Below, one piece after another: positions 1 through 64,000 of a stretch of DNA of 64,000 bases (positions within the stretch are counted from its first letter, which is position 1; each line of letters begins with the position of its first letter). The stretch spans positions 98,382,375 to 98,446,374 of the forward strand of contig CM077644.1 in assembly GCA_039707465.1 (NCBI GenBank), in the 5' to 3' direction. The notes under the pieces are model-generated. The model saw nothing but the letters and a program-made list of their open reading frames with translations. It searched no databases and was not told the origin of the DNA. Position numbers and translations under genes: made by a program. The DNA is from Rhabdophis nuchalis. Taxonomy: Eukaryota; Chordata; Lepidosauria; Squamata; Natricidae.

Positions 1-819
1 TTCTTTAGAATTGGTTAAATATTGAAAGTAACCACTTATGAACATGGCATGTTAAATTTTAAAATACATGCCATTAAATGTTATTCTCCTAGAGACATTT
101 TCCCACTCCAAACAAGTGCTTCAATTAAATTTTAGAGGGGAAAAATATATGTACTTAGGGAAATTGTAAGAATGCATTTCCTTGAATGTCCTCAGAATAC
201 AACAAGGGCCGAAGGGATGCCTGCCTCCATTTAAAGCAAACTCTGTATGGAATGGATGTGCCACCCAAATCAGCAATTCACAGAGCTAAAGGTTTGAGAA
301 ACAAGCTTGCTCCCCGTTACCTTGAACTAAAAAGATTTTGAAATGCAGCAGGCGCTCTGTTTTAAACCACTGCATACCGGAATGCATGGGTGCCAATTGA
401 ATTCAATTTATCCCGACTTAATTTGAATTAACATGATGGGTCTTTTGACACAAGCCGTACAGACTAATTGTTGCCTGTTTGCTTGCACTAAATCAGCAAC
501 TGAGGCAATCAGGAGAGAAGAACCAGATGTTCAGTGTTTCTTTGATTGCCCACAGCATTAAGGTTGGGAGGAAGATATGTGTGGCTGATTGACTCTATTA
601 GCATCTGTCAAGGCGATGTTTGCATTCCAGACACAACTGTCAAAATAAGCAGGATAATGGCAATCGTTCCCTTGTGTTACGTTTCTTGTAGGAACATCGA
701 GCCAAGTGCAAGACTTGTGAGGGTATAGAGCAAGATGCCCAGGGAACAATCGTGCCCTGGGTTGTGCACCGCAATCAACTAGAGATACACACAAAAATAT
801 ACAAATGCACATCTGTCTC
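1..819. other. Unassigned intergenic DNA
   Basis: No gene or recognisable repeat. The short frame at 546-728 has no family signature. Confidence 0.55.
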
Positions 820-1380
820 GTGGATTACTTTATATTCACTTTTTCCTAAGTGAATCTGGCTTTCCTCATTGACTTTGCTTGTTTGAAGCCAGCTGGGAAG
901 ATGACACATAGTGATCACATGATCCTGGGAGAGTGCAACTGTCATAAATGCAGTTGTGCCCAACTTTTGATCATGTGACTATGAGGACGCTGCACCGGCC
1001 ATTAGAGTGAAAACTGGTCATAAGCAGAGGTGGTATTCAGCAGGTTCTGGAGAACCAGGAGTGGAAATTTTGAGTAGTTTGGAGAACCAGTAAATATCAC
1101 CTCTGGCTGGCCCCGCCCCCATTTATTCTCTACCTCCCAAGTCCCAGCTGATCAGAGGGAATGGGGATTTTGCAGTAACCTTCTCCTGGAGTGGGGATAG
1201 AATGGCAATTTTACAGGATCCTTCCGCTGCCATGCTCACCAAGCCATGTCCCACAGAACCGATAGTACAAAAAAAAATGAATCTCACCACTGCTCATAAG
1301 CCACTCTTTTCAGTGCTGTTGTAACTTCAAACAGTCACTAAATGGATGGTTGTAAGCCAAGGACTATCTGGTTAATATAT
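820..1380 (+). mobile_element. Tc1/mariner-like MITE split by a hAT MITE
   Basis: TTGATCATGTGACTATGAGG, AACTTCAAACAGTCACTAAA and GTAAGCCAAGGACTATCTG place it in the GTAGTCCTTGACTTACGACC family. The left end is unclear. Confidence 0.65.
1025..1292 (+). mobile_element. hAT MITE (CAGTGGTGGG family), nested
   Basis: CAGAGGTGGTATTCAGCAGG ... ATGAATCTCACCACTG with flanks GTCATAAG / CTCATAAG (7 of 8), inside the Tc1/mariner-like MITE. Confidence 0.87.
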
Positions 1381-1654
1381 TAAGGCAGCCTACTCATCCA
1401 GCTGCTTCCATGTTTTTGCCCCGCCATGCTTTTCTGCCATGGCAGAGGGTTGGTCAGGGGTAGTCCCAGCATTAGAAGAAGCAAAACAAAGGGAAAGGAA
1501 GTCAGAAGGTCATGTTGGGGAACCCGTCCTGAATTTACCTAGGTAATTTTGCTATCCTGTTCCCTTAAGGCTAGAGTAAAGATAAAGGAGTCCCTGTGGA
1601 TTTTATTCCACTAGTTGTTGCTGACTATATGGGCTGGTGCTCATTTTCATTTCA

Positions 1655-1915
1655 AGGGGATTGAGCCAGCACTGTCCAAAAATATTTATGTGGTCATGTG
1701 GCCAGCATGACATCACAGGGCACTGTTGCCTTCCCACCAAAGTGGTACCTATTTATCTACTTGCATTTCCATGTTTTCGAACTGCTGGGTTGGCAGGAGC
1801 TGAGGTGAGGACAGACCCTCACTGTCGTGTGGCACCTGGGTCTCAGACCTGGGTAGCCGCCTTTCTAGACCACAGCCCAATATCTTAAACATTGAGCCAC
1901 TGTGCTGCTCTGCTC
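1655..1915 (-). mobile_element. Old Sauria-like SINE fragment
   Basis: GTGGTCATGTGGCCAGCATG, CTTCCCACCAAAGTGGTACC and GAACTGCTGGGTTGGCAGG match the SINE body in reverse; the head region is diverged and the tail is missing. Confidence 0.7.
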
Positions 1916-2350
1916 CCTTAAGGCTAGAGGCAGATAGCAAAATAACGCTAATATGAAAGAATCTGATCAGTTTCTGCATATGTAGTGGGGAAATCAGGCA
2001 TTGGAGCAATATGATGGACCTCCTGTGTTTATCACATAATCAAGGTAGTTTTATTTTTTTCAGGAAATGGTTACTGCTATAAAAAAATATGAAATTGGAA
2101 GAAACAATCTGGTCCTCACATTTTTCCTGCAGATCATTGTAAAAACAATATGATTTTTAAATTTTATTTTACTAGAGGTATATGCTCAAGCTTGGAGGTA
2201 TACGTTCAAACTTTTCCAAATCCTCTGCCATTTAGCTTTTATGAAGCAAATACAACAGTTATTCCTAAATCAAACAAGAAGTCCACTAAATGTTGTAATT
2301 CTAGGTCTTTCTTCCTTGGTGGATTATAAGATTCTTATAATTATTTTGGT

Positions 2351-2741
2351 GTTAAACTCAAGAGGTGTTAAACTCAAGACCCACGGGCTGGATCCAGCCC
2401 ATGGAGTGCTTAGATCTGCCCCACAGGTCATTCTGGAAACAGTGAAGGACCAGCTCTCAGTGCCTCTGCCAGCAAAAATGGAGCTCAGGAGGGCCGCTTG
2501 GACTGTAGGGGGCCGTTGCAGCTGGAAATGGAGCTTGAAAGGGCCACACACAGCCCTCCCAGGCTTCGTTTTCCCAGGCAAAAGGTTGCAGGAGTCCATC
2601 ACAGCCAGAAATGGAACTCGGAGCCTGTTTTTGCTGGCAGAGCATGACGTCGAGCTGGCCACACCCACACTGGCCACACCCACCCTCCCTCCCCTGAGGT
2701 CAAACACAACCCTTATATGCCCTCAATGAAATCGAGTTTGA
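2351..2741 (+). mobile_element. hAT non-autonomous element (AGGTGTTAAACTC ends)
   Basis: AGAGGTGTTAAACTCAAG ... CGAGTTTGACACCCTG are matching inverted ends around a GC-rich interior (frames 2241-2729 and 2324-2707 are chance). No clear 8-bp duplication; the left end has a local duplication of GGTGTTAAACTCAAG. Confidence 0.7.
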
Positions 2742-2759
2742 CACCCTGGTCTACACAAA

Positions 2760-3777
2760 GTATATCACTCTTCTAACTCTAGTGAACCTAAAGTAGATTT
2801 ATTCAAGAGTGTTAATCTACTGATAAGAGCATATTCTTAACGGGGATAGTTGTTTTAACTCAAAATGGATAAAACCTAGCAGTTACAATTTATTTAGACA
2901 TTGAGAAAAAGTTTTATAACTTCTTAGAAGGTTTTGGAGCTAGTTCTGACTTATTTTCATGTCTCCAGAGCTTTGTATTTTTCTACTCTATTTATTCAAT
3001 GTATTTATTCTATTCCATCATTTATCCAATTTATTCAAAAATCATACCTGATTGTTAATGATATGTCATAGTCCTAATTAAATTTATCTCAGGGTCCATA
3101 GCAAATATGTTTTATTTCTCGTTTTCTTTCTAATCTGGTTTTATAAATTCTTGCTTTCACTAATAGAAGTTAACAAAGTTACAATTCAAGGCATAACATC
3201 ATTTTTTCGATTATATGTTTCATAACTACACCAGGTACCCTTGTTCTTCTGCCATGTCATTTATACATGAGCTTGGGAAACAGTCTGGATACTTTATAAG
3301 TTGAGATAAATCAAATTTGATGCTATTGACTTACTGCAATATAAAAATATAAAAATTGGAGCTTTAAGTTATGATCTAATTCCTTTTGTTTATCTTATAT
3401 TCTTATATTCCCAGAAACCCTTCTCAACTAGTAAATTTCAAATTATCCCCAGATTTGATGCAAATGAAATAAGAATAGCCAGATGGTCTAGAATCCCAGT
3501 GAGTATCTGGGATAAGTTAAATGTGATTAGGGTGAATATAACTCCAAGACTGATTTATATTTTGAGAAGCCTCCCACGTTTATTCCACCACAAAATAAGT
3601 TTACAGAACATTTCTTGAGCAAGACTTTTTCCAGACTTTTGAACTTATCACTGGGCATTTGTGCTCGTTTTGGCTACCAGCTAGAAAGAGAGAGACTTCA
3701 AAATTAACTTCCCTTTTGCACTTGGCTAGACAGCCGTTTGTTCTTACTCAATGATGAGAATAAAATACTCTATGTGT
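2760..3777. other. Unassigned intergenic DNA
   Basis: Very A+T-rich; nothing recognisable. Confidence 0.55.
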
Positions 3778-3785
3778 GTTCAGAA

Positions 3786-4039
3786 CAGGGGTGAAATTCT
3801 CTGACGTCTGCTACTGGTTCCTTTCACATGTATGTGCACTGTTCACCCAAACCAATGGTTCTGACGACCAGCTATGCGACAATCAGCTGGCACAGCTGAT
3901 TGTTGCACAACTGATTGTCGGAACTACCAGTTCGCCCAAACCAATAGCATTTTTTTACTACCTGTTCAGGCGAACTGGTAGCATTTTTTTTACTAGCGGT
4001 TCAGGCGAACTGTTCCGAACCTGTAGCATCTCACCCCTG
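3786..4039 (+). mobile_element. hAT MITE (CAGTGGTGGG family)
   Basis: CAGGGGTGAAATTCTC ... GTAGCATCTCACCCCTG, 254 bp, with the perfect duplication GTTCAGAA at 3778-3785 and 4040-4047. Confidence 0.93.
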
Positions 4040-4332
4040 GTTCAGAAGTATAACATTCAACACTTTCTTGGCTAAATCCAGTCAGAAACAAGCAGCTGAG
4101 TTTTGTAGGTGATCCTCCTAATGTTCACAAGACTGCTGCGTTATTTGCAGCATATTTTGGGAGAAAGTTTCCTTTAAAACCACACAATAATTCCGCAGAA
4201 GTTGTTTATGGTGGTCTCATTCCATGGTGCTGTTAGAGCAACAAGTAAAAATATAAACCTTGGCATCTGTGGATATCAAAGAGCTTCTGCTATTTCTCTT
4301 TTGGTGCCCATCAAGTCTCCCTGTTCATTCAT

Positions 4333-4448
<116 letters not shown>

Positions 4449-4449
4449 A

Positions 4450-5520
4450 AAAAGAATGGTTTAATTCAAAACTTCTAACCATTTTTAGAAGCAAACCAAA
4501 TCTAAATCATGCTTCTTTTAAAATTCACTTGTTCATAGAAAATAAAATATCGGGGATCTCCAATCTGTAATTTTCTTAAAGTGAGCTTTACCAGGAAACA
4601 AAGATAACATATTTTAATGAACTAGATGGGGTAGGGATGTGCAGCTGAAATAGTTTTCTTCCCAGAAAATTACTGTTGATTTACTTCATTCATCCAGGCT
4701 GCCAATATTTCAGATGTGTTAAGTGGCCCCGATGTGGACAGTGTGAACAGCGTATATTTATTTATTTAAGAGCAGTTGTCATTTTGATTCAATCATTTGG
4801 ATGACTTAAACCATTTATCACCACACAACTATTCAAAGAGAGAATATTTGTTAAAACTCCTGATTTTTTGCCAGTATAATGAAACAAGCCTGTCTATTGT
4901 CTTTAGGTGTGAATCCAAAGGCATTTGAGTTCACCCTCACCAACTGCAAATACATTCATTGCAACAAGTTTTTAATGTAGGGTTTTGCAAAGAAAAAAAT
5001 GTTTTGAAAAGTACTACCAATCATCTTGTAGTCGAAGTCTTTTTTAACAGGACAGGTTTTTTTTGTGGAGTTTTTGCTCATTAGCAGATTGTCAGTCATT
5101 CTGTCATTTTATTTCAGTTATTGACCAGAAAAACAGATTTTGGAAAAATAGAGTCCCATTTAACTGTCCAAATGTCAGTGCAGCCCATACAGCACAACAA
5201 GCTACAAAATCATATAGCAATAAAATTGTAAGCTAGAATTTGGGGTTTAAAAATTAATGTAGTAAGGTATTATGTAATTTGAATAAAGTATTTAAATGTT
5301 TGTAATAGGATAGTAAATTTACCAACCTAAAATATGGAAATGCTATAACAGTTAAATCCATGGAAACTATAATTAATATGAATTTATATCTAAACAAAAT
5401 GTGGCATATAAAGAATGCATATGGAGTGATTATATTTTGGAAATGAAATGTTAGAATTCAATTATAATGACTATATTGTTAAAGTGACTCTGGCAATATG
5501 AATGAGAATAAGGCAGAAGG
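4450..5520. other. Unassigned intergenic DNA
   Basis: Nothing recognisable. Confidence 0.55.
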
Positions 5521-5878
5521 GGAGACATGGTGGCTCAGTGGTTAAGACGTTGAGCTTGTTGATCAGAAAGGTTGGCAGTTCGGCATTTTGAATCCCTAGC
5601 ACCGTGTAACAGAGTGAGCTCCCGTTACTTGTCCCGGTTTCTGCTAACCTAGCAGTTCAAAAGCATGTAATTAATGTAAGTAGAAAAATAGGGACCACTT
5701 TGGTGGGAAGGTAACAGTGTTGTGTGTGCCTTCGGTGTTTAGTCATGCTGGCCACGTGACAATGGAGACGTCTTCAGATAGCGCTGGCTCTTTGGCTTTG
5801 AAACGGAGATAAGCACCGTCCCCTAGAGTCGGGAAAGGCTAGCACATATGTGCGAGGGGAACCTTTACCTTTACCTTA
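5521..5878 (+). mobile_element. Sauria-type SINE, nearly full length
   Basis: tRNA-like head GGTGGCTCAGTGGTTAAGAC (A box), decayed B-box (TTTTGAATCCC), body ACTTGTCCCGGTTTCTGC, and Bov-B-like tail GTGCGAGGGGAACCTTTACC with ACCTTT repeats. Confidence 0.92.
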
Positions 5879-6872
5879 AGACAGAAGAAAGAATCAATTG
5901 ACAGTAAGTACATAATACAATTATATGGAATTTATAGACAGAAGCATTTGAAATGGTTCCGAATGAAGAATGTCTAAGAGGTGTTTGAAGAGAGTTATGG
6001 TGCATTGAACAAACTGAGGAATGGTTTTTGGCTGCAGTCCTCAAAATGGACTCAGACTGAGTTGATAGTAAAAGTTTGAGATAGAAGGAATCAGTGCAAC
6101 CAAGATGTTTGGTGAAGAGTGGGAATAGTAATTTCTGATGAATGTCAGCTTAGAGAGAACTTTGTTCCTAAACCACACAGGCACATTCTTGGCTCAAAGG
6201 TAACATTTATCTCCCCTCACTGACTGCTGTTGGGAGGGCATTGCATCCAGCCAAAGGCAAAGGCCCTTCTAAGTTTAGGGATTGTTATGAAACTGAAGTA
6301 TGTAGCTGTGCAGTATGGCTAAAGCAGACATTTTTGGGCAATGGTGACATATAGTCCCTAAACTATACGATCAGGGTGATGGCTGCTAAAGAGAAGCCAT
6401 AGGATTTTTCATGTAGCACTTGACACCAGGAAGACTAGGAGCTGTCAGTCATAATTAAAAGGAACCCAGCCAGCTGAGTTTCTTAAAAAAAAGTTTAAGC
6501 CAATGAGAAAGGATGTAAATCCAGCAAGAGATTTCTATTTTGAGTAGGCTAGTTTCACAATGAAGCATCATGTTTAGAACACAGGCAGCTATTTGGAAGA
6601 CATATTTCAGGAACTTAAATTAGATTCTTTTGCAGGGAGCGGGGGGGGGATCCCCTGTTAAGGTCCTATTGGATTCCAGAGAGAAGCTGAGTTTCTCTTG
6701 GCCAAGAAGACTTTGAAAAGATATGTGCTGTATTCTCTTGGAGAAGAAGAAAGATTGTACATCTGAATCTGTTTAATATGATATGGTCAACATCAAATTT
6801 ACCAATGTCTGTGGAATGGAAAACAATCCTTAGGTAGTTCAATGTCTTGGATTGTATTATTAAATGGCTATA
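5879..6872. other. Unassigned intergenic DNA
   Basis: Nothing recognisable. Confidence 0.5.
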
Positions 6873-6874
6873 TA

Positions 6875-7964
6875 CTGTATTTTTTGGAGTATAAGGCGCA
6901 CCTTTTTTCCTCTAAAAAGAGGCTGAAAATCTGGGTGCGTCTTATACATCGAATACAGCATTTTTTGCCTCCTGAAACCCTGCCCCTTCACCGAAATGGC
7001 CATGCGCATGCCCTTATGGAGGCTTCTAGAGAGCTCCTGGGGGCTGCGGAAGGCAGAAATGAGCAAAAAACAGGGCGTTTTTGCCCCACCAGTCCCCAGC
7101 AGCACTCTAAAAGCCTCCATAAGGCTATGCATGCTATTGTTTTGACCAAAAAAGGCCCGTTTTCACAGAAAAAACGGGCCATTTTTCCTCATTTTGGGCC
7201 CTCCTACCCCCCCAGGAGCACTCTGCAAGCCCCCCCCCAAGACTATTCATGCATTTTATTTGAAAAAAACGGGCCCATTTTTGCAAAAAATGGGCCGTTT
7301 GGGGGAGGTTTGCACAGTGTAAAAAGGGTTGTTTTTTTTCCCTTTTGGAAAGCTGTTTAGTTAGAGTGATTGATGAGAATTATGTTGGTCAAGTACTGTG
7401 CCTGCAGAAACAAAGATTTGTTCCAAAGGTGGTCAGTGATTTCCTTCTCCAGCACATGGGTAAATACACCTGGAAACTTCTACCTACCTACCCACCTACT
7501 CTCTCTCTGTCTCTCTATCTACTGTATTTTTCTCTTTCTCCCCTCTATCTACCTATCTACCTACTCTCTCTCTATCCCTACCTATTTACTGTATTTCTCT
7601 CTCTCTCTCTCTATTTCTCTCTATCACTCTACCTACTTATCTATCTACACACACTCTCTTCCTACTTACCTACCTACTGTATTTCTCTCTCTCTCTATCC
7701 CTTTATCTACCTACCCACCTAACTACACACTCTGTCTCCCTACCTACTGTATTTCTCCCTCTCTCTCTTTCTCTCTCTCCCCTTCTACCTACCTACCTAC
7801 CTACCTACCTACCTACTCTCTCTCCCCCTACCTACCTACTGTATTTCTCTCTTTCTTTCCCTCTCTATCCCTCTATCTATCTACCTACTTTTTTAAAAAA
7901 ATTGCCTCTTCAAAACCTGGGTGCATCTTATACTCCGGTGCATCTTATACTCCAAAAAATACGG
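6875..7964 (+). mobile_element. TA-target DNA transposon, 1.1 kb, non-coding
   Basis: Flanked by TA. Left end CTGTATTTTTTGGAGTATAA, right end TACTCCAAAAAATACGG. The interior has repeated GAGCACTCT...AAGCC modules with GGGCC/GGCCC runs, then a CTAC/CTCT tract (7481-7895). No transposase is visible. Confidence 0.85.
7481..7895. repeat. CTAC/CTCT compound microsatellite inside the transposon
   Basis: Alternating CTAC and TCTC tracts with a TACTGTATTTCTC motif returning every 80-120 bp, so it has a second, longer periodicity. Confidence 0.9.
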
Positions 7965-7966
7965 TA

Positions 7967-8817
7967 TCTTAGGGTATTTGGCAAATGCCATAATCTTGTT
8001 TTTTGAATCCTGGGTTTCTAGCATTTCTTTTCAATAGTGCTCAGCAAATCTCTAAATTGTTTGCTTCAGGCCACTCTACATCACCTGCATATAGAAGAAG
8101 GGGGGTATATCTGTTTCCCAATTTGGATGGATGGAGGAATGTATTGTTTAATTTATCAATGAGCGGGTTGATGAATATATGAAAAAAGAAGAGCTAAATG
8201 CATCCTTGGGTCAGCTCTCTTTTGTCTGGGATTTCTTTTGGCCAATGTCCATGCATATCATTCTGTAACTTCATCCAAGAATTTTCATGAAACTTGTAGA
8301 TGAGCATAAGCAACCATCTATCCATTAAGAATCCATTGCTTCCATAATTTAAATCTTGAGATGAAATTGAAGGCAATCTGAAATCAATGAAGTCTACATA
8401 GAGGCCAGAACAGGTCCCAGAGTACTTCTCAACTGAATGTCAAAGAGTTAGGGCAACATCCAAATTTAACAATGGAATAAATAAACATAAATTCAGGCAG
8501 TGATATAAAGCAATGCATATGTGTACTACCACATGACTTGGAACTCAGGATTTTTCCTGAGATAAAATCAGGATTTTTCAATTACACAGAGCTGGTTAAG
8601 GAAACCCCAGTTCTTCAAATGTTAAGCACAATTACTAGGATCTTTCAACTTTGAAGAACGATGGATGGGCTTCTGGAAACTGCAATTCAGTATTGATTGC
8701 TAGACATTCCTCACTCAAGATATGGAAGAATTTAAGCAGATGTATATATAACATTCATTTCAGCAAAAAAAAAAAAAACCTGAGTTCAACATCTGGCTGA
8801 TAAGATATACCTTAGGG
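7967..8817. other. Unassigned intergenic DNA
   Basis: Nothing recognisable; A14 at about 8766. Confidence 0.5.
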
Positions 8818-9413
8818 CAGTAATGGCAAACCTTTTTTGGCTCACATGCCAAAAACGAGGGGAGTGCAGGGGGGTCGTGCATGGGTGCACCACACCCATA
8901 ATGCTATGCGCAGCACCACAGCATGGATGCACGCACAACCAGTGCTCCCCCCATTTTTGCCGTGCATTTTTTGCCCTCCCCAGGCTCCAGAGGCTTTATA
9001 GGAGCCTGGGGAGGATGAAAACAGCCTTGCCTGCCCCTCCCCCTGGAGGCTCTCCAGAGGCTTCAGGAGCTTGCCTGAAGCCTCTGGAGCATGAAAAATC
9101 ACCCCTACCGGCAAATTGGAAGTTCAGGAATGGACTTCCGGTTTGCTTGTAGGGCCGGTTTTAGCCCTCCAGAGCCTTCAGGGTAGCCTCCTGAAAGCTC
9201 TGGAGGGCTAAAATAGGGCCCTATGAGCAACCCAGAAGGGACTTCTGATTTGCTCTTAGCAGTGGTGGGTTTCTGCAGGCTCGCACCTACTCGCAAGAGC
9301 CAGTTGGTGAAATTTAGAGAATCGGTGAGAGGGGGTTCCACCAGCGTACCTGGAAGTAAATCTGGCCCGCCGCTGCCAGTGACCCAACGGAAAGGAAAGG
9401 AAAGGAGAGGAAA

Positions 9414-9503
<90 letters not shown>

Positions 9504-9975
9504 ATTTATCATCACAATTGAGTCCAAAATTTTGGTTGCTAAGCAAGAGCGTTGTTAAATGAGTTTCACCACATTTTAAAAGGTGGCCACTCCCACCCTG
9601 TCACATGACTGTCAAGCCACGCCCACAAAATAGGCCACACCTACAGAGTAAGTTCTAAAAATATTTGTAACCCACCAATGGCCCGTAGTGTTGTTTTTTG
9701 CCCTCTGGAGCCTTCAGGAAGCCTCCTGAGGGCTCCTGAAGGCTCTGGAGGGCTAAAATTGACCCTACGACCAAACCAGAAGTCAATTCCCAAACTTTGC
9801 CCATAGAGCTGGGTTTTTGCACTCCGGAGGGCAAAAAATGGCCTCAAAAGAAGGCCAAAGACAGCTGGTCAGCACACATATGTGCACTGGCCAGCTGACA
9901 GGACAAGCCTCACATGCCCTGATAAATGGCTCCGCGTGCCACCTTTGGCACACATGACATAGATTTGGCCTTTAG
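8818..9975 (+). mobile_element. hAT element (TGATGGCGAACCT family) with nested MITE
   Basis: The left end CAGTAATGGCAAACC and right region GGCACACATGACATAGATTT are decayed forms of the ends at 56199. The interior has repeated GAGGCTTCAGGAGC-type blocks. The MITE at 9260 interrupts it. The exact right end is uncertain. Confidence 0.6.
9260..9680 (+). mobile_element. hAT MITE carrying an internal AAAG microsatellite
   Basis: CAGTGGTGGGTTTCTGCAGG ... TTGTAACCCACCAATG with flanks GCTCTTAG / GCCCGTAG (6 of 8). (GAAA)n at about 9411-9504 sits at the same internal position as in the 21378 copy. Confidence 0.85.
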
Positions 9976-10231
9976 GTTTGCTTTTATGCTTCTTTACTAA
10001 TACAGTCAGTAGTTCTAATTTGATGAAAGGAAATACCATCTCACATCATCTCTGAAATTTATTTTCCAGTATTGTCTCCAGAATGGAAATAAAAAACACA
10101 CCTCTTTTAATTTGGTTTTATCCTTATGTAGCAGGTCAACACATTCTTTGAAAGCTTTCATGTATTTGTGGGGAGAAGATGTCAGCAGTTTCAAATTCAC
10201 CATCCAGTCCAGCTTGGAGGTTCATGAGTGG

Positions 10232-10425
10232 CATAATTTTAAGATGGTTTTTAGTAGGGTTTTAAATTTATTTTACCACAGGCTTGTATATTTAATTCAT
10301 TTTAATTATTTTGTACTGTATTTATTGAATATTGTTTTATTGTCTCCTGTGCACCGCCCTGAGTCCCTTCGGGGAGATAGGGCGGTTTATAAATCCAATT
10401 AAATAAATAAATAAATAAATAAATG
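10232..10425 (+). mobile_element. L2 LINE extreme 3' end
   Basis: GTGCACCGCCCTGAGTCCC ... GGGCGGTTTATAAATCC then (AAAT)n. Only 3' UTR remains. Confidence 0.85.
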
Positions 10426-11292
10426 AGTTTTTTCCAGGATCTTTGGTGGGCTTTGAGGCCCTCTTTTTATCTTCTGCCTTTCTTTGTTAACACTTAACAA
10501 AGTTTCAGACATTGCTTAAGGGCTAAAGCCATAAAAACAATCACTAAATATAATGTATTAAAAGGATTTCTGGGGCGAAAAATGGAAGGGAGAGATTCAT
10601 CAATTCCTCCTGAAACTTCATTAGCAATTTAACCAAATTAAAAAAAAAATGGATTTCATGGAAAACAAGCCACAATGACTAAAATTACGATAACAAAAAA
10701 AAATGAGTCAGGGCCAAGTGTGAAAAGAAGTAATGTCACTTTTATTCCTGCCTTCATCAACTAATGTAGTTCCTGCTCTTTATTTCCTATTCCGTTTAGT
10801 AATTCGAATGTCAAAAATAAATTCAAAGTGCCAGTATAAAGATAATAGGGGAAAGATTCTCGAAACATTACTATGGGTGATGAGCTGTAACATCAATTAA
10901 TATGGGAATTAAGTTTACCAAATGAAACTTCTATCACGTAATGTTAAATTTGTTTCAAGTCTTTAAGGAAATTGGTATTGGAAGTATATACGTTAACCAG
11001 ATCTTAAGTAGAAGTGATTTCACTGTAAAGTAATTGCTTGAAATTGTGCAATATTTAAGAGAGCATGAGAGAAATCTCATTCTAAATGGCTAAATTCCGA
11101 AAAGCCAGGTCCAAAAAATAAATGGACAGCAGTATCATCAGTCAACACCAAGATTAAAAGTTGCATCAGCATAAAACTGTGGAAGAATTTTTCAACTTTT
11201 TTGCAGAAGAGTGGAAATCCTGCTCCAAAATTTGTTGGTATTTGGCTTCTGTTAACAAGAGTCACACAGTCTCTGGTCTAAATAAAGATGTA
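10426..11292. other. Unassigned intergenic DNA
   Basis: Nothing recognisable. Confidence 0.55.
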
Positions 11293-11609
11293 AAGATAAA
11301 GGTAAAGGTTCCCCTCGCACATATGTACTAGTAGTTCCTGACTCAGGGGGCGGTGCTCGTCTCTGTTTCAAAGCCGAAGAGCCAGTGTTGTCCAAAGACA
11401 TCTCCATGGTCATGTGGCTGGCATGACTAAATGCTGAAGGCACACGGAATGCTGTTTCCTTCCCACCAAAGGTGGTACCTATTTTTCTACTTGCATTTTT
11501 ACATGCTCTTGAACTGCTAGGTTGGCAGAAGCTGGGACAAGTAACTGGAGCTCACTGACCTTTCTGATCGACAAGTGCAGCATCTTAGCCGCTGAGCCAC
11601 CGCATCCCT
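11293..11609 (-). mobile_element. Sauria-type SINE
   Basis: The minus-strand head GGTGGCTCAGCGGCTAAGAT ends in GAGGGGAACCTTTACC. A deletion of about 40 bp removes the region around the B-box, so the pol III promoter is broken. Confidence 0.88.
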
Positions 11610-11853
11610 ATAAATAAAGAGAGGAGAACCCAAAGAAGAAACTTCTTGGATGAGAAGCAAAACATTTCCAAACAAAAGAAATCAAGAAAATCCAGTTACC
11701 TTTTGGAAAAAAGTGCTTTTGGGACAACCATGACCTGGATGATTGAGATTCTCCATAAACAAGGGGAGGAAAATAATTTGGGTGTGTCAACTTATTTCTC
11801 CCCTCAATGGGTTTACTATTATGTAATTCTTTCAAACATTTTTATAATTTTAC

Positions 11854-12559
11854 TTTTTAAATTTTATTATAAACTAGTAACAAAAAAAATATATACCACC
11901 AGCAAGAATCGCGAAGATGTTTCCTGGAACGCCTGAAGAATGTTGGAAATGCGAGTCAGCCAAGGGCACATTCTACCATCAATGGTGGACATGTCCACAA
12001 ACCCAGAGATATTGGGGTAAGATAAAAGATTGGCTTATGGAGATTATATGAACCACCTTTCAACTAAAACCAGAGGTTTATTTATTGGGGATAAACCCCG
12101 GAGGCATAAGGAAGATAGACTGGTATCTTTTCACACACATCACCACTGCAGCCAGAATAGCATACGCACAGTTTTGGAAAGGGAAAGAACTACCATCAGA
12201 CCAACTAATTATCAACAAAATCTTCTGGTGTGCTGAATGCGACAGACTAACATATATCCTTAAAGACAGACAGTATACAATATTTTATCAAAGTTGGGAA
12301 AAATGGTATGAATGGATAGAGGTAAAAAGATTACGGGATAAGCGATAGGGAAAAATATACAATGTAGATATGTAAACAGTAAATAAAATAAATATATGGA
12401 GCAGTAACAATTATAAAGAATTAATAAATGTAAGATATAGATAAACAGAAATAATTAGAATAACTGGAAATGTAGTAAGATGATATATGATGTTACCTGG
12501 TAACTGTATATATATAGGGGGTGAGTCACTCCCAGTTATAGCTATGTAGTTTTGTCTTG
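11854..12559 (+). mobile_element. L1 LINE ORF2 C-terminal fragment with target duplication
   Basis: Encodes PGTPEECWKCESAKGTFYHQ, WWTCPQTQRYW, then TTAARIAYAQFWKGKELPSD and TIFYQSWEKWYEWIEVKRLR to a stop at 12348, with frameshifts. Flanked by 22-bp direct repeats at 11832-11853 and 12560-12581 with one mismatch, a clear target-site duplication. No poly(A) is seen at the 3' end. Confidence 0.88.
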
Positions 12560-12581
12560 TCAAACATTTTTATAATTCTAC

Positions 12582-13140
12582 AAAGCTGCTTTTATAGCTT
12601 TGAAAAAGTAGTTCAAAAAGTAGTCTTTGAAAGCTGTATTATTTATCACTTTTTCAAGCTCTGGAAGAAATACCTAGAAAGAGAGTAATCTGTTAAACAG
12701 CAATTTATTTCTTTTCTCTCTCTCCCCCATGAGTTATAAAAACTAAATTGTGGGCTGCTGCAAAAAATTAGTAAGCAAAAATGCTAATTATATTGTTCTC
12801 TGCTTCTTCTGGAATTTGTGGGAGGTAACATGCCTTGTGAGCAGAAAAATCAGCCTTCTCCTTACCTTCATTCCCTTACAGCTGTCCCAGCTATGACATC
12901 GGGAGAAGCTGTTGTGGCACTGGGAAGCATGACTTCACGTGAAAAAATTATGACTTCCCCTTAGAGGTAAGAACTTTGAGTGATACTCTAGTTCAGATGT
13001 GAGATGTTCAGGTAGCAAATTTAATTCCAGAGCTCCCTTCTGATTTAATAGTAAGAAGCATCAAGAATGTTAAATTGTTGGTTAATCTATACACTATTAA
13101 CAGACAGCACTCAGGAAATGAAACAGGAAGAGGGAAAGAA
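12582..13140. other. Unassigned intergenic DNA
   Basis: Nothing recognisable. Confidence 0.5.
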
Positions 13141-13633
13141 AATTTTGGTCGCCACGATGTAGAAAAGACGTGGAGACTCTGGAAAGAGTGCAGAGAAGAG
13201 CAACCAAGATGATTAGGGGACTGGAAGCTAAAACATATGAAGAATGGTTGCAGGAACTGGGTATGTCTAGTTTGATGAAGAGAAGGACCAGGGGAGACAT
13301 GATAGCAGTGTTCCGATATCTCAGAGGGTGCCACAAAGAAGAGGGAGTCAAACTATTCTCCAAGGCACCTGGGGGCAGGACAAGAAGCAATGGGTGGAAA
13401 CTAATCAAGGAGAGAAGCAACTTAGAACTGAGGAGAAATTTCCTGACAGTTAGAACAATTAACCTCTGGAACAGCTTGCCTCCAGAAGTTGTGAATGCCC
13501 CAACCCTGGAAGTCTTTAAGAAGATGTTAGATAGCCATTTGTCTGAAATGGTATAAGGTTCCTGCCCACGCAGGGGGTTGGACTAGAAGACCTACAAGGT
13601 CCCTTCCAACTCTGCTATTGTATTGTATTTACT
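13141..13633 (+). mobile_element. CR1 LINE 3' end with intact C-terminal frame
   Basis: The frame 13170-13556 encodes the CR1 RT C-terminus (VQRRATKMIRGLEAKTYEEW, GDMIAVFRYLRGCHKEEGV, LWNSLPPEVVNAPTLEVFKK) to its natural stop without interruption. The 3' end GGTTGGACTAGAAGACC ... GGTCCCTTCCAACTCTG is diagnostic, followed by TATTG repeats. The intact frame suggests a young copy; it is not a host gene. Confidence 0.95.
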
Positions 13634-13899
13634 GGAAAAAAAACAATGATTTTTTTTAAAATGATAAAACAGCAACTAACTTTAACTGAATCTTATGAGG
13701 AATAGGTTAAAAGCCTAAAAGAACTAAAGTGGGCAAGAAAAAACATTGTTAGTCATTTGCCAGGGAAGAACAGAGCTGAATTTAAGGTTAAGGATTCAGG
13801 TGTAAAATTTCTTTTGATTTTCCATAAGTGGAATTTTTTTTTAAAAAATCACTACACCTTATTGTGAAAACATATTTTCAAGAGGTGTTTCACTTAGAT

Positions 13900-14647
13900 C
13901 GGAGTTCCCCAACCTGTCCAGCTTTGCAGACTGACCAGGAGGAGTGGAATGATGCCAGGCAAGAGGCAGCTCCATTTGTGTGAGTAGCCACTTGTGCAAG
14001 TAGAACCTGCACACATGCGTTCGCCCACTGCTCGCGCAACTTCCATGGCCCAGTTGCCCACTGCTCCCACCACATCCATGTCCCAGTTCCAAACAGCTCA
14101 ACGCCTGGTAATGGGCCACAGCCCAGGAGTTGGAGCAGTGGTGAAATTCCAAAATTTTCCCTACTGGTTCTGTGGGCGTGGCTTGTGGGCGTGGCTTGGT
14201 TGTCGTGACTTGGTGGTCATGTGGCCAGGTGCTGTGGCTTGGCGGTCATGCAATGGGTGGGTGTGGCTGCATAACTGACTCATACACAACGTAAAGGCAG
14301 CTGGATTTCACACAAAATGGTCCATGCAACAAGCAGGAACCTCACAGACAATCAGGCACAGCTGATTGTCACGTAACCTTTTTTTTTTTTTAACTTTTTA
14401 AAGCATTTTTTTACTACCGGTTCAGGGGAATGGGTAGTTAAAAATGCTTTTAAAAGTTTTTTAAAAAGTTCCAATGATTGTGCAGCACAGCTGATTATTG
14501 CGCAGCTGATTGTCAGAACTTTTTAAAAAACTTTTTAAAGCATTTTTTTTTACTACCGATTAAGGGTGAACAGTACCATTTTTTACTACTAGTTCAGGTG
14601 AACTGGCCTGAACTGGTAGCATTTCATCCCTGAATTGGGGGCCTCTG
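13900..14647 (+). mobile_element. hAT element containing a second hAT MITE
   Basis: Outer ends CGGAGTTCCCCAACCTG and TTGGGGGCCTCTG (cf. CAGGGGTTCCCCAACC) with flanks ACTTAGAT / CTTTTGAT. Interrupted at 14136 by a MITE. Confidence 0.7.
14136..14632 (+). mobile_element. hAT MITE (CAGTGGTGGG family), nested
   Basis: CAGTGGTGAAATTCC ... GGTAGCATTTCATCCCTG with flanks AGTTGGAG / AATTGGGG (6 of 8). Internally repeated TACTACCGGTTCAGG-type blocks. Confidence 0.78.
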
Positions 14648-14649
14648 CT

Positions 14650-15345
14650 TTTGATCATAGTGAAGCATCTTTTCATGGGCCTTCAGAACACAAATCTCTG
14701 AAGGACTACATAAAAGCAGTCAAATGAGAAATTATTTAGTAATTCAAAACTTGTTATTTGCCCTTGCTAGGATTGTGATATATCAGGTGTCAAAATAGCT
14801 CTTTCTAATGTGTTGGAACTTGGAAGGGAGCCATTGTCATTTCCTGTCTGTCCTAGATTTCGATGTAATATTGTTCAATCTAGATAGAAAAGGAGCTGCC
14901 TTCATTGTATGGGGAGTATGGTTAAAGTCATAGTATGGCCAAATCATTTAAGGTTAGCTGAAACAGTCTTGGCATAAATCACTTTCCATTCATTTATCTA
15001 TCTATCGGTGGTTGGTATTTGCCTATTTATTTAAATTTATTAGCCATCCAATTGCAAGGGATTGATATCAATGATTCCTTTCTCAGGAGCAGTGAAAGAA
15101 CCTTCTCTGCAGCTATGAAAAATGGAAGTCTTATGGAACGTTAAGAAAAAGTATATAAGAGGAGAGAGTTTTAAAAAAAACCTTGAAAATATTGAAATCT
15201 GAAGTTCTGCTTTTTGCAAGAAACACAAATCTCCCTGACAACCCTGCTGTCAGGCCTGGAAGCCATCTTTTGCGTTGGGCCTTCAGGCCTGCCACAATTA
15301 TTACTGTGGGAAACTGGGAAGAGGGATTATATGGAGTGGGGTAGA
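14650..15345. other. Unassigned intergenic DNA
   Basis: Possible decayed LINE tail near 15000-15060 (TCTATCTATC, TTTAAATTTATTAGCCATCC); otherwise nothing. Confidence 0.45.
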
Positions 15346-15347
15346 TA

Positions 15348-15714
15348 TGCCTTATTTTTCGGAGTATAAGACGCACCTCAATCTGGGTGTGTCTTATACA
15401 CTGAATACCACATTTTTTGCCCCCCGAAACCCCACCCCCTTCACCAAAATGGCTGTGCATAGTTTTTAGGAGGCTTTTAGAGTGCTCTTGGAGGCTGGGC
15501 AGAGCAGAAATGAGAAAAAATGGGCAGTTTTTTGCTCGTTCCCCCCCCCCTCCCCGAGCACTCTACAAGCCTCCTAAAGGCTATTCATGCCCTTTAAAAA
15601 AATGGGCCTGTTTTTGTGAAAAAATAAAACAAAATAAAATAAACAAAATAAAATAAAATTAGAATTGAAAAAATAAAATAATAAAACAAAACAAAATAAA
15701 ATAAAATAAAAATA
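15348..15714 (+). mobile_element. TA-target DNA transposon, left end (6875 family) with A-rich tail
   Basis: CGGAGTATAAGACGCACC start and CTCTACAAGCCTCCTAAAGG interior match 6875 and 63446. The right half is replaced by an AAAAT-rich tract (15606-15714); no right end is visible. Confidence 0.7.
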
Positions 15715-15868
15715 CACATTTCTTCCCCAAAATCAGGTTACTTTTATCCGTTTATTCTTTAGCGGATCTTCCTATCCCCCAAGGCCATTCCTTGTGCCTC
15801 CTTTACAGATCGCCTGGATACATTTAGAACATTTGTAGTTGGTAAGACAATTACTTGACTCTCTAGAG

Positions 15869-15939
15869 AAGGGGTGTCAAACTCACATCATCACAGAAGC
15901 ATCACGTGTCGTATCGGGCTGGGGAGTTTGACAGCCCTG
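15869..15939 (+). mobile_element. Very short hAT MITE, 71 bp
   Basis: AAGGGGTGTCAAACTC ... GAGTTTGACAGCCCTG with the perfect duplication CTCTAGAG at 15861-15868 and 15940-15947. Confidence 0.88.
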
Positions 15940-15947
15940 CTCTAGAG

Positions 15948-16875
15948 GGAAATAAATAGGAGGAAGTTGCATCATTAAAGAAGGAGGCAGAATTAATTAC
16001 AGAATTAAAGGGAGCATTGGAAACGTGTGCTTAAATTTGTACCCTGGGAGAGTATAACCCCCTTTAGACTGATAGCATTCGAGTTTGACCAATTGCATAT
16101 TATGAGGGCTGAATATTCATTAAAGGTATTAAATGGATAGATCTGGAAATGACAGGGAAAACTTGATAAATGCTTGACTTCTCATTTGCAACAACTAAAA
16201 AAAAAAGCAAAATAATGCTTACAATAAAATATTCCTTGGGGATAATTCACAGTGATTATAATGACATGAATGTTCATTAATAGTGTTTTATACTGATTTA
16301 CATTCTGAACACATTGACAGACATATTGAGCAGATGGGTGTTTTTTTATTTAAAAAAATGGAATGAATTTTCTAGAGGATTTCCATTGAAGGGATTTATC
16401 TAACATTCAAAGCAATATTAAAGAAATATTGATACTATTGAACCAATGAAATCCAAAGAAGCCTTGGACTGGACAGAATATCTATAAAGTATGGGGGAAA
16501 AACATTAAGGAGAGCATGGTTCCTATTTTGCCAGAGGGACTCTTTGAAAAACGGGGACTTTATGAACATAATTGTATGAAAAAGTTATTTATGAAAAGGT
16601 TTTTACGAATTGTGTGAGTTATTAAACAATATCTTAGTTTAAATATTGATCCCAAGATTTTGGTATAGCCACCTTATTAAGACAATTACAGAAGATGGTG
16701 TATGTGATTTAATAATTCATACATCATAATTTGATTTTAGAAAAAATATTACTTTAATTCCTCTTGCTTAAGTCATTACTCTTGGGACTATCTCCTGTTT
16801 AATGAAGATAAGGTATCAAGAATGCCCTTTATCTGTCTTTAATATTTAATTTGGTATTTGACACTTTGGTATGTT
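15948..16875. other. Unassigned intergenic DNA
   Basis: A+T-rich, no recognisable element; possibly very old retroelement sequence. Confidence 0.5.
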
Positions 16876-17963
16876 TAATAATAATAATTTAAATAATAAT
16901 AATAATTTTAATTTGTTGACCGCTCCTCTCCCCACAGGGACTCGGAGCGGTGCACAGGGAAAACTAAAACAATAAATATACAAACACATTAAAAAAACAA
17001 ATTAAACATATACCTGTGCTAAAATACCCCATTGAAATACTAAAATTCCCAGTTAAAACAACTAAAACCCCATAGAGAGAGACTACCCTAGGCCGGCCAA
17101 GCAGAAAAGATGTGTTTTTAGTTTTAGACGGAAGGAGCGGAAGTCCGTGGTCGTTCTAATGTCGGGGGGAAGGTCGTTCCAGAGGGCTGGGCCCGCCACA
17201 GAGAGAGCCCTTCCCCTGGGTGTCGCCCGCTGACAGAGTCTAGCGGACGGCACCCGGAGAAGTCCCTCTCTGTGGGAGCGAATCGGCCGTGAGGATGTAT
17301 GAGGCAGGATCCGATCCCGCAGATAGCTAGGTCCCGAGCCATGGAGCGCTTTAAAAATGATGACTAATACCTTGAAGCGCACCCGGAAGACAACAGGCAG
17401 CCAGTGCAGCTCGCGCAAGAGCGGTGTTATGTGGGTAAACCTGGAGGTTCCCAGAATTGCCCGCGCGGCTGCGTTCTGGACCATCTGAAGTCTCCGGGTG
17501 CACCTCAAGGGAAGCCCCATGTAGAGAGAGTTACAATAGTCCAGTTGGGATGTCACGAGAGCATGAGTGACTGTGCAAAGGCGTCCCGATCCAATAGGGG
17601 GCGCAACTGGCGAACCAGGTGAACCTGGTAAAACGCCCTCCTGGCCACGGCTGCCACTTGATCTTCCATGGACAGCCGGGCATCCAGGAGGACACCCAAG
17701 TTGCGCGCCCCATCCACAGGGGCAAGATGTTCGCCCCCTATGGCCAGCGATGGACTCAGCTGGTTGAATCGGGCAGCCGGAAACCACAGCCACTCGGTCT
17801 TGGTCGGGTTGAGCCTGAGTCCGTTACTTCCCATCCAGATCCGCACGGCTTCCAGGCACTGGCACATCACCGCTACGGCATCGTTGGGGTGGTTTGGGGT
17901 AGATATATACAGCTGTGTATCATCAGCGTAGAGGTGGTACTTCGATGATCTGGTGAAGTTCAT
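16876..17963 (-). mobile_element. L2 LINE, 1.1 kb, RT C-terminal half
   Basis: The minus strand encodes YHLYADDTQLYISTP (RT motif with YADD), LRLNPTKTEWLWF, then after a frameshift near 17580, HALVTSQLDYCNSLYMGLPL, MVQNAAARAILG, LRELHWLPVVFRVRFKVL and LWNDLPPDIR. The 3' end has the GCACCGCTCCGAGTCCC hairpin and an ATT/AAT tail. It is the longest L2 copy here and is 5'-truncated. Confidence 0.93.
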
Positions 17964-18060
17964 GGTGATATAATTTGTTATGTGCAGATTATATTGATAG
18001 TCATTTTAATGGTTGAAATCTTTACCCAGAATTGTAGAACTGTTACAACAATGGTAAATA

Positions 18061-18427
18061 TAGGTAGTCCTTGATTTACGACCATAATTGAGGTCAACAT
18101 TTCTGTTGATAAGCGAAACATTCATTAAGTATATTTGCCCCGTTTTATGACCTTTCTTGCCACAGTTGTTAAGTGAATCCTGCAGTTGTTAAGTTAATAA
18201 CACAATTGTTGTGTTATGTTTTCCCCATTGACTTTACTTATAAGAAGGTCACAAAAGGTGATCAGGTGACCCCACGACACTGCAACCGCTATTATTATGA
18301 GTCAGTTGCCAAGCAAATGAATTTTGATCACCTGATCATGGGGAAAATGGTCATAAGTCACTTTTTTCAGGGCCGTTATAACTTTGAACAGTCACTAAAT
18401 CAACTGTTGTAAATCAAGGACCACCAA
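18061..18427 (+). mobile_element. Tc1/mariner-like MITE (GTAGTCCTTGACTTACGACC family)
   Basis: TAGGTAGTCCTTGATTTACG ... GTAAATCAAGGACCACCA, the fullest copy in the window. Subterminal GTTAAGTGAATC and CACCTGATCATGG blocks recur in the others. Confidence 0.8.
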
Positions 18428-18703
18428 TAGTCTGAGCTCATGGTAAATTGGAATAATGCTATACCAAATGGTAAAAGCAGATCATAGACGTAAGTTAAAA
18501 AGCCATTGGATTTGTTTGTGTATTTTAAAAAAAAAACATTATTTCTAAGAAACTTTATTTAGTAAAGATGAATATTTTACATCACTCTTCTTTATCCAGA
18601 AGAGTGATGGAAAAATTACAGATACATTTGTAGAGAAGAATAAATATGGAGAAAATGAATATAACTTGAAAACTACAATACATTTTGAGAATACTGCCTA
18701 AGT

Positions 18704-18826
18704 CAGGGGTGTCCAAACTTGGGAAGTTTAAGACTTGTGGACTCCAACTCCCAGAATTCCCCAGCCAGCGGAATTCTGGGAGTTGGAGTCCACAAGTCTT
18801 AAACTTCCCAAGTTTGGACACCCCTG
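18704..18826. mobile_element. hAT foldback MITE
   Basis: A 123-bp almost perfect palindrome (CAGGGGTGTCCAAACTTGGG and its inverse) with the perfect duplication GCCTAAGT at 18696-18703 and 18827-18834. Confidence 0.95.
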
Positions 18827-18834
18827 GCCTAAGT

Positions 18835-21369
18835 TAATATGCTGAAATATTTTAAATAGATTGCTAATAATTTCTTCGTAATGGAAGGACCAAAATAACT
18901 AGGATTTCTCTTTTAAAGTTACCATTTTGTATAACAATGTGGGGTGAGTGGGTTTCTGATTTTGAAGTACATCAGTGGGCATATCTGTTAAATTTAATAA
19001 TGTTTTGGAACGAAAACAAAACTGAGTATGCAACACTGGACTTAGGTAGAGAAACATAATAAACCCTGGCAAGAACTTTTTCCAATTATAGAAGGAATTC
19101 TAACATTTTTGCACATTTAAAGCAAATTAGCATCTTCTGGAAACACACACACTTGCCAACTTAATTTGCCTCTTTCTATATAAGTTTCTCATCTGAAATT
19201 TGAGTACTTGCTGGAATTCTTGTATTATTATTGTATTAACATTTTCAGACCTCGGAGAGAGTTGATTGTTGGATTAACCTTTTCTGTCCACTTTACTACG
19301 AAAGAACTCTTACGTATCTTGTACAACTCTTGCTTTTCATGATGCAGTTAATGGTGAATTATAACACCACCTTGTTTGCCTCTACTCAGAGAGTAGCCTT
19401 TGATTTAATAGGATTTCCTCCCACGGAAGAGTGTTCATTGACACCCATTGAAGTATTCACAAATGTATCATTTTCTTTTTTGTTGGAGGGCATACTGAAG
19501 AGTTTACAAGATTTAATCACAATTCCAAGTAATATCAAAATATAGCCTTCAAAATCCATGGCCCTACTCAAGAGGGTCTGGATGTATGGATTATGCAAAT
19601 TTGAAAGCCATTATAAGCAAAATGGAGTGGTTGGTAATGCTCCTCTCAGCTCCGAAGGCAAACCATGAACATTTCTAAGATACATTCAACCAAGACTTAG
19701 AAATTTCAAAACAATGGCCTTTTCTAACACGAAGAATATACTTTGTTATGTAAATGTACCATTTTAAAAAGCTCTTTCTTGAACTGTCTCACGGACAATG
19801 AAGACTCCCACTGATTCAGAATAGATATCAGAAAATTGGGCTCGTGCATGTGTGTGCGTGAACATCAGAACTCATTTGAGAACAGAATACGTTCAGGTTC
19901 TGCTTTCCTGAGTTACGTCTCCCATTCTATCACTTTGCGTGCAACTGCAATTGAGTTCCACTTGAGTTAGAAACCTGGAAATAGGCTCCGCTCCCCACAT
20001 CGTCTTTACCAATGTGCGTATTCAAGAGCATTATATGACTAATTGGCCTTGCATACGTTTCAATCAACTTCTAGCTCAGTTTTCAAAGGTGTGATTTTTC
20101 CTTTCATCTTCCTTTCCATAGTAGCTAATTCTAACCTGCTCATTAAATTTAATGAGCAATCATAACTCCTAGCTGGTGTTTCTTGTTGAGGGCTTGCCTA
20201 TGTTAGCAATAGAGAGATTATTCAAGGCATAAACAAGCACATCTGTATGCACCCATACAGAACTTAAGCCTCTTTAAGAAAATTAATCAGGACCTAAACC
20301 TTGGATTATATTTGTATCTTACATTTTTCCCCCTTTCCAAGAGAAAGGAACAAGCTTCATGCATTCCAATCCTTGGCCTCTCCATCTATCTCACCCGATT
20401 GGTCACACCAATTTGTCTCTTGCTTAGTTTAGTACCTATCCATCTTATTTTACAGTGGGTGACAAATAAATGAGCGAGTGACTGATGATGGGATGGAAGC
20501 AGCTGTGAAGTCACTTTCTATTTCCTGGGTTCCCAAAATGGCATGTAATCATGGCAATGTGCCTGATGATAATTCTGTTTGGATTCCCAGGATGTCTTAA
20601 GAAAAAAAAACACATTTTTTCTAAAAAAAAAAAAAAAAGTAGGAAGCTAACTTGCTTTTCTAGCAAAGCAACAACTTGAGGAATAAATTGTGTTTTCAAG
20701 AACGTTCCTGGTGCTACAAAAATCCACACAGAAGATGGCTGGAGGGTTTTCTTTAGAAGTGTGTCCAGATTCCTGCACAGATCTATTACAGAAATAAATT
20801 CAGTGAGAAGAAGCATTCTCAGAAGCTAGAAGGGGTGATGGGGGACAAGCTCAGTAAATTGACATTTGGGATTGGTAAGCAATTGACATTGGTGTTTTGT
20901 GAATGGCCATTTTATCACATGTTTTGAGTGTAGTGGACATTTTGTTACTCTTTCGAATTGGATCGTTGGTTTCCAACATCTGGTAATTTCTGCTGTGCTT
21001 CAGATAATGCTATGATTCAAATAGGATTTGGAATCTATCAAAACCAAAGTATGTGGCTGTATGTGACCTTAATTTTTTTACTACCCTTGGTACACCAACT
21101 TTCCTCATGTTACACCTCACTATATGCTTCCTAATGCAGATTAGGGAGCAGATTCAGAGGAGGAATGCACAACTTGAATTGGTAGGACAACCACAGCAAA
21201 CGTTATGTGGGCCACATTCCACAGTGGGCATGGAGTTTGCTTAAGAGCTTGCTTAAATTTCTTACCTCACCACAAAATGCAGTGAAAGTCAAAAATGTGT
21301 CAAGCCACTTTCAGTAGGCCTTGAGACAAAGAATGTGAACAAGTCATCTGTACCCCTGGGCTGAGGTGG
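18835..21369. other. Unassigned intergenic DNA
   Basis: The longest stretch here without a recognisable element. Short ORFs (for example 19330-19545) lack any family signature. An A15 run sits at about 20623. Confidence 0.55.
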
Positions 21370-21377
21370 GGTTGGGG

Positions 21378-21584
21378 CAGTGGTGGGTTTCTGCAGGCTC
21401 GCACCTATTCGCAAGAACCGGATGGTGAAATTTAGAGAGCCGGTGAGAGGGGGTTCCACCGGCGTACCCAGAAGTAAGTCTGGCCTGCCGCTGCTGGTAA
21501 CCCAATGGGAAGGAAAGGAAAGGAAGGCAGAATGTAAGGAAGGAAGGAAGGAAGGAATGAAGGAAGGAAGGAAGGAAGGAAGGA

Positions 21585-21640
<56 letters not shown>

Positions 21641-21814
21641 ATTTATCATCACAATTGAGGCCAAAATTTTGGTTGCTAAGCAAGAGCATTAAATGAGTTT
21701 CACCACATTTTACAAGTTGGTCACTCTCATCCTGTCACATGATTGCCAAGCCACGCCCACAAAATAGGCCACACCTACAGAGTAGGTTCTAAAAAAAATT
21801 GAAACCTACCACTG
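21378..21814 (+). mobile_element. hAT MITE carrying an internal AAAG microsatellite
   Basis: CAGTGGTGGGTTTCTGCAGG ... GAAACCTACCACTG, 437 bp, with the perfect duplication GGTTGGGG at 21370-21377 and 21815-21822. GGAA/GAAA repeats occupy about 21531-21641. Confidence 0.93.
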
Positions 21815-21839
21815 GGTTGGGGGAGCTTAATTGTTCCAA

Positions 21840-22590
21840 TAGAAGAGAAAATGCATAGCTCAGGGTTGAGCTGTGGAGTCCTTGGTGTTCTCTCAGCTTA
21901 GTTGTTTGCTTAGAGATTTCATTACCCAACTAAGAACCATAATCAGTGATAATGCCTATGGGTTGTTCCATGTTGTTTTCTCCTTGGTAGTTCCTTGATT
22001 AGAGCATTGCTTTCTGCTTGATTTTTGGTCTGTGTTCATACTGCTTATTTGGATGTCGGCTGCTGGAAGAGTTGTGTTCAGATCTTTTTTTGGGGGGGGG
22101 CTTTTTAGCTTTTTATTGCCCATTTGGAATGATATGTAAATATGATGTGTTTCTATGTCCCTATTAATGGTTGATTTGTCTGATTGTCAGGTTTCCAGGA
22201 ATTTCTTAGCATTTTTTTTAATATCTGGCTTGGTCTAAGATGCTCACAGTTGAAACTTGTGATTGTGTCTGTCCCTTGTGTAACTAGGAAGTTTTCATTA
22301 TATTTTCAGACTGCTAGCAAGTCTACATGAATGTGCTCTGCTACTGTCTGTTTGTCCAAATACTAGCTATTACAGCCTTTACATTGTACGCCAAAGATGT
22401 CCCCTGTTGTTTATTCTTGGCCTACTGGGTCTTTTGGTTACTTAAAATATTTTGCAGGGCTTTAGTTGGTTTGTATATTATAATGACACCATATGATTGT
22501 AATAGTCTAGTTGATTGTTTCTGGGATGCTTTTGATGTATGGCAGTGTCATCCTTTTCATAGCTTATGTTGATTGTGCTATAGTGGTGGT
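21840..22590 (-). mobile_element. Penelope-like element remnant (3' part)
   Basis: The minus strand, with several stops, reads KRMTLPYIKSIPETI, then YGVIIIYKPTKALQNIL-like and GVQCKGCNS-like segments. These are the junction from RT to the GIY-YIG endonuclease of Penelope-like elements. The non-coding end (AGTTGGGTAATGAAATC, GAACACCAAGGACTCC) follows. It abuts an L2 insertion at 22592. Confidence 0.65.
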
Positions 22591-22591
22591 C

Positions 22592-23052
22592 AGGGCCTTT
22601 TATTTAAAGTTGTGTGGATATCCTGCCCCATACATCCCTTCGGCCGATTCGCTCACACAGAGAGGGACTTCTCCGGGTGCCGTCCACCAGGCAATGCCAG
22701 TGGCCGATGCCCAGGGGAAGGGCCTTCTCTGTGATGGGCCTGACCCTCTGGAACGACCTACCCCTGATATTAGAACGACCACGGACCTCCGCACCTTCCG
22801 CCAAAAAGTAAAAACCTATTTGTTCTATCAGGCCGGCTTGGCCTAATTTACGCTTCTCGCCCCAGTCTGTTTTCTCAAACTGTCTATTGGGTTTTAATGG
22901 GTAGTAATTTTAATGTTCTTAAATTTTTAGTACAGGGTAGTTTAATTCGCTGTTAACTTTGTGTGTATTGTATGTTTTTATATGTTTTTTAATTTTCCTG
23001 TACACTGCCCCGAGTCCCTTCGGGGAGAGGGGGCGGTTTATAAATGTAATAA

Positions 23053-23129
<77 letters not shown>
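22592..23129 (+). mobile_element. L2 LINE 3' end with (ATT)n tail
   Basis: Encodes RSHREGLLRVPSTRQCQWPM in one frame and TLWNDLPLILERPRTSA-like sequence with frameshifts; 3' hairpin CACTGCCCCGAGTCCCTTCG ... GGGCGGTTTATAAATG; then an ATT trinucleotide tail at 23053-23129. Confidence 0.88.
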
Positions 23130-23131
<2 letters not shown>

Positions 23132-23134
23132 GCA

Positions 23135-23340
23135 TTTTGTTGGGAGATGTTGTACGAGTGAGTTGTTTCCTTTTTCTGATGGACTGGTTTCTTTCAAAGC
23201 ATTTGTGCAGGGCAAGCTACTGTTTATAAACAGGGAGCAAACACCACACTCACAAGCACTTATGGTGTTATGTAGTTGGATAATTAAATGTGCGCTAGCC
23301 AAAAATCAAATTCAGAGCACCAAGGATTCCAGAGCTTAAG
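23135..23340 (+). mobile_element. Penelope-like element 3' fragment
   Basis: TTTATAAACAGGGAGCAAAC and TCAGAGCACCAAGGATTCC match the non-coding end seen on the opposite strand at 21870-21930 (AGAGAACACCAAGGACTCC). Short and partial. Confidence 0.45.
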
Positions 23341-24047
23341 TGTCTTCTCCATAGTGTAATCCAAATTTAGATTCTTGAAGTGAAATGACTACTAGTAAAG
23401 AATCACCATTATTTATTCTATTTTATTTATTTTGCTCACAACCCAAGATGATATGATGGAGTAATGATTCTGTGAACAATTGTGCACAGAGCTTTTGAAT
23501 GATTGCAGTAAAATATCTTTATGAAAAAAAGGCATTTAGGCACATGAGACTAAATAAAGAGTGAACTGTGAGGCTGCATGTAAGCCTCACAGGCTTTGGT
23601 CTATTTTTTCTATGCATCCTCTTGCGCAGCTGGAAAGCAATGGGGAGACATGATATCATTTGAATTGTTATCCTGAAGTCATTTTGATCTAAAAAGAAAG
23701 GATATTCTGAAGCTCCACCAAACGAGAATGCAAAACGTGCTGTAGTTTCATTATTAATAACTTGCACAAATATCTATTGTTTCCCATCAAAGATTTTTTT
23801 TAATGAATTCTAAAAATTGTCATTCTGTAAAGATGAAGGTGCCAGATAAGATTTGGGTAGGAGGGGGTGTGAAGAAGGAAAGAAAAAAAACACCAGACCT
23901 AATAAACTTTTGTATGCATTTCTTTCTTCATTAATGTAATATATAGTATTTCTTTCTTTCTCCTTTAACATGTATATTAATAATTTTGCTGCATTCAAAC
24001 TTCTGTTTCAATATTCTACTAGAACAGATACAAATGGGAAGGTGTGA
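23341..24047. other. Unassigned intergenic DNA
   Basis: Nothing recognisable. Confidence 0.55.
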
Positions 24048-24471
24048 TTCAATAATCAATCAATCAATAATTTAATTTATAGACCGCTCCTCTCCCCGTA
24101 GGGACTCGGAGCGGTGCACAGGGAAAACTAAAACCACAATACAATAAATATACAAATACAAATACAATTAAAAACAAATTAAATCTGGGCCTGTGCTAAA
24201 ATCCCCTTAACCTGCTAAAATACCCAATTAAAACAGCTAGACCCTGTAGAGAGAGGCTACCCAAGGCCGGCCAAACGGAAAAGATAAGTTTTTAGTTTCA
24301 GACGGAAGGAGCGGAAGTCCGTGGTTGTTCTGATGTCGGGGGGGAGGTCGTTCCAGAGGGCTGGGCCCGCCACAGAGAGAGCCCTTCCCCTGGGCATCGC
24401 CCGCTGACAGAGTCTAGTGGACGGCACCCGGAGAAGTCCCTCTCTGTGGGAGCGAATCGGCCGTGAGGATT
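24048..24471 (-). mobile_element. L2 LINE 3' end
   Basis: The minus strand encodes PHGRFAPTERDFSGC (frame +1) / RSHREGLLRVP and PALWNDLPPDIRTTTDFRSF, then the 3' hairpin GCACCGCTCCGAGTCCC. Ends in an ATTG repeat. 5'-truncated inside ORF2. Confidence 0.88.
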
Positions 24472-25488
24472 ATGGCTTTTCAATTGGCAGTCTACATTAA
24501 CTCTCTTCAAACTGATGTTATCCTGGTCGATAGGTTGCATTGCAAGTCCTAGCAAGTCAATATTCTAATACATCTGGAACAAACATGGTTTCCAGAAACA
24601 TTTCTGTGGGTAAAATAGATTTGGAAAATGTATAAATATAATGGGCATATCCCCAATGGTGACTAAATGTTGAGTCTTACCTAGATCCTCTGCACTCCAT
24701 TTTAACATGAATTAAAGCCAAAAGATGAGGCATGGAATTGAGGAGGAATGACTGATTTAAGTTCATTTATGCCCCTTCTTTTTCATTCAAAAAAGGAGAA
24801 GATTAGTAAACAGGCCCAAGCCTGCTTAACTTTAACAAACAACTATGTCTTATGGTATATGCTATCCTAGTCTTAGACCAATGGAAAAGTTGCTCTGTTT
24901 CTAAACCAAAAGTGAAAAACCTTTATCGTCTTTCTCAGAAAATAAGACCAAGTCTTTTAGACTTGAAAATAAGCATTTGGGCTTTTTTCCGAGGCGGTCT
25001 TACTCCCCCCCCCCAAAATAATAACTTTATTGGATATGTCATATTGGTACAGGCTGGTGAAAACCAACTCTGACTATTTCCATGGTTTTCCCCTAATTAA
25101 AAGTAAAGGTTTGTCACTTTCTCAAAACAATCAGTCCAATGAGTATGCTGTCCAGTTGCTAGGTGACTCCAGTTCCCTCCTTCCGAGCACCTGCAGGAAT
25201 GTCCTTGGTTCTCAAGAGAAAGTATTTTGTTTTGGCTACAACATCCCAACTCTCACCATTCCCCCCTCCCTGTCCCTCTTCTTCAGTGTGCCAGAGCTGC
25301 AAGTCTCAAAATGGCCTCAGCCAGGCCAGCTTCAGGGCTGATATTTCATTGCATCCTACAACGGCTTCAGGATTTTCTGCAAATCAGTCAGATTCTCTGC
25401 CTGTGACGTGGCCTCATCCTCCCCTACAGTCACCAAGAGAATTTCCTTGATAACTGTCAATAGGTGCCTGCCTTCCCTTGAAGTCCTT
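24472..25488. other. Mostly unassigned intergenic DNA
   Basis: Contains a transposon-end-like block at 24925-25010 (see 26375). The rest has no recognisable element. Confidence 0.5.
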
Positions 25489-26345
25489 TTTTTTAAGTTT
25501 TTATTTTTAGACAAACATAAACAGACAAACAAAAAACATAAAACCATTTTCCTTTACAAACAGTGTGTCGATTGCTTACAAGATTTCTGTGCGTCCTTTC
25601 CATAGTCATCACTTACAATTTATAAAAAATAATATATTATCAAATCAAATACATTTATATATATTATTATTGTTGTACCTCCTTTGTTTGACTATCACCA
25701 TTATTTCTTCATTTTAAACGAGATACATTAAATATTGGGATCATTTATATTATAGCAATTCATTACAACATCTTAAACATCTCCAATGATAAAATATTTT
25801 TATGTTATATTCTGTGTCATTCAATTATTCTTGTATTTACAACATTCTCTGATAACTTTCATTTCCATGGTGTTTTTTTATCTAACCATTGATAAAATAT
25901 ATCCCATATCCTATAAAATTGTTTATCTTCTTGTTCTCTAATTTCAAATGTCAATTTACTCATTTCAGCACATTCCATTATTTTGTGAATAACTTCCTCC
26001 TGCATTGGTATTTTCTCATTTTTCCAATTTTTAGCAAATTCAATTCTAGCTGCTGTTAACACATTTACAATCAAATATTTCAATTCTCTATTGTATGTTT
26101 CCGGTATAATTCCCAATAAAAAGATCTCTGATTTAAAGTCTATATGTTTTTTTTAATCATTTTTTCCAACCAAGTGGAAAAGTCCAAAAGTCCAACAAGC
26201 TTCTATGCAAATCCACCACATATGGTAATATGAACCCAGGATCTGATGACATTTCCAACGCTTTTCCAATTTATTCTTGAACATTCTTGCTATTCTCGTC
26301 CGAGATAGATGCCACCTGTAAAACATCTTATACAAATTTTCTTTA
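25489..26345 (-). mobile_element. L1 LINE ORF2 C-terminus and 3' UTR
   Basis: The minus strand encodes KMFYRWHLSRTRIARM and GSYYHMWWICIEACWTF, then (other frame) NVLTAARIEFAKNWKNEKIP and KQFYRIWDIFYQWLDKK. This is the L1 ORF2 C-terminal region with at least one frameshift. The 3' UTR ends in an A-rich tail at about 25490. 5'-truncated. Confidence 0.88.
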
Positions 26346-26374
26346 TATGCTGTTGATATTTGTCATTTTATAAT

Positions 26375-26888
26375 TTAGAGACCAAGGCGGTCTTAATTTT
26401 TTTGAGGTGCATCAGACCAGACATGGTTAGCTGGACACATCGTGGATGTACCGTCTCATTGGAGGAAAATTTGGAGGAGGATTTTCCTGCCTGTCATCCT
26501 TCCCTCAGTCTGTGCTAAGCTTGAAGAATGGATGACAGGCAGGAAAATCCCTGTCCCCATTTTCCTCCCATTCGGCAAAAAGGTTTCCACGAGCCTCCCA
26601 AAAAGAGGAAAAAAGCAAAGCAGCTGGCCGCAGAGCTGCTGGCTTCAGGGAAGTGGCCCAACAAGTAGAAGCGCTGCACCCAGAAAGAGAAGGGCAAAAG
26701 CAGTATTTGCGCTGCCCAAGGGGCCAGTGGGCTGTAGCTGCAGCTAGACAGTCCCCCGCACCCATGCCACCACTCGTGCTGGCCACGCCCATACCTGGAT
26801 TGATTTCAGGGATGGGGTAATATTAGGGCCAGCCCCCCAAAATTAGGGTTAGGCTTATTATTGGGGTGGGTTTTCAGAGAAACATGGT
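26375..26888 (+). mobile_element. DNA-transposon fragment (right end CAGAGAAACATGG)
   Basis: The right end TTTTCAGAGAAACATGGTAG and TAATAAGCCTAACCC-like sequence pair in type with AAAATAAGACCAAGTC at 24938. The GAGGCGGTCTTA motif occurs at both 24992 and 26381. The family is not identified; the L1 fragment lies between the two parts. Confidence 0.45.
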
Positions 26889-26889
26889 A

Positions 26890-28063
26890 GGCCTCCAGAT
26901 AGTGTTGAACTACAGGTCCCAGGAGCCCACAAATGAGCCACACTGAGCCACAGGTCTCCTTATCTCAATCTAAAGAATGGTCAGTTCCTATGAATTTTGT
27001 GTAGTCAGAATAACCAATCTTTCTTTCAAAAGCAATTTACTTTCTGCATTCTGCCTTGGTCTCTGCTCCATCAAGATGCTACCTTCCCCAGAGACAACTT
27101 TATTTTTACTAAAGGCCAAGGCTCTACTCATGACCTATCAATTTGGAGCTTTACTCCAACTGGTCTAGACTGTGACCACAGTAATTGTCAAGAGATTTGA
27201 AGTGGTGGGAGAGGGAAGAGTGGATCATTTGAGTTTGCCACTTCACTGACAAACTGAAGGCTAGTTTTGAGAGTCATTTACTGTGTTTCTTTATAGATTA
27301 GGGGAAGGAGGGAAAGGAAGAGTCCTGGGAAAGCAATTAAACCCACTCTCTCCTTAAGTAAGCAGAAGGCAAAATGATGATAAATGTTCTATCAAGCCTG
27401 CTGTTTACAGTATACTTAGGCAAGTGATTAATTTCTCATTTTCATGTTATCTGACTACAGCTTCTCAGCACAGCTGTTTTTTGTTTTTGAAACCAGGAAA
27501 AGCTAAAGTGATTATTCTTTCTTGACTTGACGACAGGGAGAAAATACCAGATGAATATGAGGGAGGCAGGGTTTTATCAGTCACCTGGGAATTTAATGCC
27601 CGACAATAATAAAAAAAAAAAGAAGAAGAAGGAGGGGGAAGAGAAAAGAAGAGTCTAAACTAAAATATCAGATGGTAAAGCTTCCTGAAATATGGTGCTC
27701 TGTAGAACTCGGTGGGACTCAGTAGATCACCAGTCCTAAATGTGGCCAAATATAGTGAAGGGAAATGGATCTGATTACTTAATAGGGCTTTGCCCATTTG
27801 GAAAATGAGAAGGGATTGACAAACTCAGCAAGATGGTGGAAGGAGCATTGCAATGCTCATTGCTGCGTTGCAATGTAGTTACGGTGCACATACATTCAAA
27901 TGGGGTAGGACTTGCATCCTGATCTTTCATCCACCATTGAATCACTTTTGGCCCCATCTCCAGAGTGACCACTGCCAGGATAGCTGAATCTGCTATGACC
28001 TACTATTTAAAAAAAAAATAGCCAAAACTCTCATCTGAATGAAAGTGAATAAAAGGTAAATAA
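26890..28063. other. Unassigned intergenic DNA
   Basis: Nothing recognisable apart from an A-rich GAAGAA run at about 27610-27650. Confidence 0.55.
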
Positions 28064-28240
28064 GAGCCATGGTGCCCCAGTGGTTAGAATGCAGTATTGC
28101 AGGCTAATTCTGTCAACTGCTAGCAGTTTGATCCTCACCAGCTCAAGGTTGACTCAGGTTTCCATCCTCTGTAAACCACTTAGAGAGGGTTGTAAAACAC
28201 TGTGAAGTGGTATATACTAAGTCTAAGTGCTATTCCTATT
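28064..28240 (+). mobile_element. MIR-like tRNA SINE with L2-type tail
   Basis: Head GAGCCATGGTGCCCCAGTGG, B-box-like GCAGTTTGATCCTCACC, and 3' end GTAAAACACTGTGAAGTGGT then TATA...CTAAGTGCTATT. The tail resembles the L2 3' end, so L2 was probably the partner. Confidence 0.75.
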
Positions 28241-28248
28241 TACTAAAG

Positions 28249-28362
28249 CAGGGGTCCCCAACCTTTGCAACTTTAAGTCTGAAGGACTTCAGCTCCCAGA
28301 ATTCTCCAGCCAGCAAAGCTGAAGTCCTTCAGACTTAAAGTTGCAAAGGTTGGGGACCCCTG
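28249..28362. mobile_element. hAT foldback MITE
   Basis: A 114-bp near-perfect palindrome (CAGGGGTCCCCAACCTTTGC ... CCTTTGCAAC inverse) with the perfect duplication TACTAAAG at 28241-28248 and 28363-28370. It lies exactly at the tail of the preceding SINE. Confidence 0.93.
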
Positions 28363-28519
28363 TACTAAAGGAGTGAAAGAACAGAAGATGAATAGAATGG
28401 AATAGGAAAAAAAATTGGGAACAGTAGAGGTATTTGTGATGTCCAATGGTATAGATTCTTTTATGGATGTGTATGAAAAAGAGAGGGAAATGTTGACAGT
28501 TGTGTAATCATTATTCCTG

Positions 28520-28860
28520 TAGAAGATAGAGGTGATTCAGTTCATGTTATATATTTGGACTTAGGAAAAGGTTTGACAATGTCCCCACTCAGGATGTCTA
28601 GGGAAGGGTTAAACAAAAAGTCAAAATGGCAGCTGCAACTGCATGATCCTAGCTTTGCCATTGCAGGCAAAATAAAATGTAGGCCTTTAATCACATGGTT
28701 GGGATTCTAACCTGATTTTTTTTAAACCATTAGATGTCCTTGTGTCCCTCACTACAGATCTCTTCAATAAGCGTAGTAGTTATGGGTTTGGAAGTTGCAT
28801 TATCTCATAAATGGCCAACTGGCTTAATGACAGGAAGTAGAGGGTAGAAATAGACACAAT
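28520..28860 (+). mobile_element. Decayed CR1/L2-type RT fragment
   Basis: Reads HVIYLDLGKGFDNVPTQDV on the plus strand, the conserved VIYLDFSKAFDTVPH-like RT block, with stops after it. A later segment (WLNDRK-like) may be the next RT motif. Confidence 0.6.
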
Positions 28861-28879
28861 GGTATTACTTGTAGAAGTA

Positions 28880-29663
28880 CATCAATTGTCACAGACATTT
28901 TGGTTGTTCTGTGTTTTTGTTTGTTTGTTTGTTTGTTTTGTAGCTAAAATGGCTACAATTTTGTAAGACCATATAAAAAGTAAGGAAAATCACATTTTAA
29001 AAATGAAAAGTAGTTTCTCTTTCTCTGTGGCAAGAATATGTATATCTCTATAAAGGAAGACTTTAGCTTGTAAAAAATAAATAAGTAGGCATTTCAGTAT
29101 TGTATCCAAAAAGCTTCCTCTAGGTACATTTTTAGTTCAAGTCTGGTGGGCATTTCATTTTAATGTCTATTTTAGCATCTTGGTTTGCAAGAATCAATCC
29201 CACTATGTTAATTTAGGGTTGTCTGTGCTGTGGAAAGGCTCCAAATCTGACATTGCAATGGATTTGCATGTTCTTCAACTAGCCTACTAATTAGATCCTT
29301 CGAATTGTGTGAAAAGAACCATGGTTTCTCCTCAACAAATTGGAAAATTATTAGATGTTTTACTATTGTTGGGAAAACCTCATATCACTCAAAAGAAGCT
29401 GTGGTGAGTAATTATTACCATAAGATATGCTTGCTCTTTTCTAAGTGAAAGCCACAAGGAGACGTTTTGTGGTTCAAATGCACTATTCCATTTGTCTGTC
29501 CCAATCAAGGTGCAAATTCAGGTCTAAGAATAATCTTATTAGCTCTATAGAACTTGGATTGGCAATTTGCACACAAAATAGCAGATTCAGTGGCTGGCTG
29601 TGTGGTTGATACCTTTAAACTGAATCTGGACTAAAGCTTAAACTCAGTCTGGCTGACTTTGTG
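28880..29663. other. Unassigned intergenic DNA
   Basis: A short TTTG repeat at about 28911-28936; otherwise nothing recognisable. Confidence 0.55.
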
Positions 29664-29890
29664 CACCAGTTTGGTATAGTGACTAAGGCACCAGAATAGA
29701 AACTAGGACACTGGGAGTTCTAGTCCCATCTTAGGCACAAAGGCATATAAACATTCTGGAGCAAATCACTTTTCCCCCAATACTAGAAAGCAAGCAAGGG
29801 GAAACCACTTCCCTAAAACCTTGCCAAGAAATCTGTGGGGATTAATCTAGGCAGTTGTCAGGAGTCAACAATGCTTCAAAAGCGAAAACA
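29664..29890 (+). mobile_element. tRNA-derived CORE-type SINE
   Basis: Head CCAGTTTGGTATAGTGACTA, B-box-like GGGAGTTCTAGTCCC, a core region (GGAGCAAATCACTTTTCCCC, cf. the CORE consensus), AAACCTTGCCAAGAAA and a tail like RTE/Bov-B (CAGTTGTCAGGAGTCAACA). Confidence 0.65.
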
Positions 29891-30054
29891 CCCAAAATCT
29901 TTTGCTCTTGTGATTTTTGTGGCAGCTGGGGAGGGGGAAAAATGTGGCTGTGTTGTGTTTTTTAAGCTGATATTCTCCAAGTAAGAGGTCAAACCTTAGG
30001 CTGGTAAAATGGAGTCATCTGGTGCCAGTCTAGTAATTACTTTTCAAATGTATA

Positions 30055-30389
30055 CAAGTAGTCCTCATCTTACGATCAAGCCCAATTGAGCCCAAACGCT
30101 ATGCTGCTAAATGGGACATTTGTTAAGTGAGTTTTGCCCCATTTTATGACCTTTCTTGCCATGTTTGTTAAGTGAATCATTGCAATTGTTAAGTAGGTGA
30201 GTCTGGCTTTTACCCATTGACTTTGCTTGTAGGAAGATTGCAAAAGATGATCAACATGATTCCCAGGACACTGAAACTATCGGGATGCTGCCATGGTTGT
30301 AAGTGTGAAAAAATGGCCATCAATCCCTTTTTTCAGTGATGTTGCAACTTTGGTCGCTAAATGAACTGTGGTAAGTCAAGGACAACCTG
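30055..30389 (+). mobile_element. Tc1/mariner-like MITE (GTAGTCCTTGACTTACGACC family)
   Basis: CAAGTAGTCCTCATCTTACG ... GTAAGTCAAGGACAACCTG with TA on both sides. Interior GTTAAGTGAATCATTGCA as in relatives. Confidence 0.82.
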
Positions 30390-30391
30390 TA

Positions 30392-31167
30392 TCTTCTTCA
30401 GTACCAAAGACTTCATTTCTTAAAGCTAGGGAACTAAACCATAAGGTTACTAGAATGCATTTTAAGCCTTATCTAAATTTGTAGATTTCCAGATTTTGCA
30501 TTATCGGTACCTAACAGGATTGTATTAGAATCAAATTAATTAATTAACCATGAAATTAGTGAAACTAAAAGTGCTTATGGTTGGCTGGACAGCGCTCCTA
30601 CTTAACAATATAGTTGCATAGTTTCTAGTTATCTTTTATTTTCTTCCGCTTCCTATTTATGCTGTAATGTTTTGCGGCTTGCAATAGTAATCACTTCAGT
30701 TCTATGTTGTATATAAACAGTTCTCTCATGTCTCTTCAGTTTTTATAGAGTGTTCTATACTTGACATTCTGCAGTTTGTAGTTTAAATTAATAAAGTTTT
30801 TCTTTCTTAAAAAATACTAATCCATCTTGGTATTGCCTCTATTTAAATTTAATGAACTGAAACCAGATCCCAAATTAGGATGTTATTTAAGCCATAGAAT
30901 TTACAAACTCAAAGCAATAAATGCAAATTGGAGTATTACAAATATATTTAATAGAGTGAGTCCAATCATCTCACATTTACAGGGTCTTCTTCAATTCTCA
31001 GAAGATGGAACGTTGGTACAACACCCTCTCCTGAAACACACACACACACACACACTCCTGCATGCGAGATGTTATGCATTTATTTTGGATCTGCTGAATA
31101 AAAGAAAATCTTGTAAACCAATAATATGTACATTTATATCATGATTTCAAATGGGCAATAAACAGTA
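30392..31167. other. Intergenic DNA with a possible solo LTR
   Basis: Around 30580-30815 a TATA motif (TTGTATATAAACAG) precedes, by about 85 bp, ATTAATAAAGTTTTTC, the spacing of an LTR promoter and poly(A) signal. No TG...CA ends or target duplication could be fixed, so this is only suggestive. A CA repeat lies at about 31036-31055. Confidence 0.35.
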
Positions 31168-31169
31168 TA

Positions 31170-31410
31170 CAGTGATCCCTCGTTTTTCGCGGCTTCATGT
31201 TTCGCGGCTTCAGTGCGTCGCGGGTTTTTCAAAAATACAGAATAGAAAAAAAATGCATTGGTAGGAGGCAAGCGCCCCCTAGTGCTTGCTTTAAACGATG
31301 TCCACCAACTCAAGTTTCCGGTATAGTGTATTGCAAATCCTACTTTGCGGTTTTTCAGTTTTCGCGGAAGGTTCCGGTCCCCATTAACCGCGAAAAATGA
31401 GGGATTACTG
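31170..31410 (+). mobile_element. Tc1/mariner (Tigger-like) MITE
   Basis: CAGTGATCCCTCGTTTTTCG ... CGAAAAATGAGGGATTACTG, flanked by TA on both sides. The terminal sequence resembles pogo/Tigger elements of vertebrates. Confidence 0.9.
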
Positions 31411-31412
31411 TA

Positions 31413-32050
31413 TTAGTTCACCAGGTGTGTAAACAATGAATCCCCACCCATGAGTTTAATTTATGGAAGTTACCTGGGTGTTTAATTGAAGTCATCGGAC
31501 TCAGCCATTTCTTGTAGCTTTGAGCTCCACAGCTTCAAATATTTTCCAATTAATTTCAATGAAATTTTGCATTCTATATTCACAAGCAATGGATATTTGA
31601 AGAATTCTGCCCCATTAAAGATGCTTGAAGAACTGTACTCTGCACACCCCTATATGAAATATATCCCATCTTTCAAATCGGATATATTTCTTGTACACTG
31701 GATCTCAGCTATTAATCAGAATCCTAAAGAATTTCAGTAAGAGATGTCAATGTTCTAATGAGGAATTTGCTTTTCTGCCAAATATTGCGAGTTTTTTGTT
31801 TTTTTTAAAGAGCACACCGGAGCATGAATGCATAGCTAGACACAATGTTCAGAAAAATTGCAAAAACAAACCTTGTTCACCGATGAAAGATGCTTCCAAG
31901 AGCTTTCCTGAGTATTGCATGAAAGAGATAAGCAAAAAAAAAAAAAAAAAAGTAGGCAGCAGGACATTTATGTAACAAAAAATGAGACATCTAACCAATT
32001 AGCAATTAAGAAAATTTTCTCAAAGTAGGGGTGGGGTGGGACTTACGTTT
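31413..32050. other. Unassigned intergenic DNA
   Basis: Open frames here (31486-31740, 31691-31975) lack any family signature. An A18 run at about 31934 could be a retroposed tail, but no source is recognisable. Confidence 0.5.
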
Positions 32051-32054
32051 GAAT

Positions 32055-32747
32055 CAGTGGTGGGATTCACTTACCCTTGCTACCGGTTTGCAAATGTGAG
32101 TGTGCTTGCACACTTGCACGCATGTGCCACATTCTTCAAGGTGTTAATTATCATCTTTAAAGCGCTCCATGGCTCGGGACCTAGCTATCTGCGGGATCGG
32201 ATCCTGCCTCATACATCCTCACGGCCGATTCGCTCCCACAGAGAGGGACTTCTCCGGGTGCCGTCCACTAGACTGTGTCAGCGGGCGACACCCAGGGGAA
32301 GGGCTCTCTCTGTGGCGGGCCCGGCCCTCTGGAACGACCTTCCCCCCGATATTAGGACGACCACGGACCTCCGCTCCTTCCGTCTTAAATTAAAAACTTA
32401 CTTTTTCCGTCTGGCCGGCTTGGGATAGTCCCCCTGTCTTGGGGTTTTACTGGGTAAATTTTAGTTTAGTTAGTTAAATGGGATTTTAGCACAGGCTGAG
32501 TTTAATTTGGCTTTTAAATTGTTTGTATATTTTATTGTTGTTTGTATGTTTTTTACTGTTTTTATTCTACCTGTGCACCGCCCCGAGTCCCCATGGGGAG
32601 AGGGAGCGGTTTATAAGTATTAAATGATTTGATTTGATTTGATTTTGATTCTGCCCATGTGCACGTTGGGGTGGGTGGGCAGAGCCTCCAGCAGCTGCCA
32701 CTACCGGTTCGCCCAAACCGGTAAGAACCAGCTGAATACCACCTCTG
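32055..32747 (+). mobile_element. hAT MITE split by an L2 insertion
   Basis: Left part CAGTGGTGGGATTCAC...TGCTACCGGTTTGC (32055-32136); right part TACCGGTTCGCCCAAACC...GAATACCACCTCTG (32645-32747). Outer flanks GTTTGAAT / GTTTGAAG match 7 of 8. The L2 sits between. Confidence 0.88.
32137..32645 (+). mobile_element. L2 LINE 3' end (RT C-terminus)
   Basis: Encodes the C-terminal ORF2 segment FKALHGSGPSYLRDRILPH ... PALWNDLPPDIRTTTDLRSF to a stop near 32428. The 3' UTR carries the L2 hairpin (CACCGCCCCGAGTCCCC ... GGAGCGGTTTATAAG) and ends in (GATTT)n. It is 5'-truncated. Confidence 0.9.
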
Positions 32748-32983
32748 GTTTGAAGCTTCCCAAATGAAGGGTAAGTACAATTGCTATTATTGAAAAATCT
32801 GTGTACATAAAGGGTTGCTATTAGGAAAAAAAAGTCCCCAGATTTCCTTAAAAACAAACTGCAAAATGAATCAATTGGTTGAAATAGATCTCTTAATCAA
32901 GGTGACGGTAAACTATTCCTTTATATACTGTTGCTCTGATGAATGTGTTTCAAAAAGTTACAGGCTTCAAATTTACCTCAGAT

Positions 32984-33282
32984 CAGTGGTGGGATATGAC
33001 CGGTACACCCTGGTACAGGCGTACCGGTGCCTGCTGGGACCATTTCGGTACGGTGCTCAGGAGGGCCCACTCGCCCGCCTGACTTTGTTACCTGTATTTG
33101 AGCCGATCGGGGCTTCCCAGCACGTGGAAGTGTATGGCGCCTTTGCGACACTCCTGGAGCATTGTGGAGTGTTGTGGTAAGTATGCATGCGTGCGCTGCG
33201 TGCATGCTGCGCAGTTGCATGTGGTGGACACCCGGCCTTGTTGCACCATACCGGTTGCACCGGGATCCGAAACCCACCACTG
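32984..33282 (+). mobile_element. hAT MITE (CAGTGGTGGG family)
   Basis: CAGTGGTGGGATATGACC ... CGAAACCCACCACTG, 299 bp, GC-rich inside, with the perfect duplication CCTCAGAT at 32976-32983 and 33283-33290. Confidence 0.93.
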
Positions 33283-33290
33283 CCTCAGAT

Positions 33291-34050
33291 GAAGCTTTAT
33301 TTTTTAATGTGAACCACAGAAAGAAATATATGAGTTAAAACCACATTCAAGGGACATGATTAGAAACAGACTGATTAATGTCCACTCTTTTTTTTTTCTT
33401 AGAAAAAGGAACTGTAAAAACAGGCTCTGGATCAGGACTACGGTGTTAGTAATCATAAAAAAAAAACACCATATAAAGCACCAGAACTTTAATGTAAGTG
33501 CTTTCTTCTCCCTTTAATAATTTTGAAAATCTTAGTTCCATTCATTGCAAAAAGGTTAAGGATTAAGTTCCATTTGACTCTTTCAAAGTCAATTTATTTT
33601 TGACAGAGAATTTAATAAAGTCAGGGTTTCTCAAGAAGAATAACAATTCTGCTCATGGAGGAAAATGTATGCCTTTTCTTAATTGCCATTTTCACTTTCT
33701 GGCAAACAGCACAATTCAACTGACATGGGTTTCGAGGCAATGCTTCTGCCAAAACGCAGCTAATATTAGCACTGGTATCCAGCCAGCATACTAAACTCAT
33801 CCCTTATTTTCTCGCTTTATTGTATATTATTCTTTTTTTTTAAAATAATCACTTGATTTTCATCATAGTTTGAAACATAATTTAATGTTTAATTAATTTG
33901 TCTATGAGAAAAAAGCATCATGCCGTTAAGCTCTGCTATGAAGGACTTTGCCAAGGTTAAAGAGCATGAATCCAGATAACCTTGAGATGGTAGTAAAGAG
34001 TTTTTATATATCCTTGCTGCCATCTAGTGGTCATCTATATTTTGCCATCA
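33291..34050. other. Unassigned intergenic DNA
   Basis: A+T-rich, with poly(T)/poly(A) runs and no recognisable feature. Confidence 0.6.
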
Positions 34051-34071
34051 CATTTGATAACACCTAGTACA

Positions 34072-34265
34072 GGGTGTCTGCAACCTTTAACACTCAAACA
34101 GCCATTTGGACCTGTTTCCACAGAAAAGAAAACTCCAGGAGCCACAAAACCTGGATGGGTGTGGCCAACTCAACATCATTCACTCCCACCCAGTCACATG
34201 ACATCTCCAGGCACACCTACACAGGTTTTGTGGCTCCTGGTGTTTTCTTTTCTGTGGGAAACAGG
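34072..34265. repeat. Inverted repeat, 43-bp arms, probable hAT foldback
   Basis: CCTGTTTCCACAGAAAAG ... ACAAAACCTG (34111-34153) is inverted at 34222-34265 (CAGGTTTTGTGGCTCC ... GGGAAACAGG). The left end CAGGGTGTCTGCAACC is hAT-like; no matching right end is present because the pyrimidine tract begins there. Confidence 0.75.
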
Positions 34266-34579
34266 TATCTCTTTCTCTATGTCTCTCTTTCTCTCTGTCC
34301 CTCTCTTTCTCTCTCTCTTTCTCTTCTCATCTCTCTCTTGCTCTTTGTCTCTCTCCCTCTCTTTCTCATCTCTGTCTGTCTCTCTCTCTCTCTCTGTCCC
34401 TCTTTCTCATCTCTCTCTCTTTCTCTGTCCCTCTCTCTCTTTCTCTGTCCCTCTCTTTCTCTCTGTCTCTTTCTCCCTCTCTTTCTCTTTCTCATCTCTG
34501 TCTCTCTTTCTCTCTCTTATCTCTCTCTGTCCCTCTCTCTCTTTTTCTCTGTCCCTCTCTCTCTTTGTTTCTTTCTTTT

Positions 34580-34643
<64 letters not shown>

Positions 34644-34741
34644 TCGTTTTCATCTCTCTCTTGCTCTTTCTGTCTCTCTTTCTCCCTCTCTATCTCTCTT
34701 TCTCATCTGTCTCTCTCTTTCTCTTTCTCTCTCTCATTGTG
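34266..34741. repeat. Pyrimidine microsatellite (TCTC, TTTC)
   Basis: Long polypyrimidine run with a pure TTTC tract at about 34567-34644. Long frames through it encode only Ser/Leu/Phe repeats and are not genes. Confidence 0.95.
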
Positions 34742-34750
34742 TCTATGTTC

Positions 34751-34930
34751 CAGTGGTGGATTTCAAAAATTTTTAGGACCTATTCTGTAGGTGTGCCTGT
34801 TTTGTGGGTGTGGCTTGTTGGTCATGTGACCAGGTGGGAGTGGCTTGGCAGTCATGTGGCAGGGTGGGCATGGCCAACTTGTAAAATGTGGTGAAACTCA
34901 CTTAACAATACTGTTGCTTAGCAACCAAAA
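34751..34930 (+). mobile_element. hAT MITE fragment (CAGTGGTGG family)
   Basis: CAGTGGTGGATTTCAAAAAT start; then GTGGGCATGGCCAACTTG, AAATGTGGTGAAACTCA and TTAGCAACCAAAATGTTGG, which match the 21378 element in reverse. The right end is missing. Confidence 0.65.
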
Positions 34931-34934
34931 TGTT

Positions 34935-35260
34935 GGCTCAGGAACTCTGGCATTTGAAGCATGCAAGTCTTAAAGCTGTCAGGTTACAAGACCCTTGCAC
35001 CCCTAACCCTTTACAAAACAAACCCAGGGGTGTTCAAACTTGACAGCTTTAAGACTTGTGGACTTCAACTTCCAGAATTCCCCCTCCAGTCATGTTGGCT
35101 GATGAACACTGGCATTTGAAGTGTGCAGGACTTAAAGCTATCAAGTTACAAGACCCTTGCACCCCTAACCCTTTACAAAAAAGAACCCCCAGGGGTGTTC
35201 AAACTTGACAGCTTTAAGACTTGTGGGCTTCAACTTCCAGAATTCCTCCTTCCCTCGCTC
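34935..35260. repeat. 162-bp tandem duplication of foldback-MITE sequence
   Basis: GGCATTTGAAG occurs at 34949 and 35111; both copies carry ACAAGACCCTTGCACCCC and CAGGGGTGTTCAAACTTGAC. The unit contains diverged foldback hAT arms (CTTCAACTTCCAGAATTCC). Confidence 0.8.
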
Positions 35261-35553
35261 AGCTGCTTTCACCCATTACTAATAACCTTTGCCAAAGGCT
35301 CCCAGTCATGCCTTTATGGCACAGATATTGTATCTCCGTGTGTGTGTAACCAGATCAGCTTGTACTCAGGATAGTGTGGGTGAATGGTCATGATGATGAA
35401 GAGCAGTAGTGGTGAGTTGGTAGAGTGTCATAACTGCTGTGATATTGGCAGTAGTTTATTGATAACACCACATTACCCCAGTTAAGGATGGTCCATTTTA
35501 AACATTTAGACTTTCAGCAACTATTCAGTGATATTGTACTAATTGATCTAGAG

Positions 35554-35750
35554 CAGGGGTCTCAAACTCAATTTACCTGGGGGCCGCTGGAGGCAAAAGC
35601 TGGGTGAGGCTGGGCCGCATAAGGGATTCCACAGAGGTCCACTCCCCCTGCGGGCTGCACTAATATTATACTTTCATATCACGGTGGGGGCCACAAGATA
35701 CTGTCCTGCGGGCCGCAATTGGCCCGCGGGCCATGAGAATGAGGCCTCTG
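35554..35750 (+). mobile_element. hAT non-autonomous element (CAGGGGTCTCAAACTC)
   Basis: 197 bp, GC-rich, from CAGGGGTCTCAAACTCAA to GAATGAGGCCTCTG, with the perfect duplication ATCTAGAG at 35546-35553 and 35751-35758. Confidence 0.92.
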
Positions 35751-35899
35751 ATCTAGAGTTTGGATCTAGAAATTAAGAGTAAACCCATTCTAATATTCTT
35801 TCAGGAGGCCCTGAAGATGTGGTTCTGCCAGGGGCCAGGGAAACTTGGAGCAGGATGGAGCCCATTAAACAGCTGGTATGAATGTGTATGGTCACCAGG

Positions 35900-36028
35900 G
35901 AGGAGGGTTATTTTATTATTTTTATGTTTTATTATTTTTATTTCTTTTTTATTGTGCTTTTATGTCCTTGAGTTGCCATGTGCGAGTAGGGGGAAATATA
36001 AATGTTCTAAATAAATAAATAAATAAAT
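35900..36028 (+). mobile_element. Possible L2-like LINE tail
   Basis: CCTTGAGTTGCCATGTGCG ... GGGGGAAATATAAATGTTC then (AAATA)n resembles a decayed L2 3' end. Confidence 0.4.
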
Positions 36029-36030
36029 AT

Positions 36031-38318
36031 GCAATAAGGCAGGTAAAAACAAGGGCCTTCAATCTTAATAAGGTTTCGTGTCTTGTGGAAACCCAACCTC
36101 ATTGTTATGCTTTAGGGATCAATGTTAACTGAGAAAATGCATTCATTTGGTAAGCATGTTCTGTCAAAGCAGCTATATAGTTATTTGCATTGTTTTAAAC
36201 TAGTCAAAATAACATTTTTCCCATCCCCAGACTCAGGCAGACATTTGTGAACCTCATCAACGATAAACAAACCTTTCTGAAGGTGACATTTAGAAAAATC
36301 AAAATTGATTTAACACGCTCCTCCTACTCCATTTATGAGGATTTTGACCTGAATATTTACAAAAGGCTTTAATCTCTATTCTGTGGCTTAGGTGATAGAT
36401 TATCTACAGCCAGAATGTAATTGTGTTATTGACGATTATACAGCATTTCCTGTAGGATTAAAAAACAGAATGATCAGTCCATGGAGACAGGAATTGATTT
36501 TATTAATAAAATGTATATTATTTTGTCTTTCAGGTGACAGTTAACAAACTTTGGTTTTTGAAAAGGAATTCCAAACAGAAAATTGTTGACTTTGAAATTT
36601 CTTTTACACATAAAATGCTTGCATGCTTTAAAACAGCTGAAAATGAGCTAGTGGGATCCGGTAGCAATTAATTTAAAACAGATTTATATAAGAAATAGTA
36701 ACAAATATTTTTCAAGTCTTACATATATTATGAGAAATAAGTACAAAAGGATTTGTGTTAAATTAATGTCTGTTTGACCACCCAGGAAAAAAAAATCCTC
36801 GAGACCAGGAAAAAATAAGGTTGCAAATTGTAACTGTTTTGAGTTAAAAAAAAAAAATCTTCATAGCAATTTTCTCATAGGTTGCTTGGCAACTAGGTAG
36901 AATCACATGACCTAGACTTATTTGCCACAATATAGCAAGAAGGCTACCTGAGCAGATTTAAGTTTTTACACTCTTGTATCTTCTGTGCTGGGAGAGCAAA
37001 TGGATTCTGTCAATATAAATCCAGAATCTGAAGTTGTAGTACTGCATTGATTATATTCACCATCTGCAATGTGGTTTTTTTGCTTGTTAGCCAAGAGGCC
37101 AGGATGTAAGCCTTTTCACCTAATCTATCATTATCTTTAACATGACCACTCTGGTAGATATGTAGTTACACTTTTGGTACAATAAATGGCATATTTTAAA
37201 TATGAAAGCCCTGTTCTCTTCTTCTTCGTTTTCTTTTTCCTTGGGCATCAGGATATGCCTGAAGAGGGGGAGGAGAAATATCTTGAACGGGGGCGAGAGT
37301 CTTTGTTCTGAAGTTTCAGAAGTAAACAATGACACTGATAGAATTAAAACTAGACATTAGTGTGACAAATACAGGCACTGCTCATATATAATTTAGCTAT
37401 ACTTAGCAAACGTGCCAGAAAGATCACTGGAGTAAGCACAGTTCATAAATAATTGTGCAGAATCTACTTTTAATATCCAGATGAAAAAAAAATTCAGAGA
37501 GTTTCAATTAGTCATTAATTATAGACTAGTTAGTTATATTACTGGAATTAATTCATTATACTCAAGGGCCCCTTATGACATTACAGGAAAAGATCTGGCA
37601 GCCAGAAACAAGGTATGTTTTGTTCCTAAGCTGTGGAAATATTGGAAGATGCATCCATAGACATAATATCCACGCAGCTCCTTTTCTGCATCTCAGCATT
37701 TACCCCAATGCTGAAGGCAAACGCCTTTAGTGGGGGATGAACCACGGAAATGGTCTCCTTCCATCTGGCTCACAACTTCGCCTATTGTCAGAATACAGTA
37801 CTAAGAACCTGTGCTAGACCTACAGGGACTTTCCTCACATCTTTTGCACATTTAATTTAACAAGACACGTTTTTCTTCCCCTCGCCAACGTGAAAAATAA
37901 CCACCACCAAAACGCAATGTCTTGAAATGAGGTATGGCATCCCGTGGGAGTATCTCAATGAGCCCTTGAGATCCTTCTTGGAATTCCTTGTTGCAAGATA
38001 GTCCTAAGCAGGAAAGGGTGCTTTTGCTGCTCCTTTTTTTCCAGTTCTGCCTGGACCTGAGGTTTTGTCACTGACTTCAAATAACATAGCTCTAGAGGTC
38101 AATATATACAAAAAGGGTACATTATAATGTTACTAATCAGAAAAATATGGAGTGGGACTTCATTGGAAATTGCAGCTTTATTTTTCATAATACATACACG
38201 GTACTGAAATGTAATTTTGAAATTAGGATAAGGTAACAGCCAGTTGCAATTCAGGGACGCATGCAAGTTTTAGAAACAGACACTGGACAGCATTGTACTG
38301 TACACAGAATAATTACAG
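36031..38318. other. Unassigned DNA just 3' of COL11A1
   Basis: No exon, repeat end or structural RNA is seen. It is A+T-rich, and one of the longer stretches free of recognisable transposons, which makes it a candidate for retained regulatory or 3' UTR sequence. Confidence 0.5.
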
Positions 38319-38664
38319 TTTATTAAACATATCTTCTTAGCACCTCTCATGTTGTAAAAAAAAAGGAGCACCATTCAATTTTACAGCACCAAAAATAAAA
38401 TAAAATAAAAGGGAACATAGGTGGGTGAAGAAGGATAGGACATTCATAAGATGAATGTTGGTGACACAGGATCATTCATCATTTGCCAAATAAATTTAAG
38501 TCATGTGATTCTGCTCCAAAAAGGGCAGTGGGTGTTTTCTAAAGAAGACCTACATATTTGGTGAAACACATCATCTTATTTAAAACTTACACATGGCACA
38601 AATGAATTGGTATGGTGACACCTAGCACATTTTTTTTCTTGAAAGTTTGCTCTTTGCTCTACAC
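38319..38664 (-). other. COL11A1: COL11A1 3' UTR, to first candidate polyadenylation signal
   Basis: Directly after the TAA. The first canonical AATAAA on the minus strand is at 38324-38319, followed by a T/G-rich stretch (TTCTGTGTACAG) that would suit cleavage. A second AATAAA lies at 38182-38177. The true end could be further downstream, because long alternative 3' UTRs are common in this gene family. No transposon is evident in this segment. Confidence 0.5.
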
Positions 38665-60530
<21,866 letters not shown>

Positions 60531-60682
60531 CTAGGAAAAGAGCATGTATTAAATCATTGCGGGTCATTACATTAAGGACAGCATTGCTGGGAGTGGAATT
60601 CTGGGAGTTGAAGTCCACCCATCTTGAATTTGCCAAGATTAAGAAACACTGTATTGTCTTTTGATTGGTAAGGCATTTAAAG

Positions 60683-61068
60683 ATAGACTTTGACTTACCA
60701 ACATTTATTTAGTGACTGTTTGAAGTTACAACTCATGGAAAAAAGTGATAACCGTTTTTCCTGCTTATGACTATTGCAGCTTCCCCACGGTCACCTGATC
60801 AAAATTCAGGTGCTTGGCAACTGGCATGTATTTATGACAGTTGCACTGTCCTGGGGTCACCTGATCACCACTCGCAATCTTTCCAACAGGCTTTTGACAA
60901 GCAAAATCAATGGGGGAAGCCAGATCTGCTTAACAACCACATGATTCACTTAACAACTGCCACGGTTCACTGGCCAAAAGGTTGTAAAATGGGGCAAAAC
61001 TCACACATTTAACAACTGCCTTGCTTAGTAAAGGAAATGTTGGGCTCAATTGTGTTCATAAGTCAGTG
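60683..61068 (-). mobile_element. Tc1/mariner-like MITE (GTAGTCCTTGACTTACGACC family), degenerate
   Basis: Shares blocks with the copies at 18061 and 30055, in reverse orientation: TGACTGTTTGAAGTTACAAC, CACCTGATCAAAATTCA and CATAAGTCAGTGTAAATG. The termini have decayed. Confidence 0.6.
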
Positions 61069-61157
61069 TAAATGCTTTTAACTCTTTTTCATCCAAAAGC
61101 AAAGAACGTTTCAGTGGAAGTCTCATAAGGTGTGATATTCTCACTTTCACCTTAGAT

Positions 61158-61298
61158 CAGAGGTGCTGAATTATGGCCCCTTTATGACTTGTGGACTTCA
61201 ACCCCCAGAATTCCTGAGCCTGCATGGGCATGGCTGGCTCAGGAATTCTGGGAGTTGAAGACCATAAATCATAAAAGGGTCATAGTTGGCCACCCCTG
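61158..61298. mobile_element. hAT foldback MITE
   Basis: Imperfect palindrome, 141 bp, with arms meeting near GGCTGGCTCAGGAATTCTGG. It is flanked by the perfect 8-bp duplication CCTTAGAT at 61150-61157 and 61299-61306. Ends are CAGAGGTG / CACCCCTG. Confidence 0.85.
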
Positions 61299-62289
61299 CC
61301 TTAGATACAAGGTATGGAAGGAAAGTGAGTATCCTGTCCTACAAATGAAATTCTACCTCTAGCAGTCTGCAATCTCCCTTGCATCTCCAGGTGTCAATTA
61401 AATGTGAAAAGATAGAGAAACTCCTCCATGGGTGCTTTTTTCAGATGAGCAAGCAGCAGCAGTCAGGGAGATATCAAAGTAATAGAGAAATGTGTAACAG
61501 AAAACCTAATTCTAAACCTCATCACCCCACAATAATTTATATCAAAACACCATGAAATGAACTTTAAAAGCATTCTGTGAATGATGCAGAAAAAAACTAA
61601 GGTGCTTTCACAGGAAAAGAAAATTTGCCTGAAATTGGGGAACAGATGTTCAGTTCTGGATTTGTATTGATGTTGAGATATATATAAAAGTGAAGAGATC
61701 TTACTCTGATTATTTCCATTTTACTACTGCTAAGTAAAGTTTAAAAGAAAATGAGACCTCTGAAGCTACCAGCCCGAGTGCAGAGACTTTATTCATAGGT
61801 GGATTAAAAAATTAATATTCTTATGTAATTATTATAAAGATAATAATATAAAGAGATTTCATTTTAATTCATAAATCTAGTTATGGTGTCAAGAGGCACA
61901 TTAATGCATAGCAATAATGGAAAGCCAATGGAATGATATTGCTAGAACAAGTAGGACAAATAACTGGAAAAATAAAGAAAAAGATTACATTTAGATCTGG
62001 AATGCAATGAATAGTCATAAGCAAATTTCAGTAAAATTAAAATCAGCTCTCAATTACCAGAATGTTTTCAGCCATGTATCGCTTACTGGAATGAAGCTAA
62101 CACTAGCTGAAGTGCTTTGGGATTTCTGGAATTATTAATGTTTTAATTTCACTGAAAGTACATCTTCAAACACCGCATACTCCGGATTAGTCATCTCTGT
62201 ATTGATTTTGCATTTGGGAAATATTTTTTTTCTTTTTCTCTTTGCTGGTATTTTATTTGCTTTTGTAACTTTTCTGTTTTTCCATAGTA

Positions 62290-62652
62290 TTTTATAATAA
62301 ACTAGTTGATAACCCGGTGTTGCCCGGGTATTTATTTATAGGGGGGAAATGTCAGGACCAAACATAATTTCTAATGTTGTATTTTCCCCCTTACCAAAGG
62401 GAGCCCCCCTGTGGATTACTGTGAAGACATTACCATGGAAACTCCACTGTGCTGTACAGTAGAAGCCATTTTAAGACACAACAGGCTGTATTTTAACAGA
62501 ACACACATCCCAAGGGGTGTTAGGGATGTCTTACCCCCACAGTATTTTTTTCCAGAGAGTAAGTCATTTGTGTACCAAGTTTGGTTAAAATTGCTCAAGA
62601 AGTTCCAGAGTTATGCTGGAATGCACGCACACACAGAGCCACATATATATGG
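62290..62652 (+). repeat. Unclassified interspersed repeat preceding the hammerhead array
   Basis: Starts near AACTAGTTGATAACCCGG, with a small GC hairpin (CCCGGTGTTGCCCGGG), and ends with CCAAGTTTGGTTAAAATTG...GTTATGCTGG followed by CA/TA repeats. Phrases of this type recur at the ends of widespread animal retroelements, but I cannot assign the class. It abuts the tandem hammerhead units and may belong to the same element. Confidence 0.5.
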
Positions 62653-62808
62653 GGCCCTAACAGGAAGTTCCTAACAGGAAGTTGTGAAAACAATTATAAG
62701 TTGTGGAAACAATTATCTATACTAAATACTCCTGGATTAGCTGATGAAATAGGGTAGAACCGATTAGGCTGGAGTACTAGGCTTCTGCCTTGGATTCATT
62801 ACAGTCCC

Positions 62809-62819
62809 GGTTCGAATCC
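62809..62819 (+). promoter_or_regulatory. RNA polymerase III B-box-like motif in hammerhead unit
   Basis: GGTTCGAATCC matches the B-box consensus GGTTCGANNCC exactly. It ends 11 nt before stem I of the ribozyme and is repeated at 63154-63164 in the next unit. An A-box is less clear; TAGGCTGGAGTACTAGG, 30-45 nt upstream, is a weak candidate. The surrounding sequence is tRNA-like but does not fold into a convincing tRNA. Confidence 0.5.
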
Positions 62820-62830
62820 CAGTGGGGTGT

Positions 62831-62877
62831 GGCCAACTGATGAGAGCTAATAAGCTCGAAATAGATCTATCTTGGTC
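62831..62877 (+). ncRNA. Type I hammerhead ribozyme, copy 1
   Basis: All core positions are present. Stem I 5' is GGCCAA (62831-62836), then CUGAUGA (62837-62843). Stem II is GAGCU/AGCUC closed by AAUA (62844-62857), then GAA (62858-62860). A15.1 to U16.1 form a short stem III, AUA(G)/(C)UAU (62861-62870), and C17 is at 62871. Stem I 3' UUGGUC (62872-62877) pairs fully with GGCCAA, allowing one G-U. Self-cleavage is predicted 3' of 62871. The very short stem III is typical of newt, schistosome and retrozyme type I ribozymes, which often work as dimers. The fold was done by hand. Confidence 0.88.
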
Positions 62878-63175
62878 TCTCAAATTTAAATGTATTGATC
62901 AGCTCATAAAAACTAACACATATCTAAAAAATATTACACAACGTAACTAAAAAATGGTTCTGTGTCTAGATGGTCTCTGGTGATGAGCCGACAGGCAGAG
63001 AGGGAAACAGCATGTCTCCCCCTTAATTGGAGCCCTTACAGGAAGTTGTGGAAACAATCATCTATACTAAATACTCCTGGATTAGCTGATGAAATAGGGT
63101 AGAACCGATTAGGCTGGAGTACTAGACTTCTGCCTTGGATTCATTACAGCCCCGGTTCGAATCCCAGTGGGGTGT

Positions 63176-63222
63176 GGCCAACTGATGAGAGCTAACAAGC
63201 TCGAAATAGATCTATCTTGGTC
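63176..63222 (+). ncRNA. Type I hammerhead ribozyme, copy 2
   Basis: Same architecture as copy 1, with every core residue conserved: GGCCAA, CUGAUGA, GAGCU-AACA-AGCUC, GAAA, short stem III, then AUC and UUGGUC. The only change within the 47 nt is in loop II (AAUA to AACA), which leaves all pairs intact. Cleavage is predicted 3' of 63216, exactly 345 nt from the copy 1 site. Confidence 0.88.
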
Positions 63223-63445
63223 TCTCAAATTTAAATTTATTGATCAGCTCATAAAAACTAACACATATCTACAAAATATTACACAACGTAACTAAAAAAT
63301 GGTTCTCTGTCTAGATGGTCTCTGGTGATGAGCCGATAGACAGAGAGGGAAACAGCATGTCTCCTCCCTTAATTGGAGCCCTTACAGGAAGTTGTGGAAA
63401 CATATATATATATATATATAATAAATGTATGTTCATAAATGCATA

Positions 63446-64000
63446 CATATTTTTCGGAGTATAAGACGCACCTTTTTTCCTCTAAAAAGAGGCTGAAAAT
63501 CTGGGTGCGTTTTATATATCGAATGCAACATTTTTTGCCTCCCGGAACCCCGCCCCCTTCAACAAACTGGCTGTGCCTAGCCTTATGGAGGCTTCCAGAG
63601 AGCTCCTGGGGGCTGGGGAGGGCAGAAATTAGCCTCAAACTGGCAGTTTTTTGCCCCCCCCCCAGCCCTCAGCAGCACTCTATAAGCCTCCATAGGACTA
63701 TGCATGCAATTTATTTGACACAAAATTGGCTCATTTTCGCGATAAATGGGCCGGTTTTTTGCTCATTTTTGACTCCTCCCCCAGGAGCACTCAGCAAGCC
63801 ACCCCCCCAAGGCTAGTCATGCTTTTTATTTGAAAAAAAAACGGCCCCGTTTGCATGGAGAAACGGGACGTTTGGGGGAGGTTTACAGCATGCAAAAACA
63901 CTCTCTAAGCTTTTTAACTGTTTCTGTGCCTGCAGAAACAAAGTCTTAAGGTTTGTCAGCAATTTCCTTCTCCAGGACATGGATAAATACACCTGGAAAC
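63446..64000 (+). mobile_element. TA-target DNA transposon (GGAGTATAAGACGCACC family), runs off window
   Basis: Starts CATATTTTTCGGAGTATAAG after a TA. Internal sequence (CTCTAAAAAGAGGCTGAAAA, TGTGCCTGCAGAAACAAAG, TACACCTGGAAAC) matches the element at 6875-7964 along its length, so it is a close relative. The right end lies beyond the window. It has no coding capacity and is probably Tc1/mariner-like. Confidence 0.7.

Follow-up and report, generated by a model that had tools for sequence, protein, structure and literature searches.

Small non-coding elements carrying hammerhead ribozymes have been described in newts and worms (PMC7229834, PMC2770079, PMC2576457), and metazoan retrozymes, for which ribozyme-made RNA circles are reported, are known from cnidarians, mussels and salamanders (PMC7229834). 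The axolotl elements Rtz_331 and Rtz_353 and the newt satellite repeats carry type I hammerheads, with axolotl tandem units of 330-350 bp, and both axolotl hammerheads cut better as dimers, one of them having a very weak, palindromic helix III (PMC7229834). Human and other mammalian hammerheads are isolated motifs, not tandem ones (PMC7229834). According to a 2020 review, metazoan retrozymes could count as a new SINE family, and no conserved motif in them reveals the machinery that moves them (PMC7761336).

The Sm-alpha and Sj-alpha elements of Schistosoma combine a type I hammerhead with SINE-like character, a 335-bp unit and a Pol III box B (PMC2770079, PMC2576457, PMC8490949); they also possess box A and a link to tRNA-Gln (PMC2576457, PMC2770079). 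In squamates, the Poseidon Penelope-like element PAc of Anolis bears a hammerhead, occurs in tandem arrangement, cuts AT-rich DNA, its preferred target, and initiates reverse transcription from fixed internal positions, and it encodes a reverse transcriptase and an endonuclease (PMC11167929). The PAc hammerhead cut only with added protein; mutating it left insertion in vitro unaffected, so that cutting is not needed there, and none of the reads terminated at the site of cleavage (PMC11167929). Squamates also harbor the SINE-derived satellites sSat1-3, tandem repeats related to SINEs, and the term "hammerhead ribozyme" has no occurrence in the available text of the paper describing them (PMC10702118).

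Tandem hammerhead units in a snake genome

Within a 64-kb stretch of snake DNA (hereafter the window), Tandem Repeats Finder identified a repeat of period 345 with 2.0 copies and 97% matches at 62698-63402. A sequence-only reading had described a 345-bp tandem repeat with two hammerhead cores at this place; the period was confirmed, and the array proved to comprise more than two units, with a truncated remnant of another unit preceding the two full ones. Gapped alignment of the two full units revealed nine substitutions and one 1-base indel. The features of this locus (locus 1) are as follows.

62640-62649: ACATATATAT, left border of the locus, repeated at the right border
62651-62697, plus strand: 5'-truncated remnant of a leading unit, with micro-duplications of 14 bp and 19 bp
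62698-63042, plus strand: unit 1, 345 bp (Tandem Repeats Finder, alignment)
62809-62819, plus strand: perfect Pol III B box GGTTCGAATCC of unit 1
62831-62877, plus strand: type I hammerhead 1 (descriptor; Rfam HH9), predicted cut after 62871
62861-62870, plus strand: 10-nt palindrome ATAGATCTAT forming helix III, the same at 63206-63215; predicted intermolecular helix in the dimer
62959-63001, plus strand: imperfect 3' hairpin of unit 1
63043-63388, plus strand: unit 2, 346 bp; repeat sequence extends to about 63401, ending ..GTTGTGGAAACA
63154-63164, plus strand: perfect Pol III B box GGTTCGAATCC of unit 2
63176-63222, plus strand: type I hammerhead 2 (descriptor; Rfam HH9), predicted cut after 63216
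63402-63419: (AT)n tract abutting the right end of the locus

The 19-bp micro-duplication of the leading remnant extends into unit 1, and the unit 2 counterpart of the 3' hairpin has a perfect 10-bp stem (63304-63313 paired with 63337-63346). The head-to-tail units of 345 and 346 bp fall in the retrozyme range of about 170-400 nt and, like retrozymes, are non-coding. A frame survey found no long frame in the units or between them, and a protein search with the 60-aa frame through the unit yielded no candidate.

Each unit contains one hammerhead with all core residues, made up of helix I (GGCCAA/UUGGUC), CUGAUGA, helix II (GAGCU/AGCUC), GAA and a helix III (AUA/UAU) around GAUC. In alignment, the two differ from each other in loop 2 only. 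A strict descriptor (helix I of at least 4 bp, CUGANGA, helix II of 4-6 bp, GAA, and helix III of at least 3 bp with A15.1-U16.1 and H17) matched twice when both strands of the 64 kb were scanned, each time at locus 1, and in none of 300 dinucleotide shuffles. The two complete type I cores proposed from the sequence alone are thus present where they had been placed. Their spacing of 345 nt also held, as did the predicted cut sites after C17, at 62871 and 63216, read from the sequence.

The sequence-only reading had further proposed a check against the Rfam covariance model of type I hammerheads. Evaluated by E-value on 62600-63450 (851 bases), the two motifs matched HH9 (RF02275), the first with 25.8 bits (E 5.4e-4) and the second with 25.3 bits (E 7.8e-4), below the gathering score of 52, and at gathering cut-offs the whole window had no match to any hammerhead or other Rfam family. 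A whole-window scan at E<=1 did not list the locus 1 hammerheads and did list a diverged third one, described below. HH9 is the best hammerhead-clan match for all three ribozymes, at 25-30 bits against the gathering score of 52. We take HH9 to be a conserved amniote intronic hammerhead, single and not mobile.

A conserved 3' domain resembling a broken hammerhead occurs at 62979-63020 and 63324-63365 and in the same part of two diverged copies, and hence in 4/4 copies profiled. As a second hammerhead, this domain (GUGAUGAGCC..GAAACAGYAUGUC) was rejected on reading the sequence: G stands in place of C3, GAAA is preceded by extra bases, and a helix I was not seen.

The architecture of the array bears on whether it could descend from a Penelope-like element by deletion, or be what remains of its pseudo-LTR, having moved in cis within a larger coding element. 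The Anolis element offers a precedent, with its hammerhead, tandem copies and AT-rich targets (PMC11167929). However, the snake units abut directly, with no reverse transcriptase or GIY-YIG frame in or between them, and the longest stop-free frame wholly within a unit is 60 aa. Furthermore, the 9 of 40 long frames of the window that were scanned contained a single reverse transcriptase domain, LINE-like and 45 kb away, and no Penelope-like helper; and the B box found in each unit is not mentioned for Penelope in the available text. We therefore consider a Penelope-derived remnant very unlikely.

LINE-like frames, one with the reverse transcriptase domain, lie at 17083-18005 on the minus strand. 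The frame at 17083-17823 had 1319 protein matches; the nine best of 120 listed were all from snakes (Ahaetulla, Pantherophis, Crotalus), and the later named matches among those listed were more snakes, lizards and, lower down, fishes, in keeping with a likely snake origin of the window. Elsewhere in the window, inverted-repeat hairpins at 18730-18800, 39574-39656, 59588-59670 and 61184-61272 matched the Rfam miRNA families mir-5408 and mir-3160 at 48-71 bits on both strands, below gathering, and likely constitute a palindromic inverted-repeat transposon family. Short Gly-X-Y stretches on the minus strand, at 60170-60204 and 60492-60530, look like collagen exons, and a GTAAGT donor follows the first of them; the element may therefore lie near a collagen gene.

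Diverged copies and their ends

Comparison of unit 1 with the rest of the window revealed a second locus on the minus strand, at 42620-43113, which is 81-85% identical and about 20,000 letters from locus 1. This second locus suggests that the 345-bp element is an interspersed repeat. The features of locus 2 are as follows.

42587-42614: (AT)n tract, 7 bp beyond the GTTGTGAAAA end of copy A
42620-42849, minus strand: copy A, 84-85% identical; 5'-truncated, retaining the hammerhead and the 3' half of the unit
42796-42842, minus strand: hammerhead with a helix I pair changed from A-U to G-C and core G12 replaced by A (42815)
42848-42907, plus strand: fold-back piece joined to the 5' end of copy A, repeating unit positions about 168-229 in inverted orientation
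42896-42935: (AT)n tract between copies A and B, meeting the end of the inverted piece
42985-43113, minus strand: copy B, last third of the unit, 5'-truncated, 81-82% identical
43159-43174: (AT)n tract, separated from copy B by about 46 bp and lying on the far side of the (GT)n in front of that copy

Within the window, a four-copy profile recovered copy A (E 1e-74), copy B (E 4e-39) and the inverted piece (3e-12), and nothing further below E 0.4. Exact-pattern scans with two conserved stretches gave 0 matches in viral and prokaryote contigs, which are not where snake DNA is expected. Copy A starts at unit position 128, just upstream of the hammerhead, and copy B at about 228. The copy A hammerhead retains all 14 pairs, one of them through a two-sided change, and its G12-to-A loss sits where locus 1 has a CpG. 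It is also the best HH9 match of the window (42783-42849, 30.3 bits, E 0.0014, gathering 52). At the same place, Rfam MIR4240 scores higher than HH9, with 41.5 of 200 bits, and follows a long hairpin. This hairpin (42848-42907 against 42760-42808) is near-perfect, spans roughly 50 bp, carries the copy A hammerhead at its tip and was made by the inverted duplicate.

The right-hand ends of locus 1, copy A and copy B share GTTGTGRAAA and then diverge into AT-rich sequence with (AT)n, and their left-hand ends lie at three different unit positions. Sharing a 3' end while being truncated at the 5' side typifies copies inserted by reverse transcription, and the pattern of ends here resembles that of retrotransposed copies. 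Copies A and B share variants as well as the sequence following the 3' end (an ATAACC stretch, then AT). A single event may therefore have produced both, in which case the independent 3' ends would number two, not three.

All four (AT)6+ tracts of the window (4/4) lie within 50 bp of the copies, three of them within 10 bp, a count that represents two loci and not four trials; the share of the window within 15 bp of such a tract is 0.35%. This proximity is reminiscent of the AT-rich targets of the Anolis Penelope-like element (PMC11167929). The (AT)n could predate the element or have been made by it. The ACATATATAT pair bordering locus 1 is a possible target-site duplication, which in AT repeats is indistinguishable from slippage. 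Simple repeat aside, comparison of the flanks of the two loci gave just two short matches at chance level (E 0.17), and the dispersal seen within this one 64-kb window consists of two loci 20 kb apart with unrelated flanks. The element is likely mobile, since two hammerhead units and two worn partial copies end near the same point beside AT tracts.

Predicted folding and transcription

Helix III of the snake hammerhead is very short, and together with its loop it forms a 10-nt palindrome. A similarly short helix III with a palindromic loop characterizes the axolotl hammerhead HHR_Amex1, for which action as a dimer is shown, whereas for the snake motif it is predicted (PMC7229834). Folding of a single motif favored a structure other than the hammerhead, at -12.6 kcal/mol compared with -8.9 kcal/mol for the hammerhead (3.7 kcal/mol worse). 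The predicted minimum-energy structure of the homodimer, in contrast, was a double hammerhead in which helices I and III form between the strands; it reached -34.2 kcal/mol versus 2 x -12.6 for the separate strands. These predictions suggest that two hammerhead copies would pair into a double hammerhead, the design of the newt and axolotl repeats.

For the closed 345-nt circle, the best predicted fold was -80.0 without the hammerhead versus -74.3 with it. Stability of the circle was dropped as evidence, as 40/150 shuffles were equally low (z -0.55). The segments ATTAGCTGATGAA (62736-62748) and TTGATCAGCTCAT (62895-62907) are 85% complementary within each unit and also across units, and could compete with the hammerhead fold.

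These folding results, together with the state of the copies, touch on whether the hammerheads are inactive relics, the pattern reflecting past amplification only. Such a reading accords with the loss of core G12 at locus 2, with the nine substitutions and one indel separating the units, and with a monomer whose lowest-energy fold is not the hammerhead. Nevertheless, the two cores of locus 1 are intact, with their hammerheads differing only in loop 2, and the two-sided helix I change hints at past selection on the fold; overall, we judge an entirely dead element unlikely. The helix I covariation involves one pair in three sequences and was reached by 167/500 column shuffles, and it is accordingly treated as suggestive only and not as proof of fold selection.

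With respect to transcription, each hammerhead has a perfect B box 11 bp upstream of its helix I. Exact B boxes number three in the 64 kb against 0.02 expected, the boxes of units 1 and 2 counting as one observation by descent. Copies A and B are cut off before the B-box position. The third B box belongs to a SINE-like sequence at 58918-58982 on the minus strand, with a perfect A box 54 bp upstream; its resemblance to the 345-bp unit from the B box on covers 23 bases and is at chance level (E 0.75).

In the units themselves, the best A-box score was equalled by 190/2000 random regions and is not significant, and neither ARAGORN nor Rfam recognised a tRNA there. A full tRNA head was ruled out on these grounds, and the element is called SINE-like and is not filed as a tRNA SINE because a significant A box and a tRNA-like head were not found. 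Neither unit has a T4 run on its plus strand, the first run after the array being T5 at 63450. The missing T4 runs were dropped as proof of Pol III, as 2947/5000 unit shuffles lack T4 too; in real sequence, 152/2492 strand-windows are without a T4 run. With an exact B box present and the A-box, tRNA and T4 tests null, Pol III transcription of the element is considered only plausible.

The B box, as found in a SINE, also favors a reading in which a hammerhead-bearing SINE was duplicated in tandem at the DNA level by unequal exchange, giving a SINE-derived satellite with no RNA circle. Satellites derived from Squam1-3 SINEs occur widely among squamates, most snakes having up to thousands of such loci (PMC10702118). 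However, the units of these known satellites measure about 70-290 nt, always below SINE length, with 67 nt in most snakes, and the unit here is 345 nt (PMC10702118). Moreover, the array begins and ends near the unit position at which copies A and B end, beside AT tracts. Taken together, we regard duplication at the DNA level as distinctly unlikely.

In the window, 28167-28240 matches a stretch of the Squam3 SINE at 86% over 74 bases, likewise in keeping with a snake origin.

A candidate snake retrozyme

The retrozyme-like organisation suggested by the sequence-only reading finds support at the sequence level: the element is non-coding, about 345 nt long and tandem, with a type I hammerhead and a minimal palindromic helix III. 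The second locus, common 3' end, AT tracts and B box would extend that description from a tandem repeat to an interspersed SINE-like repeat. By these features the element would be of the metazoan retrozyme kind with SINE-like traits, assignment to the tRNA SINEs or to Penelope each failing on a feature that was tested.

On the best reading, it is closest in design to Schistosoma Sm-alpha and to the axolotl retrozymes. It differs from the schistosome elements in that its A box is not significant and no tRNA was found (PMC2576457, PMC2770079). The axolotl and newt retrozymes differ from it in their amphibian host and in that their circles are demonstrated, the snake element being known here from its sequence (PMC7229834).

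We consider it probable that the element is a snake retrozyme, that is, a non-autonomous retroelement. Its transcript would self-cleave into 345-nt RNAs, probably circularised afterwards, and a borrowed reverse transcriptase would copy these back into AT-rich DNA. The array would first be transcribed, possibly by RNA polymerase III using the B box of each unit. Next, the two hammerheads would associate via their palindromic helix III and cleave on the 3' side of 62871 and 63216, as folding predicts. By analogy with the axolotl and mussel retrozymes, a host ligase may close the 345-nt RNA. A Penelope-like reverse transcriptase or a LINE could begin copying near ..GTTGTGGAAACA and continue around the circle, or else along a multimeric template; the copied product would land at (AT)n. 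For this last step the 3' and 5' ends and the AT tracts are observed, and the enzyme and the order of events are our proposal. Our best guess for the helper is a Penelope-like enzyme.

A more far-reaching version pictures a living Pol III-driven SINE-ribozyme hybrid in snakes that makes 345-nt circles, is set into (AT)n by a Penelope-like enzyme and is the mobile source of the domesticated amniote intronic HH9 hammerheads; we offer this version tentatively and think it more doubtful than probable.

Among the titles and abstract openings listed by the literature searches, where subscription journals are mostly absent, the Anolis Penelope-like element was the only tandem hammerhead element described in a reptile, and the searchable literature yielded no small non-coding retrozyme in reptiles, birds or mammals. 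In the available text of PMC7229834, the words reptile, lizard, squamat-, SINE and polymerase III have 0 occurrences. Provisionally, therefore, the element appears not to have been described in squamates before, and we know of no earlier amniote case of a metazoan retrozyme from the literature searched.

If this reading is true, a tandem non-coding hammerhead element in a snake would bring the pathway of ribozyme-made RNA circles into the amniotes. The similar 3' ends and nearby AT tracts would provide a clue to the machinery that moves metazoan retrozymes. Finally, a repeat in an ancestral amphibian was proposed by Perreault et al. 2011 as the origin of the hammerheads conserved in vertebrates (PMC3088659); an amniote repeat that, among the Rfam hammerheads, matches HH9 best opens this proposal to direct testing.
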